Below are positions 1 to 64,000 of a DNA stretch of 64,000 nucleotides, one piece after another. The stretch is from Sulfuricurvum sp. (GTDB lineage Bacteria; Campylobacterota; Campylobacteria; Campylobacterales; Sulfurimonadaceae). The position numbers and the translations under genes were made by a program. Positions within the stretch are counted from its first letter, which is position 1; each line of letters opens with the position of its first letter. The notes below the pieces were generated by a model. That model saw nothing but the letters and a program-made list of their open reading frames with translations, did no database searches and was not told the origin of the DNA. The DNA lies in the NCBI RefSeq assembly GCF_028688295.1, contig NZ_JAQTYM010000002.1:1-64000 (forward strand). Reading direction: 5' to 3'.

Positions 1-456
1 TGGACATTACCGATCTCGATCATGCTCGCCGTCCCTTATGGGATCATGGGGGCGTATGCCATCGTATGGTTGATTCCGTGGCTAAATAACAACGTTTTCT
101 TCCAAATCGGTCTACTCACCCTTATCGCCCTCTCGGCTAAAAATGCTATCTTGGTGGTAGAGTTTGCCGAAGAGCAGCGTCAAATGGGTAAAAGCGTCTA
201 TGATTCGGCGATGGAAGCGGCACGGTTGCGTTATCGCCCTATGATGATGACCTCGTTTGCTTTCCTAGCAGGGATGCTACCACTTATCTTCAGTTCAGGG
301 GCAGGAGCGGCAGGACGTTTCTCGATCGGGGTAGCGATGTTCGGTGGGATGCTTGCGGCAACCTTTATCGAGCGTTACTTTATACCGTATCTATATTATT
401 GGGTTGCTACCGCCCAAGAAAAATTCTCACCTGCCAAAGGAGCCGATCATGAATAA
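1..456 (+). CDS. RND efflux pump permease, C-terminal fragment
   Basis: Only the last ~151 codons are in the window; the reading frame is open from base 1. The fragment carries the final transmembrane bundle of an HAE1/AcrB-type permease: hydrophobic helices, the NAILVVEFAEEQ stretch (the conserved post-TM segment of RND pumps) and the RYRPMMMTS loop, ending in a short cytoplasmic tail. These inner-membrane pumps use proton import to push drugs or other small molecules out through a periplasmic adaptor and an outer-membrane channel. The stop codon overlaps the start of the next gene, which is that channel, so the two are one operon; the adaptor gene should lie upstream. Substrate cannot be told from this fragment. 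Confidence 0.93.
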   Translation, partial: WTLPISIMLAVPYGIMGAYAIVWLIPWLNNNVFFQIGLLTLIALSAKNAILVVEFAEEQRQMGKSVYDSAMEAARLRYRPMMMTSFAFLAGMLPLIFSSGAGAAGRFSIGVAMFGGMLAATFIERYFIPYLYYWVATAQEKFSPAKGADHE

Positions 457-1888
457 CACCCCGCTCTCTCTGACTATTCTAAGCGCTCTTCTTTTAGGAG
501 GGTGTGCTATCGGACCCGATTACGTTCGCCCCGATGTTACCGTCCCTGAAAACTTTCTCCAAAAAGATGTTAACCAAACAGCTCAACAACGTCTCAATAC
601 TCAATGGTGGAAAAGTTTCCAAGACGAACCGCTTAACCGTGCTATTGAAGAGGCTTTGAAAACCAACTTCGACATACAATCATCCCAAGCTTCCGTTGAT
701 GCACTTTTAGGAAAATTTGATCAGGCTAAATCGTACCTCTATCCGCAAATCAATGCTTCCAGCTCACTCAATCGCAAGAGTGTCGATAATGCTTCTAACG
801 GAGGTTTTCAGCTGCGAGAGGGAATTACCTCTACCTACGCAGGATCGTTATCATTAGCGAGTTATGAGATCGATCTCTTTGGAAAAGTGCGCCGTGCCAA
901 CGAATCAGCCCGCGCGGCACTCCTCTCAAGTGAGTATGCTTCCCAAACACTCAAACTCTCCATTGCATCGAGTGTCGCGGCTTCTTATATCAAACTCTCA
1001 TCCCTGCAAGGGCAGATTAATTTGGCAAAAGAGAACCTCACGCTAACCGATGAAATCGTCAAATTTAACGAACTCAAATACAAACACGGCGTTATAGCTG
1101 AGAGTGTTTTACTGCAATCGTTATCCGAACACGAAAGTGCTAAAGCAACCCTCTCTTCGCTGGAAGCCTCTAAAATTGCCGAGGAAGCAACCTATAACCT
1201 CATCTTGGGACGTAATCCAAAAACGGTCAGCACGTCACCGTTAGATTCTATACATACTCCAAAGATACCCTCAGAGCTAAGTTCAGATCTTTTAAACAAA
1301 CGTCCTGATATCGCATCAGCAGAACAAAACTTGATAGCGGCGAATGCCATGATCGGTGTCGCTCGTGCCGCCTACTTTCCGAGTATCAAACTAACAGGGA
1401 TGTTAGGGGTCCAAAGTTTAGAACTAAGCAGTTTTGTCTCTAATCCGGCTCGAATATGGGAAATAGCTCCCTCGATCAGTGTACCGATCTTTTCAGCTGG
1501 ACGAATTGCGGGTGAGATCAAAACCGCCGAAGCGGATCGAAACCAACGTTTAGCTGCCTATAAAAAGAGTATCGTAAGTGCGTTTAACGACACCGACAAT
1601 GCACTAGGACAAACCGCCAAAGCAAAAGAACAACTCACCTATCAAACTGCACGTTCACAATCGATTCAAAAAGCCCTTATGCAAAGCAAGCTACGTTACC
1701 AGGTAGGAACGATAAACTACAGCGATATGCTCCTCGTACAGCAGCAGTGGTTACAAGCATCTCAACAACTATTGATAGCAAAACAAAATCTCCTCATCTC
1801 TACCGTTTCACTTTATAAAGCATTAGGGGGAGGATGGAGTGAAGAACAAACTCCACCTTTACCTGATCTGCTTCCGGCAGGCAGATAA
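449..1888 (+). CDS. Outer-membrane efflux lipoprotein, NodT/OprM family
   Basis: Encodes 479 aa, the usual length for the TolC-like outer-membrane factor of an RND pump. The start at 449 is chosen over the track start (344) because AAAGGAGC lies just upstream and the protein then opens with a lipoprotein signal peptide ending in LGGC. IGPDYVRP straight after the lipobox is typical of NodT-type proteins. Two outer-membrane-efflux repeats follow, with the conserved LLNKRPDIASAEQNL segment near the middle and amphipathic helices to the end. It overlaps the permease gene by 8 bp, suggesting translational coupling. Trimerised, it would form the exit duct across the outer membrane. Confidence 0.93.
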   Translation: MNNTPLSLTILSALLLGGCAIGPDYVRPDVTVPENFLQKDVNQTAQQRLNTQWWKSFQDEPLNRAIEEALKTNFDIQSSQASVDALLGKFDQAKSYLYPQINASSSLNRKSVDNASNGGFQLREGITSTYAGSLSLASYEIDLFGKVRRANESARAALLSSEYASQTLKLSIASSVAASYIKLSSLQGQINLAKENLTLTDEIVKFNELKYKHGVIAESVLLQSLSEHESAKATLSSLEASKIAEEATYNLILGRNPKTVSTSPLDSIHTPKIPSELSSDLLNKRPDIASAEQNLIAANAMIGVARAAYFPSIKLTGMLGVQSLELSSFVSNPARIWEIAPSISVPIFSAGRIAGEIKTAEADRNQRLAAYKKSIVSAFNDTDNALGQTAKAKEQLTYQTARSQSIQKALMQSKLRYQVGTINYSDMLLVQQQWLQASQQLLIAKQNLLISTVSLYKALGGGWSEEQTPPLPDLLPAGR

Positions 1889-1910
1889 AATAATCACCCT
1901 TTTGCACACA

Positions 1911-1936
1911 AGAAAGAGAAAAAAAGCTCTCTTTCT
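1911..1936 (+). terminator. Probable terminator of the efflux operon
   Basis: An 8-bp perfect stem (AGAAAGAG / CTCTTTCT) with a 10-base A-rich loop begins 22 bases after the efflux lipoprotein stop and is followed by a pyrimidine run (CCCTCTTT). The stem is not GC-rich, so it is only a moderate candidate. Confidence 0.45.
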
Positions 1937-2122
1937 CCCTCTTTAAATGCCCCTAAATAGACAATCAAAAGTAAACAGATACAAAAAAAGCGAAAAAATT
2001 GAAAAAAAAATCCATCTCTAATACCCAATTTTACTAGATTTTAGAAAATTTGAAAAAAAATAAATCTCTAGTAAACCCCTATAATAGGCGTTTTAAAAAA
2101 ATATTTCAAAATTATTCAAAAA

Positions 2123-2158
2123 ATACTTGACAAGTATGGGGGAACTAGTGGTATACTT
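2123..2158 (+). promoter_or_regulatory. Promoter with overlapping palindromic operator
   Basis: TTGACA (2127-2132) and TATACT (2152-2157) are separated by 19 bases, about 30 bases ahead of the lipoprotein start. The -35 lies inside a perfect 15-base palindrome, ATACTTG-A-CAAGTAT (2123-2137), and a third ATACTT half-site overlaps the -10. This arrangement is typical of repressor control; the regulator is unknown. Confidence 0.6.
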
Positions 2159-2186
2159 CCGCCATATTTTTTTAAGGAGCCTTACC

Positions 2187-2417
2187 ATGATGAAAATCAT
2201 TTCTGCGTTGCTTTTGGCTGCAATGTTTATCGGATGCAGCGAGACTGCAACAACTGAAGCACCTGCTGCTACTGAAGAAGCTGCACCAGTAGCTGAAGAA
2301 GCTGCTGCACCTGTTGCTGAAGAAGCTGCTGTTACTACTGAAGAAGCTGCACCTGCTGCTGATGCTGCTGTTGAAGCTGCTCCTGCTGCTGAAGCTGCTA
2401 CTACTGAAGCTAAATAA
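2187..2417 (+). CDS. Small Ala/Glu-repeat lipoprotein
   Basis: 76 aa. The track starts at a TTG at 2127, but that codon is the promoter -35; ATGATG at 2187 follows AAGGAGCC at good spacing and gives a lipoprotein signal peptide with lipobox MFIGC. The mature part is almost only Ala, Glu, Pro, Thr and Val, built from repeats such as APVAEEAA, visible in the DNA as repeated GCTGAAGAAGCTGCT. It has no catalytic motif and should be an extended, strongly acidic, disordered chain anchored to a membrane by lipid. It stands alone between a palindromic promoter and a clear terminator, suggesting strong regulated expression. Function unknown; it could be a spacer or envelope filler protein. Confidence 0.75.
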   Translation: MMKIISALLLAAMFIGCSETATTEAPAATEEAAPVAEEAAAPVAEEAAVTTEEAAPAADAAVEAAPAAEAATTEAK

Positions 2418-2435
2418 GTTTAACTTAGTTAGTTC

Positions 2436-2467
2436 ATTTCACACCTCGGTGTGAAATACTTTTTCCT
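2436..2467 (+). terminator. Rho-independent terminator of the small lipoprotein gene
   Basis: A perfect 10-bp inverted repeat, ATTTCACACC-TC-GGTGTGAAAT (2436-2457), is followed by ACTTTTTCCTTTC. It lies 19 bases after the stop codon, making the gene monocistronic. Confidence 0.85.
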
Positions 2468-2538
2468 TTCTTCTCTTCTTTAATCTTAAACCATCAAAAC
2501 TTTGTTAAAATATCCTAAATTACTTAGGAGAATTCTCT

Positions 2539-2997
2539 ATGAAATCATTTATCAGTGTCGTTTGTGCCCTTTTACTCTTAGGATGCAGTAATGACTCCAC
2601 TCCAACCGAAACATCAATCCCTACCCCTGAAGTCACATCTGCAGCTGTATCCACAGAAGCACCTATAGCTACTACCACCCCAGCTCCTGAACAAGAACCC
2701 GCTACGGTTGCCACACCTGTAATTGAAGCACCTAAGACTCCCGTAGTTGCCAGTATCGACGGTGGAGCTCTCTATGGCCAAAAGTGTGCTTCATGTCATG
2801 GAGCAAAAGGTGAAAAAGCAGCATTGAATAAATCACAGATCATTGCCCAGTTTAGTGAAACTCAGGTAAAAGAGGCGCTCAAAGGGTATCAAGCAGGTAC
2901 CTATGGTAAAGAGATGAAAGCACTTATGCAAGGGCAAGCTAAAGCACTTGACGACGCGCAAATCAACGCACTCGCCAAACATATATCGGCACTATAA
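2539..2997 (+). CDS. Lipoprotein c-type cytochrome with Pro/Thr-rich linker
   Basis: 152 aa. TTAGGAG precedes the ATG. Residues 1-16 form a lipoprotein signal peptide (lipobox LLGC). Residues ~17-70 are a low-complexity Pro/Thr/Ala/Glu linker, and ~75-152 form one class I cytochrome c domain with a single haem site, CASCH, after LYGQK. A later Met (in GKEMKALM) is the probable second iron ligand, and the C-terminal helix ends in ALAKHISAL. The layout predicts a small electron carrier tethered to a membrane by lipid and held out on a flexible arm in the periplasm. It has its own gap on both sides. The redox partner is not evident. Confidence 0.85.
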   Translation: MKSFISVVCALLLLGCSNDSTPTETSIPTPEVTSAAVSTEAPIATTTPAPEQEPATVATPVIEAPKTPVVASIDGGALYGQKCASCHGAKGEKAALNKSQIIAQFSETQVKEALKGYQAGTYGKEMKALMQGQAKALDDAQINALAKHISAL

Positions 2998-3005
2998 TTT
3001 TGAAC

Positions 3006-3030
3006 GATCAAGGAATAAAATCCCTTGATC
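3006..3030. terminator. Hairpin after the cytochrome gene
   Basis: GATCAAGG (3006-3013) pairs with CCTTGATC (3023-3030) across a 9-base loop, 8 bases after the cytochrome stop codon. There is no T-run on either strand, so it may be a weak or factor-assisted terminator. Confidence 0.35.
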
Positions 3031-3057
3031 TACGCTAGCCGCTATGGCACTAAAGTT

Positions 3058-3072
3058 TGACTCTTCGAGTCA
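3058..3072 (-). terminator. Possible terminator after the ThiF-like gene
   Basis: On the minus strand TGACTC-GAA-GAGTCA begins a few bases after the ThiF-like stop codon and is followed by AACTTTAGT. The stem is short and the T-run weak. Confidence 0.35.
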
Positions 3073-3076
3073 GAAT

Positions 3077-3754
3077 TTAATCTTCTGATTTTGGTAGCGC
3101 AAACTTTTGCGTTACCAATTCCCCCTCTTCATTAAAAAACAAATAGTAAAGTTTATCTTTTTTCACACTAAGCCCCGCAAGATAGCGTAATGCTAAATTA
3201 GCTTGTAGTGAAGCAATATGCATAACGATAGGCGCTGCTATCCCTGCTGGAGTCTTTTGAGTAATTTTAAACAGTTCTGTAAAAGAAGCCTCTTCAAAGA
3301 AGCATACTTGTCCGTTAAATGCTTCAACAGATCCATATACCCAAGGTAAAGCCTTACTTTTAGCATAGCTATTAATAGCTCCACGTGAGGGGAGATTATC
3401 AGTCGCATCGATAATGAGGTCTACATCGATACTCATCTGTGCAAACTCTTCAAAACTGCAAACATGCGCCTGAACTTTGACATAGGGGCAACGTGCTTCG
3501 ATCAACTCAGCGCACACTCTGGATTTATATTTCCCCTCATCACCGCTCTTAAAAGCGATTTGACGATGGATGTTATGGAGACTTACCGTATCAAAGTCTA
3601 CCATATGAATCTCGCCAATCCCAGATGCACCCAAAGCAAACGCTAATGATGATCCAAGCCCTCCACTCCCGATAACTGCGATCTTCTTTGATTGCAGTGA
3701 ACGTTGCGTCTCTTCTCCCCACAACTGCACTTGACGGTGGAAATAATGCATCAT
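3077..3754 (-). CDS. ThiF/MoeB/HesA-family adenylyltransferase-like protein (reduced)
   Basis: 225 aa. E1-like proteins of this family adenylate the C-terminal Gly-Gly of a small sulfur-carrier protein in thiamine or molybdopterin synthesis. Visible features: the nucleotide-binding GSGGLGSSLA near residue 29, the acidic VDFDTVSLHNIHRQ segment with the catalytic Arg, and IIDATDN. Missing relative to ThiF/MoeB are the paired CxxC zinc motifs and the conserved Cys of the second half; the corresponding region runs straight through QTPAGIAAPIVMHIASLQAN. No ThiS-like carrier or thiamine gene is adjacent. It is therefore either a reduced activating enzyme or a paralogue with another partner. AGGAGAG precedes the start. 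Confidence 0.8.
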   Translation of the reverse strand: MMHYFHRQVQLWGEETQRSLQSKKIAVIGSGGLGSSLAFALGASGIGEIHMVDFDTVSLHNIHRQIAFKSGDEGKYKSRVCAELIEARCPYVKVQAHVCSFEEFAQMSIDVDLIIDATDNLPSRGAINSYAKSKALPWVYGSVEAFNGQVCFFEEASFTELFKITQKTPAGIAAPIVMHIASLQANLALRYLAGLSVKKDKLYYLFFNEEGELVTQKFALPKSED

Positions 3755-3811
3755 ATTCTCTCTCCTGTGGATGTTTCAGTTAGCATATCATCGTTTTGGT
3801 AAAATTGATCT

Positions 3812-5785
3812 CTATTCAGACTTACTCACTAAGGTTTTTGGATTCTCGCCTGGCAAAAGGATAATAAAACGGGCCCCACCATTAATATTTTCCACCCATA
3901 TTTTCCCCCCGAAACTCTCTTCGATGATAAATTTAGACATGTGTAACCCAAGTCCGGTTCCATATTCCGGATCTTTCGTTGTAAAATAAATATCAAATAC
4001 TTTTTCTAACACACTCGGAGCAATCCCCCCAGCATTATCCTCAACACAAACCATGATTCCGGTATCGTTATCTTCAACACTAACAATGATTTTACCATCA
4101 CAGATGCGTTGTTCTATAATTGCGTCATGTGCATTTTTGATTAAATTCATTAATACTTGAATCATCTCATTTTTAGCAATATTCACTTTTCGTGTTGTCG
4201 AAACCTCAAGATAGGTCTTTATCTTGGCATATTTTAAGAATACATCACTGAGTCTCAGTGCATCTGCAGCTAATTCTCCAACATCTTCTAGCGAAATTGA
4301 CTTATCGGTTTTATAAAAATTCCTAAAATCGTCAATGGTTTTAGAAAGGTATTGGAGATGTTCATCAATCCGTTCATGACTTTGATCAAAATACTCTTCA
4401 TCACAGGTTCCGAGTTTTTGCTTGACATACATATCTTGATTGATTAATGCAAGTGTATGGAGTGGTTGTCGCCATTGATGAGCAATCTGCTCTATCATCT
4501 CTCCCATGGCTGCAAGTCTCGATTGCTGTACAAATAACCGGTCTTTCATGCGTGCTTCATCCAGCGCTATTTTTACTTTATCACTCAAAGAATCATTCAA
4601 ATGGTTCAGCTTTCCAATATACTCACGTTGTAGTAGATAAACTCTGTGGGCAAGTGCCAGCGAGAGAAAAATCATCTCAACCGCTGATCCAATTTGTTGA
4701 ACATGATTGACACCGTAAAAACTTGGTATCAAATCAAATTTATTGAAAGCAAATATAATCGTTGCAATCAACAACGAACTCCACCCGGCTACATAAAATC
4801 GAGCTGCCCTATATTCATGCCGCATCACCAATAAACCTGCACTCAACAATACGATTGGCATAATCGATGCTAAAAGCGCATTGATCGGAATGACCCTGCC
4901 ATAGGGTAGAATCGATGATACAATCACCATAACGATGCTAAAAATCATCATCCCAACAATAATTTTATCCATACGTGGAGTAAAGCGTGGTGTATTGAGA
5001 AAATGGCGGCTAAAATAAAGGGCACAAAAAGAGGTGAAAGCTATTAGAGCACTCGATCCATGTTCAATCAACCAACGTGCGTCTCCCCATACGTATTTGA
5101 TCCCTAAACCGTCAAATGAAAGCTGCCACAAAATAAAAGAGATTAAAAAGAGGATGTAGCGCAGATAGTTTAGATCACTTGTATAGATGAAAAGGACAAT
5201 ATTATAAAGTAAGATAATAATAAAAAGACCGTAATAAATCCCAACAAAAAAATTATTCTGCTCCATATCCGCCAACAGCGCTTCAGATGAGAGGATTGAG
5301 AGGGGAAGTTGCATAGAGCTTTGCGTTTCTACCCGTAGCAACAACGTCGAATCTGCAATATTTTTAAGGGGAAGCTCGGAGATAAAATGGTGCGATGCCA
5401 CCTCTCTTGTATGAAAAGGTTGAGAGGTCCCCATCCGTTGATATTTGAGTACTTCTCCACCATTTTTTATCAAGTATAGGTCGATAGATTCCAATAACGG
5501 ATAATCTATTTTAACCCACCACTTTTTATTTTGGTTCGGACTAAAATTATTCAGATCTATTTTAAACCAATAGACCGATTGTGTAAAACCAAAATTTACA
5601 CTTCGTTCTTTCGTATAGGGAGCAAACGTACTTTTTTGTATCTCTTTAAGAGAAATATTTCCATCGTGATCTTCTAAGTACTCGATTGATGTTTCGATGG
5701 AAGATGAAGAATCATGATGGAGTTGTAAAACAGCCGCTTGAAGCGAAAAAAAGAGGGTAAAAAAAAGAAAAAAGAGTTTTATCAC
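3812..5785 (-). CDS. 7TM-DISM sensor histidine kinase (orphan)
   Basis: About 657 aa from a GTG at 5785, chosen because a signal peptide (IKLFFLFFTLFFSLQAA) begins there and the upstream gene ends 1 base earlier; the track start at 5866 lies inside that gene. Order of parts: periplasmic 7TMR-DISM-type sensor domain (~25-160), seven-helix membrane block (~185-380), coiled linker, HisKA-like helix with phospho-acceptor His in HQWRQP (~437), and the ATPase with N box NLIKNAHDAI (~550), DNAGGI and GTGLGLHMSKF (~610). It would autophosphorylate on an extracellular ligand signal. No response regulator is next to it, so partner and stimulus are unknown. It is co-oriented with and touching the nitrilase-like gene. 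Confidence 0.88.
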   Translation of the reverse strand: MIKLFFLFFTLFFSLQAAVLQLHHDSSSSIETSIEYLEDHDGNISLKEIQKSTFAPYTKERSVNFGFTQSVYWFKIDLNNFSPNQNKKWWVKIDYPLLESIDLYLIKNGGEVLKYQRMGTSQPFHTREVASHHFISELPLKNIADSTLLLRVETQSSMQLPLSILSSEALLADMEQNNFFVGIYYGLFIIILLYNIVLFIYTSDLNYLRYILFLISFILWQLSFDGLGIKYVWGDARWLIEHGSSALIAFTSFCALYFSRHFLNTPRFTPRMDKIIVGMMIFSIVMVIVSSILPYGRVIPINALLASIMPIVLLSAGLLVMRHEYRAARFYVAGWSSLLIATIIFAFNKFDLIPSFYGVNHVQQIGSAVEMIFLSLALAHRVYLLQREYIGKLNHLNDSLSDKVKIALDEARMKDRLFVQQSRLAAMGEMIEQIAHQWRQPLHTLALINQDMYVKQKLGTCDEEYFDQSHERIDEHLQYLSKTIDDFRNFYKTDKSISLEDVGELAADALRLSDVFLKYAKIKTYLEVSTTRKVNIAKNEMIQVLMNLIKNAHDAIIEQRICDGKIIVSVEDNDTGIMVCVEDNAGGIAPSVLEKVFDIYFTTKDPEYGTGLGLHMSKFIIEESFGGKIWVENINGGARFIILLPGENPKTLVSKSE

Positions 5786-5786
5786 T

Positions 5787-6578
5787 TTATTTACGTTTTC
5801 GTAACGCCTCTTTAAATCCCCACCCTTTTCGTGATTCACTAAGGCTTTTTCGGTCCAGATCAACAATCAAAAGCTCTTCAGTATTCCCAAGATCTGCTTC
5901 GATCTCACCATCAGGAGATACCACCATAGAATCACCGTAAAACTTCCAGGCATGTTTTTCATCACAATACTCTCCGACACGATTAGCGCGCAAAATATAG
6001 CAATTATGGGTAAAAGCTCGCGTTTTCAAAAGTTCACGCCAACGGTTATGCGATTCAAATGTCGAAGCACTCGGGACTAAAACCGCATCCACTACTTTCG
6101 AACTCACTGCTTCCCACAACGGATCAAAATGGGTCTCAAAACCTCCCATTACGGCAAATTTAAACCCTTCGCACGCAAAAATCATGGGAGATTTAACCGG
6201 TTCTATAGGATTATTAAAAAATTTCTCTTCATTCCAATGGGGGTAATTAATCAAAAACTGTTGAGGGTAATAGGTGACACTACGGGCGTTTACCTTGGCA
6301 ATCATCTTAGTACACTCTTTTTTCTTTACGGTAACGATAGTAGCAACGAAAGTAAGATCATATTTCAGAGCCAATGCTTTAAGTGTCTCGATTTGATGCG
6401 TACTTTGTTCAGCAATCATACTCACCGGAGTTTGAATTAACTCTTTAAAAAATGGGTTCAAGAGATATTCTCCCATCAAAACGAGTTTTACCCCTTTTTG
6501 ATTGGCTATACGAGCATAACTTTCAAGCTTGTTACTCCCCATACCGATGGAGGGGAGTTGGAGTATCGCAACACGCAT
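5787..6578 (-). CDS. Nitrilase-superfamily (carbon-nitrogen hydrolase fold) protein, probably inactive
   Basis: 263 aa. The fold is recognisable from the N-terminal VAILQLPSIG strand, the GEYLLNPF segment holding the first catalytic Glu (E37), and later motifs VPSASTFESHNRW, CYILRANRVG and GDSMVVSPDGEI. Family enzymes use a Glu-Lys-Cys triad. Here the usual (I/V)CxD/E nucleophile site reads VMGGFETHFD (~143-152), with Gly where Cys belongs, and the usual RKxHL lysine site reads YPQQFLINYP (~104-113), with Gln. This is a by-eye alignment, but both changes point to loss of amidase chemistry. The start overlaps the xseB stop (TAATG), so it is translated with the DNA-repair and methionine genes upstream. 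Compare the intact paralogue at 22553. Confidence 0.8.
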   Translation of the reverse strand: MRVAILQLPSIGMGSNKLESYARIANQKGVKLVLMGEYLLNPFFKELIQTPVSMIAEQSTHQIETLKALALKYDLTFVATIVTVKKKECTKMIAKVNARSVTYYPQQFLINYPHWNEEKFFNNPIEPVKSPMIFACEGFKFAVMGGFETHFDPLWEAVSSKVVDAVLVPSASTFESHNRWRELLKTRAFTHNCYILRANRVGEYCDEKHAWKFYGDSMVVSPDGEIEADLGNTEELLIVDLDRKSLSESRKGWGFKEALRKRK

Positions 6579-6772
6579 TATTGCTCCTGATTTTTAATAA
6601 TTTGAATCTGTAGCTGAGCATTTTGAAGCATCGTTTCGGCGGCTTTAAGCTCTTTCATCCCCTCTTCATACGCTTTCACGCTCTCATTCATCGCCAATGC
6701 AGGATCCATTAGCTTTTCTAAAATTACTTTGGCATTTGTTATCTTCGTTTCAAAACTCTCTTCGTTACTCAT
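6578..6772 (-). CDS. xseB: Exodeoxyribonuclease VII small subunit
   Basis: 64 aa, typical of XseB. The signature KLMDPALAMNESVKAYEEGMKELKAAETML forms the helical hairpin that binds several copies onto XseA to make the nuclease that trims single-stranded DNA. Its start overlaps the metX stop (ATGA) and its stop overlaps the next start (TAATG). The large subunit xseA is not in the window. Confidence 0.9.
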   Translation of the reverse strand: MSNEESFETKITNAKVILEKLMDPALAMNESVKAYEEGMKELKAAETMLQNAQLQIQIIKNQEQ

Positions 6773-7866
6773 AGTGCCTCCCGAACGTAATTCTCTATTT
6801 TATCAATTTCTACTAAAAAAGCATCATGTCCGTAATCACTTGGTACTTCAAGATAATCACTGTTTGTTTTCCCTAATGCCCTCATCGCGGTATGAATACT
6901 CTCCATCTCGCTTGGGAGGAAAAGGATGTCTTTTTCAAATCCGACCAGATAGAGTTCCGCATTGATTTTACCTAAAGCCTCTTCAAGTGAATCAAAACCT
7001 CGTGAGAGATCGTAAATATTAATTGCTTTGGTGATATACAAATACGATAGTGGATCAAACCACTTCGTAAAATTATAGCCGTTGTACTCCAAATACGATT
7101 CAACTTGAAATTTACCGAAGAGTTCAAACAATCCATCTGTCCGTTTGTATTCACGCCCAAACTTCTTGGTCATCGATTGATGCGATAAAAAGCTGATATG
7201 CCCTGCCATACGGCCGATTGCCATACCGCTGAGTCCATTTTCACGGATTGCTTCGGAGTCATAATAGCCGTTTTTAAACTCAGGATCTTTTAGAATCGCT
7301 TCCTGAGCTACTTTGTTAAACGCGATAGCCCACGGTTGTGTTGCCGCTGTTGTTGCCATAGCTATGATTTTTTTAGCAAAATTAGGGAAAAATACACCAA
7401 AGGCTAACGCTTGCATCCCCCCCATTGATCCGCCGATGATGGCATGGACTTGATGAATACCCAAACGATCAAACAATATCCGCTGTGCTTTCACCATATC
7501 GAGGATCGTAATGACGGGAAATTTATAACGGTAGGGTTCCTGATAGGGATAGCGCATCGACATCGGTCCGGTCGAACCGAAACAGCTCCCCAAAACGTTT
7601 GTACAGATCACGAAAAATCGGTCGGTATCAACCGCTTTTCCCTGCCCTATAAGTCCATCCCACCATCCACTCTTGTTATCCCCATCATACGTCCCTGCCG
7701 CATGATGAGAACCCGTGAGGGCATGACAAATCACGATTACATTATCTTTTGCTTCGTTTAGCTCCCCATACGTTTCATAGACAATATCGTACGGTTCTAA
7801 GATACGCCCACTCTCCAAATAGAGAGGGTTAGTAAAATGCTCGCTCTTGATTTGCAGATTTAACAT
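6769..7866 (-). CDS. metX: Homoserine O-acetyltransferase
   Basis: 365 aa alpha/beta-hydrolase-fold acyltransferase that activates homoserine for methionine synthesis. Seen: VICHALTGSHHAAG and WWDGLIGQGKAVDT near the N-terminus, the nucleophile elbow GGSMGGMQAL (~Ser146), and the late SDYGHDAFLVE carrying the catalytic His. Acetyl rather than succinyl preference is inferred from overall MetX similarity. It lies 8 bases after metY, which uses its product, so the pair makes homocysteine by direct sulfhydrylation. Confidence 0.94.
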   Translation of the reverse strand: MLNLQIKSEHFTNPLYLESGRILEPYDIVYETYGELNEAKDNVIVICHALTGSHHAAGTYDGDNKSGWWDGLIGQGKAVDTDRFFVICTNVLGSCFGSTGPMSMRYPYQEPYRYKFPVITILDMVKAQRILFDRLGIHQVHAIIGGSMGGMQALAFGVFFPNFAKKIIAMATTAATQPWAIAFNKVAQEAILKDPEFKNGYYDSEAIRENGLSGMAIGRMAGHISFLSHQSMTKKFGREYKRTDGLFELFGKFQVESYLEYNGYNFTKWFDPLSYLYITKAINIYDLSRGFDSLEEALGKINAELYLVGFEKDILFLPSEMESIHTAMRALGKTNSDYLEVPSDYGHDAFLVEIDKIENYVREAL

Positions 7867-7874
7867 AATGCCCT

Positions 7875-9146
7875 TTACGCGTCAAGCGCCGCTTTCAAAT
7901 CAGCAATCAAATCATCACCATCTTCCAATCCGACACTTAAACGGATCAAACCTGCACTCACGCCCGCTTTTTTCAATTCCTCTGGGCTAAGTTGTTGATG
8001 CGTTGTCGAAGCGGAGTGGTTTATGATCGATTTACTATCTCCGATATTAGCCACGATTGAGAATATCTCAACATTATCCAATACTTTTTTTGCCGTTTCA
8101 AAATCTTCTACCTCGAAACTGAGCAATCCGCTCGCACCCTTAGTGAGATATTTTTGTGCATTGGAATAGCTTTTATCATTCTCTAGCAATGGATAGTTTA
8201 CTTTTTTAACACGAGGATGATTTTCTAGCCACTGTGCAATTTGCAATGCACTTTGAGAGTGTTGTTTCATCCGCAGTGATAACGTTTCAACCCCTTGAAT
8301 AAACAACCACGCGTTAAATGGACTTAATACCGCTCCCGTATCACGCATAAGAATCATTCGAGTTCTAAAGGTAAATAAAATACCACTGACGACCGAATCG
8401 GCAAACACCAATCCGTGATAACTCACTTCAGGGGTATTAAAATCGGGATAACGGAGGTTTCCTTTGATTTTCTCGGCTAAATTTTTTCGCTCAACGATTA
8501 ATCCGCCGATTGCAAGCCCTTGACCCGTAGTATATTTACTCGCACTGTGAACGACAACATCCACCCCTAGCAACAACGGCTGACATAACATAGGGGTAGC
8601 AACCGTATTATCAACAATCGTGAGTATATTGTGTTTATTTGCAATAGCGATCAGTGCATCAAAATTAGGAACATCGATACTCGGGTTGGTGATACTCTCA
8701 AAAAATAGACATCGGGTATGCTCATCCACTAAAGCTTCAATAGCATCAGGTGAGTGAATATCAAAAAACCTTGCTTCAATTCCCAATCGTTTGAGTGTTT
8801 GAGAAAAAAGAGTCACCGTTCCGCCGTAGAGTTGATTGGCAACGATAATATTATCTCCCGCTTGCGCAACATTAAGGATGCTGTAAAATATAGCACTCAT
8901 CCCACTGCTTACCGCCAATGCACCGCTACCACCTTCTAGAACAGCAAATCGTTTTTCCAAAACAGCTGTTGTAGGATTACCTACTCGGGTATAGACATTA
9001 TCTGTCCCTTGCTGTAGATTAAAACTGCTTGCCGCAAAATCGGTACTCCCAAAATCAAAAGCGGTACTCATATACATTGGTACTGCCATCGTCCGTTGGG
9101 TATCTTTATCGTATCCTGCGTGTAGTGCTTCAGTTTGAAGTTGCAT
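7875..9146 (-). CDS. metY: O-acetylhomoserine sulfhydrylase (PLP enzyme)
   Basis: 423 aa from the ATG at 9146. This start is chosen because AAAGGATGAAC lies just upstream and the protein then opens LQTEALHAGYD, the usual family N-terminus; the track start is 19 codons longer without a ribosome site. Cys/Met-metabolism PLP fold: YTRVGNPTT, SSGMSAIF, and the PLP lysine in HSASKYTTGQG (~residue 202). It replaces the acetyl group of O-acetylhomoserine with sulfide to give homocysteine. Pairing with metX supports this role over cystathionine chemistry. Confidence 0.93.
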   Translation of the reverse strand: MQLQTEALHAGYDKDTQRTMAVPMYMSTAFDFGSTDFAASSFNLQQGTDNVYTRVGNPTTAVLEKRFAVLEGGSGALAVSSGMSAIFYSILNVAQAGDNIIVANQLYGGTVTLFSQTLKRLGIEARFFDIHSPDAIEALVDEHTRCLFFESITNPSIDVPNFDALIAIANKHNILTIVDNTVATPMLCQPLLLGVDVVVHSASKYTTGQGLAIGGLIVERKNLAEKIKGNLRYPDFNTPEVSYHGLVFADSVVSGILFTFRTRMILMRDTGAVLSPFNAWLFIQGVETLSLRMKQHSQSALQIAQWLENHPRVKKVNYPLLENDKSYSNAQKYLTKGASGLLSFEVEDFETAKKVLDNVEIFSIVANIGDSKSIINHSASTTHQQLSPEELKKAGVSAGLIRLSVGLEDGDDLIADLKAALDA

Positions 9147-9210
9147 GTTCATCCTTTGTAATTGTTTGGTGCAATTGTATCGCCATCCCACAGTATTTCC
9201 CAAGTTTCCT

Positions 9211-9230
9211 TAATGGAATAATGTCCATTA
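9211..9230. promoter_or_regulatory. Inverted repeat between guaB and metY
   Basis: TAATGGA (9211-9217) and TCCATTA (9224-9230) form a perfect 7-bp repeat across 6 bases, upstream of a possible metY promoter (TTGGGA-N18-TACAAT on the minus strand). It may be a metYX operator or a weak guaB terminator. Confidence 0.35.
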
Positions 9231-9246
9231 GTTTAATAAGGATTAT

Positions 9247-12033
<2,787 letters not shown>

Positions 12034-12037
<4 letters not shown>

Positions 12038-12159
12038 ACACTTTCCTTTCTACGTTTTGCATTTTTCACCATCATAATCCCCAAAGCTATTACGATGAAA
12101 ATAACCCCGACCGTTTCGGCGACGAAGCTCAGAGGGACGGGTTGTGTGACATCGATCAT
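12034..12159 (-). CDS. Unlisted 41-aa single-pass membrane protein
   Basis: Absent from the ORF track (too short). I read an ATG at 12159 whose A is the last base of the ileS TAA stop (TAATG) and a TGA that overlaps the gatA ATG (ATGA), so the frame exactly fills the ileS-gatA gap. The peptide starts [12 protein letters not shown], continues with one hydrophobic helix ([15 protein letters not shown], ~18-31) and ends in a basic tail ([10 protein letters not shown]), predicting an N-out/C-in single-pass inner-membrane protein. AGGGACGGG-like purines are absent before its ATG, so it probably depends on re-initiation from ileS. Function unknown; it may mainly couple translation of ileS and gatA, but the clear helix plus positive tail suggests a real product. 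Confidence 0.72.
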
Positions 12160-14909
12160 TAAGCGACTACCTGCGCACAACGAGGGCAAAGTGTCTCTTC
12201 GTCTTCACTGTGGTATTTCCAACAACGCGGACATTTGGCTTTGGAAGCGAGGGCAATATTAAATTTCCATCCATCAAGTTCGAATGTTCCTAAAATATCT
12301 TTGAGTTCACATGCGCACCATTTGGAAATGACGAGATACTCTTCGATATCTTTTTTGTCGAACGTATGTGGCATATTTGTTGAAATAACAAGTTCGAGCG
12401 TATTTTTGATCACTTTCTCTTTTTTCAATCCATCAACAATTTCGTTAAATGCTAAACGAATCGCTTTAGCACGTTCTTCAGCCCAAAGACTCTCTACTGG
12501 TGCGATCGAAGCATAGGTTACATCGAAAATATCGTTAGCCTCTCCCTTTAAAATAGAGGGGGCATTCTCGAAAATCTCATCGGCGGTATAGGTTAAAATC
12601 GGAGCGATCAATCCAAGCATCGATTTAGCGATGATTGCCATTGCGCTTTGCGTCGAACGACGTTCTGCAGAATTAGCGCCGTCACAGTACATACGGTCTT
12701 TGGTAATATCGATATAAACTCCGCTGAGTTCATTAACGATGAAATAGTTCAGTCCGCTCATCCCGTGAACGAAATTGTACTCTCCGAACAAACGATGGGT
12801 TTCATCAAACACCTCTTTGGCTTTGGCGACAATCCATTTATCGATCTCACCCATTTCACTGTAGGGAACGATAGCGTCCAATCCATCGAGATTAGCGAGC
12901 ATAATACGGAAGGTATTACGCAATTTTCGGTATTGATCCGCTGTTTGTTTGAGAATATTGCCGGAGATTTTCAGATCCCCTTGATAGTCGCTCATCGCTA
13001 CCCACAGACGCAAGATTTCACTTCCGTACTCTTTGAGAACTGTTTCAGGAGCGACGACGTTCCCCTTGGATTTAGACATTTTCTCACCCTTCTCATCAAC
13101 GGTGAAACCGTGAGTCAAAAGAGCTTTGTACGGAGCGATATGTTCCACTGCCGTACTTAAAAAGAGTGAACTTTGGAACCATCCACGATGCTGATCACTT
13201 CCTTCGATGTACAAATCGGCAGGATACTCTCCCGCATCGTAGTTACGTGATTTAAGAACCGCATTCCACGTCGAACCGCTATCGAACCATACGTCGAGAA
13301 TATCGGAAACTTTTTCGAGTTCGTCCGCTTTATACGGGCATCCCGGATAAAGGAGTTCTTCGATGCTCATTGAGTACCACGCATCGGTGCTGTGCATCTC
13401 GAAAATCATCGCGATAAAGTTGAGGACTTTCTCATCGAGGATGACTTCGCCCGTTGCCTTAACGCGGAAAAATGCGATTGGAACTCCCCAGTCGCGCTGA
13501 CGTGAGATACACCAGTCAGGGCGGTTTTCAACCATAGAACCCAAACGGTTACGTCCACTCTCAGGATAAAACGCCGTTTTGGCTACTTCAGCCTGTGCAA
13601 TTTCACGAAGCGTTTTTGTCTCACCCTCAGGGATTCCATCGACGCTGATAAACCACTGCTTCGTCGCACGGTAAATAAGCGGTGTATGACTTCTCCAGCA
13701 GTGTGGGTAGGAGTGGCGAAACTTCGATACTTTAAGTGCTTTATCCCCTAACAATTCGATGATCGGTTCATTGCATTTAAAGATATGTTTACCGACGAAC
13801 TCTTCAGGATTCGGAAGAAGTTTTTCACGGACGACGGTGTTATCATAACATCCCGTCTCATCAACCGGCATCACCACTTCGAGGTTATAGCGAAGTCCGA
13901 TACGGTAGTCATCTTCCCCGTGTCCCGGAGCGGTATGAACACATCCCGAACCGTTCTCCATCAAAACGTGCTCACCCAACACCAAGTGTGAACCGCGACC
14001 GTTTAAAGGATTGATTGCATAAAGATTTTCGAACTTTTTCGCTTCGATCTTTTGAACGACCGTCCCGCTGAAAACACCCTCTTCGATCATCGATTCATAC
14101 CGTTTTTCAGCAACGATGTAACCATCGGATGTTCGAACATAAACCTCATCAGGGTTGAGAGAGATCCCCGTATTGGCAGGCAATGTCCACGGTGTCGTTG
14201 TCCAAATCACGATGGCGGCGTTCCCCTCGATCCCTGCACGTACTTTTGCCTCATCACTGAGTTCAAACGCGACATAGATCGAGTAGTCCTCTTTGTCTTC
14301 GTATTCGACTTCGGCTTCGGCAAGCGCAGTGCGCTCCGCCCAACTCCAATAGACCGGTTTTGAACGCTCAATCAATAACCCTTTTTTCGCCACGGCGCAA
14401 AGGGTACGATAGATATTCGCTTCAAATTTGGAATCCATTGTCAAATACGGATTATCCCAATCAGCGATAACACCCAGTTTTTTAAATTCTTCGCGTTGGA
14501 TGTCGACAAACTCACTCGCATGATCACGACACATTTGGCGCACTTCTGCGGTACTAAGAAGCTCTTTCTTCTGTTTTCCGCCCAGTTTTTTCTCAACCTG
14601 TTGCTCGATAGGTAGCCCATGACAATCCCATCCCGGAGTGAAACGAACCGATTTACCGTTGAAATAGTGATATTTGACAATAATATCTTTAAGCACTTTA
14701 TTGAGGGCGTGACCGATATGGGTGTGACCATTGGCATACGGAGGTCCATCATGCAGCGTAAAGCTTTCGGCACCTTTACGATTGGCTTTCATACGGCCGT
14801 AAACGTCATTAGCAATCCACGCACTATAGCGTGTAGGCTCATTTTGAACCAAATTTCCGCGCATCGGAAACTCGGTCTGAGGTAGAAGGAGGGTCTCTTT
14901 ATAATCCAT
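12159..14909 (-). CDS. ileS: Isoleucyl-tRNA synthetase
   Basis: 916 aa class Ia synthetase charging tRNA(Ile), with an editing domain. Seen: the HIGH-type motif GHTHIGHAL (~60), the CP1 editing region with TTTPWTLPAN and HTAPGHGEDDY, WFDSGSTWNA, EGSDQHRGWFQSS, KMSKSKGN (~605), and a C-terminal zinc site CPRCWKYH...CPRCAQ in the last 30 residues. Length and motif order are normal. The stop codon overlaps the start of the 41-aa membrane protein. Confidence 0.97.
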   Translation of the reverse strand: MDYKETLLLPQTEFPMRGNLVQNEPTRYSAWIANDVYGRMKANRKGAESFTLHDGPPYANGHTHIGHALNKVLKDIIVKYHYFNGKSVRFTPGWDCHGLPIEQQVEKKLGGKQKKELLSTAEVRQMCRDHASEFVDIQREEFKKLGVIADWDNPYLTMDSKFEANIYRTLCAVAKKGLLIERSKPVYWSWAERTALAEAEVEYEDKEDYSIYVAFELSDEAKVRAGIEGNAAIVIWTTTPWTLPANTGISLNPDEVYVRTSDGYIVAEKRYESMIEEGVFSGTVVQKIEAKKFENLYAINPLNGRGSHLVLGEHVLMENGSGCVHTAPGHGEDDYRIGLRYNLEVVMPVDETGCYDNTVVREKLLPNPEEFVGKHIFKCNEPIIELLGDKALKVSKFRHSYPHCWRSHTPLIYRATKQWFISVDGIPEGETKTLREIAQAEVAKTAFYPESGRNRLGSMVENRPDWCISRQRDWGVPIAFFRVKATGEVILDEKVLNFIAMIFEMHSTDAWYSMSIEELLYPGCPYKADELEKVSDILDVWFDSGSTWNAVLKSRNYDAGEYPADLYIEGSDQHRGWFQSSLFLSTAVEHIAPYKALLTHGFTVDEKGEKMSKSKGNVVAPETVLKEYGSEILRLWVAMSDYQGDLKISGNILKQTADQYRKLRNTFRIMLANLDGLDAIVPYSEMGEIDKWIVAKAKEVFDETHRLFGEYNFVHGMSGLNYFIVNELSGVYIDITKDRMYCDGANSAERRSTQSAMAIIAKSMLGLIAPILTYTADEIFENAPSILKGEANDIFDVTYASIAPVESLWAEERAKAIRLAFNEIVDGLKKEKVIKNTLELVISTNMPHTFDKKDIEEYLVISKWCACELKDILGTFELDGWKFNIALASKAKCPRCWKYHSEDEETLCPRCAQVVA

Positions 14910-15007
14910 CTGTTACCTTATAGAAAAAGTGGTGCATTATATCTCTTAGGTGATTAAAATTTGCTGTCACTGTGCTATACTATCCCAATTTTATACTCAG
15001 GAAAACC

Positions 15008-16102
15008 ATGAAACGTGATGTTATTTTCGTAGGGAATCGGCTGATTTTAAATGAAGCGTATGAGCGTTATATCCTTCGAAGTATTAAAATTCATCTTGCT
15101 TCCATTGATTCAATCAATTATTTTGAAGAATCCGACAAAGGGTTATTTCTCCATCTTGAAGGGCTTTTGAAAAACGAATCTAAGCTCATCATCATCACTA
15201 CTAAAAACACTTTTACCATCGTCGGTAAACTACTCAGTACCGTCACCGCTGACAATCAAGTGTTAAAAGAGCAAATGCTTATCCCATCACGTGCCAGTAT
15301 CTTAGAAAACGGTAGCTATTTGCTGAGTCATAACAACTCTGAGATCAACGTTATTTTAGCAACAGAGGGAAAAATGCTTCCTCCGATTCTTATTGATGAT
15401 GAGTCACGATTTGCAACCATACACCTCTTTAACGAAGAACTTCTCAGCGCCCAAACCCTTCTTGAACCGCTAGCTCAAAATTTTGATGTCAAACTCGAAT
15501 TTAGTGAACTGGTGGAGGGGTGGCTGAAAATTCGTATCCATACTCGCCGACATGGTAATCTCTCACAATTTATCGCTTCAGCACGTGGTTTAATGCATCA
15601 TAAAGTGATTGCTGCAAGTAATATTGCGGCATTCATTATTGAACGGCTTACCCATCAGCATAAAAAACTCTCCTTTGCCGAAAGTTGTAGCGGAGGATCA
15701 TTAGCCCACTTCTTTACGTCTCAAAGTGGTGCTTCAACTATTTATGAGGGTTCTTTAATCACCTATTCCAATACCCTTAAAGCCAATTGGTTGGCCGTTG
15801 ATGATACGGCTCTCGAACACCACGGTGCCGTCAGTGCCGAAGTTGTTTTAGAGATGTCCGAAGGGGCTATGAATGTCAGTTTTGCTGATTTTGCCTTAGC
15901 GATTAGCGGTGTTGCAGGACCTACTGGTGGTAGTGAAGCAAAACCAGTTGGAACTGTCTATATCAGTGCACGTTCCAAAACCTCTGTTCATACAGAACGC
16001 TACTATTTCGAAGGTGATCGTAACTACATTCAAGAACAAAGCGTTCTAATGGCTGTAAAAATGCTCCTAAATATAGACCGAGAGCTATTTTTTACCGCTT
16101 AA
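15008..16102 (+). CDS. CinA-like protein with C-terminal NMN-deamidase (PncC) domain
   Basis: 364 aa from the ATG at 15008 (CAGGAAAACC upstream); the track start is 12 codons longer. Residues ~215-355 are a clear CinA C-terminal domain: SFAESCSGGSLAHFF, YEGSLITYSN, GAVSAE, and ISGVAGPTGGSEAKPVGTVYI. That domain hydrolyses nicotinamide mononucleotide to nicotinate mononucleotide, salvaging pyridine nucleotide. The first ~200 residues do not look like the usual MoaB-like CinA N-terminal domain; they begin KRDVIFVGNRLILNEAYERY and contain no obvious catalytic motif. So this is a divergent CinA architecture. It is transcribed divergently from ileS. Confidence 0.85.
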   Translation: MKRDVIFVGNRLILNEAYERYILRSIKIHLASIDSINYFEESDKGLFLHLEGLLKNESKLIIITTKNTFTIVGKLLSTVTADNQVLKEQMLIPSRASILENGSYLLSHNNSEINVILATEGKMLPPILIDDESRFATIHLFNEELLSAQTLLEPLAQNFDVKLEFSELVEGWLKIRIHTRRHGNLSQFIASARGLMHHKVIAASNIAAFIIERLTHQHKKLSFAESCSGGSLAHFFTSQSGASTIYEGSLITYSNTLKANWLAVDDTALEHHGAVSAEVVLEMSEGAMNVSFADFALAISGVAGPTGGSEAKPVGTVYISARSKTSVHTERYYFEGDRNYIQEQSVLMAVKMLLNIDRELFFTA

Positions 16103-16113
16103 ACAAAATTAGC

Positions 16114-16142
16114 TTGACAAAACAACATCTTTCCCCTATAAT
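16114..16142 (+). promoter_or_regulatory. Consensus sigma-70 promoter of the tRNA operon
   Basis: TTGACA (16114-16119), exactly 17 bases, TATAAT (16137-16142), with tRNA-Lys beginning 40 bases later. Both hexamers are perfect, as expected for a very strong stable-RNA promoter. Confidence 0.9.
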
Positions 16143-16181
16143 TTCGCCCTCACAATCGTCCTTCTTTCGATGGTTGAAGAG

Positions 16182-16257
16182 GTCCCGTTAGCTCAGCTGG
16201 TAGAGCATTTCACTTTTAATGAAGGGGTCGATGGTTCGAATCCATCACGGGACACCA
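16182..16257 (+). tRNA. tRNA-Lys(TTT)
   Basis: 76 bases including encoded CCA. Acceptor GTCCCGT pairs with ACGGGAC, the discriminator is A, and the anticodon loop CTTTTAA gives TTT. GGTTCGAATCC T-arm and GCTCAGCTGGTAGAGC D-arm are standard. First gene of a six-tRNA cluster. Confidence 0.96.
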
Positions 16258-16273
16258 TATTGTTGATTTCAGT

Positions 16274-16349
16274 GACCCTTTCGTCTAGTGGCCAAGGACA
16301 CTATCACTTCATGGTAGGAACAGAGGTTCAAATCCTTTAGGGGTCGCCA
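16274..16349 (+). tRNA. tRNA-Glu(TTC)
   Basis: 76 bases with encoded CCA. Acceptor GACCCTT pairs with AGGGGTC (one T-G pair), the discriminator is G, and the anticodon loop ACTTCAT gives TTC. T-arm AGAGG-TTCAAAT-CCTTT has one G-T pair. Slightly weaker stems than its neighbours but complete. It supplies the Glu-tRNA pool also used by GatCAB chemistry. Confidence 0.93.
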
Positions 16350-16403
16350 CTTGTTTCAAAATGTTATTTGATTTACAAATGAGATGATTTTTCATCTTAA
16401 TTT

Positions 16404-16479
16404 GGGAGTTTAGCTCAGTTGGTAGAGCGCTACCCTTACAAGGTAGATGTCACAAGTTCGAGTCTTGTAATTCCCACCA
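16404..16479 (+). tRNA. tRNA-Val(TAC), copy 1
   Basis: 76 bases with encoded CCA. Acceptor GGGAGTT pairs with AATTCCC, the discriminator is A, and the anticodon loop CTTACAA gives TAC. Identical to the copy at 16600. Confidence 0.96.
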
Positions 16480-16491
16480 TTATTTGGCGCT

Positions 16492-16568
16492 GCAGCGGTA
16501 GTTCAGTTGGTTAGAATACCTGCCTGTCACGCAGGGGGTCGCGGGTTCGAGTCCCGTCCGCTGCGCCA
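16492..16568 (+). tRNA. tRNA-Asp(GTC), copy 1
   Basis: 77 bases with encoded CCA. Acceptor GCAGCGG pairs with CCGCTGC, the discriminator is G, and the anticodon loop CTGTCAC gives GTC. Identical to the copy at 16688. Confidence 0.96.
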
Positions 16569-16599
16569 TATGTTATTTGATTTTCGTTTTAAAACTCTC

Positions 16600-16675
16600 G
16601 GGAGTTTAGCTCAGTTGGTAGAGCGCTACCCTTACAAGGTAGATGTCACAAGTTCGAGTCTTGTAATTCCCACCA
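16600..16675 (+). tRNA. tRNA-Val(TAC), copy 2
   Basis: 76 bases, same sequence as 16404-16479, part of the duplicated Val-Asp unit. Confidence 0.96.
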
Positions 16676-16687
16676 TTATTTGGCGCT

Positions 16688-16764
16688 GCAGCGGTAGTTC
16701 AGTTGGTTAGAATACCTGCCTGTCACGCAGGGGGTCGCGGGTTCGAGTCCCGTCCGCTGCGCCA
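16688..16764 (+). tRNA. tRNA-Asp(GTC), copy 2
   Basis: 77 bases, same sequence as 16492-16568, last gene of the cluster. No clear terminator hairpin follows; the next gene is convergent. Confidence 0.96.
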
Positions 16765-16826
16765 CTTTTACTTTCTTCATTGACTCATAATCACATTTCA
16801 TACTTTTAACTCAAATAATATTTATT

Positions 16827-17045
16827 TTAATGCGTCGCTATCGTTCCTCTTGGATATGATTTAATTTTTGTTTGTTCTTTTTTTTCCTTCAATACTTTTT
16901 GCTTTACCCCTTGTTGATTCTGATATTGAAGTGTCTTATCTTTTCCCAAGAATGGTAAGTGCTCTTGTTTTGATCCACTTACCGATTCATTTGCATGGAT
17001 CAACAAGGCAGCAACTAAAAAAATTAAACCAATCACTTTTTTCAT
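16827..17045 (-). CDS. Small secreted basic protein, unknown
   Basis: 72 aa. Signal peptide KKVIGLIFLVAALLIHA, then a short polar, Lys/Gln-rich mature region (~50 aa) without cysteine or known motif. Its ATG overlaps the stop of the glycine-zipper lipoprotein gene (ATGA), so it is translationally coupled to it. I do not recognise the family; the pairing suggests a periplasmic accessory to that lipoprotein. It ends convergent to the tRNA cluster. Confidence 0.6.
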   Translation of the reverse strand: MKKVIGLIFLVAALLIHANESVSGSKQEHLPFLGKDKTLQYQNQQGVKQKVLKEKKEQTKIKSYPRGTIATH

Positions 17046-17479
17046 CTTGCTAATTCCACATTGTAAATTTGACCGTTACGTTTAATAATTTTTACACGTT
17101 GTCCAACCGTGAAATCTGTCCCTTTTGAAACAACAATAACCTCTTGTTTTGTATCCAATGAAACAGAAAGCTCTTGTGCATTGGATTTACCGATTTCACT
17201 TCCGGCATACAAGCCAACCAATCCTCCAGCCAGCATTGTTAATACAGAACCTCTTCCACCGCCCATTGTAGAACCTATAACTGCCCCGCTAATGCCTCCA
17301 ATTGCTCCACCGCCACCAGAGTCTTTCAGGACAACAGCTTTAACATCAGTAATTAATCCAGATTCCGCTGTCAGTACATATTTTGAAGCATCTGCTTCCA
17401 AAACCGGAACACCTGATGTCGCACATCCACCCAATATCAACATTGCCCCAACAGAAATGATTGCTAAATAGTTTTTCAT
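17042..17479 (-). CDS. Glycine-zipper outer-membrane lipoprotein (SlyB/Pcp-like)
   Basis: 145 aa. Lipoprotein signal peptide with lipobox ILGGC; residues ~17-50 are a small polar domain; ~53-97 form a glycine-zipper two-helix segment (GGGGAIGGISGAVIGSTMGG, then LAGGLVGLYAGSEIG); ~100-145 form a small beta-rich tail (VGQRVKIIKRNGQIYNVEL). This matches the SlyB/Pal-like lipoprotein architecture that sits in the outer membrane and stabilises the envelope. It is transcribed divergently from lemA and coupled to the small secreted protein. Confidence 0.83.
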   Translation of the reverse strand: MKNYLAIISVGAMLILGGCATSGVPVLEADASKYVLTAESGLITDVKAVVLKDSGGGGAIGGISGAVIGSTMGGGRGSVLTMLAGGLVGLYAGSEIGKSNAQELSVSLDTKQEVIVVSKGTDFTVGQRVKIIKRNGQIYNVELAR

Positions 17480-17524
17480 AAGAACTCCTTTTAGACTATT
17501 TTATCACTCTTTTTACAAAATTAG

Positions 17525-17539
17525 ATACAATAATTGTAT
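17525..17539. promoter_or_regulatory. Palindromic, possibly bidirectional promoter element
   Basis: ATACAAT-A-ATTGTAT is a perfect 15-base palindrome in the 82-base gap between divergent genes. Each arm is a good -10 hexamer (TACAAT) reading outward on its own strand, 30 bases from the lemA start and 54 from the lipoprotein start. Confidence 0.55.
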
Positions 17540-17561
17540 TTAAAACCAAGAGGATCAATCA

Positions 17562-18119
17562 ATGCAAATCTTTCTCATAATTCTAGGAGTTGTAGCCCTC
17601 ATCGCTATCTTGATCTACAACTCCTTGATCGGTAAAAAAAATCAGGTTGAAAACATCTTTGCCGGTGTTGATGCCGTCCTCAAAAAACGCTACGACCTCA
17701 TCCCCAATCTAGTCGCTTCGGTTTCACAATACATGGAGCATGAAAAATCAACACTAGAAAAAGTGACCGAATACCGTGCACAGGCGATGAAACCGGGAAT
17801 CAGCAATGATCAAAAAATCGCTCTCGATGCCAAACTCACCTCTGCTTTGGGTGCGATCAACATTGCAATGGAAGCCTATCCCGATCTAAAAGCCAACGAA
17901 AATGTTATGCACTTGCAACGCTCACTCAACGAAATCGAAGAGCAAATCTCCGCCGCACGCCGTGCCTACAACCAAGCGGTCACCGATCTTAATAATGCTA
18001 TCGAAATGTTCCCAACCAACATTGTGGCAGGATGGATGAATCTACAACGTAGAGCTGTATTTGAAATCACCGTTACTGAGCGACAAAACGTTGATGTAAA
18101 TGCCCTTTTTAATCGATGA
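17562..18119 (+). CDS. lemA: LemA family protein
   Basis: 185 aa. One N-terminal membrane helix (FLIILGVVALIAILIYNSLIG) followed by the conserved LemA start KKNQVENIFAGVDAVLKKRYDLIPNLV and a long helical bundle ending in AVFEITVTERQNVDV. LemA proteins are membrane-anchored helical proteins of unsettled role, often beside membrane or proteolysis genes. AAGAGGATC precedes the start. Its stop overlaps the DUF3137 start (ATGA), the usual partner. Confidence 0.92.
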   Translation: MQIFLIILGVVALIAILIYNSLIGKKNQVENIFAGVDAVLKKRYDLIPNLVASVSQYMEHEKSTLEKVTEYRAQAMKPGISNDQKIALDAKLTSALGAINIAMEAYPDLKANENVMHLQRSLNEIEEQISAARRAYNQAVTDLNNAIEMFPTNIVAGWMNLQRRAVFEITVTERQNVDVNALFNR

Positions 18120-19081
18120 AATCGACCTCTGAGCTTACCGATTTTTACTATAAAGAGCTATACCCCTCTATCAATGAGCTAGAAGAGACCCGAAAACAGA
18201 TCATTTCTCAACTCAAATTCTACGGTGGGATGGGCATTGTTGCTTTTGCACTTGCAGTACTCTGGATGGGGAAAAATTTCGGACTGCTTCACCCTCTGAT
18301 GATCGGCATTGTCATCGGGTTTATAGCCATCGCATCAATCACCTACCGATTTATGACCAACGGATACGCCAAAGATTTTAAAGCCAAAATCATTACCCCC
18401 CTGATCCATGCCATCGATCCCCATCTCCTCTACAATCCTGACTTTATGATTTCACAGCATCTTTTTGAGAGAAGCGATCTTTTTAAACACTCCATTGACC
18501 GCTATAGCGGAAACGATTATGTCAAAGGTTCCATTGACGGTGTTCCTTTGGAATTTTCCGATGTCCATGCCGAATATCAGACTAAAAATTCAAAAGGCAA
18601 TAGTGAATGGCATACCCTCTTCCGAGGACTTTTTCTCGTCGCTGAGTTTAACAAACACTTCAAAGCAAAAACGGTGATCCTCCCTGATCTTGCTGAAAAA
18701 ACATTTGGCAATCTCATTGGAGGATGGCTTCAGTCCATGAATATGTCGCGTGGTAAAGTAATACAGCTGGATGATCCGTTATTTGAGAAACATTTTGTCG
18801 TCTATGGAAATGACCCGATAGAAGCTCGCTATATCCTCTCCCACTCTATGATGAAGCGTATCGTGGATTTTCAGAAAAAAATCTCTCATCCTCTTTTCAT
18901 CTCATTCGTCCATAACCATATCCACGTCGGAATCGGTACGGGAAAAGATTTGTTTGAACCGGCTGTCTTTACCTCATTACTCGATTATAAACAGGCGATG
19001 GAATACGTCAATACATTGCAAAATACAATAGGGTTGGTGGAAGAGTTAAAACTAAATGAGAAGTTGTGGAGTAAAGTGTAA
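18116..19081 (+). CDS. DUF3137 membrane protein
   Basis: 321 aa. Two membrane helices near residues 40-80 (GGMGIVAFALAVLWMG and PLMIGIVIGFIAIASITY), then a soluble domain with the family's DVHAEYQTKNSKGNSEWHTLFRGLF and GNDPIEARYILSHSMMKRI stretches. This DUF3137 type is regularly found after lemA; the pair is thought to work together at the membrane but no activity is assigned. It runs tail-to-tail into yigZ with no gap. Confidence 0.85.
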   Translation: MKSTSELTDFYYKELYPSINELEETRKQIISQLKFYGGMGIVAFALAVLWMGKNFGLLHPLMIGIVIGFIAIASITYRFMTNGYAKDFKAKIITPLIHAIDPHLLYNPDFMISQHLFERSDLFKHSIDRYSGNDYVKGSIDGVPLEFSDVHAEYQTKNSKGNSEWHTLFRGLFLVAEFNKHFKAKTVILPDLAEKTFGNLIGGWLQSMNMSRGKVIQLDDPLFEKHFVVYGNDPIEARYILSHSMMKRIVDFQKKISHPLFISFVHNHIHVGIGTGKDLFEPAVFTSLLDYKQAMEYVNTLQNTIGLVEELKLNEKLWSKV

Positions 19082-19657
19082 TTAGAGTTTTTGAATAGAA
19101 CGTCCCAAAACGGTGAAAAAAGCTTCACTATTTTCCCCCGTCCCCTCAATCTCAAAAATCGCCCCCTTCTCTCCGAACTCTTTTGAGAGGATTCGAATAT
19201 TCTTTTGAGTACTTTCATATTCGACCATGGAGACATTCGAGTAGTTACATTCGATTTTTTCGATTATGAGTTTTTCATAGGGCAATAACTCCGCTTGCGC
19301 ATACGCCGCATTCGCCGCTTCGGCATAGGCACGCACCAATCCTCCGGGTCCCAGCTTTGTCCCGCCGAAATAACGCACCGTGATGATCGCGGCATTGATC
19401 AGGTCATGCCCTTGCAACACGCTCAAAGTCGGTTTTCCTGATGTCCCTTTTGGTTCACCATCATCACCGCTGTGTTCGACGATCTGATCGAACTCATTGA
19501 GATAGCGATATGCACTCACCCAATGAACCGCTTTGGGATGGAGCGCACGAAGCAATGTCATTTGTTCGTTATACATTGACATCGGCATTAAAAAGGCGAT
19601 AAATTTCGACCCTTTAATTTCGATTGTATCTGAACTTATTACATTGACCGTTACCAT
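19082..19657 (-). CDS. yigZ: YigZ/IMPACT family protein (UPF0029)
   Basis: 191 aa from the ATG at 19657 preceded by AAGAAGGGG; the track start is 8 codons longer. Seen: IKGSKFIAF, SAYRY, the IMPACT core HSGDDGEPKGTSGKPTLSVLQG and VRYFGGTKLGPGGLVRAY. Homologues are small ribosome- or GCN1-associated regulators of translation stress, or unknown in bacteria. Normal length. No operon partner. Confidence 0.9.
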   Translation of the reverse strand: MVTVNVISSDTIEIKGSKFIAFLMPMSMYNEQMTLLRALHPKAVHWVSAYRYLNEFDQIVEHSGDDGEPKGTSGKPTLSVLQGHDLINAAIITVRYFGGTKLGPGGLVRAYAEAANAAYAQAELLPYEKLIIEKIECNYSNVSMVEYESTQKNIRILSKEFGEKGAIFEIEGTGENSEAFFTVLGRSIQKL

Positions 19658-19683
19658 AAAACCCCTTCTTAATAGTGCCATTA

Positions 19684-19689
19684 TATAAT
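19684..19689 (+). promoter_or_regulatory. TATAAT element directly ahead of mutY
   Basis: TATAAT ends 6 bases before the mutY ATG, and no Shine-Dalgarno sequence lies between. A transcript started here would begin at or very near the start codon, i.e. be leaderless. Confidence 0.45.
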
Positions 19690-19695
19690 ATCGCC

Positions 19696-20661
19696 ATGAA
19701 ACTTACCCCTCAACAATCATTATTGCATTGGTATGAAACCCATGGTCGCCATGATCTTCCTTGGCGCACTACTAACGATCCCTATCACATCTACCTCAGC
19801 GAAATTATGCTTCAACAAACGCAAGTCAAAACAGTATTGGAGCGTTTCTATTTCCCCTTCTTAGAACGATTCCCGACACTGCAAGATGTAGCCGATGCCG
19901 AGCTTGACGATGTTCTAAAAATGTGGGAAGGACTTGGATACTACACAAGAGCTAAAAATCTCCATAATGCCGCTAAAACGTGCAACGGTACACTTCCTAC
20001 CAATGCTTATGAGTTGATGCAACTTAGTGGTATAGGACGCTCTACCGCCCATGCTATCGCCGCATTTGCTTTTGACGAATCATTGCCGATTCTCGATGCC
20101 AATGTGAAGCGTATATTGCACCGCTATTATGCATTTAAAGCACGTGATGAAAAAAAGCTGTGGGAATATGCCTATACTCTTTTTGACCCTTCTCATCCCT
20201 TTAAATTCAATCAAGCAATGATGGATTTAGGGGCGACACTGTGCCTGAGCAAAAAACCGCAATGTAATCTCTGTCCTCTTAATAAAACATGTCAAGGTAA
20301 AACCGATCCCCTCACCTACCCCGAACCAAAAATCAAAGCGATCAAACCTATCCGACATCGTGCTATCATCCTTTACACCCAAGACAACCATTACGCTCTC
20401 CAACAGCGAAAAGAAAAGTTTCTACATGGGCTATGGGGATTTATGCAAATCGAAGATCATCCAACAAAAGAATCCCATCATCTTGGTACTATTACGCAAC
20501 ACTATTCACACTTTACCCTCTTAGCGGAAGTATATCTTTGCGAGCAACCGTTTCATTCTGAAGAGTATGAGTGGTTTGATATTGAAGAAATTACTAACCT
20601 AGCGCTGAGTCGAGCCGACCATAAAGCTATGGCATTATTAGGGTATAATTCCAAAAAATAG
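19696..20661 (+). CDS. mutY: A/G-specific adenine DNA glycosylase
   Basis: 321 aa from the ATG at 19696; the track start is a GTG 7 codons upstream and also lacks a ribosome site. It removes adenine mispaired with 8-oxoguanine. Seen: SEIMLQQTQVKTV with the catalytic Glu, the helix-hairpin-helix LSGIGRSTAHAIAAFAF, the catalytic Asp in ILDANVKRIL, the 4Fe-4S loop C-x6-C-x2-C-x5-C (~183-199), and a NUDIX-like C-terminal domain (~220-321) that recognises 8-oxoG, with WGFMQIE and YSHFTLLAEVYL. All key residues look present. Confidence 0.95.
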   Translation: MKLTPQQSLLHWYETHGRHDLPWRTTNDPYHIYLSEIMLQQTQVKTVLERFYFPFLERFPTLQDVADAELDDVLKMWEGLGYYTRAKNLHNAAKTCNGTLPTNAYELMQLSGIGRSTAHAIAAFAFDESLPILDANVKRILHRYYAFKARDEKKLWEYAYTLFDPSHPFKFNQAMMDLGATLCLSKKPQCNLCPLNKTCQGKTDPLTYPEPKIKAIKPIRHRAIILYTQDNHYALQQRKEKFLHGLWGFMQIEDHPTKESHHLGTITQHYSHFTLLAEVYLCEQPFHSEEYEWFDIEEITNLALSRADHKAMALLGYNSKK

Positions 20662-20673
20662 GGGGAGACTTAA

Positions 20674-21114
20674 ATGTTACGAAGAATTAAAAACTATTTT
20701 TTTAGTGCATTTAGGGAGATATTTGTTTATCATCACTCTTCATTAGAATTTCGTGCTAAAACCTATGCTGTTTTAATCTCAGGATCATCTGAGCCGCTTG
20801 CTCATTACCAAAAAACACTCGAAGAGATCGCTGCAGAAATCTATAACGATAGAGATAGAGCAAATGCTTTAGTGATCACGGTTAACGAGTACCTCAACAG
20901 AATTAATACCAAAAAGCATTTAGGAGAAGAAGCATTTCTCATCGAGGTTATCAAAGAGCTTCGACTTGTTCCGCGATACGCTCTTAAAATCGAACCGGAT
21001 CATCTGGAACGATTACGAGAATGCACCCACGATAATGACTCCAAAATTTACCAAGAACGACTAATTAGATTCTTGCAACAAAAGCGTTTCGATTACGAAG
21101 AAGTTAAATATTAA
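20674..21114 (+). CDS. Hypothetical protein, 146 aa
   Basis: I do not recognise this family. The ORF has a strong GGGGGAG ribosome site and begins 12 bases after mutY, so it is likely co-transcribed. The protein is soluble, mostly helical and charged, with no signal peptide, no cysteine cluster and no membrane helix; the central part (LEEIAAEIYNDRDRANALV) and the end (YQERLIRFLQQKRFDYEEV) look like amphipathic helices. It overlaps the convergent ttcA-like gene by 11 bp. Confidence 0.75.
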   Translation: MLRRIKNYFFSAFREIFVYHHSSLEFRAKTYAVLISGSSEPLAHYQKTLEEIAAEIYNDRDRANALVITVNEYLNRINTKKHLGEEAFLIEVIKELRLVPRYALKIEPDHLERLRECTHDNDSKIYQERLIRFLQQKRFDYEEVKY

Positions 21115-21862
21115 ATCGTTCAGGGTCAAAAAAAGAGTCATCGCTAATGTGACCGAATGCCGAATTGATCGAAACAAACAGATCTGGATATTTTTGCTCC
21201 ATTTCTCCTAACATCACTTTCATACTAGCTCGTGCATGAGGCATCTTGACATCAAACCGCATCGATGGGCACGCTTCATCTCCGATGGTTGGCATCTCAT
21301 TCTCTAGCGCACACGCGGCAAGCTGACGTTCTCGTAGCTGTATAAGGGGACGAATCACGATTAGACCATTTCCGGCTTTATATTTGGGTGTTAACGCTCT
21401 TAAATGACCGTTATAGATTAGATTCATAAAAAAACTCTCTGCGGCATCATCGAGGTGATGTCCGAGGGCTACTTTATTGCATCCGAATTTCTCTGCGGCA
21501 GAGTACAATGCACCTCTTCGCATACGAGAGAAAAAACTGCAAAACGAAGAGTTTTGACGAATTTTCTCTCCCGCAATCTCATACGTATTCGTCTCATGAA
21601 TCTCATGAGGAATCCCATGTTCGGCACAATGAGCTATGAGCGCTGAGAGATCTTCCCCCATCCCATACGTCACCGTCACAGCTAATATCTCAAATTTAAA
21701 CGGAGCCCGACGTTGTTGTTCACGCATCGCGTGAACCATCGTGAGAGAATCTTTACCGCCGCTCAATCCGACGAGGATTTTATCCCCCTCTTCTATAAGT
21801 CCGAACGTCCCGTTAGTGCGACCGATCTGGCGCATAATCTTTTTGCTGAGTTTAATCGCCAA
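21104..21862 (-). CDS. TtcA-like PP-loop ATPase (tRNA thiolation family)
   Basis: 252 aa. PP-loop GLSGGKDSLTM (~32-42), followed by GHHLDDAAESFFMNL and LTPKYKAGNGLIVIRPLI, all TtcA hallmarks. TtcA uses ATP and a 4Fe-4S cluster to make 2-thiocytidine at position 32 of tRNAs. In E. coli TtcA two cluster cysteines form CxxC just before SRLRRG; here that site reads CSFFSRMRRG, keeping the first Cys but with Phe at the second. A further Cys, in EACPSMRF, fits the third ligand. Cluster binding may therefore differ, or the substrate may. It overlaps the mtn gene by 11 bp. Confidence 0.83.
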   Translation of the reverse strand: MAIKLSKKIMRQIGRTNGTFGLIEEGDKILVGLSGGKDSLTMVHAMREQQRRAPFKFEILAVTVTYGMGEDLSALIAHCAEHGIPHEIHETNTYEIAGEKIRQNSSFCSFFSRMRRGALYSAAEKFGCNKVALGHHLDDAAESFFMNLIYNGHLRALTPKYKAGNGLIVIRPLIQLRERQLAACALENEMPTIGDEACPSMRFDVKMPHARASMKVMLGEMEQKYPDLFVSINSAFGHISDDSFFDPERFNI

Positions 21863-22544
21863 TGCGTTTTACCATCTCTAAAATAAATTTGGCACTCACT
21901 TGTGCAGAGCTTTTGAGGAACGTATCAAAATCCATTCCTGCATCCCCGTCCGCGCTGTCACTGATAGAGCGAAGGACGAAAAACGGAACGCCGAAGTTAT
22001 GACATACACACGCCACACTCGCCCCCTCCATCTCTAACGCATCCGCATTAAAGGTCTTTTCAATCCACCCTTTGCGCTCAGCGGATGCGACGAACTGATC
22101 ACCAGTAGCAATAATCCCCTCATAGAGATCAACACCCATATCAATCGCAATTTCCGATGCAAGAGAGCGTAAATCATCATCCGATTCGATCATGACACTG
22201 CTCTCAGGGATGAACCCATCAGGATGACCAAATGCAGTAATATCAACATCATGCTGACACAATGCACTCGCCATAATCAAATCACCGATTTTGAGCTCTT
22301 TACTGATTCCTCCCGCAACACCGCTAAAGAGAAGTGCTTTCGCGTCGTAACGCTCTAACATCACCGAAGCAGTAATTGCTGAGAACACTTTCCCGATTTT
22401 TGAATAAGCGATAACCAAGTCATGCCCTGCATAATGTGCCGAATAAAAGATATTTCCGGCATGCTCTTCACTCTTATATTCGCCCAAAGCACTCAAAATC
22501 GGATCAATTTCTTCACGCATCGCACCCATAATGGCTATTTTCAT
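21852..22544 (-). CDS. mtnN: 5'-methylthioadenosine/S-adenosylhomocysteine nucleosidase (possibly also aminodeoxyfutalosine hydrolase)
   Basis: 230 aa. IAIMGAMREEIDPIL start, FSGVAGGIS, GDQFVAS, DALEMEGASVACVC and the catalytic Asp in LRSISDSAD are the classic MTAN set. It cleaves adenine from methylthioadenosine and S-adenosylhomocysteine. In Campylobacterota this enzyme also cleaves 6-amino-6-deoxyfutalosine in menaquinone synthesis; that role here is inference from the phylum. Normal length. Confidence 0.93.
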   Translation of the reverse strand: MKIAIMGAMREEIDPILSALGEYKSEEHAGNIFYSAHYAGHDLVIAYSKIGKVFSAITASVMLERYDAKALLFSGVAGGISKELKIGDLIMASALCQHDVDITAFGHPDGFIPESSVMIESDDDLRSLASEIAIDMGVDLYEGIIATGDQFVASAERKGWIEKTFNADALEMEGASVACVCHNFGVPFFVLRSISDSADGDAGMDFDTFLKSSAQVSAKFILEMVKRIGD

Positions 22545-22552
22545 TTTTTTCC

Positions 22553-23311
22553 TTATTGCTGTTTAACTAAATATCGACCCAATTTTTTTAAACGTCCATC
22601 GAGTGAACATACTTTTTCTTCACATTCAAAAAGTCCGAGTAAATATTCTGTGTTTCCCATCGGAGTAATGACCCGACTTCCTCCCCAAAACCCAAGACCG
22701 TCTTCAAACCCTACTCGATTAACAAAAACAACATAATTGTGACTCAACAATGCCGTTGCTTTTAAAAGGGCATCCCATTGCGATTCAATCTCCAAGGAAT
22801 CCTCTTCGAATCCCCGTGCAGGTGAAGCGGAGAGAACATAGACAATTTCAGCATCACTTGCTGCAATCGCACTTATCGTTTCGGCACGCCATAAATCCTC
22901 ACAAATAACCATAATGGCATTTCCATAGGGGGTTGCAAACGATTCTATCGATTCTCCGGCAACAAAATAACGCCCCTCTTCAAACATACCGTACGTAGGA
23001 AGGTGATTTTTGTGATGAATATGGTGTAATTTTCCTTGAGAAAAATACAACGCACTGTTATACACCTTTCCCTCATCCCACAATGCAGCACCAATAGCGA
23101 TATCGCACGTGACACTTGCCTCGGCAAGAGGAAATAACTCCTCAATCTTCCAAGCATCTTCATAAAGTTTATCTTGAAGAAGATACCCGCTGAGTGCCAG
23201 TTCAGGGAAAATGACAACATCAGCGTGAGCATTCGCCTCAACTAAAGCCAATACGTCACCCAAATTAGAGCGGTTAAGCTTCGGCGAGGATTGGATCAGA
23301 GCAACCTTCAT
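22553..23311 (-). CDS. Carbon-nitrogen hydrolase (nitrilase superfamily), intact triad
   Basis: 252 aa. Glu37 in IFPELALSGY, Lys in HHKNHLPTYGMF (~100) and Cys in VICEDLW (~135) make a complete Glu-Lys-Cys triad. HHKNHLPTYGMFEEGRYF resembles the glutaminase domain of glutamine-dependent NAD synthetase, so the substrate may be glutamine or a related amide, possibly feeding a separate synthetase; this is inference. Its start overlaps the fabD stop (ATGA). Confidence 0.87.
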   Translation of the reverse strand: MKVALIQSSPKLNRSNLGDVLALVEANAHADVVIFPELALSGYLLQDKLYEDAWKIEELFPLAEASVTCDIAIGAALWDEGKVYNSALYFSQGKLHHIHHKNHLPTYGMFEEGRYFVAGESIESFATPYGNAIMVICEDLWRAETISAIAASDAEIVYVLSASPARGFEEDSLEIESQWDALLKATALLSHNYVVFVNRVGFEDGLGFWGGSRVITPMGNTEYLLGLFECEEKVCSLDGRLKKLGRYLVKQQ

Positions 23312-24243
23312 GAGAGAGCTTCACATACCTTAGCAAGTGATTCCATATCTGATATCCCTAAGGTTTCAACATCAGGGGCATTACGTTTATTCAACCCTTT
23401 GAGAACCGCACCGTTTCCAAATTCAATCATCATATCGATCTCGCTTCGGATCGCTTCAATCGATTGTTTGTATTTAACCGGCTGAATCAACTGCACTTTT
23501 AACCATTTAATCGCTTCTTCTTTAGTAGCATACCGCTGTAATGAAGCGTTGGATACGATAGGTGCATTAAAACTACCACTTACCACCGCTTCCATCGCTT
23601 CACCCAATGGGTCCATCGCTGTGCTCAGGAGTGGGCAGTGACTTGCAATCGACATATTTAAAAGCAATGCCCGCTTTGCACCTGCTTCTTTAAATACACT
23701 CTCCATCTCTTGAAGGTCTTCTTTGATTCCAGCAACTACCAACTGACCTGCTTGGTTATAGTTAGCCGGCCAAACACGTTTTCCCTCCGTATTCGCCTTA
23801 GTACAAAGATCTTCAACAACCGAATCATCTAATCCTAAAATCGCCATCATTCCCGCATTAATGCTCTCACACGCCTCGCTCATAAGTTTCCCGCGTTTAT
23901 GAACGAGTTCAACTGCATCCACATAATCAATAGCACCCGATGCACACAAAGCGCTGAATTCACCTAACGAATGCCCCAAGAACATCACAGCCGTTGTCGG
24001 ACAAGCCTCTTGAAAGAGCTTATACGCAATCATCGATATCAATAAAATGGCCGGTTGTGTATATTCAGTTTTATCAAGTTGATCATTTTCTTCAAACAAA
24101 AGTTTTGTAAAATCAACCCCAATACGTTCCCCTGCTTTCTCAAACATCTCACGTGCCAAAGGAGAATTATCATAAAATGATTTCCCCATACCGATAGTTT
24201 GTGATCCTTGCCCTGGGAAAATCATTGCAATTTTTTTGGACAT
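23308..24243 (-). CDS. fabD: Malonyl-CoA:ACP transacylase
   Basis: 311 aa. IFPGQGSQTIGMGK at the N-terminus, the nucleophile Ser in FLGHSLGEFSAL (~92), and later SIASHCPLL with the catalytic His plus a conserved VSNASLQRY segment. It loads malonyl groups onto acyl carrier protein to start fatty-acid elongation. Full length. It is directly after the AAA-Fis gene, whose last base abuts its first. Confidence 0.95.
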   Translation of the reverse strand: MSKKIAMIFPGQGSQTIGMGKSFYDNSPLAREMFEKAGERIGVDFTKLLFEENDQLDKTEYTQPAILLISMIAYKLFQEACPTTAVMFLGHSLGEFSALCASGAIDYVDAVELVHKRGKLMSEACESINAGMMAILGLDDSVVEDLCTKANTEGKRVWPANYNQAGQLVVAGIKEDLQEMESVFKEAGAKRALLLNMSIASHCPLLSTAMDPLGEAMEAVVSGSFNAPIVSNASLQRYATKEEAIKWLKVQLIQPVKYKQSIEAIRSEIDMMIEFGNGAVLKGLNKRNAPDVETLGISDMESLAKVCEALS

Positions 24244-25013
24244 TAAGACTCCTTGATTTCTAAATTGTATTCTGCATGATCTGCTATTTTTTTACGTAAA
24301 GTATTACGGTTTAACCCCAAGCGCTCTGAGAGTTGTAACTGTGATTTAAAACGTTTCATACCTGCTCGAATAAGGGGTACTTCATACAGATGCAAAAAGA
24401 CTCTGTAATCATTATTACTACCCATTTTATTTTCCAGATAATGTTCCATAATTTCCATCAAATCATGCTCATTGATACTGTCTAAGAGATAATGTAAATA
24501 AACCTGACGACGCAATGAAATAGCATTTTCACTTAAATCAGGGACAAACCCGTTCAAATCAAATGGCTCAGATTTCCCTAAAGTATGACTCGCTTCTTTG
24601 ACAAAAGCATCAACAAGTACCGCAACGTCCTCATGACGTTCATTCAATGAGGGTAATGCAAGACGAATGGTAAAAATCTCATCCAATTGATCTGGTGAAT
24701 AACGAAAACCGCCTGTCGCAATTACACGTGTGCGTGTTTTTTGAATAGTCTCAATAAGACGCTTAAGATTGGCTACATTATCGAGTCTGTGAATAATAAC
24801 TTCATTATGAGATTCAAGCGCATCTAAAAGTTCATCGAAATGACTAGCATCAATGATAGGTGCGTGAGGAAGGATATAGCGAGCGAGGGTAAGTTTACCT
24901 GTTCCACGCTCCCCAAATATAATAGCATTTACCCCTAAACCTTTGAGTAAATTAGCGGTTTTAAACGCTTCAACCGAAGAGGATGAAGCTGTTAAAAAAT
25001 TAGTGACATCCAC
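24243..25013 (-). CDS. Reduced AAA-Fis regulator
   Basis: About 256 aa from a GTG at 25013; the N-terminus is uncertain because the track start (25073) lies well inside slyD. Residues ~25-165 are a compact AAA domain: Walker A GERGTGKLTLA, a weak Walker B (EVIIHRLDNV) and the RLALPSLNERHEDV motif of sigma-54 activators. The GAFTGA loop that contacts sigma-54 is absent. The last ~45 residues are a Fis-type helix-turn-helix (LQLSERLGLNRNTLRKKI). It should bind DNA but probably cannot activate sigma-54 promoters in the usual way. Placed between slyD and fabD, it may regulate the local operon. Confidence 0.78.
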   Translation of the reverse strand: MDVTNFLTASSSSVEAFKTANLLKGLGVNAIIFGERGTGKLTLARYILPHAPIIDASHFDELLDALESHNEVIIHRLDNVANLKRLIETIQKTRTRVIATGGFRYSPDQLDEIFTIRLALPSLNERHEDVAVLVDAFVKEASHTLGKSEPFDLNGFVPDLSENAISLRRQVYLHYLLDSINEHDLMEIMEHYLENKMGSNNDYRVFLHLYEVPLIRAGMKRFKSQLQLSERLGLNRNTLRKKIADHAEYNLEIKES

Positions 25014-25521
25014 AGCCGTGATTACCGCCACTTCCACAACATCCACTATCATCCACTTTATTCTCAGCAGCAATTCCAGTCATCGCTTCCTCAGCAGATG
25101 CATCACGTACATTACTAATAGTAACCGTAAACATCAAATCTTTTCCAGCAAGTGGATGATTAAAATCAATAATTACCAAATCGTCTTGAATCTCTTTGAC
25201 CATAACTTGAACGGTTCCGCCATCTTCACCTTGGCCATACAATGTCATACCGACATTCAAATCAATTCCAGCAAATTGTTCACGTGGAAGTTCTTGCTGA
25301 GCGCCTTCATTGTAATCACCATACGCATCCGCCGCTTTTACAAGAACGTCCCCTTTATCTCCCATATTCATGTGAGCAATCCCTGCTTCAAGACCAGGAA
25401 TAATTTGACCTTTTCCAAACATAAACGTTAACGGATGTCCGCCTACATTGCTATCTACGACGTTTCCGCCATCACGTACTTCGTATTCAATGGATACGAT
25501 TTGATTGTTTTCGATTGCCAT
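25000..25521 (-). CDS. slyD: SlyD-like FKBP peptidyl-prolyl isomerase
   Basis: 173 aa from the ATG at 25521; the track start is 23 codons longer. FKBP halves flank an inserted chaperone flap: YEVRDGGNVVDSN, LTFMFGKGQIIPGLEAGIAHMNMGD, then the IF domain, then DFNHPLAGKDLMF. The tail ends in a Cys/His cluster (GCCGSGGNHGCGCH) of the kind that binds nickel in SlyD and assists hydrogenase or urease maturation. It is a cytoplasmic folding helper. The stop lies inside the AAA-Fis coding region. Confidence 0.93.
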   Translation of the reverse strand: MAIENNQIVSIEYEVRDGGNVVDSNVGGHPLTFMFGKGQIIPGLEAGIAHMNMGDKGDVLVKAADAYGDYNEGAQQELPREQFAGIDLNVGMTLYGQGEDGGTVQVMVKEIQDDLVIIDFNHPLAGKDLMFTVTISNVRDASAEEAMTGIAAENKVDDSGCCGSGGNHGCGCH

Positions 25522-25605
25522 TTTTAGTGCCTTAACTTTAGATGGTGCGATTTTAGCACATTTACCTATAGTGATGCTGAAAACGCTCACTTAGAACAAC
25601 ACTTC

Positions 25606-26487
25606 TTATTTTAACTTAGCTAATTGTTCTTGTGCTTCTTTGGCAGCTCCGCTACCTAAGAATTTAGAAATAGTTGCTTGGTAAAAAGATTTTGCAGTAG
25701 CAACATCACCTATTTTTTCCATTGATATACCTGAATGGAGTAAAAGAGTAGGCATGTATCCACCTTTTTCATTACGTGAAGCGCTGTCTTTATAATAAGC
25801 AACAGCCTCTTTATAACTTTTACGTTCAAAGTGTGTCTCACCGATCATAAATAGTGCTTCAGATACTTTAAACTTTTTTTGGACCATTTTTTGGAAAAAG
25901 TTCTCCGCATCACTGTATTTTTTTTGTGAAAACAGTTTATTAGCCTCTTTTTCAATAGCTGTATTATCCATTTTTTCAGTAGATACAGGTTTCTCGTTGT
26001 TTGGGAGACTTATTTTAAGCTGTTTAACTAGTGCTGCGAACTGCTCTTTCGTTACGTAATTACTGTTGATACCATCAACAACGAAAGAGAGCTCTTCTAG
26101 AAGAGTTTTAAACTGCGCAATGTTTTCAGTATTAGCATTCACTTGCTTACTTAAATCATCTAAAACAGAAGTATTATTAGAATCATTATTCATAGTTTCT
26201 TGAAGTTTTTGAAGCACTAACGTTTGTTCATTTGATCGCTGACCCAATCCCTCAATAATCCCTTGCATACCATCTAAACGTTCTGTCACGCTTTCAACTT
26301 TAGCATTTTGGACATTGTTTTTATGAATAACACTCTGGAGCTCTTTTTTATTCTCTAAAATAAGTTTCTCTTCATGAGTAAGACCGTAAGGGTTAGGACT
26401 GTTCAAATCACCCGCACCGAAGACCGAAGGCTCCGAGGCTGAGGCAATAAATGAAAGTAAGAAGGAGAGGGTTACTAACGAACGCAT
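25606..26487 (-). CDS. cpoB: Tol-Pal accessory protein CpoB (YbgF)
   Basis: 293 aa periplasmic protein: signal peptide RSLVTLSFLLSFIASASEP, a long heptad-patterned coiled coil (~40-165), then TPR-like repeats (~175-293, EANKLFSQKKYSDAENFFQKM, GETHFERKSYKEAVAYYKDS). CpoB links TolA activity to peptidoglycan synthesis at division. The coiled-coil part is longer than in E. coli. It directly follows pal. Confidence 0.9.
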   Translation of the reverse strand: MRSLVTLSFLLSFIASASEPSVFGAGDLNSPNPYGLTHEEKLILENKKELQSVIHKNNVQNAKVESVTERLDGMQGIIEGLGQRSNEQTLVLQKLQETMNNDSNNTSVLDDLSKQVNANTENIAQFKTLLEELSFVVDGINSNYVTKEQFAALVKQLKISLPNNEKPVSTEKMDNTAIEKEANKLFSQKKYSDAENFFQKMVQKKFKVSEALFMIGETHFERKSYKEAVAYYKDSASRNEKGGYMPTLLLHSGISMEKIGDVATAKSFYQATISKFLGSGAAKEAQEQLAKLK

Positions 26488-27051
26488 TTATGGAAGTTTA
26501 AAGTCTACGCGACGGTTTTTAGCCCAGCACTCTTGTGTTTTTTCTAAACAAACAGGATTGCTTTCACCTAAACTGACCATAGCGATCGAGTCTGCATTTG
26601 CACCATTATTTACCAAAGTAGATTTAACGGCATTCGCACGTTTCAATCCAAGGGCGAAATTGTACTCATCACTACCGAATTCGTCACAATTTCCCTCGAG
26701 TTTGATCATTTTTCCTTTAACTAAAAGGGCATTTTTAGTCATTGAATCTTGCATGTCTTCACGAATATCGAATTTGTCATAATCAAATAAAATACTAACC
26801 AATTGGGCATCAGATCCATTTACACCGGTAGAAGCTCCTGAGGATGCATCATTCGCACTTGCATTTGTAATGGGAGCGATTACTGCATTAGAATCGGTAC
26901 CTGTTGATGACATGGCATTGTTATTTGTACTTGTACCTACTGAACTTCCACTATTTGACGCTGTTGCATCGATTGCCGGTTCTTTTGTACTACATCCGCT
27001 CAAAATGAGCATCGCTACTGTTGCGCTTAAAAAAGCTATATTTTTCATCAT
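26488..27051 (-). CDS. pal: Peptidoglycan-associated lipoprotein
   Basis: 187 aa from ATGATG at 27051 with GAGGTG upstream; the track start is 20 codons longer. Lipoprotein signal peptide with lipobox ILSGC, a Ser/Thr/Asn-rich linker (~25-75), and an OmpA-type peptidoglycan-binding domain with FDYDKFDIRED, EGNCDEFGSDEYNFALGLKRANAVKSTL and NRRVDF. It anchors the outer membrane to the wall and is recruited by TolA and TolB. Confidence 0.95.
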   Translation of the reverse strand: MMKNIAFLSATVAMLILSGCSTKEPAIDATASNSGSSVGTSTNNNAMSSTGTDSNAVIAPITNASANDASSGASTGVNGSDAQLVSILFDYDKFDIREDMQDSMTKNALLVKGKMIKLEGNCDEFGSDEYNFALGLKRANAVKSTLVNNGANADSIAMVSLGESNPVCLEKTQECWAKNRRVDFKLP

Positions 27052-27104
27052 TGTCGTCACCTCATGATTTTGATACCGTAATGTTACCGCAAAAACCATT
27101 AACA

Positions 27105-28352
27105 TTACCAATCGATTGATTGAATTCTCCCTATTTTGAGAGGAAAAGCAAAGCTTTTATTGATACTAAAACGGATCAAACCGATAGAACTGCGTGAGCC
27201 TTCTTGCTTAATGTACAAAATTGCTTCTCCATCTGGTGAAAATCGTGGATAATCATTCTCACCACTTGCCGTTAATCTCTTGACATTTCCTGAGTTTAAA
27301 GAGAGTAAATGTAAATTAAAAGCATTTCCACCATATCCCGCAGTGCTTTCACGTGCTTTGTACACCAAAAAATTCTTATACGAACTGAGTGTAGAATTAT
27401 TTTTACCTTGATACACAAGTTGTGAAACGGCATTACTCCCTATTCTAGTCGAAAAAACATTGGGGTAGCCGAATCGATTTGAAACAAACGCAATTGATCC
27501 ATCACCCATAAACTGACCATTAACATCAATCCCTGAATAATCTGTGACACGTGTTTTTGTCTTAGAACTCAAGTCGTATTGATAGATATCAGGCTGTCCA
27601 TTTGGAGCTAACGTTAACAAAAGACGTTTAGTGTCTTCACTGACATCAGAACACACAGCCATCCCGTCTGAACTGATGACTTTCTCTTTTGCTCCAGTAG
27701 CTAAACTCATTTTATAAATCGTTGGTTTAAAATCAGTGAGAGAGGTATAATACAGATCACTCTGCTCACGGTTAGCCCATTTTGCAAATCCATACATTCC
27801 CCCTTTTAAAATGACGCGTTGATACGAAAGAGTATAGTCAGAGGCGACAATTTCAGAGTGTCTTGGACTTGTTAAACGGACAAATAAAACTTTTCGCTTA
27901 ATCCAATCTATCGGAGAGCCTCCAAGTTTTGCATTAATATCGTACGCAATAGAGTGAGATAGAAAAACTAACATTTCCTTTTGCTTTAATACATAGCTTT
28001 TCAAAAAAAGTGAATTACCGTCTTGGAGAAGTTTGACATCAGCTTTTACGCCACCCATGCCATCGTCAATCAAACGATAACGTAAAAGATAACGTGCATC
28101 TTTGTGTATGTGTACCGGAGATGGTGCATCGAATCCAGATACAGCATAGCTATCATCAACATTAAAAAGAGAAACGACATTCATATCTGCCGCTAACATT
28201 TGTGAGAATTTTTGAGACATATCTGTACTTTGCGGCGATGAATCTTCAATAGCTAAAGGTGATAATCCAGCGACCCCTTTAACCACCTCTATGGTTGCAT
28301 CTGCACCCCACAAAATATGAATCAAACTCAACCAAAAAACAAAGATTTTCAA
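27105..28352 (-). CDS. tolB: Tol-Pal translocation protein TolB
   Basis: 415 aa periplasmic protein. Signal peptide KIFVFWLSLIHILWGADA, an N-terminal alpha/beta domain to ~150, then a six-blade beta-propeller with TolB repeats such as GQPDIYQYDL, IAFVSNRFGYPNVF and YPRFSPDGEAILYI. TolB shuttles between Pal and TolA. Lies between pal and the TonB-box protein as expected. Confidence 0.93.
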   Translation of the reverse strand: MKIFVFWLSLIHILWGADATIEVVKGVAGLSPLAIEDSSPQSTDMSQKFSQMLAADMNVVSLFNVDDSYAVSGFDAPSPVHIHKDARYLLRYRLIDDGMGGVKADVKLLQDGNSLFLKSYVLKQKEMLVFLSHSIAYDINAKLGGSPIDWIKRKVLFVRLTSPRHSEIVASDYTLSYQRVILKGGMYGFAKWANREQSDLYYTSLTDFKPTIYKMSLATGAKEKVISSDGMAVCSDVSEDTKRLLLTLAPNGQPDIYQYDLSSKTKTRVTDYSGIDVNGQFMGDGSIAFVSNRFGYPNVFSTRIGSNAVSQLVYQGKNNSTLSSYKNFLVYKARESTAGYGGNAFNLHLLSLNSGNVKRLTASGENDYPRFSPDGEAILYIKQEGSRSSIGLIRFSINKSFAFPLKIGRIQSIDW

Positions 28353-28356
28353 ATGA

Positions 28357-29103
28357 CTACTCCTTAGCCGTTAAAATAAATTCTAATAACGCATCTTTTC
28401 CATCAGGATGTTCTGGAAAACGGATTGAACTAAGTCTATCTTTTAACCAATCCACTTCATTATTAAAAGAACCGTTTCCTGAATAACTGATTACCCGATA
28501 AGCAATAAGTTTACCAGAAGCACTAATACTCATTCGAACACGAGCAATTTCACCTGCGCTTCCTGATGGAGGGCGAAAATAGGTGTGAACAAGAGCTTGA
28601 ATCTTAGCATGATATTCGTTAACGAGCGGGCCCGTTGATCCCCCTTGCGAAACCATTTTAACAGCGGGTTTTACTAGGGCGAGTTTATTCACTTTATCTG
28701 AAAAGCGAGGAGTATCACGACGTTCTAATACCTCTTTTTCCAAGGCATTCAGCTCATCACGTTGCGCTGTATCTTCTATCTTTTTTTTTGGGATTTTATC
28801 CTGTTTTACTTGTGCAAAAAGATCCGATATTTCAGTGAGAGGCTCAGGTTTTTCAACCTCCTTTGGTTTTTCTTCCACTACCGGCTCAGCAGGTGAAGTT
28901 AGCGATTCTGGTTCATTTTGTTCGGTTGATTTTGCATCCGTGAGTGCTATAGAGACATTTATGACATCACTTTGGATCATAGAAAATTGTTCAATCTTTG
29001 GGGTAAGAACAATAGAATATCCCACTAAAACTACTAAAGTGATAAAAAGGGTAAAAGAGATTAACCCGCTTAAAAAAAAGTAGCGTTCTTGATTCGAACC
29101 CAT
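28357..29103 (-). CDS. tolA: TolA-like energy transducer (TonB C-terminal type)
   Basis: 248 aa. One N-terminal membrane helix (ISFTLFITLVVLVGYSIVL), a Pro/Glu/Lys-rich periplasmic stretch (~75-130) and a C-terminal TonB/TolA fold (ARVRMSISASGKLIAYRVISYSGNGSFN). Much shorter than E. coli TolA, with no long Ala-rich helix. Context between tolR and tolB assigns it to the Tol rather than the Ton system. Confidence 0.85.
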   Translation of the reverse strand: MGSNQERYFFLSGLISFTLFITLVVLVGYSIVLTPKIEQFSMIQSDVINVSIALTDAKSTEQNEPESLTSPAEPVVEEKPKEVEKPEPLTEISDLFAQVKQDKIPKKKIEDTAQRDELNALEKEVLERRDTPRFSDKVNKLALVKPAVKMVSQGGSTGPLVNEYHAKIQALVHTYFRPPSGSAGEIARVRMSISASGKLIAYRVISYSGNGSFNNEVDWLKDRLSSIRFPEHPDGKDALLEFILTAKE

Positions 29104-29143
29104 TTACAAAGTCCTCATACTAAAAACTTTGAAAATAGCTTGT

Positions 29144-29542
29144 TTATTGTGCAGTGACAAGAGAAACATTTTGAAAGCCGGATTTTTTAACGACGGCTAA
29201 AACATTCATAACTTCACTGTAATTCAAACGTCCATCAGCACTAATGCGTACCGTAGAATCAGCTGGATAAGAAGGAGCCAAACGGATAAAGTTATCGGCA
29301 AAAGCTTCAAGTTGAAATTGATCTTGACCAACTTTGATTTTTCGCTCTTCTGAAATAGAAATTTCTATCTCTTTTTTTTCTGTAATCTCTTTTTGAGCTG
29401 AACCTTTGGGGAGACGAATGAGTTCTTCGTAAACAATATTGGGAGAAATAACCATTAAAATGGCCAGTAAAACTAACATAACATCCACGAGGGGTGTAAT
29501 ATTAAGCTCCGGTTTTTCATCCCAATCAAACATCTTAGACAT
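29144..29542 (-). CDS. tolR: TolR/ExbD family protein
   Basis: 132 aa if started at the ATG at 29542 (SKMFDWDEKPELNI); a start at 29563 is also possible. One membrane helix with the force-coupling Asp in NITPLVDVMLVLLAILMVI, then a periplasmic domain with RISADGRLNYSEVMNVLAVVK. It works with TolQ to harvest proton-motive force. Overlaps the tolQ stop. Confidence 0.92.
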   Translation of the reverse strand: MSKMFDWDEKPELNITPLVDVMLVLLAILMVISPNIVYEELIRLPKGSAQKEITEKKEIEISISEERKIKVGQDQFQLEAFADNFIRLAPSYPADSTVRISADGRLNYSEVMNVLAVVKKSGFQNVSLVTAQ

Positions 29543-30101
29543 CTTTAGAGAGGAGAGCATCACCTTGCATACGGATCAAACCAGATAATTCAAAGGCTTT
29601 ACGCTTAAGAATTTGATGGTACGTATAGGCAAAAATAGCAACAAAAATACCCGAAGCTGTTGCTACCAACGCATCTGATACACCTGCCGCAATCACGTTC
29701 ATTGTTCCGCTAGATTGCCCAATATGCTCAAAAGTGTCTAATATTGATACAACAGTACCGAACAAACCAATAAAAGGGGTAGTTGAAGCAACCACTGAAA
29801 GAAACATTAGCCCCTTAGTAGCCTCTTTTGTCGCAGCATACGATGCCATATCAAACAGTGCGGTCGAAAGACGAGATGAAGATTTTGTGAAATGGCTTAA
29901 ATAAGCATACTCAGGAATTTTTTGTGAGCCCAAGAGTAATGATTCAAGAGATCCATTTTCGGTAGAAATCCATTGATTAAGAGAAAATAAGCGGTAAAAA
30001 AAAATCCAGTTAATGGCTATAAAATAAAGAGAAAGAACCAATAACACAATAAGTGTTACTGGATGGCTTTTATCGTAAAAATCAGCAAATGTTTGGAACA
30101 T
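29535..30101 (-). CDS. tolQ: TolQ/ExbB family proton channel
   Basis: 188 aa with three membrane helices (~15-37, ~105-128, ~140-165). GLFGTVVSILDTFEHIG and VSDALVATASGIFVAI are family signatures. It forms the inner-membrane motor with TolR and drives TolA. Begins only 4 bases after atpC, so the Tol operon is physically continuous with the ATP synthase operon. Confidence 0.93.
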   Translation of the reverse strand: MFQTFADFYDKSHPVTLIVLLVLSLYFIAINWIFFYRLFSLNQWISTENGSLESLLLGSQKIPEYAYLSHFTKSSSRLSTALFDMASYAATKEATKGLMFLSVVASTTPFIGLFGTVVSILDTFEHIGQSSGTMNVIAAGVSDALVATASGIFVAIFAYTYHQILKRKAFELSGLIRMQGDALLSKDV

Positions 30102-30105
30102 TGAC

Positions 30106-30498
30106 TTAAACTAAACCGTGCGCTGCAGACTCGATACGTGCCGATACAGAGGCGATCATTGTATTAGAATCGGCAATACTACTGATCAAAGATTTCGCTT
30201 CATCTAGTGCTTTAGCGATATCTCCTTCGTTCTCTCCACGGATAGCAACTGCCCCATCAACCAAAACAACAACTTTGTTTTGAGTAATTTGGACAACGCC
30301 CCAATTTACAACGATTGATTCTGTTTTTCCGTTCTCTAGTTGAATATCCACTACTCCTGCTTGAAGCAAAGTAGTCAAAGAGACGTGTTCTGGGAGAACA
30401 CCAAATTCTCCCTCTTCACCTGGAAGGGTGACGCTTTTAGCTAGTCCATTATATATCAGACCGCTTGGGGTGAGCACTTCTAATTGGAGTGTTTCCAT
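30106..30498 (-). CDS. atpC: ATP synthase epsilon subunit
   Basis: 130 aa. N-terminal beta-sandwich with LPGEEGEFGVLPEHVSL and a C-terminal helical hairpin. It is part of the rotating stalk and restrains ATP hydrolysis. Last gene of the F1 group. Confidence 0.95.
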   Translation of the reverse strand: METLQLEVLTPSGLIYNGLAKSVTLPGEEGEFGVLPEHVSLTTLLQAGVVDIQLENGKTESIVVNWGVVQITQNKVVVLVDGAVAIRGENEGDIAKALDEAKSLISSIADSNTMIASVSARIESAAHGLV

Positions 30499-30525
30499 CG
30501 TGTTTCCTTATAAGGCGAGAAGCAA

Positions 30526-32828
<2,303 letters not shown>

Positions 32829-32836
32829 AAAGATCC

Positions 32837-34354
32837 TTATTCAGCAACGAAAGTAGATTTAAACTCTTCGAGTGCTTTTTTCATCATTCCCATCGTTTCA
32901 TCATCAATTTTAGATGAGCTACGGATGTTTTCAAGAATTTGAGGATACGATGCTTCTACGAACGGATATAAATCTGATTCGAATTTCACAACAGAATCTG
33001 CAGAAATATCATCAAGATACCCTTCGTTACCCGCGAAAATAATCAATGCTTGTTTTTCAGCACCAAGTGGAGAATATGGAGGTTGCTTTAACACTTCAAC
33101 CATACGTTGTCCACGCTCAAGTTGATTACGGCTTACTTCGTCCAAATCAGAAGCAAACTGTGCAAACGCTTGAAGCTCACGGTATTGTGCCAAATCAAGA
33201 CGCAATGTTCCCGCAACTTGTTTCGTAGCTTTGATTTGTGCCGCACCACCGACACGTGATACAGAAAGACCGACATTGATCGCAGGACGAATACCTGAGT
33301 TGAACAAATCAGTTTCCAAGAAAATTTGACCGTCAGTAATCGAAATAACGTTGGTAGGAATATACGCCGCAACGTCACCCGCTTGAGTTTCGATAATTGG
33401 AAGTGCCGTCAATGAACCTGCACCCAATTCATCATTCAATTTCGCTGCACGCTCCAAAAGACGTGAGTGTAGATAGAAAACGTCACCCGGATATGCTTCA
33501 CGACCCGGAGGACGGCGAAGAATCAATGACATTTCACGGTATGCTACCGCATGTTTAGAGAGATCATCATAAACGATCAAACCATGACGTGCATTATCAC
33601 GGAAATATTCACCCATCGTTACACCGGTATAGGGAGCAAGGAATTGGAGAGCTGCCGCTTCAGAAGCAGGAGCAGAAACGATAATAGTGTATTCTAAGGC
33701 ACCGTGTTCTTCAAGACGACGGATAACTTGTGCTACAGTTGATTCTTTTTGACCAATCGCAACGTAAACACAAACAACACCGTTACCTTTTTGGTTGATG
33801 ATCGTATCTAAAGCAACGGTAGTTTTACCGGTTTGGCGGTCACCGATGATAAGTTCACGTTGTCCGCGCCCGATTGGAACAAGGGCATCTATCGCTTTAA
33901 TACCGGTTGCCATAGGTTCATGAACCGATTTACGTGCCATAATTCCAGGAGCTTTTTCTTCTACGAAACGAATTTCTGTAGTTTCGATAGGACCTTTTCC
34001 GTCGATCGGCTCTCCAAGAGCATTCACAACACGTCCAAGAAGTGCATCACCTACAGGAACACGTAAAAGACGTCCAAGACGCTTTACTGACATTCCTTCA
34101 CGAAGCTCTTTACCTTTGCCAAGAATAACAACACCGACGCTGCTCTCCTCAAGGTTCATAACCAGACCGCGTGAGCCGTCTTCAAATTCTACCATCTCTC
34201 CGGCCATAACGTTGTTCAAGCCATAAACTTGAGCGATTCCATCTCCGTATGAGACGATTTTTCCGGTTTCATTAATATCTACATTAAGTTCGAAATTCTC
34301 AATTCGCTCTTTAATGATTGAACTGATTTCGTCTGCTTGTACTTTTGCTACCAC
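32837..34354 (-). CDS. atpA: ATP synthase alpha subunit
   Basis: 505 aa. P-loop [12 protein letters not shown] (~170), [24 protein letters not shown], and the conserved [17 protein letters not shown]. It is the non-catalytic nucleotide-binding subunit of the F1 head. Full length. Confidence 0.97.
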
Positions 34355-34374
34355 TATTTCTCCTTTCCCGAGGG

Positions 34375-34911
34375 TTAAATTGCTTTTAAAATGTGCTCAA
34401 CCATTTGAGCATTGAGGCGGTTTTTTGAAAAATTGATTTCAACATTTAGATCATCAACTTCAACACGGACTCCATCAAAATCAGAAGCAACGTAACTTAA
34501 TGCTATTGTTGCTCCCATTTTTGTACCCAAATCACGTGCAATCGTCTCAACCGAAGCTTGGTCGACAACACTGTTGCTGTAGATACGTCCGCTAAAGGTC
34601 CGTTTTGAACGGCCAATTTCACGTGTTAGTTGATCAGCAATTGCAGGTATCAATGAAAGACGTCCATTTTCTGCTAACAGCTTAATAAGATTGTTAACTA
34701 TTGTACTTCCCACAGAGGAAACTATATCAAGTACCAATTGACATTTTTCAGCACTGCTGACTTCATTAGAATGCATTATAAGATTAAACTTTTCACTCTC
34801 GTAAGCTTTAGCTAAACTTGTAAGAAGTACCGCTAAATTATCAAGTGATGTTTGATCACAGCTTTGCATCAAAGGTTTAATGTAGCGTTTTGCTATGAGT
34901 TCATATTGCAT
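34375..34911 (-). CDS. atpH: ATP synthase delta subunit
   Basis: 178 aa, helical N-terminal domain with [11 protein letters not shown] and a C-terminal end with [32 protein letters not shown]. It joins the peripheral stalk to the F1 head. It abuts atpF with no gap. Confidence 0.92.
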
Positions 34912-35427
34912 TTATGCTACCTTCTTTTTCAAGATATCGGTCATTGCTTCTTTACCCAATGCATCGTTACTTTTATCCATAACGTCATTCATCACCTTAG
35001 AAACCACATCACGAACCATTTTTCGCTTATCAAGTTCCATTAATGCACTATTTTGCTTTGAAATAATCTCTAAGTCTTGTTCACATTGAAGTAAAATTTT
35101 GTCAGACAAAATTTTATTCTCCTTCTTACTCGACTCTGCTAATTCACTTGCAAAACGGAGCGCTTCATCAATTTTTTGCTCAGCCAACTCTTTTAAACGT
35201 TTTGATTCACTAAGACGCTCTTGAACTTTTTCAAGTTCTTCTGCAATCCCGGCGCTTCTTCCGCTAAAATAGTTTTTAACCGGTTCTGCCAAAATGTAGA
35301 ACAAAATTCCGGCAAAAATCAGGAAGTTAATCGTTCTTTGAACGATATCTGTAGAGCCTTCTGCATTAGCATCTGATCCAAAGAGATAAGCACTGAGCAG
35401 TAATACTGTAACGATTATTTTACCCAT
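34912..35427 (-). CDS. atpF: ATP synthase b subunit
   Basis: 171 aa from the ATG at 35427, which has GAGG ahead of it; an ATG at 35439 overlapping the previous stop is the alternative. Signal-like hydrophobic N-terminus, a membrane helix (NFLIFAGILFYILA) and a long charged helix for the peripheral stalk. Together with the b' gene it makes a heterodimeric stalk. Confidence 0.92.
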   Translation of the reverse strand: MGKIIVTVLLLSAYLFGSDANAEGSTDIVQRTINFLIFAGILFYILAEPVKNYFSGRSAGIAEELEKVQERLSESKRLKELAEQKIDEALRFASELAESSKKENKILSDKILLQCEQDLEIISKQNSALMELDKRKMVRDVVSKVMNDVMDKSNDALGKEAMTDILKKKVA

Positions 35428-35435
35428 TGCGTACC

Positions 35436-35858
35436 TCATATTTGACTTAATTTTGCTGATACAGCCGTTTGGAATGCAGGCACTTCATTTTGAAGTGCAG
35501 CAATCAACCGTGTTTGTTCTGCAGACAGTTCGCCTTCGAACGTTGCGTACTCAAGTGCTAATTCAGCACGTTTTGTCTCTATTTTGCTATTTGCCAGCGC
35601 TTTGGCCTCAGCAATAACTTTTTCTCTTAATGCCGCTGCTTCCAGTTTAGCATCACTCATAATCTTCTCAGCTTTGGCGTGAAATGCAGCGATTTCGGAA
35701 TCGTTGTTACCAACTTGTTCCAAATCTTTTTTAATATCTGCATCCCGTTTTTCCATATAACTGAAAAGAGGTTTGTAAAGCAAACTGTTTAGTAGGGCAA
35801 TAAGGACAAGGAAGACAATCAGTGTGCTGCCAAGCAGCATCGGACTTATATCTAACAT
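35436..35858 (-). CDS. atpF': ATP synthase b' subunit
   Basis: 140 aa: an N-terminal membrane helix (STLIVFLVLIALLNSLLYKPLF) and a long Ala/Glu/Lys helix typical of b'. Two stalk genes occur in cyanobacteria, some alphaproteobacteria and Campylobacterota. atpB and atpE (a and c rings) are not in the window, consistent with the split arrangement in this phylum. Confidence 0.9.
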   Translation of the reverse strand: MLDISPMLLGSTLIVFLVLIALLNSLLYKPLFSYMEKRDADIKKDLEQVGNNDSEIAAFHAKAEKIMSDAKLEAAALREKVIAEAKALANSKIETKRAELALEYATFEGELSAEQTRLIAALQNEVPAFQTAVSAKLSQI

Positions 35859-35926
35859 ACCACCTCCTAAAAGTTGCGTGATTATACAACTTATAAATTG
35901 AAGGGACAGTTAAACGTGGTGAGATA

Positions 35927-36769
35927 TTAAGAAAGTAGGCCTAAAAATGATTCAATTTGATCATTGTCTTCAAATTCTATCGTTAGCTTGTCACCTTTTG
36001 TGCCACATTTATAACCATTCATGCTCAAATATTTTTTCAATGCAGAAAAATCTAATGTTTCAATTTCTGAAGACACCGTTGCAGATGTAGCAGGTACTTT
36101 AATTTTTTTAATCATCGTTTCTAGATCACGAACACTGAGTTTTTGGCCAATAATTGAGTCGATCATCATAGTTTGTTCTCGTGGATCAAGTCCTAAAATA
36201 ACTTTAGCATGCCCTGCACTAATTTTCCCATCAACAAGTGCTTTACGTCCTTTATCGCTCAATTGTAATAATCGTAATGTATTGGTGATCTGTGTACGGC
36301 TTTTGTGAACGGTTTGAGAAAGTTGTTCGTGTGTTAGTTCATGAATATCAATCAACTCTTGATACGCTTGTGCTAGATCGATGACATTAAGCTCATCCCG
36401 CTGAATGTTTTCAATCAATGCTTGTTCCCTCATCTGCTCATCACTGACAGAAACAACAATAGCTTTGATTGTTTTATTTTTAGCTAATTTACTTGCACGG
36501 AGTCGACGCTCGCCAGCAATAAGGATATAACCATCAAGATCTTCTTTGACAACTATAGGCTGGAGCAATCCGTGTGCTTTAATCGACTCAGAAAGTTCTA
36601 GCAAACTTTCCTGATCAAAATGTTTACGGGGTTGATAGGGGTTTGGTCGAATTTTAGAGACCGCTACTTCCTCAACACCACCTTTTTTTGGCAGTTCATT
36701 ATCGTACGCCTCTTCTATTTCGCTTAACAGTGCGCCAAGTCCTCTGCCCAATGCGGATGCTTTCGCCAT
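35927..36769 (-). CDS. parB: Chromosome partitioning protein ParB
   Basis: 280 aa. VSKIRPNPYQPRKHF, the CTP-binding GERRLRASKLAKN (~85), ENIQRDELNVIDLAQAY, a helix-turn-helix with HEQLSQTVHKSRTQITNTLRLL (~145-170), and a short C-terminal dimer domain. It loads at parS and spreads as a CTP-dependent clamp for chromosome segregation. I found no canonical parS in the window. Confidence 0.95.
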   Translation of the reverse strand: MAKASALGRGLGALLSEIEEAYDNELPKKGGVEEVAVSKIRPNPYQPRKHFDQESLLELSESIKAHGLLQPIVVKEDLDGYILIAGERRLRASKLAKNKTIKAIVVSVSDEQMREQALIENIQRDELNVIDLAQAYQELIDIHELTHEQLSQTVHKSRTQITNTLRLLQLSDKGRKALVDGKISAGHAKVILGLDPREQTMMIDSIIGQKLSVRDLETMIKKIKVPATSATVSSEIETLDFSALKKYLSMNGYKCGTKGDKLTIEFEDNDQIESFLGLLS

Positions 36770-36778
36770 TTTTTTCCT

Positions 36779-37564
36779 TTAGGCGATAATAGCGTGTGCC
36801 AAATCTTGGTACGCCATAGAGCCGCTTGATTTTACATCATACAAAATAGCAGGTTTTCCGAAACTCGGAGATTCTGCTAATTTTACATTACGTGGAATAA
36901 CGATATAATCATCACTTCCACCGGATTTAAAAAGTTTCGCCTGAAAATGTTGACGTAAATCGGCAAATACTTGACGTGAAAGATTATTTTGTGCACTGTA
37001 CATCGTTGGTAAAAACCCTTTTATAGTTAACTTTGGATTAATTGTTTTTCGTACCAACTTTACTGTATTTAGAAGTTGCGCCAAGCCCTCAAGCGCAAAA
37101 AACTCACATTGGATTGGGATAATAACCGAATTTGAGGCTGAAAGGGCATTGATCGTCATTGGCCCAAGTGCCGGAGGTGAATCAATAATCACATAATCAT
37201 ATTCGTCTTTTACTTGTGCAATAGCACGCTTTAAAATAAGCTCACGCCCTTTAGCATTATCTGCATCGTAGTACTCTTTTTCAACTCCGACAAGACCAAT
37301 ATTCGATGGTGCCAAAAAAAGTTTTGGTAATGATGTTTTTAAAATAATTTCACGGAGTTTTTTTGCACCAATTAATACATGATAAATATTAAACTCATAG
37401 TTGTTGCGATGGTACCCTAAAGAGGTCGTTGCGTTTGCCTGCGGATCAGCATCGATCAGCAATACTTTTTTTTCTGCAACGGCTAGGGATGCGGCTAAGT
37501 TGACGGCGGTTGTGGTTTTACCCACTCCCCCTTTTTGATTGGCGATAACAATAACTTCACTCAT
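36779..37564 (-). CDS. parA: Chromosome partitioning ATPase ParA/Soj
   Basis: 261 aa. Deviant Walker [15 protein letters not shown] near the start, [13 protein letters not shown], and [18 protein letters not shown]. It binds DNA non-specifically with ATP and moves ParB complexes. It starts in overlap with the birA stop (ATGA). Confidence 0.96.
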
Positions 37565-38196
37565 CGTAAACTAAATATCCTTTGGCCGTCACACATTAGC
37601 GATCCGTCTTCAAGTAAAACGGCCTTCTGAAGTGCAACTTTTTCATTATTGTTGTGGGTAAAAAATTCTCTACTGTTTTCAAATTCTATCTGGTAGTTGC
37701 TAAAAATCTGCTTCCACGTTGGTAAATGTGCAAACAACTCTCCATAAGCTTTTGTTAAATCGTATGGATTAATTTTAATATCAAGTTTTTCGAAACCTAT
37801 CGGCGCATTCATCAAATTTATTCCGATTCCGCAAACAAGACTATTGCCAATTAAATTAGTGACAGCACCGCCAATTTTTTTATCGTAAAGATAAAAATCA
37901 TTCGGCCATTTAAGCCAAATTTTAGAATCCATTGAAGCTAATAATTCTTTCATTAAAAAAGCAAAATAGATCGATGAAGATTCAAGTTTTAAATCCTCAG
38001 GTAACATTGAACGCTCTATTGCAAGTGAAATAAAGAGATTACCCTCTTCTCCTATCCAACTATTGCCTCTCGAACCTTTACCATTCGTCTGAGACAGGGT
38101 TCCGATACATACAGGTGCGTTTAAGCGTGAGGTTTTAAGTTCTTCAATAATATAGCTTTGGGTTGACCCCAGCGACTCAAACCAATGAATGTCCAC
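37561..38196 (-). CDS. birA: Biotin--protein ligase, single-domain
   Basis: 211 aa. [11 protein letters not shown], the biotinyl-AMP loop [16 protein letters not shown], and [19 protein letters not shown]. It attaches biotin to acetyl-CoA carboxylase. There is no N-terminal helix-turn-helix, so unlike E. coli BirA it does not repress biotin genes. Overlaps fmt by 20 bp. Confidence 0.92.
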
Positions 38197-39088
38197 ACCC
38201 TATCCGTTTTCCGTTGAGATAATCAACGACTGAAGTCTCTTGTTTGGAGGGAGCTTGAACCCTTGTGATACGAAGGGAACCACGAGAGCATTGAACAACA
38301 ATACCCTCTTTATCCATATGAATAATTTTCCCTGCTTCACCGAGACTCGCCTCTTCTTCGAGGTTCAGCTCTTTGATCTTTAGTCCTGATTCGCTAAATA
38401 ATCCGGGCCATGGCGTATAAGCACGATAGCGGTTATAGATTTCTCGTGCATCAGTGAAATCAATCAAGCCGTCTGATTTAATGATTTTTTTACAGTTCGT
38501 GGCTTGCTCATCATTTTGACTCACCGCACTTTTGCGATCCCAGTTACGGATAACATCGAGGGTCAAATCTACCGCTGCATCAGTAAGACGCGAATACAAC
38601 GACTCCACCATCTCATCTTTACCGATAGTGAGCGTTTCAATTTTGATAATCGAGCCTGTATCAAGCCCCTCATCCATCCACATGGCCGTAACACCGCTTT
38701 GGGTATCATTATTCAACAAACTTTGCTGAATCGGACTCGCACCACGGTAGTGAGGGAGAATAGAGGCGTGAAGATTGATACACGGTGCATGATCTAAAAT
38801 CGCTTTTGGAAGTATCTGCCCGTATGCCGCGACAATGATCATATCGCACGATGTTGCCAAAAGTTCATTCACTACGGCTTCATCTCGAAGTCTGTTAGGC
38901 TGTATCACGGGGATATTTGCATTTTGAGCTACCGTTTTAACAATCGGAGCGCTCATAATAGCTTTTCGTCCTACCGGCTTATCGGGTTGAGTGTAAACAC
39001 TTACCACTTCAACATCATTCGCTTCGATCAGTGCTTCTAAAATCGATGCCGCATAATCGGGTGTCCCCATAAAAATAACACGGGTCAT
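38177..39088 (-). CDS. fmt: Methionyl-tRNA formyltransferase
   Basis: 303 aa. VIFMGTPDYAASILEAL at the N-terminus, the catalytic INLHASILPHYRGASPIQ, and GVTAMWMDEGLDTGSII with the active-site Asp. The C-terminal domain for tRNA binding starts with RAYTPWPGLFSE. It formylates initiator Met-tRNA. Last base overlaps proB start. Confidence 0.95.
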   Translation of the reverse strand: MTRVIFMGTPDYAASILEALIEANDVEVVSVYTQPDKPVGRKAIMSAPIVKTVAQNANIPVIQPNRLRDEAVVNELLATSCDMIIVAAYGQILPKAILDHAPCINLHASILPHYRGASPIQQSLLNNDTQSGVTAMWMDEGLDTGSIIKIETLTIGKDEMVESLYSRLTDAAVDLTLDVIRNWDRKSAVSQNDEQATNCKKIIKSDGLIDFTDAREIYNRYRAYTPWPGLFSESGLKIKELNLEEEASLGEAGKIIHMDKEGIVVQCSRGSLRITRVQAPSKQETSVVDYLNGKRIGCGHSLV

Positions 39089-39858
39089 TAAAGCTCCTCA
39101 GTGGCTTTAAACAGACTGCCTCCGCGATGTTGCCCCTCAATCAAAAAGCTTTTAGCATCGCTCAGATCAAATCCACTTGCCAAAAACATCGCTCCGCCAC
39201 GTTTAAGAAGAAAATCGGCCGCTTTGAGTTTCGTCACAATCCCACCCGTCGCAAAGTTATGATTCGGTGTTACTTCCAAAGAGAGTTCTTCTGGAGTAAT
39301 AGATTCAATACGTGAACGTACTTTTGCATCCTCATGACTTCGTGGATCTTTATCATAATACGCATCAATATCGGAGAGGATAACGAGTAACTCAGCACCG
39401 AAATGGTGAGCCGCATAAGCCGAGAGCTGGTCATTATCTCCCAAAATCAACTCTTCCGTCGCCGTCGCATCATTTTCGTTAATGATCGGAACAACATTAT
39501 GTTTAAGGAGAGTTTCAATCGTATCTTTCGCTTTTTGGGACTCTTCGGCGGTATTGAAGTTAGCCGCTGTTACCAATACTTGGGAGGATAGAATAGAATA
39601 GTGTTCGAACATCTTGCGGTATTTATTCATCAAAATCGGCTGACCGATGGATGCGAGGGCTTGTTTGTTCGCCAAAATCTTTTTATCGAGTTTAAGTTCG
39701 GTATACCCTGCCGCAACCGCCCCCGAAGAGACGAGGATCACTTCATAACTTTTTTTGAGCTCAGCGATAAAATCGACGAGGTTTTGCATACGGTCTTTTG
39801 CGATACGCTCATGGTCGCTTAAAACCGCACTTCCGACTTTGACAACGATCCGCTTCAT
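39088..39858 (-). CDS. proB: Glutamate 5-kinase, PUA-less
   Basis: 256 aa amino-acid-kinase fold: [42 protein letters not shown]-like [13 protein letters not shown], and [13 protein letters not shown]. It phosphorylates glutamate in the first proline step. E. coli ProB is over 100 residues longer because of a C-terminal PUA domain, absent here; feedback control by proline may differ. Confidence 0.94.
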
Positions 39859-40952
39859 GCGCGCTCCGTTACGACCATTTGATAGAGTGCATACGTTAAT
39901 GGTTTGATATTGAGATTGATTGCCGAAGAGATCGGTGCAATAAATGCCGGTTTGGAGCGCTCATAAAACGCTTTGTCAAAATCGGCTTGTTCATACACCG
40001 GATACTCGTCGCTGAAAGCAAATCGGCTTTTTTTAACAGGATCAAGATTAACAAGTTTCAAAAACGCATTCGTTTTTTCGATTGCTTCTTCGGGGCTCAT
40101 CGCATCGGCGCGTGTAAGGGCAATGGCATAGTTACGTTCCGCTAAAAGAGGTGAGAATTTTTCAAGCTCTTGTTTGAGAGTTTCATATTGGTACTCAAGC
40201 TCATGGTACGATGCCAAATCAATCATAAACAAAAGGGTTTTTGTCCGCTCAATATGACGAAGGAATTTAAGTCCAAGACCTTTTCCCTCAGATGCTCCGC
40301 CAATAATCCCCGGAATATCCGCCATAATATACGAATCAAACTCACCGATATTAATCTGTCCGAGTTTCGGAGTCAGTGTCGTAAACTCATAGTTGGCTAC
40401 TTCAGGACGAGCGTTAGAGACTGTAGAGATCAAGGTCGATTTACCGACATTAGGGAATCCTACTAATCCGACATCCGCGATCAATTTAAGATCAAGTCGA
40501 AGAACACGCGTAATCGCAGGTTCACCCGGTTGAGCGTACATCGGTTTTTGGTTGGTAGAAGATTTAAAGTGAACGTTTCCAAGACCACCGCGTCCCCCTT
40601 CTAAAAAGAGAACCTCTTTACCGTCTTCGAGTAGATCCAATAAAATATCGCCTGTTTCAACATCCACGACTTGCGTTCCCGGAGGAACAACCACCACGAG
40701 ACGTTTACCGGCTTTACCCGCCATGTTGGAGCCTGCACCCGGTTGACCTTTATCGGCTTTGAGGTTTTTGTTCCCTTGGAAGTGTGCAAGGGTATGGGTG
40801 TTGTTGTCTACTTTGAAATAAACATCACCACCGCGACCGCCGTCACCACCGTTTGGACCACCTTGAAGGACATATTTCTCCCGTCTAAAAGCAACACACC
40901 CTGCTCCCCCTTTTCCAGAGGAGACGGTAATTTCTACACTATCACTAAACAT
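39855..40952 (-). CDS. obgE: GTPase ObgE/CgtA
   Basis: 365 aa from the ATG at 40952 preceded by AAGGACATCC; the track start is 9 codons longer. Gly-rich Obg fold with [19 protein letters not shown] and [14 protein letters not shown], then a G domain with [22 protein letters not shown] and a degenerate base-specificity motif (TRAD in place of NKxD). It acts in 50S maturation and stress control. The C-terminal OCT domain is lacking. Confidence 0.94.
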
Positions 40953-41071
40953 GGATGTCCTTAAAGTTGTTTTGAACATTTGCCTCTAATGAGACAACTA
41001 TTATTTGCTTAACACTGTACTTCGATTCTCAAGTACACGATTAAAAAGATAATTTAGGAAATGGATTCAAA

Positions 41072-41089
41072 ATCGGGCGATAGCCCGAT
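41072..41089 (-). terminator. Terminator after rpmA
   Basis: On the minus strand ATCGGGC-TATC-GCCCGAT is followed by TTTTG, 11 bases after the rpmA stop. It would cut or attenuate transcription between the ribosomal protein genes and obgE. Confidence 0.75.
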
Positions 41090-41100
41090 GTAAGTGAAAA

Positions 41101-41358
41101 TTATGCGGCAGGGATGATAGAGACTTGTTTGCGTTTTTTGTCTTTACGTTCAAATGCAACGATACCGTCAACCAACGCATACAATGTGTGGTCTTTACCC
41201 ATACCCATGTTTTTACCCGGGTGAACTTTTGTTCCGCGTTGACGGATAATAATATTACCCGCGCGTACCATTTCACCACCGTATTTTTTGACACCGAGTC
41301 TACGTCCCGCTGAGTCGCGGTTATTCTGTGTACTACCCTGACCTTTCTTATGAGCCAT
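41101..41358 (-). CDS. rpmA: 50S ribosomal protein L27
   Basis: 85 aa. [29 protein letters not shown] is the diagnostic N-terminus; it reaches the peptidyl-transferase centre. There is no N-terminal extension of the kind cleaved in Firmicutes. A ribosome site AGGAGG precedes it. Confidence 0.98.
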
Positions 41359-41381
41359 GCTGTCCTCCTACTTTTAAATAA

Positions 41382-41690
41382 TTACGCAGCGATTTTAACG
41401 ATGCGAACGCGTGTGTGATCTCTTCTGAAACCACGCTTCAATTTACTGTCTTTACGACGACGTTTTTTGTAGATCACGACTTTACGGTCACGACCTTCAT
41501 TGATAACCTCAGCAGTAACAACAGCACCCTCAACAAATGGAGTACCAGTTTTAAGTTCACCGTTATTAACGGCAAGAACTTCTTTGATTTCGACGGTGGT
41601 TTTAGGATCAAGTCCCATTTTATCGAACAAAAGGATATCACCCTCTTGAACTTTATACTGTTTTCCGCCGTTTTTGATAATTGCGTACAT
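41382..41690 (-). CDS. rplU: 50S ribosomal protein L21
   Basis: 102 aa. [17 protein letters not shown] start and [24 protein letters not shown] end are standard for L21, which binds 23S rRNA. Forms the usual rplU-rpmA-obgE group. Confidence 0.98.
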
Positions 41691-41751
41691 TAGCGTTCCT
41701 TACTTACAAGTCTACAAAAAGTGGCGAATTATAGCCAACGTTTATTTAAGC

Positions 41752-42123
41752 TTAAATTAAAGCGATTGCATCGATCTCAACAAGTGCATTTTTTGGCAAT
41801 GTTTTCACAGCTACGGTGGAGCGCGCTGGCTTATGATCACCAAATGCATCTCCGTAAATAGCGTTAACAACTGCAAAGTCATCCATATCTGCCAAAAAGA
41901 TCGTTGTTTTAATTACTTTATTAAATGAACTCCCCGATGCATCCAAAACCGCTTTAAGATTGGAAATCACTTGAACACATTGTTCGCTAACTGTACCATT
42001 TATCATCTCACCTGAAGGCTTTAGTGCAATCTGCCCTGATGTAAATACCATTCCATTGGCAACAATTGCTTGTGAGTACGGTCCTATTGCAGCAGGTGCA
42101 TTATGAGTTTGAATGTATTCCAT
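41752..42123 (-). CDS. ridA: RidA family enamine/imine deaminase
   Basis: 123 aa from the ATG at 42123 (AAAGGAAAAT upstream); the track start is 13 codons longer. [22 protein letters not shown] and the key Arg in [12 protein letters not shown] plus VEIDAIALI are RidA hallmarks. It hydrolyses reactive 2-aminoacrylate-type intermediates from PLP enzymes. It starts right after the thioredoxin-like gene. Confidence 0.93.
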
Positions 42124-42124
42124 A

Positions 42125-42526
42125 TTATTTTCCTTTATTGTATCGGTTAATAGCATCATCAAGAATCGATTGGTAATCTTCGACAGGCCAATATCCCGGC
42201 ATTGAGTAAATCACTTTTCCATTGGCATCTAAAAAATAGTTCATTGGAACCATTTTTGCCGTTAAGTTTTTCGGATAAATACTTTTGTCACGTGTGACGT
42301 GAACCATTACAAACTTTGAATTTAATTTTGAAATGACATCCTGATCTTGAAGCGTTGTTTGTTCAAGCTTACGGCACCATCGACATTGCTCACTCGTGAT
42401 AAGTACCAATAAAGGTTTTGACTCTTTTTTAGCTTTAGCCGATGCAGCAGCAAATGTATCCTGCCATACGATGTCAGTTCCAAAGAGGCTTGTCATTAAT
42501 AGCACCAATAAAACTACTTTTTTCAT
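42125..42526 (-). CDS. Periplasmic thioredoxin-like protein
   Basis: 133 aa. Signal peptide [17 protein letters not shown], then a thioredoxin_7/DUF255-type fold with active-site CRWC in [15 protein letters not shown] (~47) and a cis-Pro-like [12 protein letters not shown]. Probably a periplasmic thiol-disulfide protein; substrate unknown. Sits between dapE and ridA with short gaps. Confidence 0.83.
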
Positions 42527-42555
42527 TATTTACCCTTTTCGTGTAAAACGGAATT

Positions 42556-43653
42556 TTAGCGAAAATTATCAATCAACTTTGTAAAAACAGTGTAAAGATT
42601 TCTCACTTCGTCTATCGATGTACGCTCATTAGGAGCATGAATTGTGTCGTTAATAACTCCAAATTCGATGACATCAATTCCATACCATGCCACGAAACGT
42701 GCATCTGATGTCCCTCCTGCAGTCGATTTTTTCGGCATAACTCCACATGTCTCATATATAGATTTCATGAGTGTTTGTACAATTAGCGTATTTGCATCGG
42801 TCACAAACGGGTGGGCTGATTGATCAAGACTTAGCGTGTAATCTAACCCTTTGAGATGTGAGGCGATAAAAAATGCTATTTTTTCTTTATCGGTGCAAGT
42901 AGAATTTCTGACATTAAACATCATTTTCAGTTTTCCGGGTGAAACATTCGTTGTCTCAATTCCTGCACGAATATCGGTGATCACAATCTGACTTGGGGCG
43001 AAATACTCATCCCCTTCATCCAAAAAAGCACCTGCAATCTTAGAAAGAACTGGTGCAATTTGATGGACGGGGTTGATCGCTTTTTCAGGATAAGCAGCAT
43101 GTCCCTGTTTTCCCGTAATTTCAATCACTCCATTAATAGAGCCGCGACGGCCAACTTTGATTGCATCACCAAATTTTTCTTCACACGTCGGTTCGGCTAC
43201 AACAACAGCATCCGGTAGAAGATTCTGTTCTTTAAGATATGTTAATACCTCAACTGTCCCGTATTTTGCAGGTCCCTCTTCATCGGATGTCAATAGAATT
43301 GAAAGAGTGCCGTTAAAATCGTGTGCTTCTTTAAGTGCTTGGGTAAAAGCCGCCACACCACTTTTCATATCCTGTGCACCACGTGCATAAATATACCCCT
43401 CAATCTCGGTTGCTACAAACGGATCACTATTCCACCCCTCCCCTGAGGGGACAACATCGACATGTCCGGCGAAGCAGAGGTGTTTTCCTTCTCCGAAACG
43501 ACGGTAAGCAAAAAGATTTTTCACCCCTTCTTTATCGATTCGGATTATCTCAAAATCATGCAGATACTCTGACAAAAATTCAAAAATTCCACCATCTTCG
43601 GGAGTGACACTCGGTGATTCCAAAAGATGCTTAAATAGCTCTATAACGTTCAA
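42556..43653 (-). CDS. dapE: Succinyl-diaminopimelate desuccinylase
   Basis: 365 aa M20-family metallohydrolase. Metal ligands in CFAGHVDVVPSG, GAQDMKSGVAAF and TSDEEGPA, and the late GGTSDARFV and GVINDTIHAPNE. It releases succinate to give LL-diaminopimelate for lysine and peptidoglycan. Overlaps the MutS-like gene (ATGA). Confidence 0.95.
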   Translation of the reverse strand: MNVIELFKHLLESPSVTPEDGGIFEFLSEYLHDFEIIRIDKEGVKNLFAYRRFGEGKHLCFAGHVDVVPSGEGWNSDPFVATEIEGYIYARGAQDMKSGVAAFTQALKEAHDFNGTLSILLTSDEEGPAKYGTVEVLTYLKEQNLLPDAVVVAEPTCEEKFGDAIKVGRRGSINGVIEITGKQGHAAYPEKAINPVHQIAPVLSKIAGAFLDEGDEYFAPSQIVITDIRAGIETTNVSPGKLKMMFNVRNSTCTDKEKIAFFIASHLKGLDYTLSLDQSAHPFVTDANTLIVQTLMKSIYETCGVMPKKSTAGGTSDARFVAWYGIDVIEFGVINDTIHAPNERTSIDEVRNLYTVFTKLIDNFR

Positions 43654-45686
43654 TGTCCATCCTCTTTTAATTGCGTCTCATATTCTAGACGTAAACCATT
43701 CGGTGTCATTATAAAACCTTGCAGTTTGATTTTGCCTTGCGAAATTTGACGAGAATGGGTTTCACATATAGGGATAAGATGATGATGCTCTTTTAAAGCG
43801 GGATTTTTTTGCAGATTTCGAACCAACGCTCCGCAGATGACGCATTCAGATGCCACCACTTCACGATAGCGTTTAATATACTCTTTTTGATTACCCAATT
43901 CGAGGACATCGTATTCTTTGGCTAAGCTCTCTCGTAGCCGCGCAGCATTTTGTAAAAAATGGGGGTTCATATGGAGAGATTCGGCAAATTCTAATCCATA
44001 CACACTGCTTCCCCGCCCAGATTTTAGAATACGATCATAGACCAACCGATCACTTCCTTCATCATACCGTACACTCAAATGTAAATGCACTACTTCACGT
44101 AAACGGCTGAGCTCACTGACCATAGAGAGCTGATGTAAATGTGTTGTCATTAAAAACAGGCACCCTTTTTTATTCAATTCTATTATTGTACTCGCGACGA
44201 TGGCTACTGCCGAGAGTGTTTCAGTACCATGACTTATTTCATCACCCAAGACAAGAGAGCGAGATGTTGCACGCGTGAAAATTGTGTTAAGTTCTAACAT
44301 CTCCACCCCAAAGGTTGAGAGTGATTTTGCTACATTATCACGTGATTGAATACGCGTATAAATCCCATCAAACAGCGAAAATTTCATTCCCTTCGCCGGA
44401 ACAAAAAATCCAGCTTGAGCCAAAGTCACGGCGATACCGATACTTTTCATTAGAGAAGATTTCCCGCTGGAGTTAATTCCATACAGCAATACACCTCGGA
44501 TATTGGCTCCATCATGTACTTTAGAATCCAACATTACCGTATCAGGATAGGGTAAATCAACATGATCACGATTCCCCATCACAATATCATTCGCGACATA
44601 AGATATTCCCTGAGATTCAATCAATAAATGACGTAAACCGCTTATTTGCAAAAAGTTTTCATCACATGAATCCACAAGAGATGGACGTGTAAGTGCGTAT
44701 TTTTGAGCATTAATCGCCGAAGAAACAGCTACATCCACCTGCGCGATCCAGTCAATGGTAGTGTGGACGAACTGAGTTTGACTTAGCAGCCACTGACGAT
44801 TATAATAATTATTTTTAAGCTCTATCTCCCATCCTTCCAATAGTGTCTCTGATGGAAGAATAAAATTTAATTTATGTCTGACACAATACGCTTGTATTTC
44901 AATCATAAAAATACATGCATTGTAAAAATCGTTAAATCGATCTTTTTGACGTTCTTGCAACCTTTGCCATAAAAGCTCTAAATCACCGATATGAAGCAAT
45001 TTTTCTTGAAGCCATAGTGAGTGCGGATTCACTATTTCAATCCAATCGAACCGTTTTTGAATTTCTTGAGACTCTCTAATAGGCAAAAAAAGTCGAAAAC
45101 GACCTAATCTTTTTCCCATAGGAGTAGACATGGTTAAAAAAAGGGTAGAAATGGTTGAAATGCGCAAATCAGCACTGGTCATTTCAAGCTGTTCTAAAGC
45201 ATTATTACCGAGTTCCATTAATTGTGGTGTTTCTAAAATCTTGGGAAGTGTATAGGGAACAAAATTCTTGTGCTTAGTTTGATAGTATGCCATCAAAGCT
45301 AGAGCTTGGGAACATAGCGGCCGAATTTCTAAATTTAAATGTTCAATCGGGCTTAATAGAGATTGGAGATTGAACATCGCTTGAAATAGCGTGTTTTGTT
45401 CGTCTAACTCAAATATTTGCTCATCATAGGTGATTACAAAAGTCGTAAAACTACTCGCTACATCATCAAAAAGTTTCCTTGATGATGCACCAATAATCAA
45501 GTGCGTACAGTTTGTCACAAATAATAAATGCAATAAACGATCAATAGCACTGTAAGGGTGAGACGGTTCAGCCTCAATTTCACACATCCACCCTTTTAGC
45601 CCGCTGGGCTCAAACATAGCCAAACCAATCGAATACCCAAAGCTATCATAGTTGATAAAGATGGAAGCTTGAGCCTCTAAAATCAT
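43650..45686 (-). CDS. MutS-family protein with C-terminal HNH-like domain (MutS7-like, no recognition domain)
   Basis: 678 aa. The first ~130 residues look like MutS domain II, followed by the lever/core (~165-390) with GNNALEQLEM, and the ATPase with Walker A GINSSGKSS (~404), LSTFGVEMLELN, LVLGDEISHGTETLSAVAI and THLHQL. The last ~65 residues contain CVIC (~614), a HHH (~631) and ICETHSRQISQGKIKLQG, which resembles a degenerate HNH nuclease. MutS with an HNH tail is the MutS7 subfamily, reported from epsilon-proteobacteria, giant viruses and octocoral mitochondria. Domain I, which reads mismatches with Phe-x-Glu, is not visible, and no ORF upstream supplies it. It may act on branched DNA rather than mismatches. 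Confidence 0.83.
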   Translation of the reverse strand: MILEAQASIFINYDSFGYSIGLAMFEPSGLKGWMCEIEAEPSHPYSAIDRLLHLLFVTNCTHLIIGASSRKLFDDVASSFTTFVITYDEQIFELDEQNTLFQAMFNLQSLLSPIEHLNLEIRPLCSQALALMAYYQTKHKNFVPYTLPKILETPQLMELGNNALEQLEMTSADLRISTISTLFLTMSTPMGKRLGRFRLFLPIRESQEIQKRFDWIEIVNPHSLWLQEKLLHIGDLELLWQRLQERQKDRFNDFYNACIFMIEIQAYCVRHKLNFILPSETLLEGWEIELKNNYYNRQWLLSQTQFVHTTIDWIAQVDVAVSSAINAQKYALTRPSLVDSCDENFLQISGLRHLLIESQGISYVANDIVMGNRDHVDLPYPDTVMLDSKVHDGANIRGVLLYGINSSGKSSLMKSIGIAVTLAQAGFFVPAKGMKFSLFDGIYTRIQSRDNVAKSLSTFGVEMLELNTIFTRATSRSLVLGDEISHGTETLSAVAIVASTIIELNKKGCLFLMTTHLHQLSMVSELSRLREVVHLHLSVRYDEGSDRLVYDRILKSGRGSSVYGLEFAESLHMNPHFLQNAARLRESLAKEYDVLELGNQKEYIKRYREVVASECVICGALVRNLQKNPALKEHHHLIPICETHSRQISQGKIKLQGFIMTPNGLRLEYETQLKEDGH

Positions 45687-45777
45687 GACTGCACCACGTT
45701 TATTAAATTAAGGAACTATTTTATCAAATAAGATGCAAAAATAAAAAAATTTACTTTTATTTAAGTAAGAATCGAGT

Positions 45778-45783
45778 TATAAT
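45778..45783 (+). promoter_or_regulatory. -10 element ahead of the PAS gene
   Basis: TATAAT within GAGTTATAATCGC, 40 bases before the ATG and following a T/A-rich tract. No recognisable -35, as is usual in this phylum. Confidence 0.5.
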
Positions 45784-45822
45784 CGCACTTTTATATTCTA
45801 ATCTAAGTTTAGGAGATGCCAA

Positions 45823-46236
45823 ATGAAACGACCTAACCCCATAAACGAAGAAGTATTATTTGATGGACGAAGTTTGATTTCCGAAACTGATACTAAAGGT
45901 ATTATAACCTATGTCAACCGTAAATTTACAGAAATGACACTCTACTCAGCCGTCGAAGCCGTCGGACAACCACATAGTATCTTGCGTCATCCGGATATGC
46001 CTAAAGCAGGATTTGAAGGGATGTGGAAAGTTATTCAGAGTGGGAAAATTTGGGAAGGGTATGTTAAGAACCTTCGTAAAGACGGTAAATTTTACTGGGT
46101 TGTTGTCCATATTGTCCCAAAACTTGATGAAACGGGAGAAATTATCGGTTATATTGCATCACGTAAAATGCCCGATCGAAACCGTCTTAAAATAGTCGAA
46201 GAACAATACAAAGAGTTACTCGCACAAGAACATTAA
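45823..46236 (+). CDS. Single PAS-domain redox/energy-taxis protein (CetB/Aer-type)
   Basis: 137 aa, a lone PAS domain: SLISETDTKGIITYVNRKF, SILRHPDMP, GKIWEGYVKNLRKDGKFYWV and IGYIASRKMP closely follow the FAD-binding PAS of Aer and of Campylobacter CetB. With no output domain it must pass its signal to a partner, in Campylobacter the membrane chemoreceptor CetA. No such receptor is adjacent, so the partner is elsewhere. AGGAGATG precedes the start. Confidence 0.83.
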   Translation: MKRPNPINEEVLFDGRSLISETDTKGIITYVNRKFTEMTLYSAVEAVGQPHSILRHPDMPKAGFEGMWKVIQSGKIWEGYVKNLRKDGKFYWVVVHIVPKLDETGEIIGYIASRKMPDRNRLKIVEEQYKELLAQEH

Positions 46237-46242
46237 TTTAGA

Positions 46243-46527
46243 TTATTTTTTTACCTGCATTGCAATCTCTCGCATAACACAAAAAAGTTCCTCTTTAGTA
46301 TCAAAACGGAGTTCTACTCGATTGAGCGGAACCTCTCCCACTGGATCAAAATCGCAAACCAATACATAGGCTTCAAGCGTTATTTGATTCGCTTTTAACT
46401 CAGCCCATTCTAATGATACCGATGCACTTTCACCACCTGCGTGGATCAAAGCAGCCGGATAGAGGCGAGTAATTTTTCCTAAATCAATCTCTTGGTCGTT
46501 GGATACAAATATCATCTTATTTTTCAT
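46243..46527 (-). CDS. Hypothetical protein, 94 aa
   Basis: The ATG at 46527 overlaps the MFS gene stop (ATGA); the track start is 12 codons upstream. A small soluble alpha/beta protein (KITRLYPAALIHAGGES, ELRFDTKEELFCVMREIA) without metal or catalytic motifs. I do not recognise it. Coupling suggests a role with the transporter. Confidence 0.7.
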   Translation of the reverse strand: MKNKMIFVSNDQEIDLGKITRLYPAALIHAGGESASVSLEWAELKANQITLEAYVLVCDFDPVGEVPLNRVELRFDTKEELFCVMREIAMQVKK

Positions 46528-47729
46528 CCGATCTCCTCTAAAGTGTATGTACGTCGTATCCATCTGTAATAAAAGGCAGCCAAAGCAAAGACAGATCCCA
46601 AAAACAAGGTAATCATCCCTAAAGAGAGCCCTAAAACGGCTAAATATCCTATTAGCAAAGAGACAAATGCCCCTACTCCTAAAAAAATCATATCATTATA
46701 TGCGATAACACGACCATAAAAATTACTATCTGTATGATGTTGCAATAGTGTATATGTATACGACCACAAGGTTGTTGTTACAAATCCGACACCCACAGAA
46801 GCAACCAGTGAGAGATAAAAATCATCAATGACTAAAGCCCAAAACATTATAGATGCTGCTTCAGCGAGCAATAATAGACCTAATCGTGAATTATTAATCC
46901 AATTCCCTAACACCATCGGACCGATGACAAGCCCAAATGCCCTTGCTGCATTAAGCAAACCAATTCCTAAAGAGACCGCAATAATTTGAGCATAAAAATG
47001 TTTTGCTGCTAATGCTACCAAAGCATCAAATGCCGTAAATCCAATAATGGCATGAAGAATCATCAAATGCAAAACAATAGGATGATTACGTATGTAACTA
47101 AAAGCCTCTCTCATCATAAAACCTAATTTTGCACTATTTTTCGAAAATTCAATCTCTATATTAAGGGATGATAGTAAAAAAAGGACGATAACAAATAATC
47201 CGGCATCCAGTAAAAAAGCGGTAGTAACACCTACCCAATAAACAACCAAACCACTTAAAGCCATACCGAATGTATACGATAGAGACCAGATAATCGAGTG
47301 AATTTCATTAGCAGTCTGAAGTGATTTACCTTCTAAAATTCGAGGAAGCAACGACATCTCTACCGTAAAATGAAAACTTGATGCCCCCATACGAATAAAA
47401 ACCAATACATATAACAGCCATAACATTCCAACATTATCAACCGTGATGAGAGTAAGGGTAGAAAAAATTTCTATAATGGTCAAAATTATCATAAGTCGTT
47501 TTGGATGAATACGATCAAGTATAACACCACTCAATGGTGCTTGAAAAACTCCGGGAAGAAAGTGAAGGGCAGCAACCAAGGCGATTGTTGAAGCATCCGC
47601 TCCCATTTGGATTAAGAGTGTATAAATCGCGACATTACTAAACCATGCACCAAAATAAGCAAGCAGTTGAATAAAAGAGAGGCGACGAAGCAGCGGTTCA
47701 CGCCGTAAAAGGGAAAAATAACGTTTCAT
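46524..47729 (-). CDS. MFS transporter
   Basis: 401 aa, about 12 membrane helices. FSNVAIYTLLIQMGADAST, the loop PLSGVILDRIHPKRLMII (MFS motif A position) and a second-half VIGPMVLGNWINNSRLGL fit the MFS_3/enterobactin-exporter-like group. A drug or siderophore exporter is possible but the substrate cannot be told. Divergent from flaG. Confidence 0.87.
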   Translation of the reverse strand: MKRYFSLLRREPLLRRLSFIQLLAYFGAWFSNVAIYTLLIQMGADASTIALVAALHFLPGVFQAPLSGVILDRIHPKRLMIILTIIEIFSTLTLITVDNVGMLWLLYVLVFIRMGASSFHFTVEMSLLPRILEGKSLQTANEIHSIIWSLSYTFGMALSGLVVYWVGVTTAFLLDAGLFVIVLFLLSSLNIEIEFSKNSAKLGFMMREAFSYIRNHPIVLHLMILHAIIGFTAFDALVALAAKHFYAQIIAVSLGIGLLNAARAFGLVIGPMVLGNWINNSRLGLLLLAEAASIMFWALVIDDFYLSLVASVGVGFVTTTLWSYTYTLLQHHTDSNFYGRVIAYNDMIFLGVGAFVSLLIGYLAVLGLSLGMITLFLGSVFALAAFYYRWIRRTYTLEEIG

Positions 47730-47754
47730 AAATGCAAGAATATCATGTGAAGGT

Positions 47755-47781
47755 TAAAGTTTTTATTGAGCTGGTCGATTT
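47755..47781 (+). promoter_or_regulatory. Sigma-28 (FliA)-type promoter of flaG
   Basis: TAAAGTTT, 11 bases, GTCGATTT. The -35 is identical to the enteric FliA consensus TAAAGTTT and the -10 keeps the CGAT core. It lies 40 bases before the flaG ATG, fitting late flagellar expression. Confidence 0.7.
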
Positions 47782-47821
47782 AGGGAGTAGAAATGTTTTA
47801 GGTATCTCAAGGAGAAGTATC

Positions 47822-48217
47822 ATGGAAATATTGCAAACTACTGCCAAAATGCAGCAAAGTCAAGCAACTGCCCAAAAACCTGCTGCCACAGAATTGCAAA
47901 ATACGCAAAGTGTTCAAGAAATTCAAAAGGCTCAGATTAATCAAGACAAAGTCAGTCAAACTGACAATGAGCAAAAAACAACTAAGATTGATTCACAAAA
48001 AGATATGGATAAATTGATCGATCAACTCAATCGTTCTCTTGATCCGTTCAACACGTCACTAAAATTCGGTTTTGACAACACTTCAGAGGATTTTTACGTC
48101 TCTGTAATTGAAACTAAAAGTAATCGTTTACTTAGACGTTTTCCATTAGAACAGGCGGAGCAATTATTGCCAAAAATGCAAGAAGTCAATGGGCTATTAT
48201 TCGATCAAAAAGGGTAA
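47822..48217 (+). CDS. flaG: FlaG family flagellar protein
   Basis: 131 aa from the ATG at 47822 after AAGGAGAAG; the track start at 47732 would translate the promoter. A Gln/Lys/Thr-rich disordered first half (~1-65) precedes the FlaG domain: LDQLNRSLDPFNTSLKFGFDNTSEDFYVSVIETKSNRLLRRFP. FlaG influences filament length. Followed directly by fliS, without fliD. Confidence 0.88.
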   Translation: MEILQTTAKMQQSQATAQKPAATELQNTQSVQEIQKAQINQDKVSQTDNEQKTTKIDSQKDMDKLIDQLNRSLDPFNTSLKFGFDNTSEDFYVSVIETKSNRLLRRFPLEQAEQLLPKMQEVNGLLFDQKG

Positions 48218-48274
48218 TGAACCCACTCAAAGTTATACTTTAAATTATTTTTCGATGACATTAAAGGGATATTT

Positions 48275-48655
48275 ATGTACACTAATTTAGCTTACAATGC
48301 TTACACACAAAATAATATCGGTGTTGAATCACCTGAAAAACTTATTCAAATGATGTATGAGGGGATTTTACGCTTCAACATGCAGGCCAAACGCTCTATT
48401 GGTGACAATGATATTGAAAGACGTACTTATTGGATCAACCGTTCCAATGCAGTTTTAACTGAATTAATCAATATTTTGGATTACAACCAAGGTGAAATTT
48501 CGCATTATCTTGCAGGCCTTTACAGCTATCAACTTCGACTTCTCAGTGAAGCAAATCTTTATAATAATAGCACTAAACTAGATGAAGTAACCCAAGTATT
48601 CAAAGGACTTCTAGAAGCGTGGAAAGAGAGTACTAATGTGGCTAACCAAGCTTAA
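48275..48655 (+). CDS. fliS: Flagellin export chaperone FliS
   Basis: 126 aa. YTNLAYNAYTQNNIGVESPEKLIQMMYEGILRF is the classic FliS start; the rest is the four-helix bundle that caps the flagellin C-terminus before export. Overlaps the next gene by 20 bp. Confidence 0.95.
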   Translation: MYTNLAYNAYTQNNIGVESPEKLIQMMYEGILRFNMQAKRSIGDNDIERRTYWINRSNAVLTELINILDYNQGEISHYLAGLYSYQLRLLSEANLYNNSTKLDEVTQVFKGLLEAWKESTNVANQA

Positions 48656-48890
48656 AACTGCTCTGGTTCTCGAAGAAATTGATCGGATCTCCGTATTAAT
48701 TAACGAAATGCCTAAATTTGAGACACTTAAACAAATGGAAGAAGCAGCTTACCTTCTCCAACAAAGTAAAATTCTCTTAGAACAAAAGAAAATCCAAACA
48801 GCACAAACGCTACAACAACTCAAGAATAGCTTGGATTTTCTCAAATCTACTGAAGCCCAGCAAACACATTCATTAAATCTAAAATTTTAA
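48636..48890 (+). CDS. Small helical protein, possible FliT-type chaperone
   Basis: 84 aa, almost entirely helical and Gln/Leu/Lys rich. No motif I can name. Its position immediately after and overlapping fliS, its size and helical nature match FliT-like export chaperones, an assignment by context only. Confidence 0.6.
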   Translation: MWLTKLKTALVLEEIDRISVLINEMPKFETLKQMEEAAYLLQQSKILLEQKKIQTAQTLQQLKNSLDFLKSTEAQQTHSLNLKF

Positions 48891-48913
48891 CCCTTTTCTC
48901 ACCATTTTTTTGA

Positions 48914-48952
48914 TAAAATCGCGCTATTCACTCCACACTGTATAAATGGAGT
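48914..48952 (+). promoter_or_regulatory. argG promoter and leader hairpin
   Basis: A -10 candidate TAAAAT (48914-48919, in TTGATAAAATCGC) is followed by ACTCCA (48930-48935) and TGGAGT (48947-48952), an inverted repeat in the likely 5' leader of argG. Confidence 0.4.
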
Positions 48953-48979
48953 ATGGGTATCAATGATAAGGATGCATGT

Positions 48980-50197
48980 ATGAAAAAAGAGGTTAAAAAA
49001 GTTGTTCTCGCCTATTCCGGCGGATTGGATACGAGTGTTATTTTAAAATGGCTCCAAGATGAGTATAAATGCGAAGTTGTCACTTTTACGGCCGATATCG
49101 GGCAAGGTGAAGAGGTAGAACCGGCTCGCGCCAAAGCGATCAGCCTCGGGATTAAACCTGAAAATATTTACATCGAAGACCTTCGTGAAGAGTTCGTACG
49201 CGATTACGTTTTCCCGATGTTTCGTGCCAATGCGATTTATGAGGGTGAATATTTGCTCGGAACATCGATTGCACGTCCTTTGATCGCAAAACGCCAAGCT
49301 GAAATTGCCCGCATCACGGGTGCCGATGCGGTCAGTCACGGTGCTACCGGAAAAGGAAATGACCAAGTTCGTTTTGAAATGGGTTACCTCGGACAAAATA
49401 GTGCGCTCACTATCATCGCACCTTGGCGTGAATGGGATTTGAACTCGAGAGAAAAGCTACTCGCGTATGCGGCAGAGCATGGAATCAAAATCGAAATGAG
49501 CGGTAAAAAATCTCCATATTCTATGGACGCCAACCTCCTTCACATTTCGTATGAGGGTGGAATTTTGGAAGATCCTGCTGCAGAACCTGAAGAGAGTATG
49601 TGGCGTTGGACGGTATCCCCTCAGGATGCACCTGATGAAGCAGAGTACATTGAAATTGGCTACGAAAAAGGAGATCCTATCAGCCTAAACGGCAAAGCAC
49701 TCTCCCCTGCTGTTATGTTGGAACAACTCAACATTATTGGAGGACGCCATGGGATAGGACGTGCCGATATCGTTGAAAACCGCTTTGTTGGAATGAAAAG
49801 TCGCGGTTGTTACGAAACTCCGGGGGGAACTATCATGATTAAAGCTCACCGTGCCATCGAATCATTGACACTAGATCGCGAAGAAGCTCACCTAAAAGAC
49901 GAGTTGATGCCACGTTATGCTAAACTCATTTATAATGGTTTCTGGTTTGCACCAGAACGGGAAATGCTCCAAGCGGCTATCGATAAGACCCAACAAAATG
50001 TACGTGGAAGCGTTCGATTGAAACTTTATAAAGGGAATATTATGGTTGTTGGACGCAGTTCGGATCTTTCACTCTTCAACCCTGAATACTGTACATTCGA
50101 AGAAGATTCTGTTTACGATCAAAAAGATGCAGGCGGATTTATCAAACTTAATGCACTCCGTTTTATCATTGCCGGTAAAGCACGAAAAAATAAATAA
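48980..50197 (+). CDS. argG: Argininosuccinate synthase
   Basis: 405 aa from the ATG at 48980, with AAGGA upstream; the track start is 9 codons longer. [15 protein letters not shown] pyrophosphatase loop, [15 protein letters not shown], and [20 protein letters not shown] are standard. It joins citrulline and aspartate with ATP in arginine synthesis. Full length. Confidence 0.97.
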
Positions 50198-50208
50198 GGA
50201 ATTTACGT

Positions 50209-50949
50209 ATGAGCATCATCAAAATAGATATGAATTCGGATGAGTTCCAAGCGGAACTCGAAAAAACGATCAAATTTACCGATAAAGTGGTCAGCCAATT
50301 TAATTGGGCATACAATCCACAAGAAGAGATCAACGAGGGTGTTCAACTCGGACTTGCTCGAAATAAGATGATGTATGGCAAACGTTTTTGCCCTTGTTAT
50401 ATGGTTGAAGAGGTAGAAGGCAAATATCAAAGTACTGATAATCGCCTCTGTCCTTGTACAACCGCCATTGAAAAAGAGCTTCCAGAGGAAGGTGTCTGCC
50501 ACTGTCAAATCTTCTGTACGCCAGAATTTGCAGCAGCTAAGCGCATGGAGATGGGAGTTGAAGAAGTCACCCATCAACACTCACGTGGATTAACTAAAGA
50601 AGAATGTGAAATGCTCTTGCACAAAAGTGATCTGGATAGTGACGAGTTAACATCTCTTTTTGAAGCACGTGAACTCGGTATGGTTAAATTTAAAGTAGTC
50701 GATGTTCGTGAATGGATGGAGTGGAAAATGGGACGTATTTCCGGAGCTGACGTATTGATACCGACGAGCAGCTTCTTCCAAACCCTTACTGAATCGAAAT
50801 TAGAGAAAGACGAAAACATTATCGTTTATTGTCATGTCGGAAGCCGAAGTGCCCATTGTCAACGTATCTTGTCAGATATGGGATACACTAAAGTTTCCAA
50901 TCTCGCGCACGGCATCGTCTCTTATGGCGGCGTAATCGTTCGCGGTTAA
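50209..50949 (+). CDS. Ferredoxin-thioredoxin reductase catalytic domain fused to rhodanese
   Basis: 246 aa. Residues ~55-110 hold the FTR catalytic-chain signature CPC-x17-CPC-x13-CHC, which in plants and cyanobacteria binds a 4Fe-4S cluster next to a redox disulfide. Residues ~155-246 form a rhodanese domain: VDVREWMEWKMGRISGA and active-site Cys in VYCHVGSRS. The fusion suggests electrons from ferredoxin are used on a persulfide or disulfide substrate, consistent with sulfur metabolism. No FTR variable-chain gene is seen. Twelve bases from argG and rplI on each side, so part of a run of genes. Confidence 0.87.
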   Translation: MSIIKIDMNSDEFQAELEKTIKFTDKVVSQFNWAYNPQEEINEGVQLGLARNKMMYGKRFCPCYMVEEVEGKYQSTDNRLCPCTTAIEKELPEEGVCHCQIFCTPEFAAAKRMEMGVEEVTHQHSRGLTKEECEMLLHKSDLDSDELTSLFEARELGMVKFKVVDVREWMEWKMGRISGADVLIPTSSFFQTLTESKLEKDENIIVYCHVGSRSAHCQRILSDMGYTKVSNLAHGIVSYGGVIVRG

Positions 50950-50961
50950 TCAAGGATTAAA

Positions 50962-51408
50962 ATGAAAGTATTATTGACAAAAGATGTTAAAGGAGTCGGA
51001 AAATCCGGCGAGATCAAAGAGGTAGCAGATGGCTACGGTAAAAATTTTTTAATCGGAAAAGGGTTAGCATTTGCTGCAACCCATGAAGTTTTAAAAAAAT
51101 ATGAGTCAGAACAAAAGAAGAAAGCTGCCCACGAGGCAGCAGAAATTGAACGTCTTAATGCTACTAAAACGCAGCTTGCTGATATTAAAGTAGTGATTTC
51201 AAAAAAACTGGGTAATACCGGCCATTTATTTGGTGCTGTTACTAAAGAAGAAATTACAGATGCGTTAAAAATTCAACATAATATTGAAATCGATAAAAAA
51301 GAACTTGATGCAAAACACGGCATTAAAACAACCGGTTTGCACGACTTGGACCTCAAGCTCGGTCACGGCATTCACGCGATACTTCATCTAGAGATCAAAG
51401 GTGAATAA
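50962..51408 (+). CDS. rplI: 50S ribosomal protein L9
   Basis: 148 aa. [35 protein letters not shown] is the diagnostic N-domain, followed by the long connecting helix and C-domain. Stop overlaps era by 8 bp. Confidence 0.97.
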
Positions 51409-52279
51409 AGCAGGATTTGTTGCCCTCGTCGGGCGACCCAATGCAGGAAAAAGTACCCTAATGAACTGGATTTTGGGTGAAAAAATCGCTCTTGTCAGCC
51501 ATAAAGCGAATGCAACCCGTAAACGTTCTAACGCTATCGTTATGCACAATGATGATCAGATTATTTTCGTTGATACGCCTGGGCTCCATCAGGCTGAAAA
51601 ACTGCTCAATCAATACATGCTCGAAGAAGCACTCAAAGCAATTGGAGATTGTGATGTTGTCGTTTATTTGGCACCTGCATCTGATAAAACAATTCATTAT
51701 GAAAAGTTTTTGGAAATCAATTCTGACAAACGTAAGCATATTATCGTTTTGAGTAAAATTGATCAAATTTCACAGGCTGAACTCCTCAAAAAAATCGGTG
51801 AATACAACCGCTTTAGCGACCATTTTCTGGCTCTAATTCCAATGTCTGTCACTAAAAATGTCGGAAAAAAAGACCTACTCGACACCCTTGTTAAACATCT
51901 CGATGAATCTCCTTATCTCTACGACCCTGAAAACATTACAACAGAAATGATACGTACCATTTACAAAGAATTTATCCGTGAAGCAATTTTCGATAATATC
52001 AGCGATGAAATTCCTTACGAATCCGATGTCATCATCGATAAAATTGATGAGGATACGCCAGTAGAACATATTCGTGCGACTATAATTGTTGAAAAGGATT
52101 CCCAAAAAGGTATTATTATCGGCAAAGGTGGGGCGGCCATCAAGCGAATTGGACAAAACGCCCGAGAAAAAATTGAGCGATTAGCCTCAAAACCAGTATA
52201 CCTTGAACTTTTCGTTTCAGTTAAAAAAGGGTGGACTAGTGATAAAAAATTCTTAAGTGATCTAGGATACGAATGGTAA
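51401..52279 (+). CDS. era: GTPase Era
   Basis: 292 aa from a GTG. G1 [17 protein letters not shown], a base-specificity SKID and a C-terminal KH domain ([19 protein letters not shown]) that binds 16S rRNA. It matures the 30S subunit. Overlaps genes on both sides. Confidence 0.96.
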
Positions 52280-53226
52280 AGGCGTTTCTTATTTCGATAG
52301 CGTCCTTGACACTATTGCTTTCGGAAGACTCATTTATGCTCTATAAAAGCGGTGGAAAAAAACTGCTCGAGCAAGAGATGAGTAATCCTTCCTATTGGTC
52401 AGGCTCACTATTGAAGAAAGATCTTCGTTTTGGTTATTTTGAACGTGCATTATCCCTGCTTACTGTCAATAAAGACAAAGGCTTACTTGAACTCTATACT
52501 CCGGATTCTCAAAAACGATTTTCACTGAAAAAAAAGTACAGTGCATTAACCGGTAAAAATGCTGGTGATAAAAAAAGAGAAGGTGATTTAAAAACACCTA
52601 TTGGTATTTACACCTTTACTGAAAAGAAAAAAACCGTTGACCAATTTTATGGTCCCATGGCATTCGTCACCTCATATCCTAATTTATATGACAAAATTCG
52701 TGGTAAAAGCGGTGATGGTATCTGGGTGCACGGAGTCCCTCTGAATGGTTCGCGTGATCCCTTCACACGTGGATGCGTTGCCATCAATAATGATGACTTA
52801 CTCCAATTAGATAAAAATATTAATCTTTCCAATACCCTTTTAATCATCGATTCTTCTCTCAAACAAGGGGTAAGTTCAAATGTATATTCAATTATTTTAG
52901 CAGGACTTTACCAATGGAAATCTTCATGGATCAACAACGATATTGATACCTATTTATCATTTTATGACCCCACTTTTAAACGTTCCGATGACATGAGTTT
53001 CAACCAATTTAAATCTTACAAAGAACGCATTTTTGCTAAAAACGAAAACAAAACTATCTCTTTCAATGAAATCAACATTATTCCTTACCCTGGTGAAGCA
53101 CGTAACCTTTTTTTAGTTACGTTTTATCAAATATATTCAAGCGATAGCTATCAATCTAAAGGGGATAAAGCATTACTTATCCGAATCAATAAAGACCAAG
53201 CCATTTCTATCATAACTGAAGACTAA
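52273..53226 (+). CDS. L,D-carboxypeptidase/transpeptidase, Csd6/Pgp2-like
   Basis: 317 aa. Signal peptide to ~20. YkuD domain (~60-200) with the active-site motif HGVPLNGSRDPFTRGCVAI, Cys nucleophile and His. The last ~110 residues look like an NTF2-like pocket (YQWKSSWINNDIDTYLSFYDPTFK). This two-domain form is that of Helicobacter Csd6 and Campylobacter Pgp2, which trim tetrapeptide stems to tripeptides and set helical shape. It overlaps era by 7 bp, an arrangement I recall from H. pylori too. Csd4-like gene follows. Confidence 0.87.
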   Translation: MVKAFLISIASLTLLLSEDSFMLYKSGGKKLLEQEMSNPSYWSGSLLKKDLRFGYFERALSLLTVNKDKGLLELYTPDSQKRFSLKKKYSALTGKNAGDKKREGDLKTPIGIYTFTEKKKTVDQFYGPMAFVTSYPNLYDKIRGKSGDGIWVHGVPLNGSRDPFTRGCVAINNDDLLQLDKNINLSNTLLIIDSSLKQGVSSNVYSIILAGLYQWKSSWINNDIDTYLSFYDPTFKRSDDMSFNQFKSYKERIFAKNENKTISFNEINIIPYPGEARNLFLVTFYQIYSSDSYQSKGDKALLIRINKDQAISIITED

Positions 53227-53229
53227 CGG

Positions 53230-54522
53230 ATGAAACTGCCGTTCTTCATTGTTCTATTAATAAGTCATACCTTAAGTGCAGATCCATTTAGACTTATTAA
53301 AAAAGAGAGCCTTACTGAGTCATCTCCAACGCTCCTTGTAATTGGAGGAATTCATGGAAATGAACCAGGAAGTTATTTTGCCACTGCATTACTCGCACAG
53401 TACTACCAAATTGAAAGAGGAAATGTTTGGATTGTACCGAATTTAAACCAACCCAGTATTCAGAACGACAATCGTGGTATCTACGGTGACATGAATCGTA
53501 AATTTGCTGAAATCAATCCTAATGATCCCGATTACGATGCTGTTGATCAAATTAAGAAGATTATTCTTTCTCCTGAAGTCGGTCTTATTTTAAACCTTCA
53601 TGATGGTCACGGTTTCTATCGTAAAGAGTATCAAAATACTATTTTCAATCCAAATTCATGGGGGCAAACCTGCGTTATCGATCAAGGAATATTAGAGGGG
53701 CCTCATCCCTTTGGAAACTTAAATGATATAGCATCCAAAGTAAGCCAATTACTCAACGAAAACTTAATTGAAAATCACCATTATTTTGATGTACGTAATA
53801 CCAATACCCGTTTTGATGACGAAGCAATGAAACATTCTTTAACCTATTTTGCAGTGATAAATAATAAACCTGCATTTGCTATCGAAACAAGTAAAAATCT
53901 TCCAACACTTCATCACAAGGTGTTTTATCAACTCCGTGCAATAGAAAGTTATATGCAGATAATGGGTATTCAGTTTAAAACGTCTCTGATACTTAGCCCA
54001 GAAGAAATCGAAAAAATACTCAAAAACGATGGAAACTTAACAATTAACAATGATTTTTATTTAAATTTAAAAGATTTAAAAAACACTTTAAGTTTCATTC
54101 CGCTACAATCGAAGAATAACGATTTTAAGTTTTCACATCCACTCGGGAGTTTTCGAAAAAATCATTCTGGGTATGATCTTTTTATTGGTAACAAAAAGAT
54201 AAGTACTCTTATCCCAAGTTACCATTTGAAAGAGAACTGTTCTACGTACATTTCGCTCTTCATTGACGGAAAACATGAACATATCCCTTTTGCTTCAGAT
54301 TTTTTTGTAAATGCCGATTTTGAGATTATCAATAACGATCCTAACATACGTGTTAACATCATCGGTTATACTAACTCAAAAGTAAAAGATGAGAGTAACA
54401 TACGGATCAAGTTAAGCGATATAGACACTAAATATGCTATTGATAGCCATAAAAAAAGCTATAGGATTGAATTTTATCGGCAAAACTGTTTCTGCGGAAT
54501 GGTTCTTGTACATTTTAAATAG
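53230..54522 (+). CDS. M14-type D,L-carboxypeptidase, Csd4/Pgp1-like
   Basis: 430 aa. Signal peptide LPFFIVLLISHTLSA, then a zinc carboxypeptidase domain: H42-x2-E45 in GGIHGNEPGSY, the third ligand in LNLHDGHGFY, and the catalytic Glu in AFAIETSKNLP. Two further small domains follow (~255-430). It matches Csd4/Pgp1, which cut tripeptides to dipeptides and are needed for helical shape. In H. pylori Csd4 the first zinc ligand is reported as Gln; here it is the classic His. Pairing with the upstream gene gives successive trimming steps. Confidence 0.87.
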   Translation: MKLPFFIVLLISHTLSADPFRLIKKESLTESSPTLLVIGGIHGNEPGSYFATALLAQYYQIERGNVWIVPNLNQPSIQNDNRGIYGDMNRKFAEINPNDPDYDAVDQIKKIILSPEVGLILNLHDGHGFYRKEYQNTIFNPNSWGQTCVIDQGILEGPHPFGNLNDIASKVSQLLNENLIENHHYFDVRNTNTRFDDEAMKHSLTYFAVINNKPAFAIETSKNLPTLHHKVFYQLRAIESYMQIMGIQFKTSLILSPEEIEKILKNDGNLTINNDFYLNLKDLKNTLSFIPLQSKNNDFKFSHPLGSFRKNHSGYDLFIGNKKISTLIPSYHLKENCSTYISLFIDGKHEHIPFASDFFVNADFEIINNDPNIRVNIIGYTNSKVKDESNIRIKLSDIDTKYAIDSHKKSYRIEFYRQNCFCGMVLVHFK

Positions 54523-54530
54523 GAAAGAGG

Positions 54531-56066
54531 ATGAATAAACACCAACAACAAACCTATTCAACCATCGTATCAGCGGATCCTTATAAAGGCGACTTCTACG
54601 TCGGTACATTTAATACTATTTCTAGTATTGCATCTCCTTCTTTTTCAAAAGACCAATATAGTGTATCTTTTTTAAACACAAAAGGATTTATTTCAGCCCT
54701 CATAGGAATTAGTAAAAATATTCCTGATGATGATATCTATGATGCTCTTGAGAATAAAGTATATGAAGAACTTGCGTTGGATATGGCCGTTGAATACCAT
54801 ATTCGTTATGTTGAAGCGCTACATCGAAGTACCGAGGGAGATCGATTTTTTCATGTTTTTGTAGTAGATCCACTTACATTAGAACAAGAATACGTAAAAA
54901 TTGTCGATTCCATCAAATACATTGATCAACTTATTCCTGTACCGTTATTATTAAAATCACTCTACGTAAAAGAAATCATTGACTCCTCTGATGTACATTG
55001 TTTTATTTATTTTCAAGAAAACGATTCTTTTTTCTGTATCTATAACGAGCAAGAATTTATTTACACCAAATCTTTAAAATTTTCTCTTTTGCACATGCAC
55101 GAACGATTTTGTGAACTGATTGGTGAACAAATTGATTTTAACAGCTTTCAAATCATGCTTTCGACAGAAGGTCTTAATACTTCAAACTCTGATTATCAAA
55201 AAAATCTCATCAAACTTTTTGGTGAGATTTTTCTCCATATTAGCGATATCATGGCATACGCAAAAAGAGCTTATGATATTAAAAGATTTGATGAAATTTT
55301 CATTGGAACAAGCGTTGGAAGCGTCCTCGGCTTAGATGAATACGCACAAACCTATCTAGGATTAAAAACAGCCCCTTTTGAATTTGATTACGGTTTTAAC
55401 ACTAATGGCCTAAATGTTGATCAAATTCATCAACTAATGCACCTCTATGGACGACTTCAAGCAGAAGAGCGTTATGAATGTAATTTCACTATATTTCACA
55501 GACCTCCCCCTTTTGCGAAGCGTGAAAGTGGCAAGCTTATTTTAATTGCAGCTGCTTCTTTAGCTGGAGCACTACTTTATCCAGGAGTTTATTGGGGATT
55601 GTCTTACGTAGAAGAATTTCACCATGCAGTTTTGAGTAAAGAATACGCACAGGTTCATATCGAAAAAACAGAACGTGAGGCAATAATAAATCTTAAAAAT
55701 GCTAATAAAAATGCAGCACAAGTACTTTTAGATGAAGAAAAAACTGCTTACAAACAAAAACAAGACACTTTGGTTCAAGTACACGAGAAAAAAGTCGATT
55801 ATCCAATGAAAGCTAAAATCATTTCTGATTTTACCCGTAGCTTTAATCAATACAGAGTTCAACTTAAAACAGTGGCTTATATTGAAAACAATGTAAGTAA
55901 AACCTTTATTTTTGGATTAACATCCACAAAAACGCAAGACATAACTGCTCTTTTGAAAAATTTAACGGATAGTAAACGTGATAAATACACTTTTAACCTT
56001 GAACTTATCTCTTACGATGAAGAAGAGAAATCCTATTTAAGTGAACTCAAGGCGGTAATCAAATGA
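54531..56066 (+). CDS. MshI-like pilus assembly protein (PilM-PilN/GspL-type fusion)
   Basis: 511 aa. A long cytoplasmic part (~1-340) of mixed alpha/beta character without clear ATP motifs, one membrane helix (LILIAAASLAGALLYPGVYW, ~342), then a coiled coil and small periplasmic domain. This cytoplasm-helix-periplasm design is that of GspL, i.e. PilM and PilN in one chain, and it opens an MSHA-like gene order. Sequence similarity is weak, so the name rests on design and context. Confidence 0.7.
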   Translation: MNKHQQQTYSTIVSADPYKGDFYVGTFNTISSIASPSFSKDQYSVSFLNTKGFISALIGISKNIPDDDIYDALENKVYEELALDMAVEYHIRYVEALHRSTEGDRFFHVFVVDPLTLEQEYVKIVDSIKYIDQLIPVPLLLKSLYVKEIIDSSDVHCFIYFQENDSFFCIYNEQEFIYTKSLKFSLLHMHERFCELIGEQIDFNSFQIMLSTEGLNTSNSDYQKNLIKLFGEIFLHISDIMAYAKRAYDIKRFDEIFIGTSVGSVLGLDEYAQTYLGLKTAPFEFDYGFNTNGLNVDQIHQLMHLYGRLQAEERYECNFTIFHRPPPFAKRESGKLILIAAASLAGALLYPGVYWGLSYVEEFHHAVLSKEYAQVHIEKTEREAIINLKNANKNAAQVLLDEEKTAYKQKQDTLVQVHEKKVDYPMKAKIISDFTRSFNQYRVQLKTVAYIENNVSKTFIFGLTSTKTQDITALLKNLTDSKRDKYTFNLELISYDEEEKSYLSELKAVIK

Positions 56067-56698
56067 AACTTCAAATCGAAGACTACCTTTATTCTTTAGA
56101 TCAATCACTTTCGCAAAAAACAGAACGCGATAAAATGATGCTTTATGTCATGATATTTGCTTCGTTATTTGCATTTTCTTACTTATTATTTTGGGACAGC
56201 TCTGAAGCAAGTTTTCAAGTTTCGCATGAAAAAGCGCTTAAAGTTGAAAATGACCTCAATATTGATAAAGACTACTTAACCCTTAATCCGCCTGAGCGTA
56301 TTATACAAATTGAGCAAGAAACCGTAGAAATACAAAGACAGCATACTCTCTACATTCAATACAACACTTACATAAAAGAGCAGTTAGAACAGATTTCTTC
56401 TCTTTATTATGATGAAAAAGTTTGGGGCGCATACCTCGATTCAATTTCACGTTATGCACGTACTTATAATGTCAAATTAGTGGAATTTGGAAACACACTT
56501 CAAATTGACAACAGCTCATTCGGACACGTATTAGATATTTCTATAGCATCTGAGGGAGCATATAAAAATACCTTGAAATTCATTAATGCCCTTGAGCAAA
56601 GTCAATTGGTTGTTGATCTTCATGATTTTAATATTACCGCTGATGAAAAGCTAAAAGGTGATCTCAATATCTCAGTATGGGGGATCGTAAGACAATGA
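56063..56698 (+). CDS. MshJ-like/PilO-GspM-type protein
   Basis: 211 aa. One N-terminal membrane helix (LYVMIFASLFAFSYLLFW), a coiled coil, and a C-terminal ferredoxin-like domain (YKNTLKFINALEQSQLVVDLHDF) as in PilO. It should dimerise with the upstream protein to form the alignment platform. Overlaps both neighbours (ATGA). Confidence 0.75.
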   Translation: MKLQIEDYLYSLDQSLSQKTERDKMMLYVMIFASLFAFSYLLFWDSSEASFQVSHEKALKVENDLNIDKDYLTLNPPERIIQIEQETVEIQRQHTLYIQYNTYIKEQLEQISSLYYDEKVWGAYLDSISRYARTYNVKLVEFGNTLQIDNSSFGHVLDISIASEGAYKNTLKFINALEQSQLVVDLHDFNITADEKLKGDLNISVWGIVRQ

Positions 56699-57198
56699 AA
56701 AAACACATACTTTTAGGATTAATATGTGGGACACTACACGCTGCAGTAGTCATTCCAACTATCTCGAATAGTACAACAGTACTACAGCCGCAAAATGATA
56801 AAGAGCTCGCGTGGGTTGATGAGCAGATTCAAGCCATTTTACCTTCTCGAGTTGGTGTGCCAGAAGGGTTTATTAATTCACTGCGTGATCCTATGAAAAT
56901 GAAAAAAACTCTTCCCTCTGCGGCTAATGGGTCAAAGCTTCTTGCTCCTCCAAAATTAGGGATAGGAATAGACGTTTTAACTATGCCAAAAGTTATCGAT
57001 GTGCCACTACGTCTACTAGCTATTATGAATAAAACCGTCTTGATCAACGGTAAATGGTATAAAGTAGGAGACAGTGTCCGAAACTTCACCCTTTCTGAAG
57101 TAAAACAAAATTCTGTTTTACTTATTGGGAAAAAAGATCAAAAGCTTATTTTGTTTTTAACGAAACAAAATAATAACATTAAAATAACCACTAAATAG
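56695..57198 (+). CDS. MshK/PilP-like periplasmic protein
   Basis: 167 aa from the ATG at 56695 overlapping the previous stop. Signal peptide KKHILLGLICGTLHA, then a short linker and a small beta-rich domain ending in VLINGKWYKVGDSVRNFTLSEVKQNSVLLI, typical of PilP/GspC homology regions that contact the secretin. Confidence 0.75.
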   Translation: MKKHILLGLICGTLHAAVVIPTISNSTTVLQPQNDKELAWVDEQIQAILPSRVGVPEGFINSLRDPMKMKKTLPSAANGSKLLAPPKLGIGIDVLTMPKVIDVPLRLLAIMNKTVLINGKWYKVGDSVRNFTLSEVKQNSVLLIGKKDQKLILFLTKQNNNIKITTK

Positions 57199-57207
57199 GA
57201 AAGTATC

Positions 57208-58857
57208 ATGACATCTATAATTAAACACCATGCACGAGCGTTTATGTTATCCGTTGCTACGGCTGCACTGCTCTCTCCTACGGTACACGCAGATTGCACC
57301 TACGAACTCTTTAATATTTCGTCGGTAAAAGGGACCAGCGTAGGAGAATTTGTAGACCAACTCAGTGATGAGTGTGGTATGAGTGTCATTGTTACCGATG
57401 AACAGGCTGAAAATGTTCTGAAAAAACCTATGAACAAAACATTTTTGAAGAATCTCACTATTAATGAAGTGTTTGATTTGATTATTAAAGAAAATAATCT
57501 TCAATACACACTTCAAAATAATGTGCTGAAAATCTCTTATTTAACCACAAAGACCTATAATATAGATTATATTACCACAGAACGAAAAGGGACAGGAAGT
57601 ACCAATATACGATTAAGTTCCAATTCTGGTACAGCAGCAGGAGCTGCTAGTGGTTCGGCCAAAGGCACAGGTGCCAACAATGCTTCTTCCGAGTCAGGAA
57701 CCAATATTTCAACCATAGATGAGGTGAAATTTTGGGATACATTAGAGCAAGAAGTTAAAAGTATCCTTAGCCGCCCAGAAGATGATTATAAACAAAATAA
57801 CACTCTAAATCAAGTATTAGATACAAAAGCTGACCCAACAAAAGCACCAGAACAAGATTCACACCACAATATCTTCATCAATAAAAGTGCCGGCTTAGTA
57901 ACAGTAACAGGGACTGGAAAGCAAATTCAAAGACTTGATGGCTATATCAATGAATTACAGAAAAAAATGCATACACAAGTCCTAATTGATGTTAAGATGT
58001 ACAGTGTCGTCTTTAGTGATGGCGCTTCAACAGGTATTGACTGGTCGCAACTGTACGCACTCCAAAACATTGATTTAAGTTTCAATAGATTTAATCTACA
58101 TAATGCTGCTGGATTTAAAGCGACATCAGAAGGTACTACTAATATTATGTTCCCATATAGTGAAGTTTCTCCTTTACCTGGTGTAAATATTGGAACCAAC
58201 ATTTTTCAACTTGGAGCAAAAGGAAGTTTGAACGAAGTGGTTAAGTTTTTGAAAACCCAAGGAGACGTTTACTCCATCTCTAATCCAAAAATTTTAACGC
58301 TTAATAATCAACCTGCTCTTATTACTGCAGGAACAGAATTATTTTATAAAACAAAAAGTAGTTCTACTCTTGCCGGTGGAACAACAGGAACAACCTCACA
58401 AACTGATATTGTTAGTTCAGTTTTTTCGGGTGTTTTATTAGATATTACTCCTGAAATTGCTGGCGATGGAAGTATCACGTTACGTATTAATCCATCAATA
58501 TCAGAAACAGCGAGTGAAATATCAACCAATAATTCAACACGCGACATGCCACCTGACTTGAGTCGTCGTCAAATCTCTTCAGTTATTACGGTTAAAGATG
58601 GAAGCCGTGTCATTCTAGGAGGCTTAATCAATACTAAAAATGTTCAAGATGACAACAAAGTTCCTTTTTTAGGTGATATTCCGGTATTAGGATACCTTTT
58701 TAAACGTGAAGCAATGAGTAAACGTACAGAAGAAATTGTTATTATTATCGAACCACATATTATCAAAAAAGAGAAAGATACCATTAGTTTAGGTGATTTA
58801 GGTTACACACGACTAGGTAGACAAATTGAAGAAGAAGCAAAGCAAGAAAGCAAGTAA
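57208..58857 (+). CDS. mshL: Secretin, MshL/PilQ type
   Basis: 549 aa. Signal peptide to ~28, an STN-like domain (~40-105), a Ser/Gly/Ala-rich linker (~125-165), an N-domain, then the secretin core (~330-540) with VYSISNPKILTLNNQPALI, LRINPSISE, and VILGGLINTKNVQDDNKVPFLGDIPVLGYLF. It would form the outer-membrane gate of the pilus or secretion machine. Confidence 0.92.
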   Translation: MTSIIKHHARAFMLSVATAALLSPTVHADCTYELFNISSVKGTSVGEFVDQLSDECGMSVIVTDEQAENVLKKPMNKTFLKNLTINEVFDLIIKENNLQYTLQNNVLKISYLTTKTYNIDYITTERKGTGSTNIRLSSNSGTAAGAASGSAKGTGANNASSESGTNISTIDEVKFWDTLEQEVKSILSRPEDDYKQNNTLNQVLDTKADPTKAPEQDSHHNIFINKSAGLVTVTGTGKQIQRLDGYINELQKKMHTQVLIDVKMYSVVFSDGASTGIDWSQLYALQNIDLSFNRFNLHNAAGFKATSEGTTNIMFPYSEVSPLPGVNIGTNIFQLGAKGSLNEVVKFLKTQGDVYSISNPKILTLNNQPALITAGTELFYKTKSSSTLAGGTTGTTSQTDIVSSVFSGVLLDITPEIAGDGSITLRINPSISETASEISTNNSTRDMPPDLSRRQISSVITVKDGSRVILGGLINTKNVQDDNKVPFLGDIPVLGYLFKREAMSKRTEEIVIIIEPHIIKKEKDTISLGDLGYTRLGRQIEEEAKQESK

Positions 58858-58860
58858 CGG

Positions 58861-59670
58861 ATGGAGAACTCTCTTTTCTCAAAACCGCGTGAACTCTTTT
58901 TAGATATTGTCAATCCAAGGGATTATGTCCAGATTGACAGTGTCTCTCATATGTATCAATCGCTAAAAAGTTCTGTCCAAAAACCATTAAAAATGATTCT
59001 TCTATACGGCCGACCAGGGACTGGTAAAAGCATGTTGTTGCATAAATTGCATCACGACTTATCAAAACATCAAAAAGTTCATATGATTTCTACTCCAATC
59101 ATTGATGAAGAGGATTTTTTACGGGTATTAGCGCAAAATATTTTTGGACATGCTCCTCGCGAGACAATGACATTGACACGTTTTTTAGAAATTTCTTCAG
59201 CTCTTTCTATGAATCCAATTCCTATTGTCTTATTGGACGAAGCTCAATTGTACAGCTCTGCTTTAATGGAAAAAATCCGTCTTATTTCTGATGCAAGATC
59301 AATTAAATTCGTCATCACACTGCACAAAACAGACAAAGAAGACATCATCGCAAAAGAGCATTTTCAAACACGAATATGGGAAAGTGTTGAATTACAAAAC
59401 GCAACCGCTGAAGAGTTAAAAATATATGTTCAAAAAAAGCTCTTAAAGGCCAACTGTTTTGATGTTGCCAATATGTTTAATGACAAAAACATGAAATTAG
59501 TAGCATCTCTAACCAATGGGAACTACCGAGAAACTAATAAATTGCTTTTTTCGCTGTTTAGCCTGTACTGCTGGTATGAAGAAAACAATCCAAATCTTAT
59601 TAAGTACAATTCTATCAAATCAAAATGGATTGAAATGGCAGCTATTCATACGGGGCTCATACATGCTTGA
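58861..59670 (+). CDS. mshM: MshM/ExeA-type AAA ATPase
   Basis: 269 aa. Walker A YGRPGTGKSMLLHKL (~48), Walker B IVLLDEAQL (~122), and an ExeA-like C-terminal helical region. It helps assemble the secretin. No peptidoglycan-binding tail is fused, as in MshM. Overlaps the next gene by 8 bp. Confidence 0.88.
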   Translation: MENSLFSKPRELFLDIVNPRDYVQIDSVSHMYQSLKSSVQKPLKMILLYGRPGTGKSMLLHKLHHDLSKHQKVHMISTPIIDEEDFLRVLAQNIFGHAPRETMTLTRFLEISSALSMNPIPIVLLDEAQLYSSALMEKIRLISDARSIKFVITLHKTDKEDIIAKEHFQTRIWESVELQNATAEELKIYVQKKLLKANCFDVANMFNDKNMKLVASLTNGNYRETNKLLFSLFSLYCWYEENNPNLIKYNSIKSKWIEMAAIHTGLIHA

Positions 59671-60412
59671 TATCAAAAAGTTAGAACGTCGTTGGCTCAA
59701 ATATAAAATCAAATCTTTTGCCCCTTATTTTATGGTTTTTTTTCTATTACTCTTAGTGTTGAGTGGCGTTTCTTGGTGGTTTAAATCACAAATCTCTACG
59801 CAAACAAGTATTACTAAAGTTCCTATGACAAGTACATTAAAAGCAGTAAGTGACAAATCGTTACCGCTCACAATTGATGAAAATACTACTATCTTGGAAC
59901 CATCTATGGATTTTATTCAATCTTTTCAAGATGCACCAGTACCTAATGAAATACAAACATCTCCTACGTCAATCAAAAAAATACCGACACCGCAGTTGCC
60001 ACCCATACCAAAGAATTTAAAGATACCCGAGTATTCACCTAGCCAAACAGTGCCAGTTGCATCTCGCTTGCTTGGTGATGATAAATCTCTCTCTATCAAG
60101 AGAGATGATACAAAACTTGATATTAATGAGTTACAACGTAGATTTAAAGAGACATCAAATGCTAATCTTGCTCTTTTTATATCCCGCTACTATTATGATC
60201 ATGGAGATTATAATGAAGCTTATAATTATGCTCTGAAAACCAATAATCTTAATAATCGAATTGATGAGAGTTGGATACTGTTTTCAAAATCACTTGTCAA
60301 ACTTGGAAAAACCGATCAAGCAAAAAAAACACTTCAACTTTATATTTCTCAATCAAATTCTGATGCAGCTAAAAACCTATTAGATAATATTGAAAGAGGA
60401 AATTTTAAATGA
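59663..60412 (+). CDS. MshN-like membrane TPR protein
   Basis: 249 aa from the ATG at 59663; the track start is 49 codons longer and inside mshM. A membrane helix (APYFMVFFLLLLVLSGVSWW, ~19-38), a Pro/Ser/Thr-rich spacer (~60-150), and TPR-like repeats (~160-245, ISRYYYDHGDYNEAYNYAL). Matches MshN in place and design. Overlaps the next gene (ATGA). Confidence 0.75.
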   Translation: MLDIKKLERRWLKYKIKSFAPYFMVFFLLLLVLSGVSWWFKSQISTQTSITKVPMTSTLKAVSDKSLPLTIDENTTILEPSMDFIQSFQDAPVPNEIQTSPTSIKKIPTPQLPPIPKNLKIPEYSPSQTVPVASRLLGDDKSLSIKRDDTKLDINELQRRFKETSNANLALFISRYYYDHGDYNEAYNYALKTNNLNNRIDESWILFSKSLVKLGKTDQAKKTLQLYISQSNSDAAKNLLDNIERGNFK

Positions 60413-60948
60413 AAGTATTACTACTCATTACTCTTTTCTCGTACAGTTTATTGGCAGATACAAACCAAAAACTTTTTGATCTGTATCAAAAGGGGATGTA
60501 CACAGAAGCCTGTAACTATGGATATAGTATCTTTTCGCGTAATATGCATAATGAACCCTTTATATCGCTGGTAGGATTTTCATGCCTTAAAGCTGATCAA
60601 ATTGATCGCTTATCTCCAGTCATGTCTTCTTTATCCCAATCTCCTGATGCACGTGCTAACAGCGCTTATTTTGCCCTTATCGTTATGCAAAAAAAACTGC
60701 TAATGCAGGCACTTTATGATAATAAGCCGATCATAAATTTAAAGTTTCCAACAAATTCTCATCTTCTATCTAAAGTATTCCAGTTTTATCTTAAAAACCC
60801 AAAAATGACTGAATCAATAAAAGAGTATCAAGACCCTACTAATCCAAGGCAAAGTTTTAAACTATATACTACACAAATTGATGGTCGCAAGAGTTTAGCA
60901 ATAGATGAATATTATGATAAAATATTAACACTTCATCATGTGTATTGA
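60409..60948 (+). CDS. Unknown secreted protein between mshN and mshE
   Basis: 179 aa. Signal peptide KVLLLITLFSYSLLA, then helical, Sel1/TPR-like sequence (LFDLYQKGMYTEACNYGYSIFSRN) with two Cys (one in each helix pair). It starts inside the mshN stop, so it is translated with the pilus genes, yet it has no counterpart in the standard Vibrio msh order that I recall. Probably a periplasmic assembly or secretin-associated factor. Confidence 0.75.
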   Translation: MKVLLLITLFSYSLLADTNQKLFDLYQKGMYTEACNYGYSIFSRNMHNEPFISLVGFSCLKADQIDRLSPVMSSLSQSPDARANSAYFALIVMQKKLLMQALYDNKPIINLKFPTNSHLLSKVFQFYLKNPKMTESIKEYQDPTNPRQSFKLYTTQIDGRKSLAIDEYYDKILTLHHVY

Positions 60949-60962
60949 ATAAGGAATAAGAT

Positions 60963-62699
60963 ATGGATCGTATCACCCAAGATTTACTCGAAAAACGCCA
61001 TATCACCCAACAACAAATTGATCGTCTCACTTCTCGTGGTGTCCAAGATGACACAATATTGGAAACGCTTAGTAAAATAGGTGCAATTTCTCTTAATTTT
61101 ATAAAACGTTTCATTGTAGAACAAATTCGACTGGGTCGATATGAACTCTCTATTATTAAAAACTACCATTTTCTGGATGAAGGCTCAATATTATCACACT
61201 TAGCGGAAGTGATGGAAGTTCCATTTTTAGATCTGGACTCCATCGATATGGATTATCGTTTAGTAGAAAAAATACCAACCACGCAACTTAAACGCTACAG
61301 TGCGCTCCCCATCTCTCAGGATGACATGTATGTCCTTGTTGCTTTGTCTGATCCTCTTAATATCGAGGCTCAAGAATCCATTCAGCGTCTCTTTCCACGA
61401 AAATCACTTAAAGTTGCTGTTGCAACAGAAAAACAAATCCAAGCTTATTTATTTAAAATGGAACTTAAAGATAGCGTTAAAGAGCTTGTAACCAATATCC
61501 GTAATGAATTACGCAACATCGGAACCATTGAAGAGCAACAAGAAGCTTCATCAATTTTACAACTTATCGATGTCATTTTAAAAGCTTGTATCAAAGGACG
61601 GGCCAGTGATATTCACATCGAACCAACCGAAAAAAACTGTGTTGTTAGAGGACGTATTGATGGTAAATTGGCAGAAATTTTTATTTTTGACCGTGATATT
61701 TATCCTCCGCTAGCTTCTCGTATTAAACTTTTAGCAAATCTGGATATTGCTGAACGTCGTAAACCGCAAGATGGCCGTTTTTCAGCGATGGTTATGGATG
61801 CTGAATTTGATTTTCGTCTCTCTACCCTCCCAATCATATACGGAGAATCGATAGTCATGCGTATTTTGGACAAAACAAAAGCACTGGTTAAACTCGAATC
61901 TTCTGGAATGGACACTGAGAGTTACCAAAAATTGATTAAAGGGTTAGAATCCCCTTTTGGTATTATCTTGGTTACGGGACCAACCGGAAGTGGAAAAACA
62001 ACAACCCTTTACGGTGCCCTTAATGAACTTCGTAATGTTGAAGATAAAGTTATTACGGTAGAAGATCCCGTCGAATATCGTATGAATCTTATCCAACAAG
62101 TTCAAGTTAATCCAAAAGTTGGTCTCTCTTTTGCCGATGCGCTTCGCTCTATCCTTCGTCAAGATCCGGATAAAATTATGATTGGAGAGATTCGTGACCA
62201 CGAAACGCTCGAGATTGCAATTAAAGCGGCACTCACAGGGCACTTAGTAATTTCAACGCTTCATACCAATGATGCGATTAGTGCTATTCCACGTATGTCA
62301 GATATGGGGATTGAACCTTATTTGATTAGTGGAGCACTTGTTGCGGTTCAAGCACAACGTCTTGTTCGAAGAATATGCACCCATTGTAAGAAAGAGGCTG
62401 ATGTTCCGCAAACCATTCTTCAAGAATACAGTACCTTTATACCTCCACATACGGTTTTTTATGAAGGAGCTGGGTGTAAAGAGTGTAACGGGTCAGGATA
62501 CATGGGACGAGAAATGATTTGCGAAGTTCTTCCCATTACTGAAAATCTCTCAAGCATGATTGCACGTGGAGCATCTAAAGACGATCTCCTTAAAGAGGCA
62601 AAACGTGAAGGTTTTGTAGGGATGTTTGAAAATGGAATGGCTAAAGCTGTTCATGGGGTTACAACACTAGATGAAATATTAAGGGTGGCAAAAGGATGA
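60963..62699 (+). CDS. mshE: Pilus/secretion assembly ATPase, MshE/GspE family
   Basis: 578 aa. N-terminal T2SSE-type domain (~1-150), then the ATPase with DIHIEPTEKNCVVRGRIDG, Walker A GPTGSGKTTT (~340), the Asp box GEIRDHETLEIAIKAALTGH, and a tetracysteine zinc site CTHC...CKEC (~471-510). It powers polymerisation. The c-di-GMP-binding RLGxxL repeats of Vibrio MshE are not clear; only one partial RLG is seen (~58). Confidence 0.93.
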   Translation: MDRITQDLLEKRHITQQQIDRLTSRGVQDDTILETLSKIGAISLNFIKRFIVEQIRLGRYELSIIKNYHFLDEGSILSHLAEVMEVPFLDLDSIDMDYRLVEKIPTTQLKRYSALPISQDDMYVLVALSDPLNIEAQESIQRLFPRKSLKVAVATEKQIQAYLFKMELKDSVKELVTNIRNELRNIGTIEEQQEASSILQLIDVILKACIKGRASDIHIEPTEKNCVVRGRIDGKLAEIFIFDRDIYPPLASRIKLLANLDIAERRKPQDGRFSAMVMDAEFDFRLSTLPIIYGESIVMRILDKTKALVKLESSGMDTESYQKLIKGLESPFGIILVTGPTGSGKTTTLYGALNELRNVEDKVITVEDPVEYRMNLIQQVQVNPKVGLSFADALRSILRQDPDKIMIGEIRDHETLEIAIKAALTGHLVISTLHTNDAISAIPRMSDMGIEPYLISGALVAVQAQRLVRRICTHCKKEADVPQTILQEYSTFIPPHTVFYEGAGCKECNGSGYMGREMICEVLPITENLSSMIARGASKDDLLKEAKREGFVGMFENGMAKAVHGVTTLDEILRVAKG

Positions 62700-63943
62700 A
62701 ATATTTTGTAGCAACGGTTCTCGTTAAAGGTAAAAAAATAGAGCAAGGTTTGTACGCTGAAAGCAAAAAAGAAGCCCATTATTTAGCCAAAATAAAATAT
62801 ACAGGAATGCTTTTAAAAATCAGTGAAACTCCTGCACCCATGGAAGATCAGCTCCGTCGTTTTAAAGAAAGCTTGTTTTCAAATATTAAAAAACGCAAAT
62901 TAAAACAAGATTCTCTTATCGCTGCCATTCGTCAGCTTGCGGTTATGACCAATGCCGGAATCTCTATTCATGATTCACTAAAAGAAATTGCCGATGCAAC
63001 GACAGATACAACACTGCAAGTCGTTTTAGGAACAATTGCGGAGGATATTAATGCCGGGCACAGCCTTTCTCAATCCGCTGCAAAATTTTCTTATGAGCTG
63101 GGCAACCTCTCTTTAGCAATGATTGAATTGGGTGAAAAGACCGGAAATATGGCGGAAGCACTCCATAAACTCGCGGATATGCTCGAAGAAATTCGTCGAA
63201 ATATTATCAAATTCAAAAAGGCAATGGCCTATCCGAGAAATGTCATGATCGCTATGGCGATCGCATTTACCGTTCTTATTTCCTACGTTGTTCCTCAGTT
63301 TAAAACAATTTTCGAACAATTGGGCGCTGAGTTACCGATGCCAACCAAAATCCTTCTATTTTTAGAACATTTATTTAATACCTATGGGCTGTACGTCCTC
63401 GCAGGAATTTTTATTTTTATTTTTGCATTTCGTTATATGCTCAATCACAATCGAGAGTTTCGCTACAAATGGCACCAATTTCTACTAAAAACCTATCTTA
63501 TTAAAAATATTATTATGTATGCTACCCTTAACCGCTTTACCCTCGTATTTTCTGAGTTAGTTCGTGCAGGTATCCCCATTGCTGAAGCACTAGAAACATC
63601 GATTGCCATGATTGACACACTTCCTCTTCAGGAAAAATTATTAACCGTTCGCCAAACGGTTGAAAAAGGGGGAACCCTTCATGATGGCTTAGCCGAAACG
63701 AAACTTTTTGAAAACATGATTATCCAAATGATCTCCGCTGGAGAATCAAGTGGTCAACTCGATGCTATGATGCAAAAAGTTATGGAATACTATAAAATGA
63801 AATTTGATGCGATTATCGATGGACTCTCCGAAGCGATAGAACCCATTATGCTTTTATTGATTGCGGCGATGGTTGTACTGTTAGCATTAGGAATTTTCTT
63901 ACCGATGTGGGAAATGGGAAATGCAGTACAAGGTCGCCGATAA
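62696..63943 (+). CDS. mshG: Inner-membrane platform protein, MshG/GspF family
   Basis: 415 aa with two GspF repeats: AIRQLAVMTNAGISIHDSLKEI and FTLVFSELVRAGIPIAEALETS, each followed by membrane helices (ISYVVPQF, LLLIAAMVVLLALGIFLPMWEMGNAV). The N-terminal ~65 residues are a soluble lead. It links the ATPase to the growing pseudopilus. Last gene of the operon in the window. Confidence 0.93.
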   Translation: MKYFVATVLVKGKKIEQGLYAESKKEAHYLAKIKYTGMLLKISETPAPMEDQLRRFKESLFSNIKKRKLKQDSLIAAIRQLAVMTNAGISIHDSLKEIADATTDTTLQVVLGTIAEDINAGHSLSQSAAKFSYELGNLSLAMIELGEKTGNMAEALHKLADMLEEIRRNIIKFKKAMAYPRNVMIAMAIAFTVLISYVVPQFKTIFEQLGAELPMPTKILLFLEHLFNTYGLYVLAGIFIFIFAFRYMLNHNREFRYKWHQFLLKTYLIKNIIMYATLNRFTLVFSELVRAGIPIAEALETSIAMIDTLPLQEKLLTVRQTVEKGGTLHDGLAETKLFENMIIQMISAGESSGQLDAMMQKVMEYYKMKFDAIIDGLSEAIEPIMLLLIAAMVVLLALGIFLPMWEMGNAVQGRR

Positions 63944-63945
63944 GC

Positions 63946-63962
63946 AGAGGCATTAAGCCTCT
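63946..63962. terminator. Hairpin at the mshG end
   Basis: AGAGGC-ATTAA-GCCTCT, 3 bases after the mshG stop and spanning the stop of a convergent reading frame. The T-run is weak; it may serve both directions. Confidence 0.5.
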
Positions 63963-64000
63963 TCGTTTGCCCCCTTCGAGACTAAAACGGCATACATTTC
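63953..64000 (-). CDS. C-terminal end of a convergent gene (partial)
   Basis: On the minus strand the frame is open from the window edge to a TAA at 63953-63955, ending in YAVLVSKGANEEA. Only 15 codons are visible, too few to name; it could also be chance. Confidence 0.35.
   Translation of the reverse strand, partial: EMYAVLVSKGANEEA

Follow-up and report, generated by a model that had tools for sequence, protein, structure and literature searches.

MutS proteins function as dimers, some of which are asymmetric in eukaryotes: in MSH2-MSH6 the mismatch is contacted by MSH6 only. MutS7, a family found in epsilonproteobacteria, in octocoral mitochondria (mtMutS) and in giant viruses, is regarded as an enzyme that carries out mismatch repair by itself in MutL-less organisms, octocoral mitochondria included; a biochemical test of MutS7 was not found in the literature searched. 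MutS-related ATPases without a mismatch domain also include KamC, a MutS-fold reactivase represented by an NCBIfam equivalog. MutS7 has been defined by the presence of domains I, III, and V and a C-terminal HNH domain (PMC3166940). Many MutS subfamilies are without domains I and II, and some of them act outside DNA (PMC12292046), MutS2 for instance also acting in ribosome rescue (cited in PMC12292046). In the literature searched we found no MutS that has domain II while lacking both domain I and the clamp, which does not prove that such a protein is undescribed. Here we describe a gene of this architecture from Sulfuricurvum, hereafter the short form, located in a window of 64,000 nucleotides (the whole stretch of DNA that was analysed). 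Its features are listed below, domain boundaries within the protein being approximate.

43650..45686, minus strand: short MutS7-derived ATPase gene, 678 aa (P0001), with an ATG start and without internal stop
45237..45665, minus strand: connector domain II, about residues 8-150, now N-terminal, as aligned to native MutS7 and to E. coli MutS
44841..45236, minus strand: first half of core domain III, residues 151-282, matching MutS_III 1-100 of 194 and the alignment
44793..44840, minus strand: deletion scar, residues 283-298, marking the lost clamp/lever (domain IV, a net loss of about 147 aa)
44502..44792, minus strand: second half of core III leading into the ATPase, residues 299-395, with P354L fixed in the short clade
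43917..44501, minus strand: ATPase/dimerisation domain V, residues 396-590, matching MutS_V 2-186 of 188
44454..44480, minus strand: Walker A GINSSGKSS, residues 403-411, unchanged
44310..44330, minus strand: signature loop AKSLSTF, residues 453-459, with G455S
44220..44249, minus strand: Walker B LGDEISHGTE, residues 480-489, unchanged
43653..43916, minus strand: degenerate HNH tail, residues 591-678, apparently kept as a non-catalytic module, judging from conservation, dN/dS and the lack of an HNH profile match
43833..43844, minus strand: CVIC, with the putative zinc-knuckle cysteines C615 and C618 kept
43755..43787, minus strand: HHHLIPICETH, with C641 and H644 kept
42556..43653, minus strand: dapE, overlapping the mutS stop
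45823..46236, plus strand: divergent PAS-domain gene, the upstream neighbour in nearly all short-form loci

A Pfam profile search of the 678-aa protein returned two domains over cutoff, MutS_V at residues 400-587 (E 6.5e-39) and a partial MutS_III at residues 162-256 (E 5.9e-9), and the MutS_I and HNH profiles gave no match even at E <= 10. PADLOC and PHROGs searches gave no informative family. Alignment against full-length MutS7s and E. coli MutS shows both halves of core III and a complete domain V, with domain I, the mismatch-recognition domain with its F-x-E motif, absent and the clamp/lever region missing between residues ~282 and ~298. The net loss comes to about 147 aa when the native MutS7 of another genome (G010) is taken as reference, since it has 181 aa between the matched stretches where the short form has 34. 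A Thermus MutS profile match likewise skips 130 residues where the short form has 17. The N-terminal part is still recognisable, residues 11-274 being 30-34% identical to native MutS7, and a low-confidence structure model gave only marginal RNase-H-like matches, as expected for domain II. Upstream of the ATG the frame stays open for 7 codons only and the PAS gene begins 136 bp away, so that no domain I is concealed there; a hidden or split domain I is excluded by this short open frame together with the fact that the only MutS_I match of the genome lies in another protein, described below. With domain I and the clamp lost, the two DNA-contacting parts of MutS are missing. An earlier note on this DNA, made from the sequence alone, had rightly seen no domain I and had regarded the ATPase and core domains as intact, which holds for the complete ATPase domain, while core III is interrupted by the deletion; it had missed the clamp deletion, the second, full-length MutS7 of the genome and the retention of domain II at residues 8-150. 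Besides one lone relative, the phylum search gave no other clampless match. This relative is the single MutS7 (L009:982-3333) of a 1.3 Mb genome from another genus of the family (G027), which has independently lost the clamp and the HNH tail and keeps a domain I region carrying an insertion; being known from one genome, it may represent decay or an assembly error. Elsewhere in the window (16182-16764) a cluster of tRNA genes reads Lys-Glu-Val-Asp-Val-Asp, with two copies of the Val(tac)-Asp(gtc) pair.

Against the MutS1 profile (TIGR01070) the short form scores 167.5 bits with a cutoff of 641.7, and no MutL is found in 41 family genomes. It resembles MutS2 in having no domain I, but MutS2 is also without domain II, keeps the clamp and usually carries Smr/KOW domains, the genus has a separate MutS2, and the short form scores 122.1 bits against a TIGR01069 cutoff of 400. 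With KamC-type ATPases it shares a MutS-related ATPase without a mismatch domain, but reaches only 115 bits where the equivalog cutoff is 300. The closest relative is MutS7 itself, with which it shares its phylogenetic position, the ATPase motifs (GINSSGKSS...GDEISHGTET), a homologous HNH-derived tail and the native locus beside dapE, and from which it differs in the absence of domain I and the clamp, in the loss of the HNH catalytic residues and in three fixed substitutions of the ATPase region. Since the lineage and domains III and V are those of MutS7 while domain I and a functional HNH are not found, the sequence identifies the short form as a MutS7 descendant and not a functional MutS7.

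Full-length MutS7 has an invariant set of tail residues, C, C, HH, N, C, HH, and H. The short-form tail contains the CVIC, HHH, and CETHS elements reported earlier and retains C615, C618, C641, and H644, but the catalytic HH pair is deleted, the HNH asparagine is replaced by His, and the last metal-binding His (position 649) by Ser. The tail matches no HNH profile, unlike those of native and long MutS7, which score 21.0 bits and 31.0 bits (the latter for the tail alone) with HNH_2; hence the HNH is degenerate, as had been suspected. Nevertheless the tail is conserved within the short clade as CECVICGALVRN..KEHHHLIPLCETH..ISQGKIKLQGFIMTPQGLRLEYETQL, and in a seven-genome subclade that is without it, the replacement C terminus KAKSMYVRL is conserved in turn. 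As far as sequence comparison can tell, the short tail descends from the HNH tail without its catalytic residues, and lacking HH, N, and H it should not cut; a zinc knuckle is probably kept, and the HNH derivation suggests that some contact with nucleic acid may persist. An AlphaFold model of the tail gave no beta-beta-alpha arrangement and is unreliable (pLDDT 68.7 for one of five models and 42-51 for the rest), and that of the whole short form, built from two sequences, is unusable at pLDDT 34. Foldseek searches with the whole-protein and tail models, both of low confidence, gave nothing at E <= 0.001. Given the state of these models, our reading of zinc binding and of the tail fold is taken from the sequence.

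The ATPase region carries substitutions as well. When 25 short forms were compared with 75 other MutS7s, 11 positions were found to differ consistently, and those among them that are conserved in E. coli as well are P354L, G455S, and A514T (E. coli P586, G666, and A726), each fixed in 25/25 short forms and in 0/75 other MutS7s. At G455, for example, all 25 short forms have S and all 75 other MutS7s have G. In E. coli, G666 lies two residues before S668, and A726 is beside T727-H728. Walker A, Walker B, and the HTH region are conserved in the short forms, and the composite ATP site retains both of its halves. An altered ATPase site would agree with the fixed substitutions in the signature loop and next to the catalytic His, and the three substitutions together suggest an ATP cycle that is changed and not dead.

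As for the origin of the gene, the short forms make up one clade (support 100/100), which is sister to the native full-length MutS7s of the family in two trees (96/93 and 97/93) that included no viral or octocoral MutS7. The MutS7 ancestry asserted in the earlier note is thereby upheld, the clade not being placed outside MutS7. Other genera of the family carry one full-length MutS7, 55-62% identical to the short form in the ATPase, compared with 50% for the second MutS7 of the genome studied here. Moreover, the dapE neighbourhood is common to the short form and to the native full-length MutS7 in three genera (g2, g3, and g6): native full-length mutS7 lies beside dapE in L064, L067, L017, L020, and L022, and in L066 it lies beside the same PAS gene. 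By tree and locus, we thus regard the short gene as a positional ortholog of native MutS7 that was passed on by vertical descent and underwent remodelling in Sulfuricurvum. A duplication inside Sulfuricurvum, requiring a clade of short and long forms, was rejected (AU p = 2.9e-5), as was a single clade of all family MutS7s (AU p = 1.6e-7).

The second MutS7 has a different history. Two MutS_V proteins are encoded in the genome, the short form and a 989-aa protein on contig C74 (G000:C74), which has domain I (the only MutS_I match of the genome), the clamp and an intact HNH, and is about 50% identical to the short form over residues 303-670. The GC3 of the long copy is higher than that of the short gene, dapE, MFS, and argG in 19/19 genomes compared (0.41-0.76), and its dS between genomes is similar to that of its neighbours; taken together, these indicate that the long copy is of separate descent yet long established in the genus. 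We read its gain as horizontal transfer, and it may alternatively go back to ancient paralogy with losses. Full-length MutS7 is present in 25 of the 28 genomes with the short form, and in 17/18 of those that are at least 95% complete; three genomes (G295, G296, and G303), all fragmented assemblies, have the short form only, and nine have the long form only. MutL is over cutoff in none of the 41 family genomes, the present one included, while 11 of 14 control genomes are over cutoff. A MutS2 of ~740 aa occurs in other genomes of the genus, and none was detected in the 93%-complete assembly studied here. One 99% complete Sulfuricurvum genome (G306) has neither MutS7 form and only MutS2, so that MutS7 is either dispensable there or missing from the assembly.

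The surroundings of the long copy deserve a separate description. In the genome studied here, full-length mutS7 is flanked (L060:4045-4935 and 8530-9828) by a WYL-domain protein and by a weak PADLOC PDC-M03A match that by eye is HipA-like. In the genus, the full-length mutS7 locus downstream of serA is a variable hotspot (L112:10205-13195 and surroundings in G314, L126 in G288, L114 in G313), where extra 5′ or 3′ mutS7 fragments flank inserted genes; in G314 a type I restriction-modification system (HsdR/M/S) and PDC-M62A/B lie between the intact mutS7 and its fragments. In G322 (L116:9015-10638) a tyrosine integrase gene comes after a 5′ piece of full-length mutS7 that covers residues 6-81, and a 31-bp repeat, 93.5% identical (L107:552-582), is common to the contig with the remaining mutS7, which looks like the integration of an element into the 5′ part of mutS7. 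In G308 (L113:1-8390) the resident mutS7 is split into two pieces (residues 256-411 and 406-503), and a different full-length MutS7 (995 aa, 47-48% identical) is found between them, along with an Endonuclease_NS gene, apparently an insertion into mutS7 that brought its own MutS7.

Short forms were found in 28 of 41 Sulfuricurvum genomes, as orthologs with 52-83% identity; a single-protein scan of genome contigs added one further Sulfuricurvum ortholog, class and family searches gave none outside the genus, and viral contigs scanned with a MutS7 alignment gave no relatives. Pairwise dN/dS (NG86) among short forms is 0.057-0.10 for the whole gene, 0.023-0.048 for the ATPase, and 0.042-0.097 for the degenerate tail, the last from members having the tail, with saturated-dS pairs left out. 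The short form is thus under strong purifying selection and is not eroding. The gene is absent from 13/41 Sulfuricurvum genomes, most genomes being draft assemblies in which absences are uncertain. Twelve of the genomes without it still have dapE, and no MutS remnant adjoins it; in 11 of these 12 dapE directly borders either the PAS gene or the next neighbouring gene, G311 having an unrelated ORF. Every locus seen had either an intact gene or no MutS, and disrupted copies were not observed. The stem branch of the short clade is long (1.24), which we read as a burst of change followed by constraint. It is close to certain, in our judgement, that the short form is a remodelled gene kept by selection and not a stand-alone mismatch nuclease.

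The best reading of this anatomy is an ATP-switching dimer module without a DNA grip or a cutter of its own, and the protein probably has a new job. It would still dimerise and switch with ATP, but alone it would be unable to recognise a mismatch, to close a clamp on DNA, or to nick. Our main reading, to which we give a probability of about 40%, is that a remodelled native MutS7 acts as partner or regulator of the full-length MutS7. The role itself, that of a partner or regulator that does not grip DNA, is in our view the likeliest mechanism, though held tentatively and at less than even odds. Domain V would join the short form to the cell's own full-length MutS7 in an asymmetric dimer, in which the full-length subunit reads and cuts DNA and the short subunit supplies an altered ATPase site and the putative zinc-knuckle tail. 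This reading is favoured because MutS proteins act as dimers, both forms co-occur in 25/28 genomes, and asymmetric dimers exist in eukaryotes. The likeness to MSH2, the MutS subunit that leaves mismatch reading to its partner, is a functional analogy only, as MSH2 keeps all domains and the pairing of the short form is hypothetical. The co-occurrence, seen in draft assemblies, is not significant (Fisher p = 0.18). A raw mirror-tree correlation of 0.91 between short and long forms was dropped as evidence of pairing once 8 control genes were added, the partial correlation beyond shared phylogeny being 0.23 (rank 17/45). The full proposal of a MutS7 heterodimer, with the full-length protein as reader and nicker and the former native MutS7 as an ATP-gated regulatory subunit held off the DNA, is speculative and on balance rather unlikely. 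From the sequence, a homodimer would be equally possible, both halves of the composite ATP site being kept.

Nearly as likely as the partner model is a stand-alone, repurposed ATPase that would act as a homodimer on a target other than clamp-held duplex DNA, such as a protein, an RNA, or the ribosome. The composite ATP site and dimer region are complete, both DNA-contacting domains are lost, no specific coevolution with full-length MutS7 was detected, and G295, G296, and G303 have the short form with full-length MutS7 undetected; MutS2 in ribosome rescue and the reactivase KamC would be precedents. On the other hand no partner gene was found, dapE, Trx, and RidA are ancestral MutS7 neighbours and carry no functional signal, and the HNH-derived tail hints at nucleic-acid contact.

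Far less probable is a dominant-negative or dosage regulator, in which poisoned heterodimers would leave the cell with less mismatch repair and more mutation or recombination; the anatomy is the same as in the partner model, the HNH is dead and the gene is lost without remnant in some lineages, but strong purifying selection across most of the genus would be unusual for a simple poison. A lone branched-DNA or recombination factor like MutS2 or MutS5, self-contained as the earlier note had proposed, seems slightly less probable still: domain I is absent, the connector and core remain, and MutS2 binds junctions without domains I and II (PMC12292046), but in MutS2 that role falls to a retained clamp and levers, and the short form has lost its clamp in addition to domain I and nuclease catalysis. 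Finally, an eroding remnant made redundant by the second MutS7, the other option of the earlier note, might account for the progressive loss of domains, the tail missing from the seven-genome subclade, the gene missing from 13/41 genomes and the long stem branch, but it is very improbable and is rejected by dN/dS, which is 0.02-0.10 in every region tested, while the tail motif and KAKSMYVRL are conserved and neither disrupted copies nor remnants were seen.

The short form separates an ATP-switching module from DNA binding, with the ATPase and a dead nuclease tail still under selection, and hence offers a natural system for asking what a freed ATP module does. It bears on whether bacterial MutS proteins form functional heterodimers, and on the way in which a second gene copy frees the resident copy for a new role. 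If the partner model is true, the MutS7 heterodimer would be a bacterial counterpart of MSH2-MSH6, one that came about when a displaced gene was recruited.
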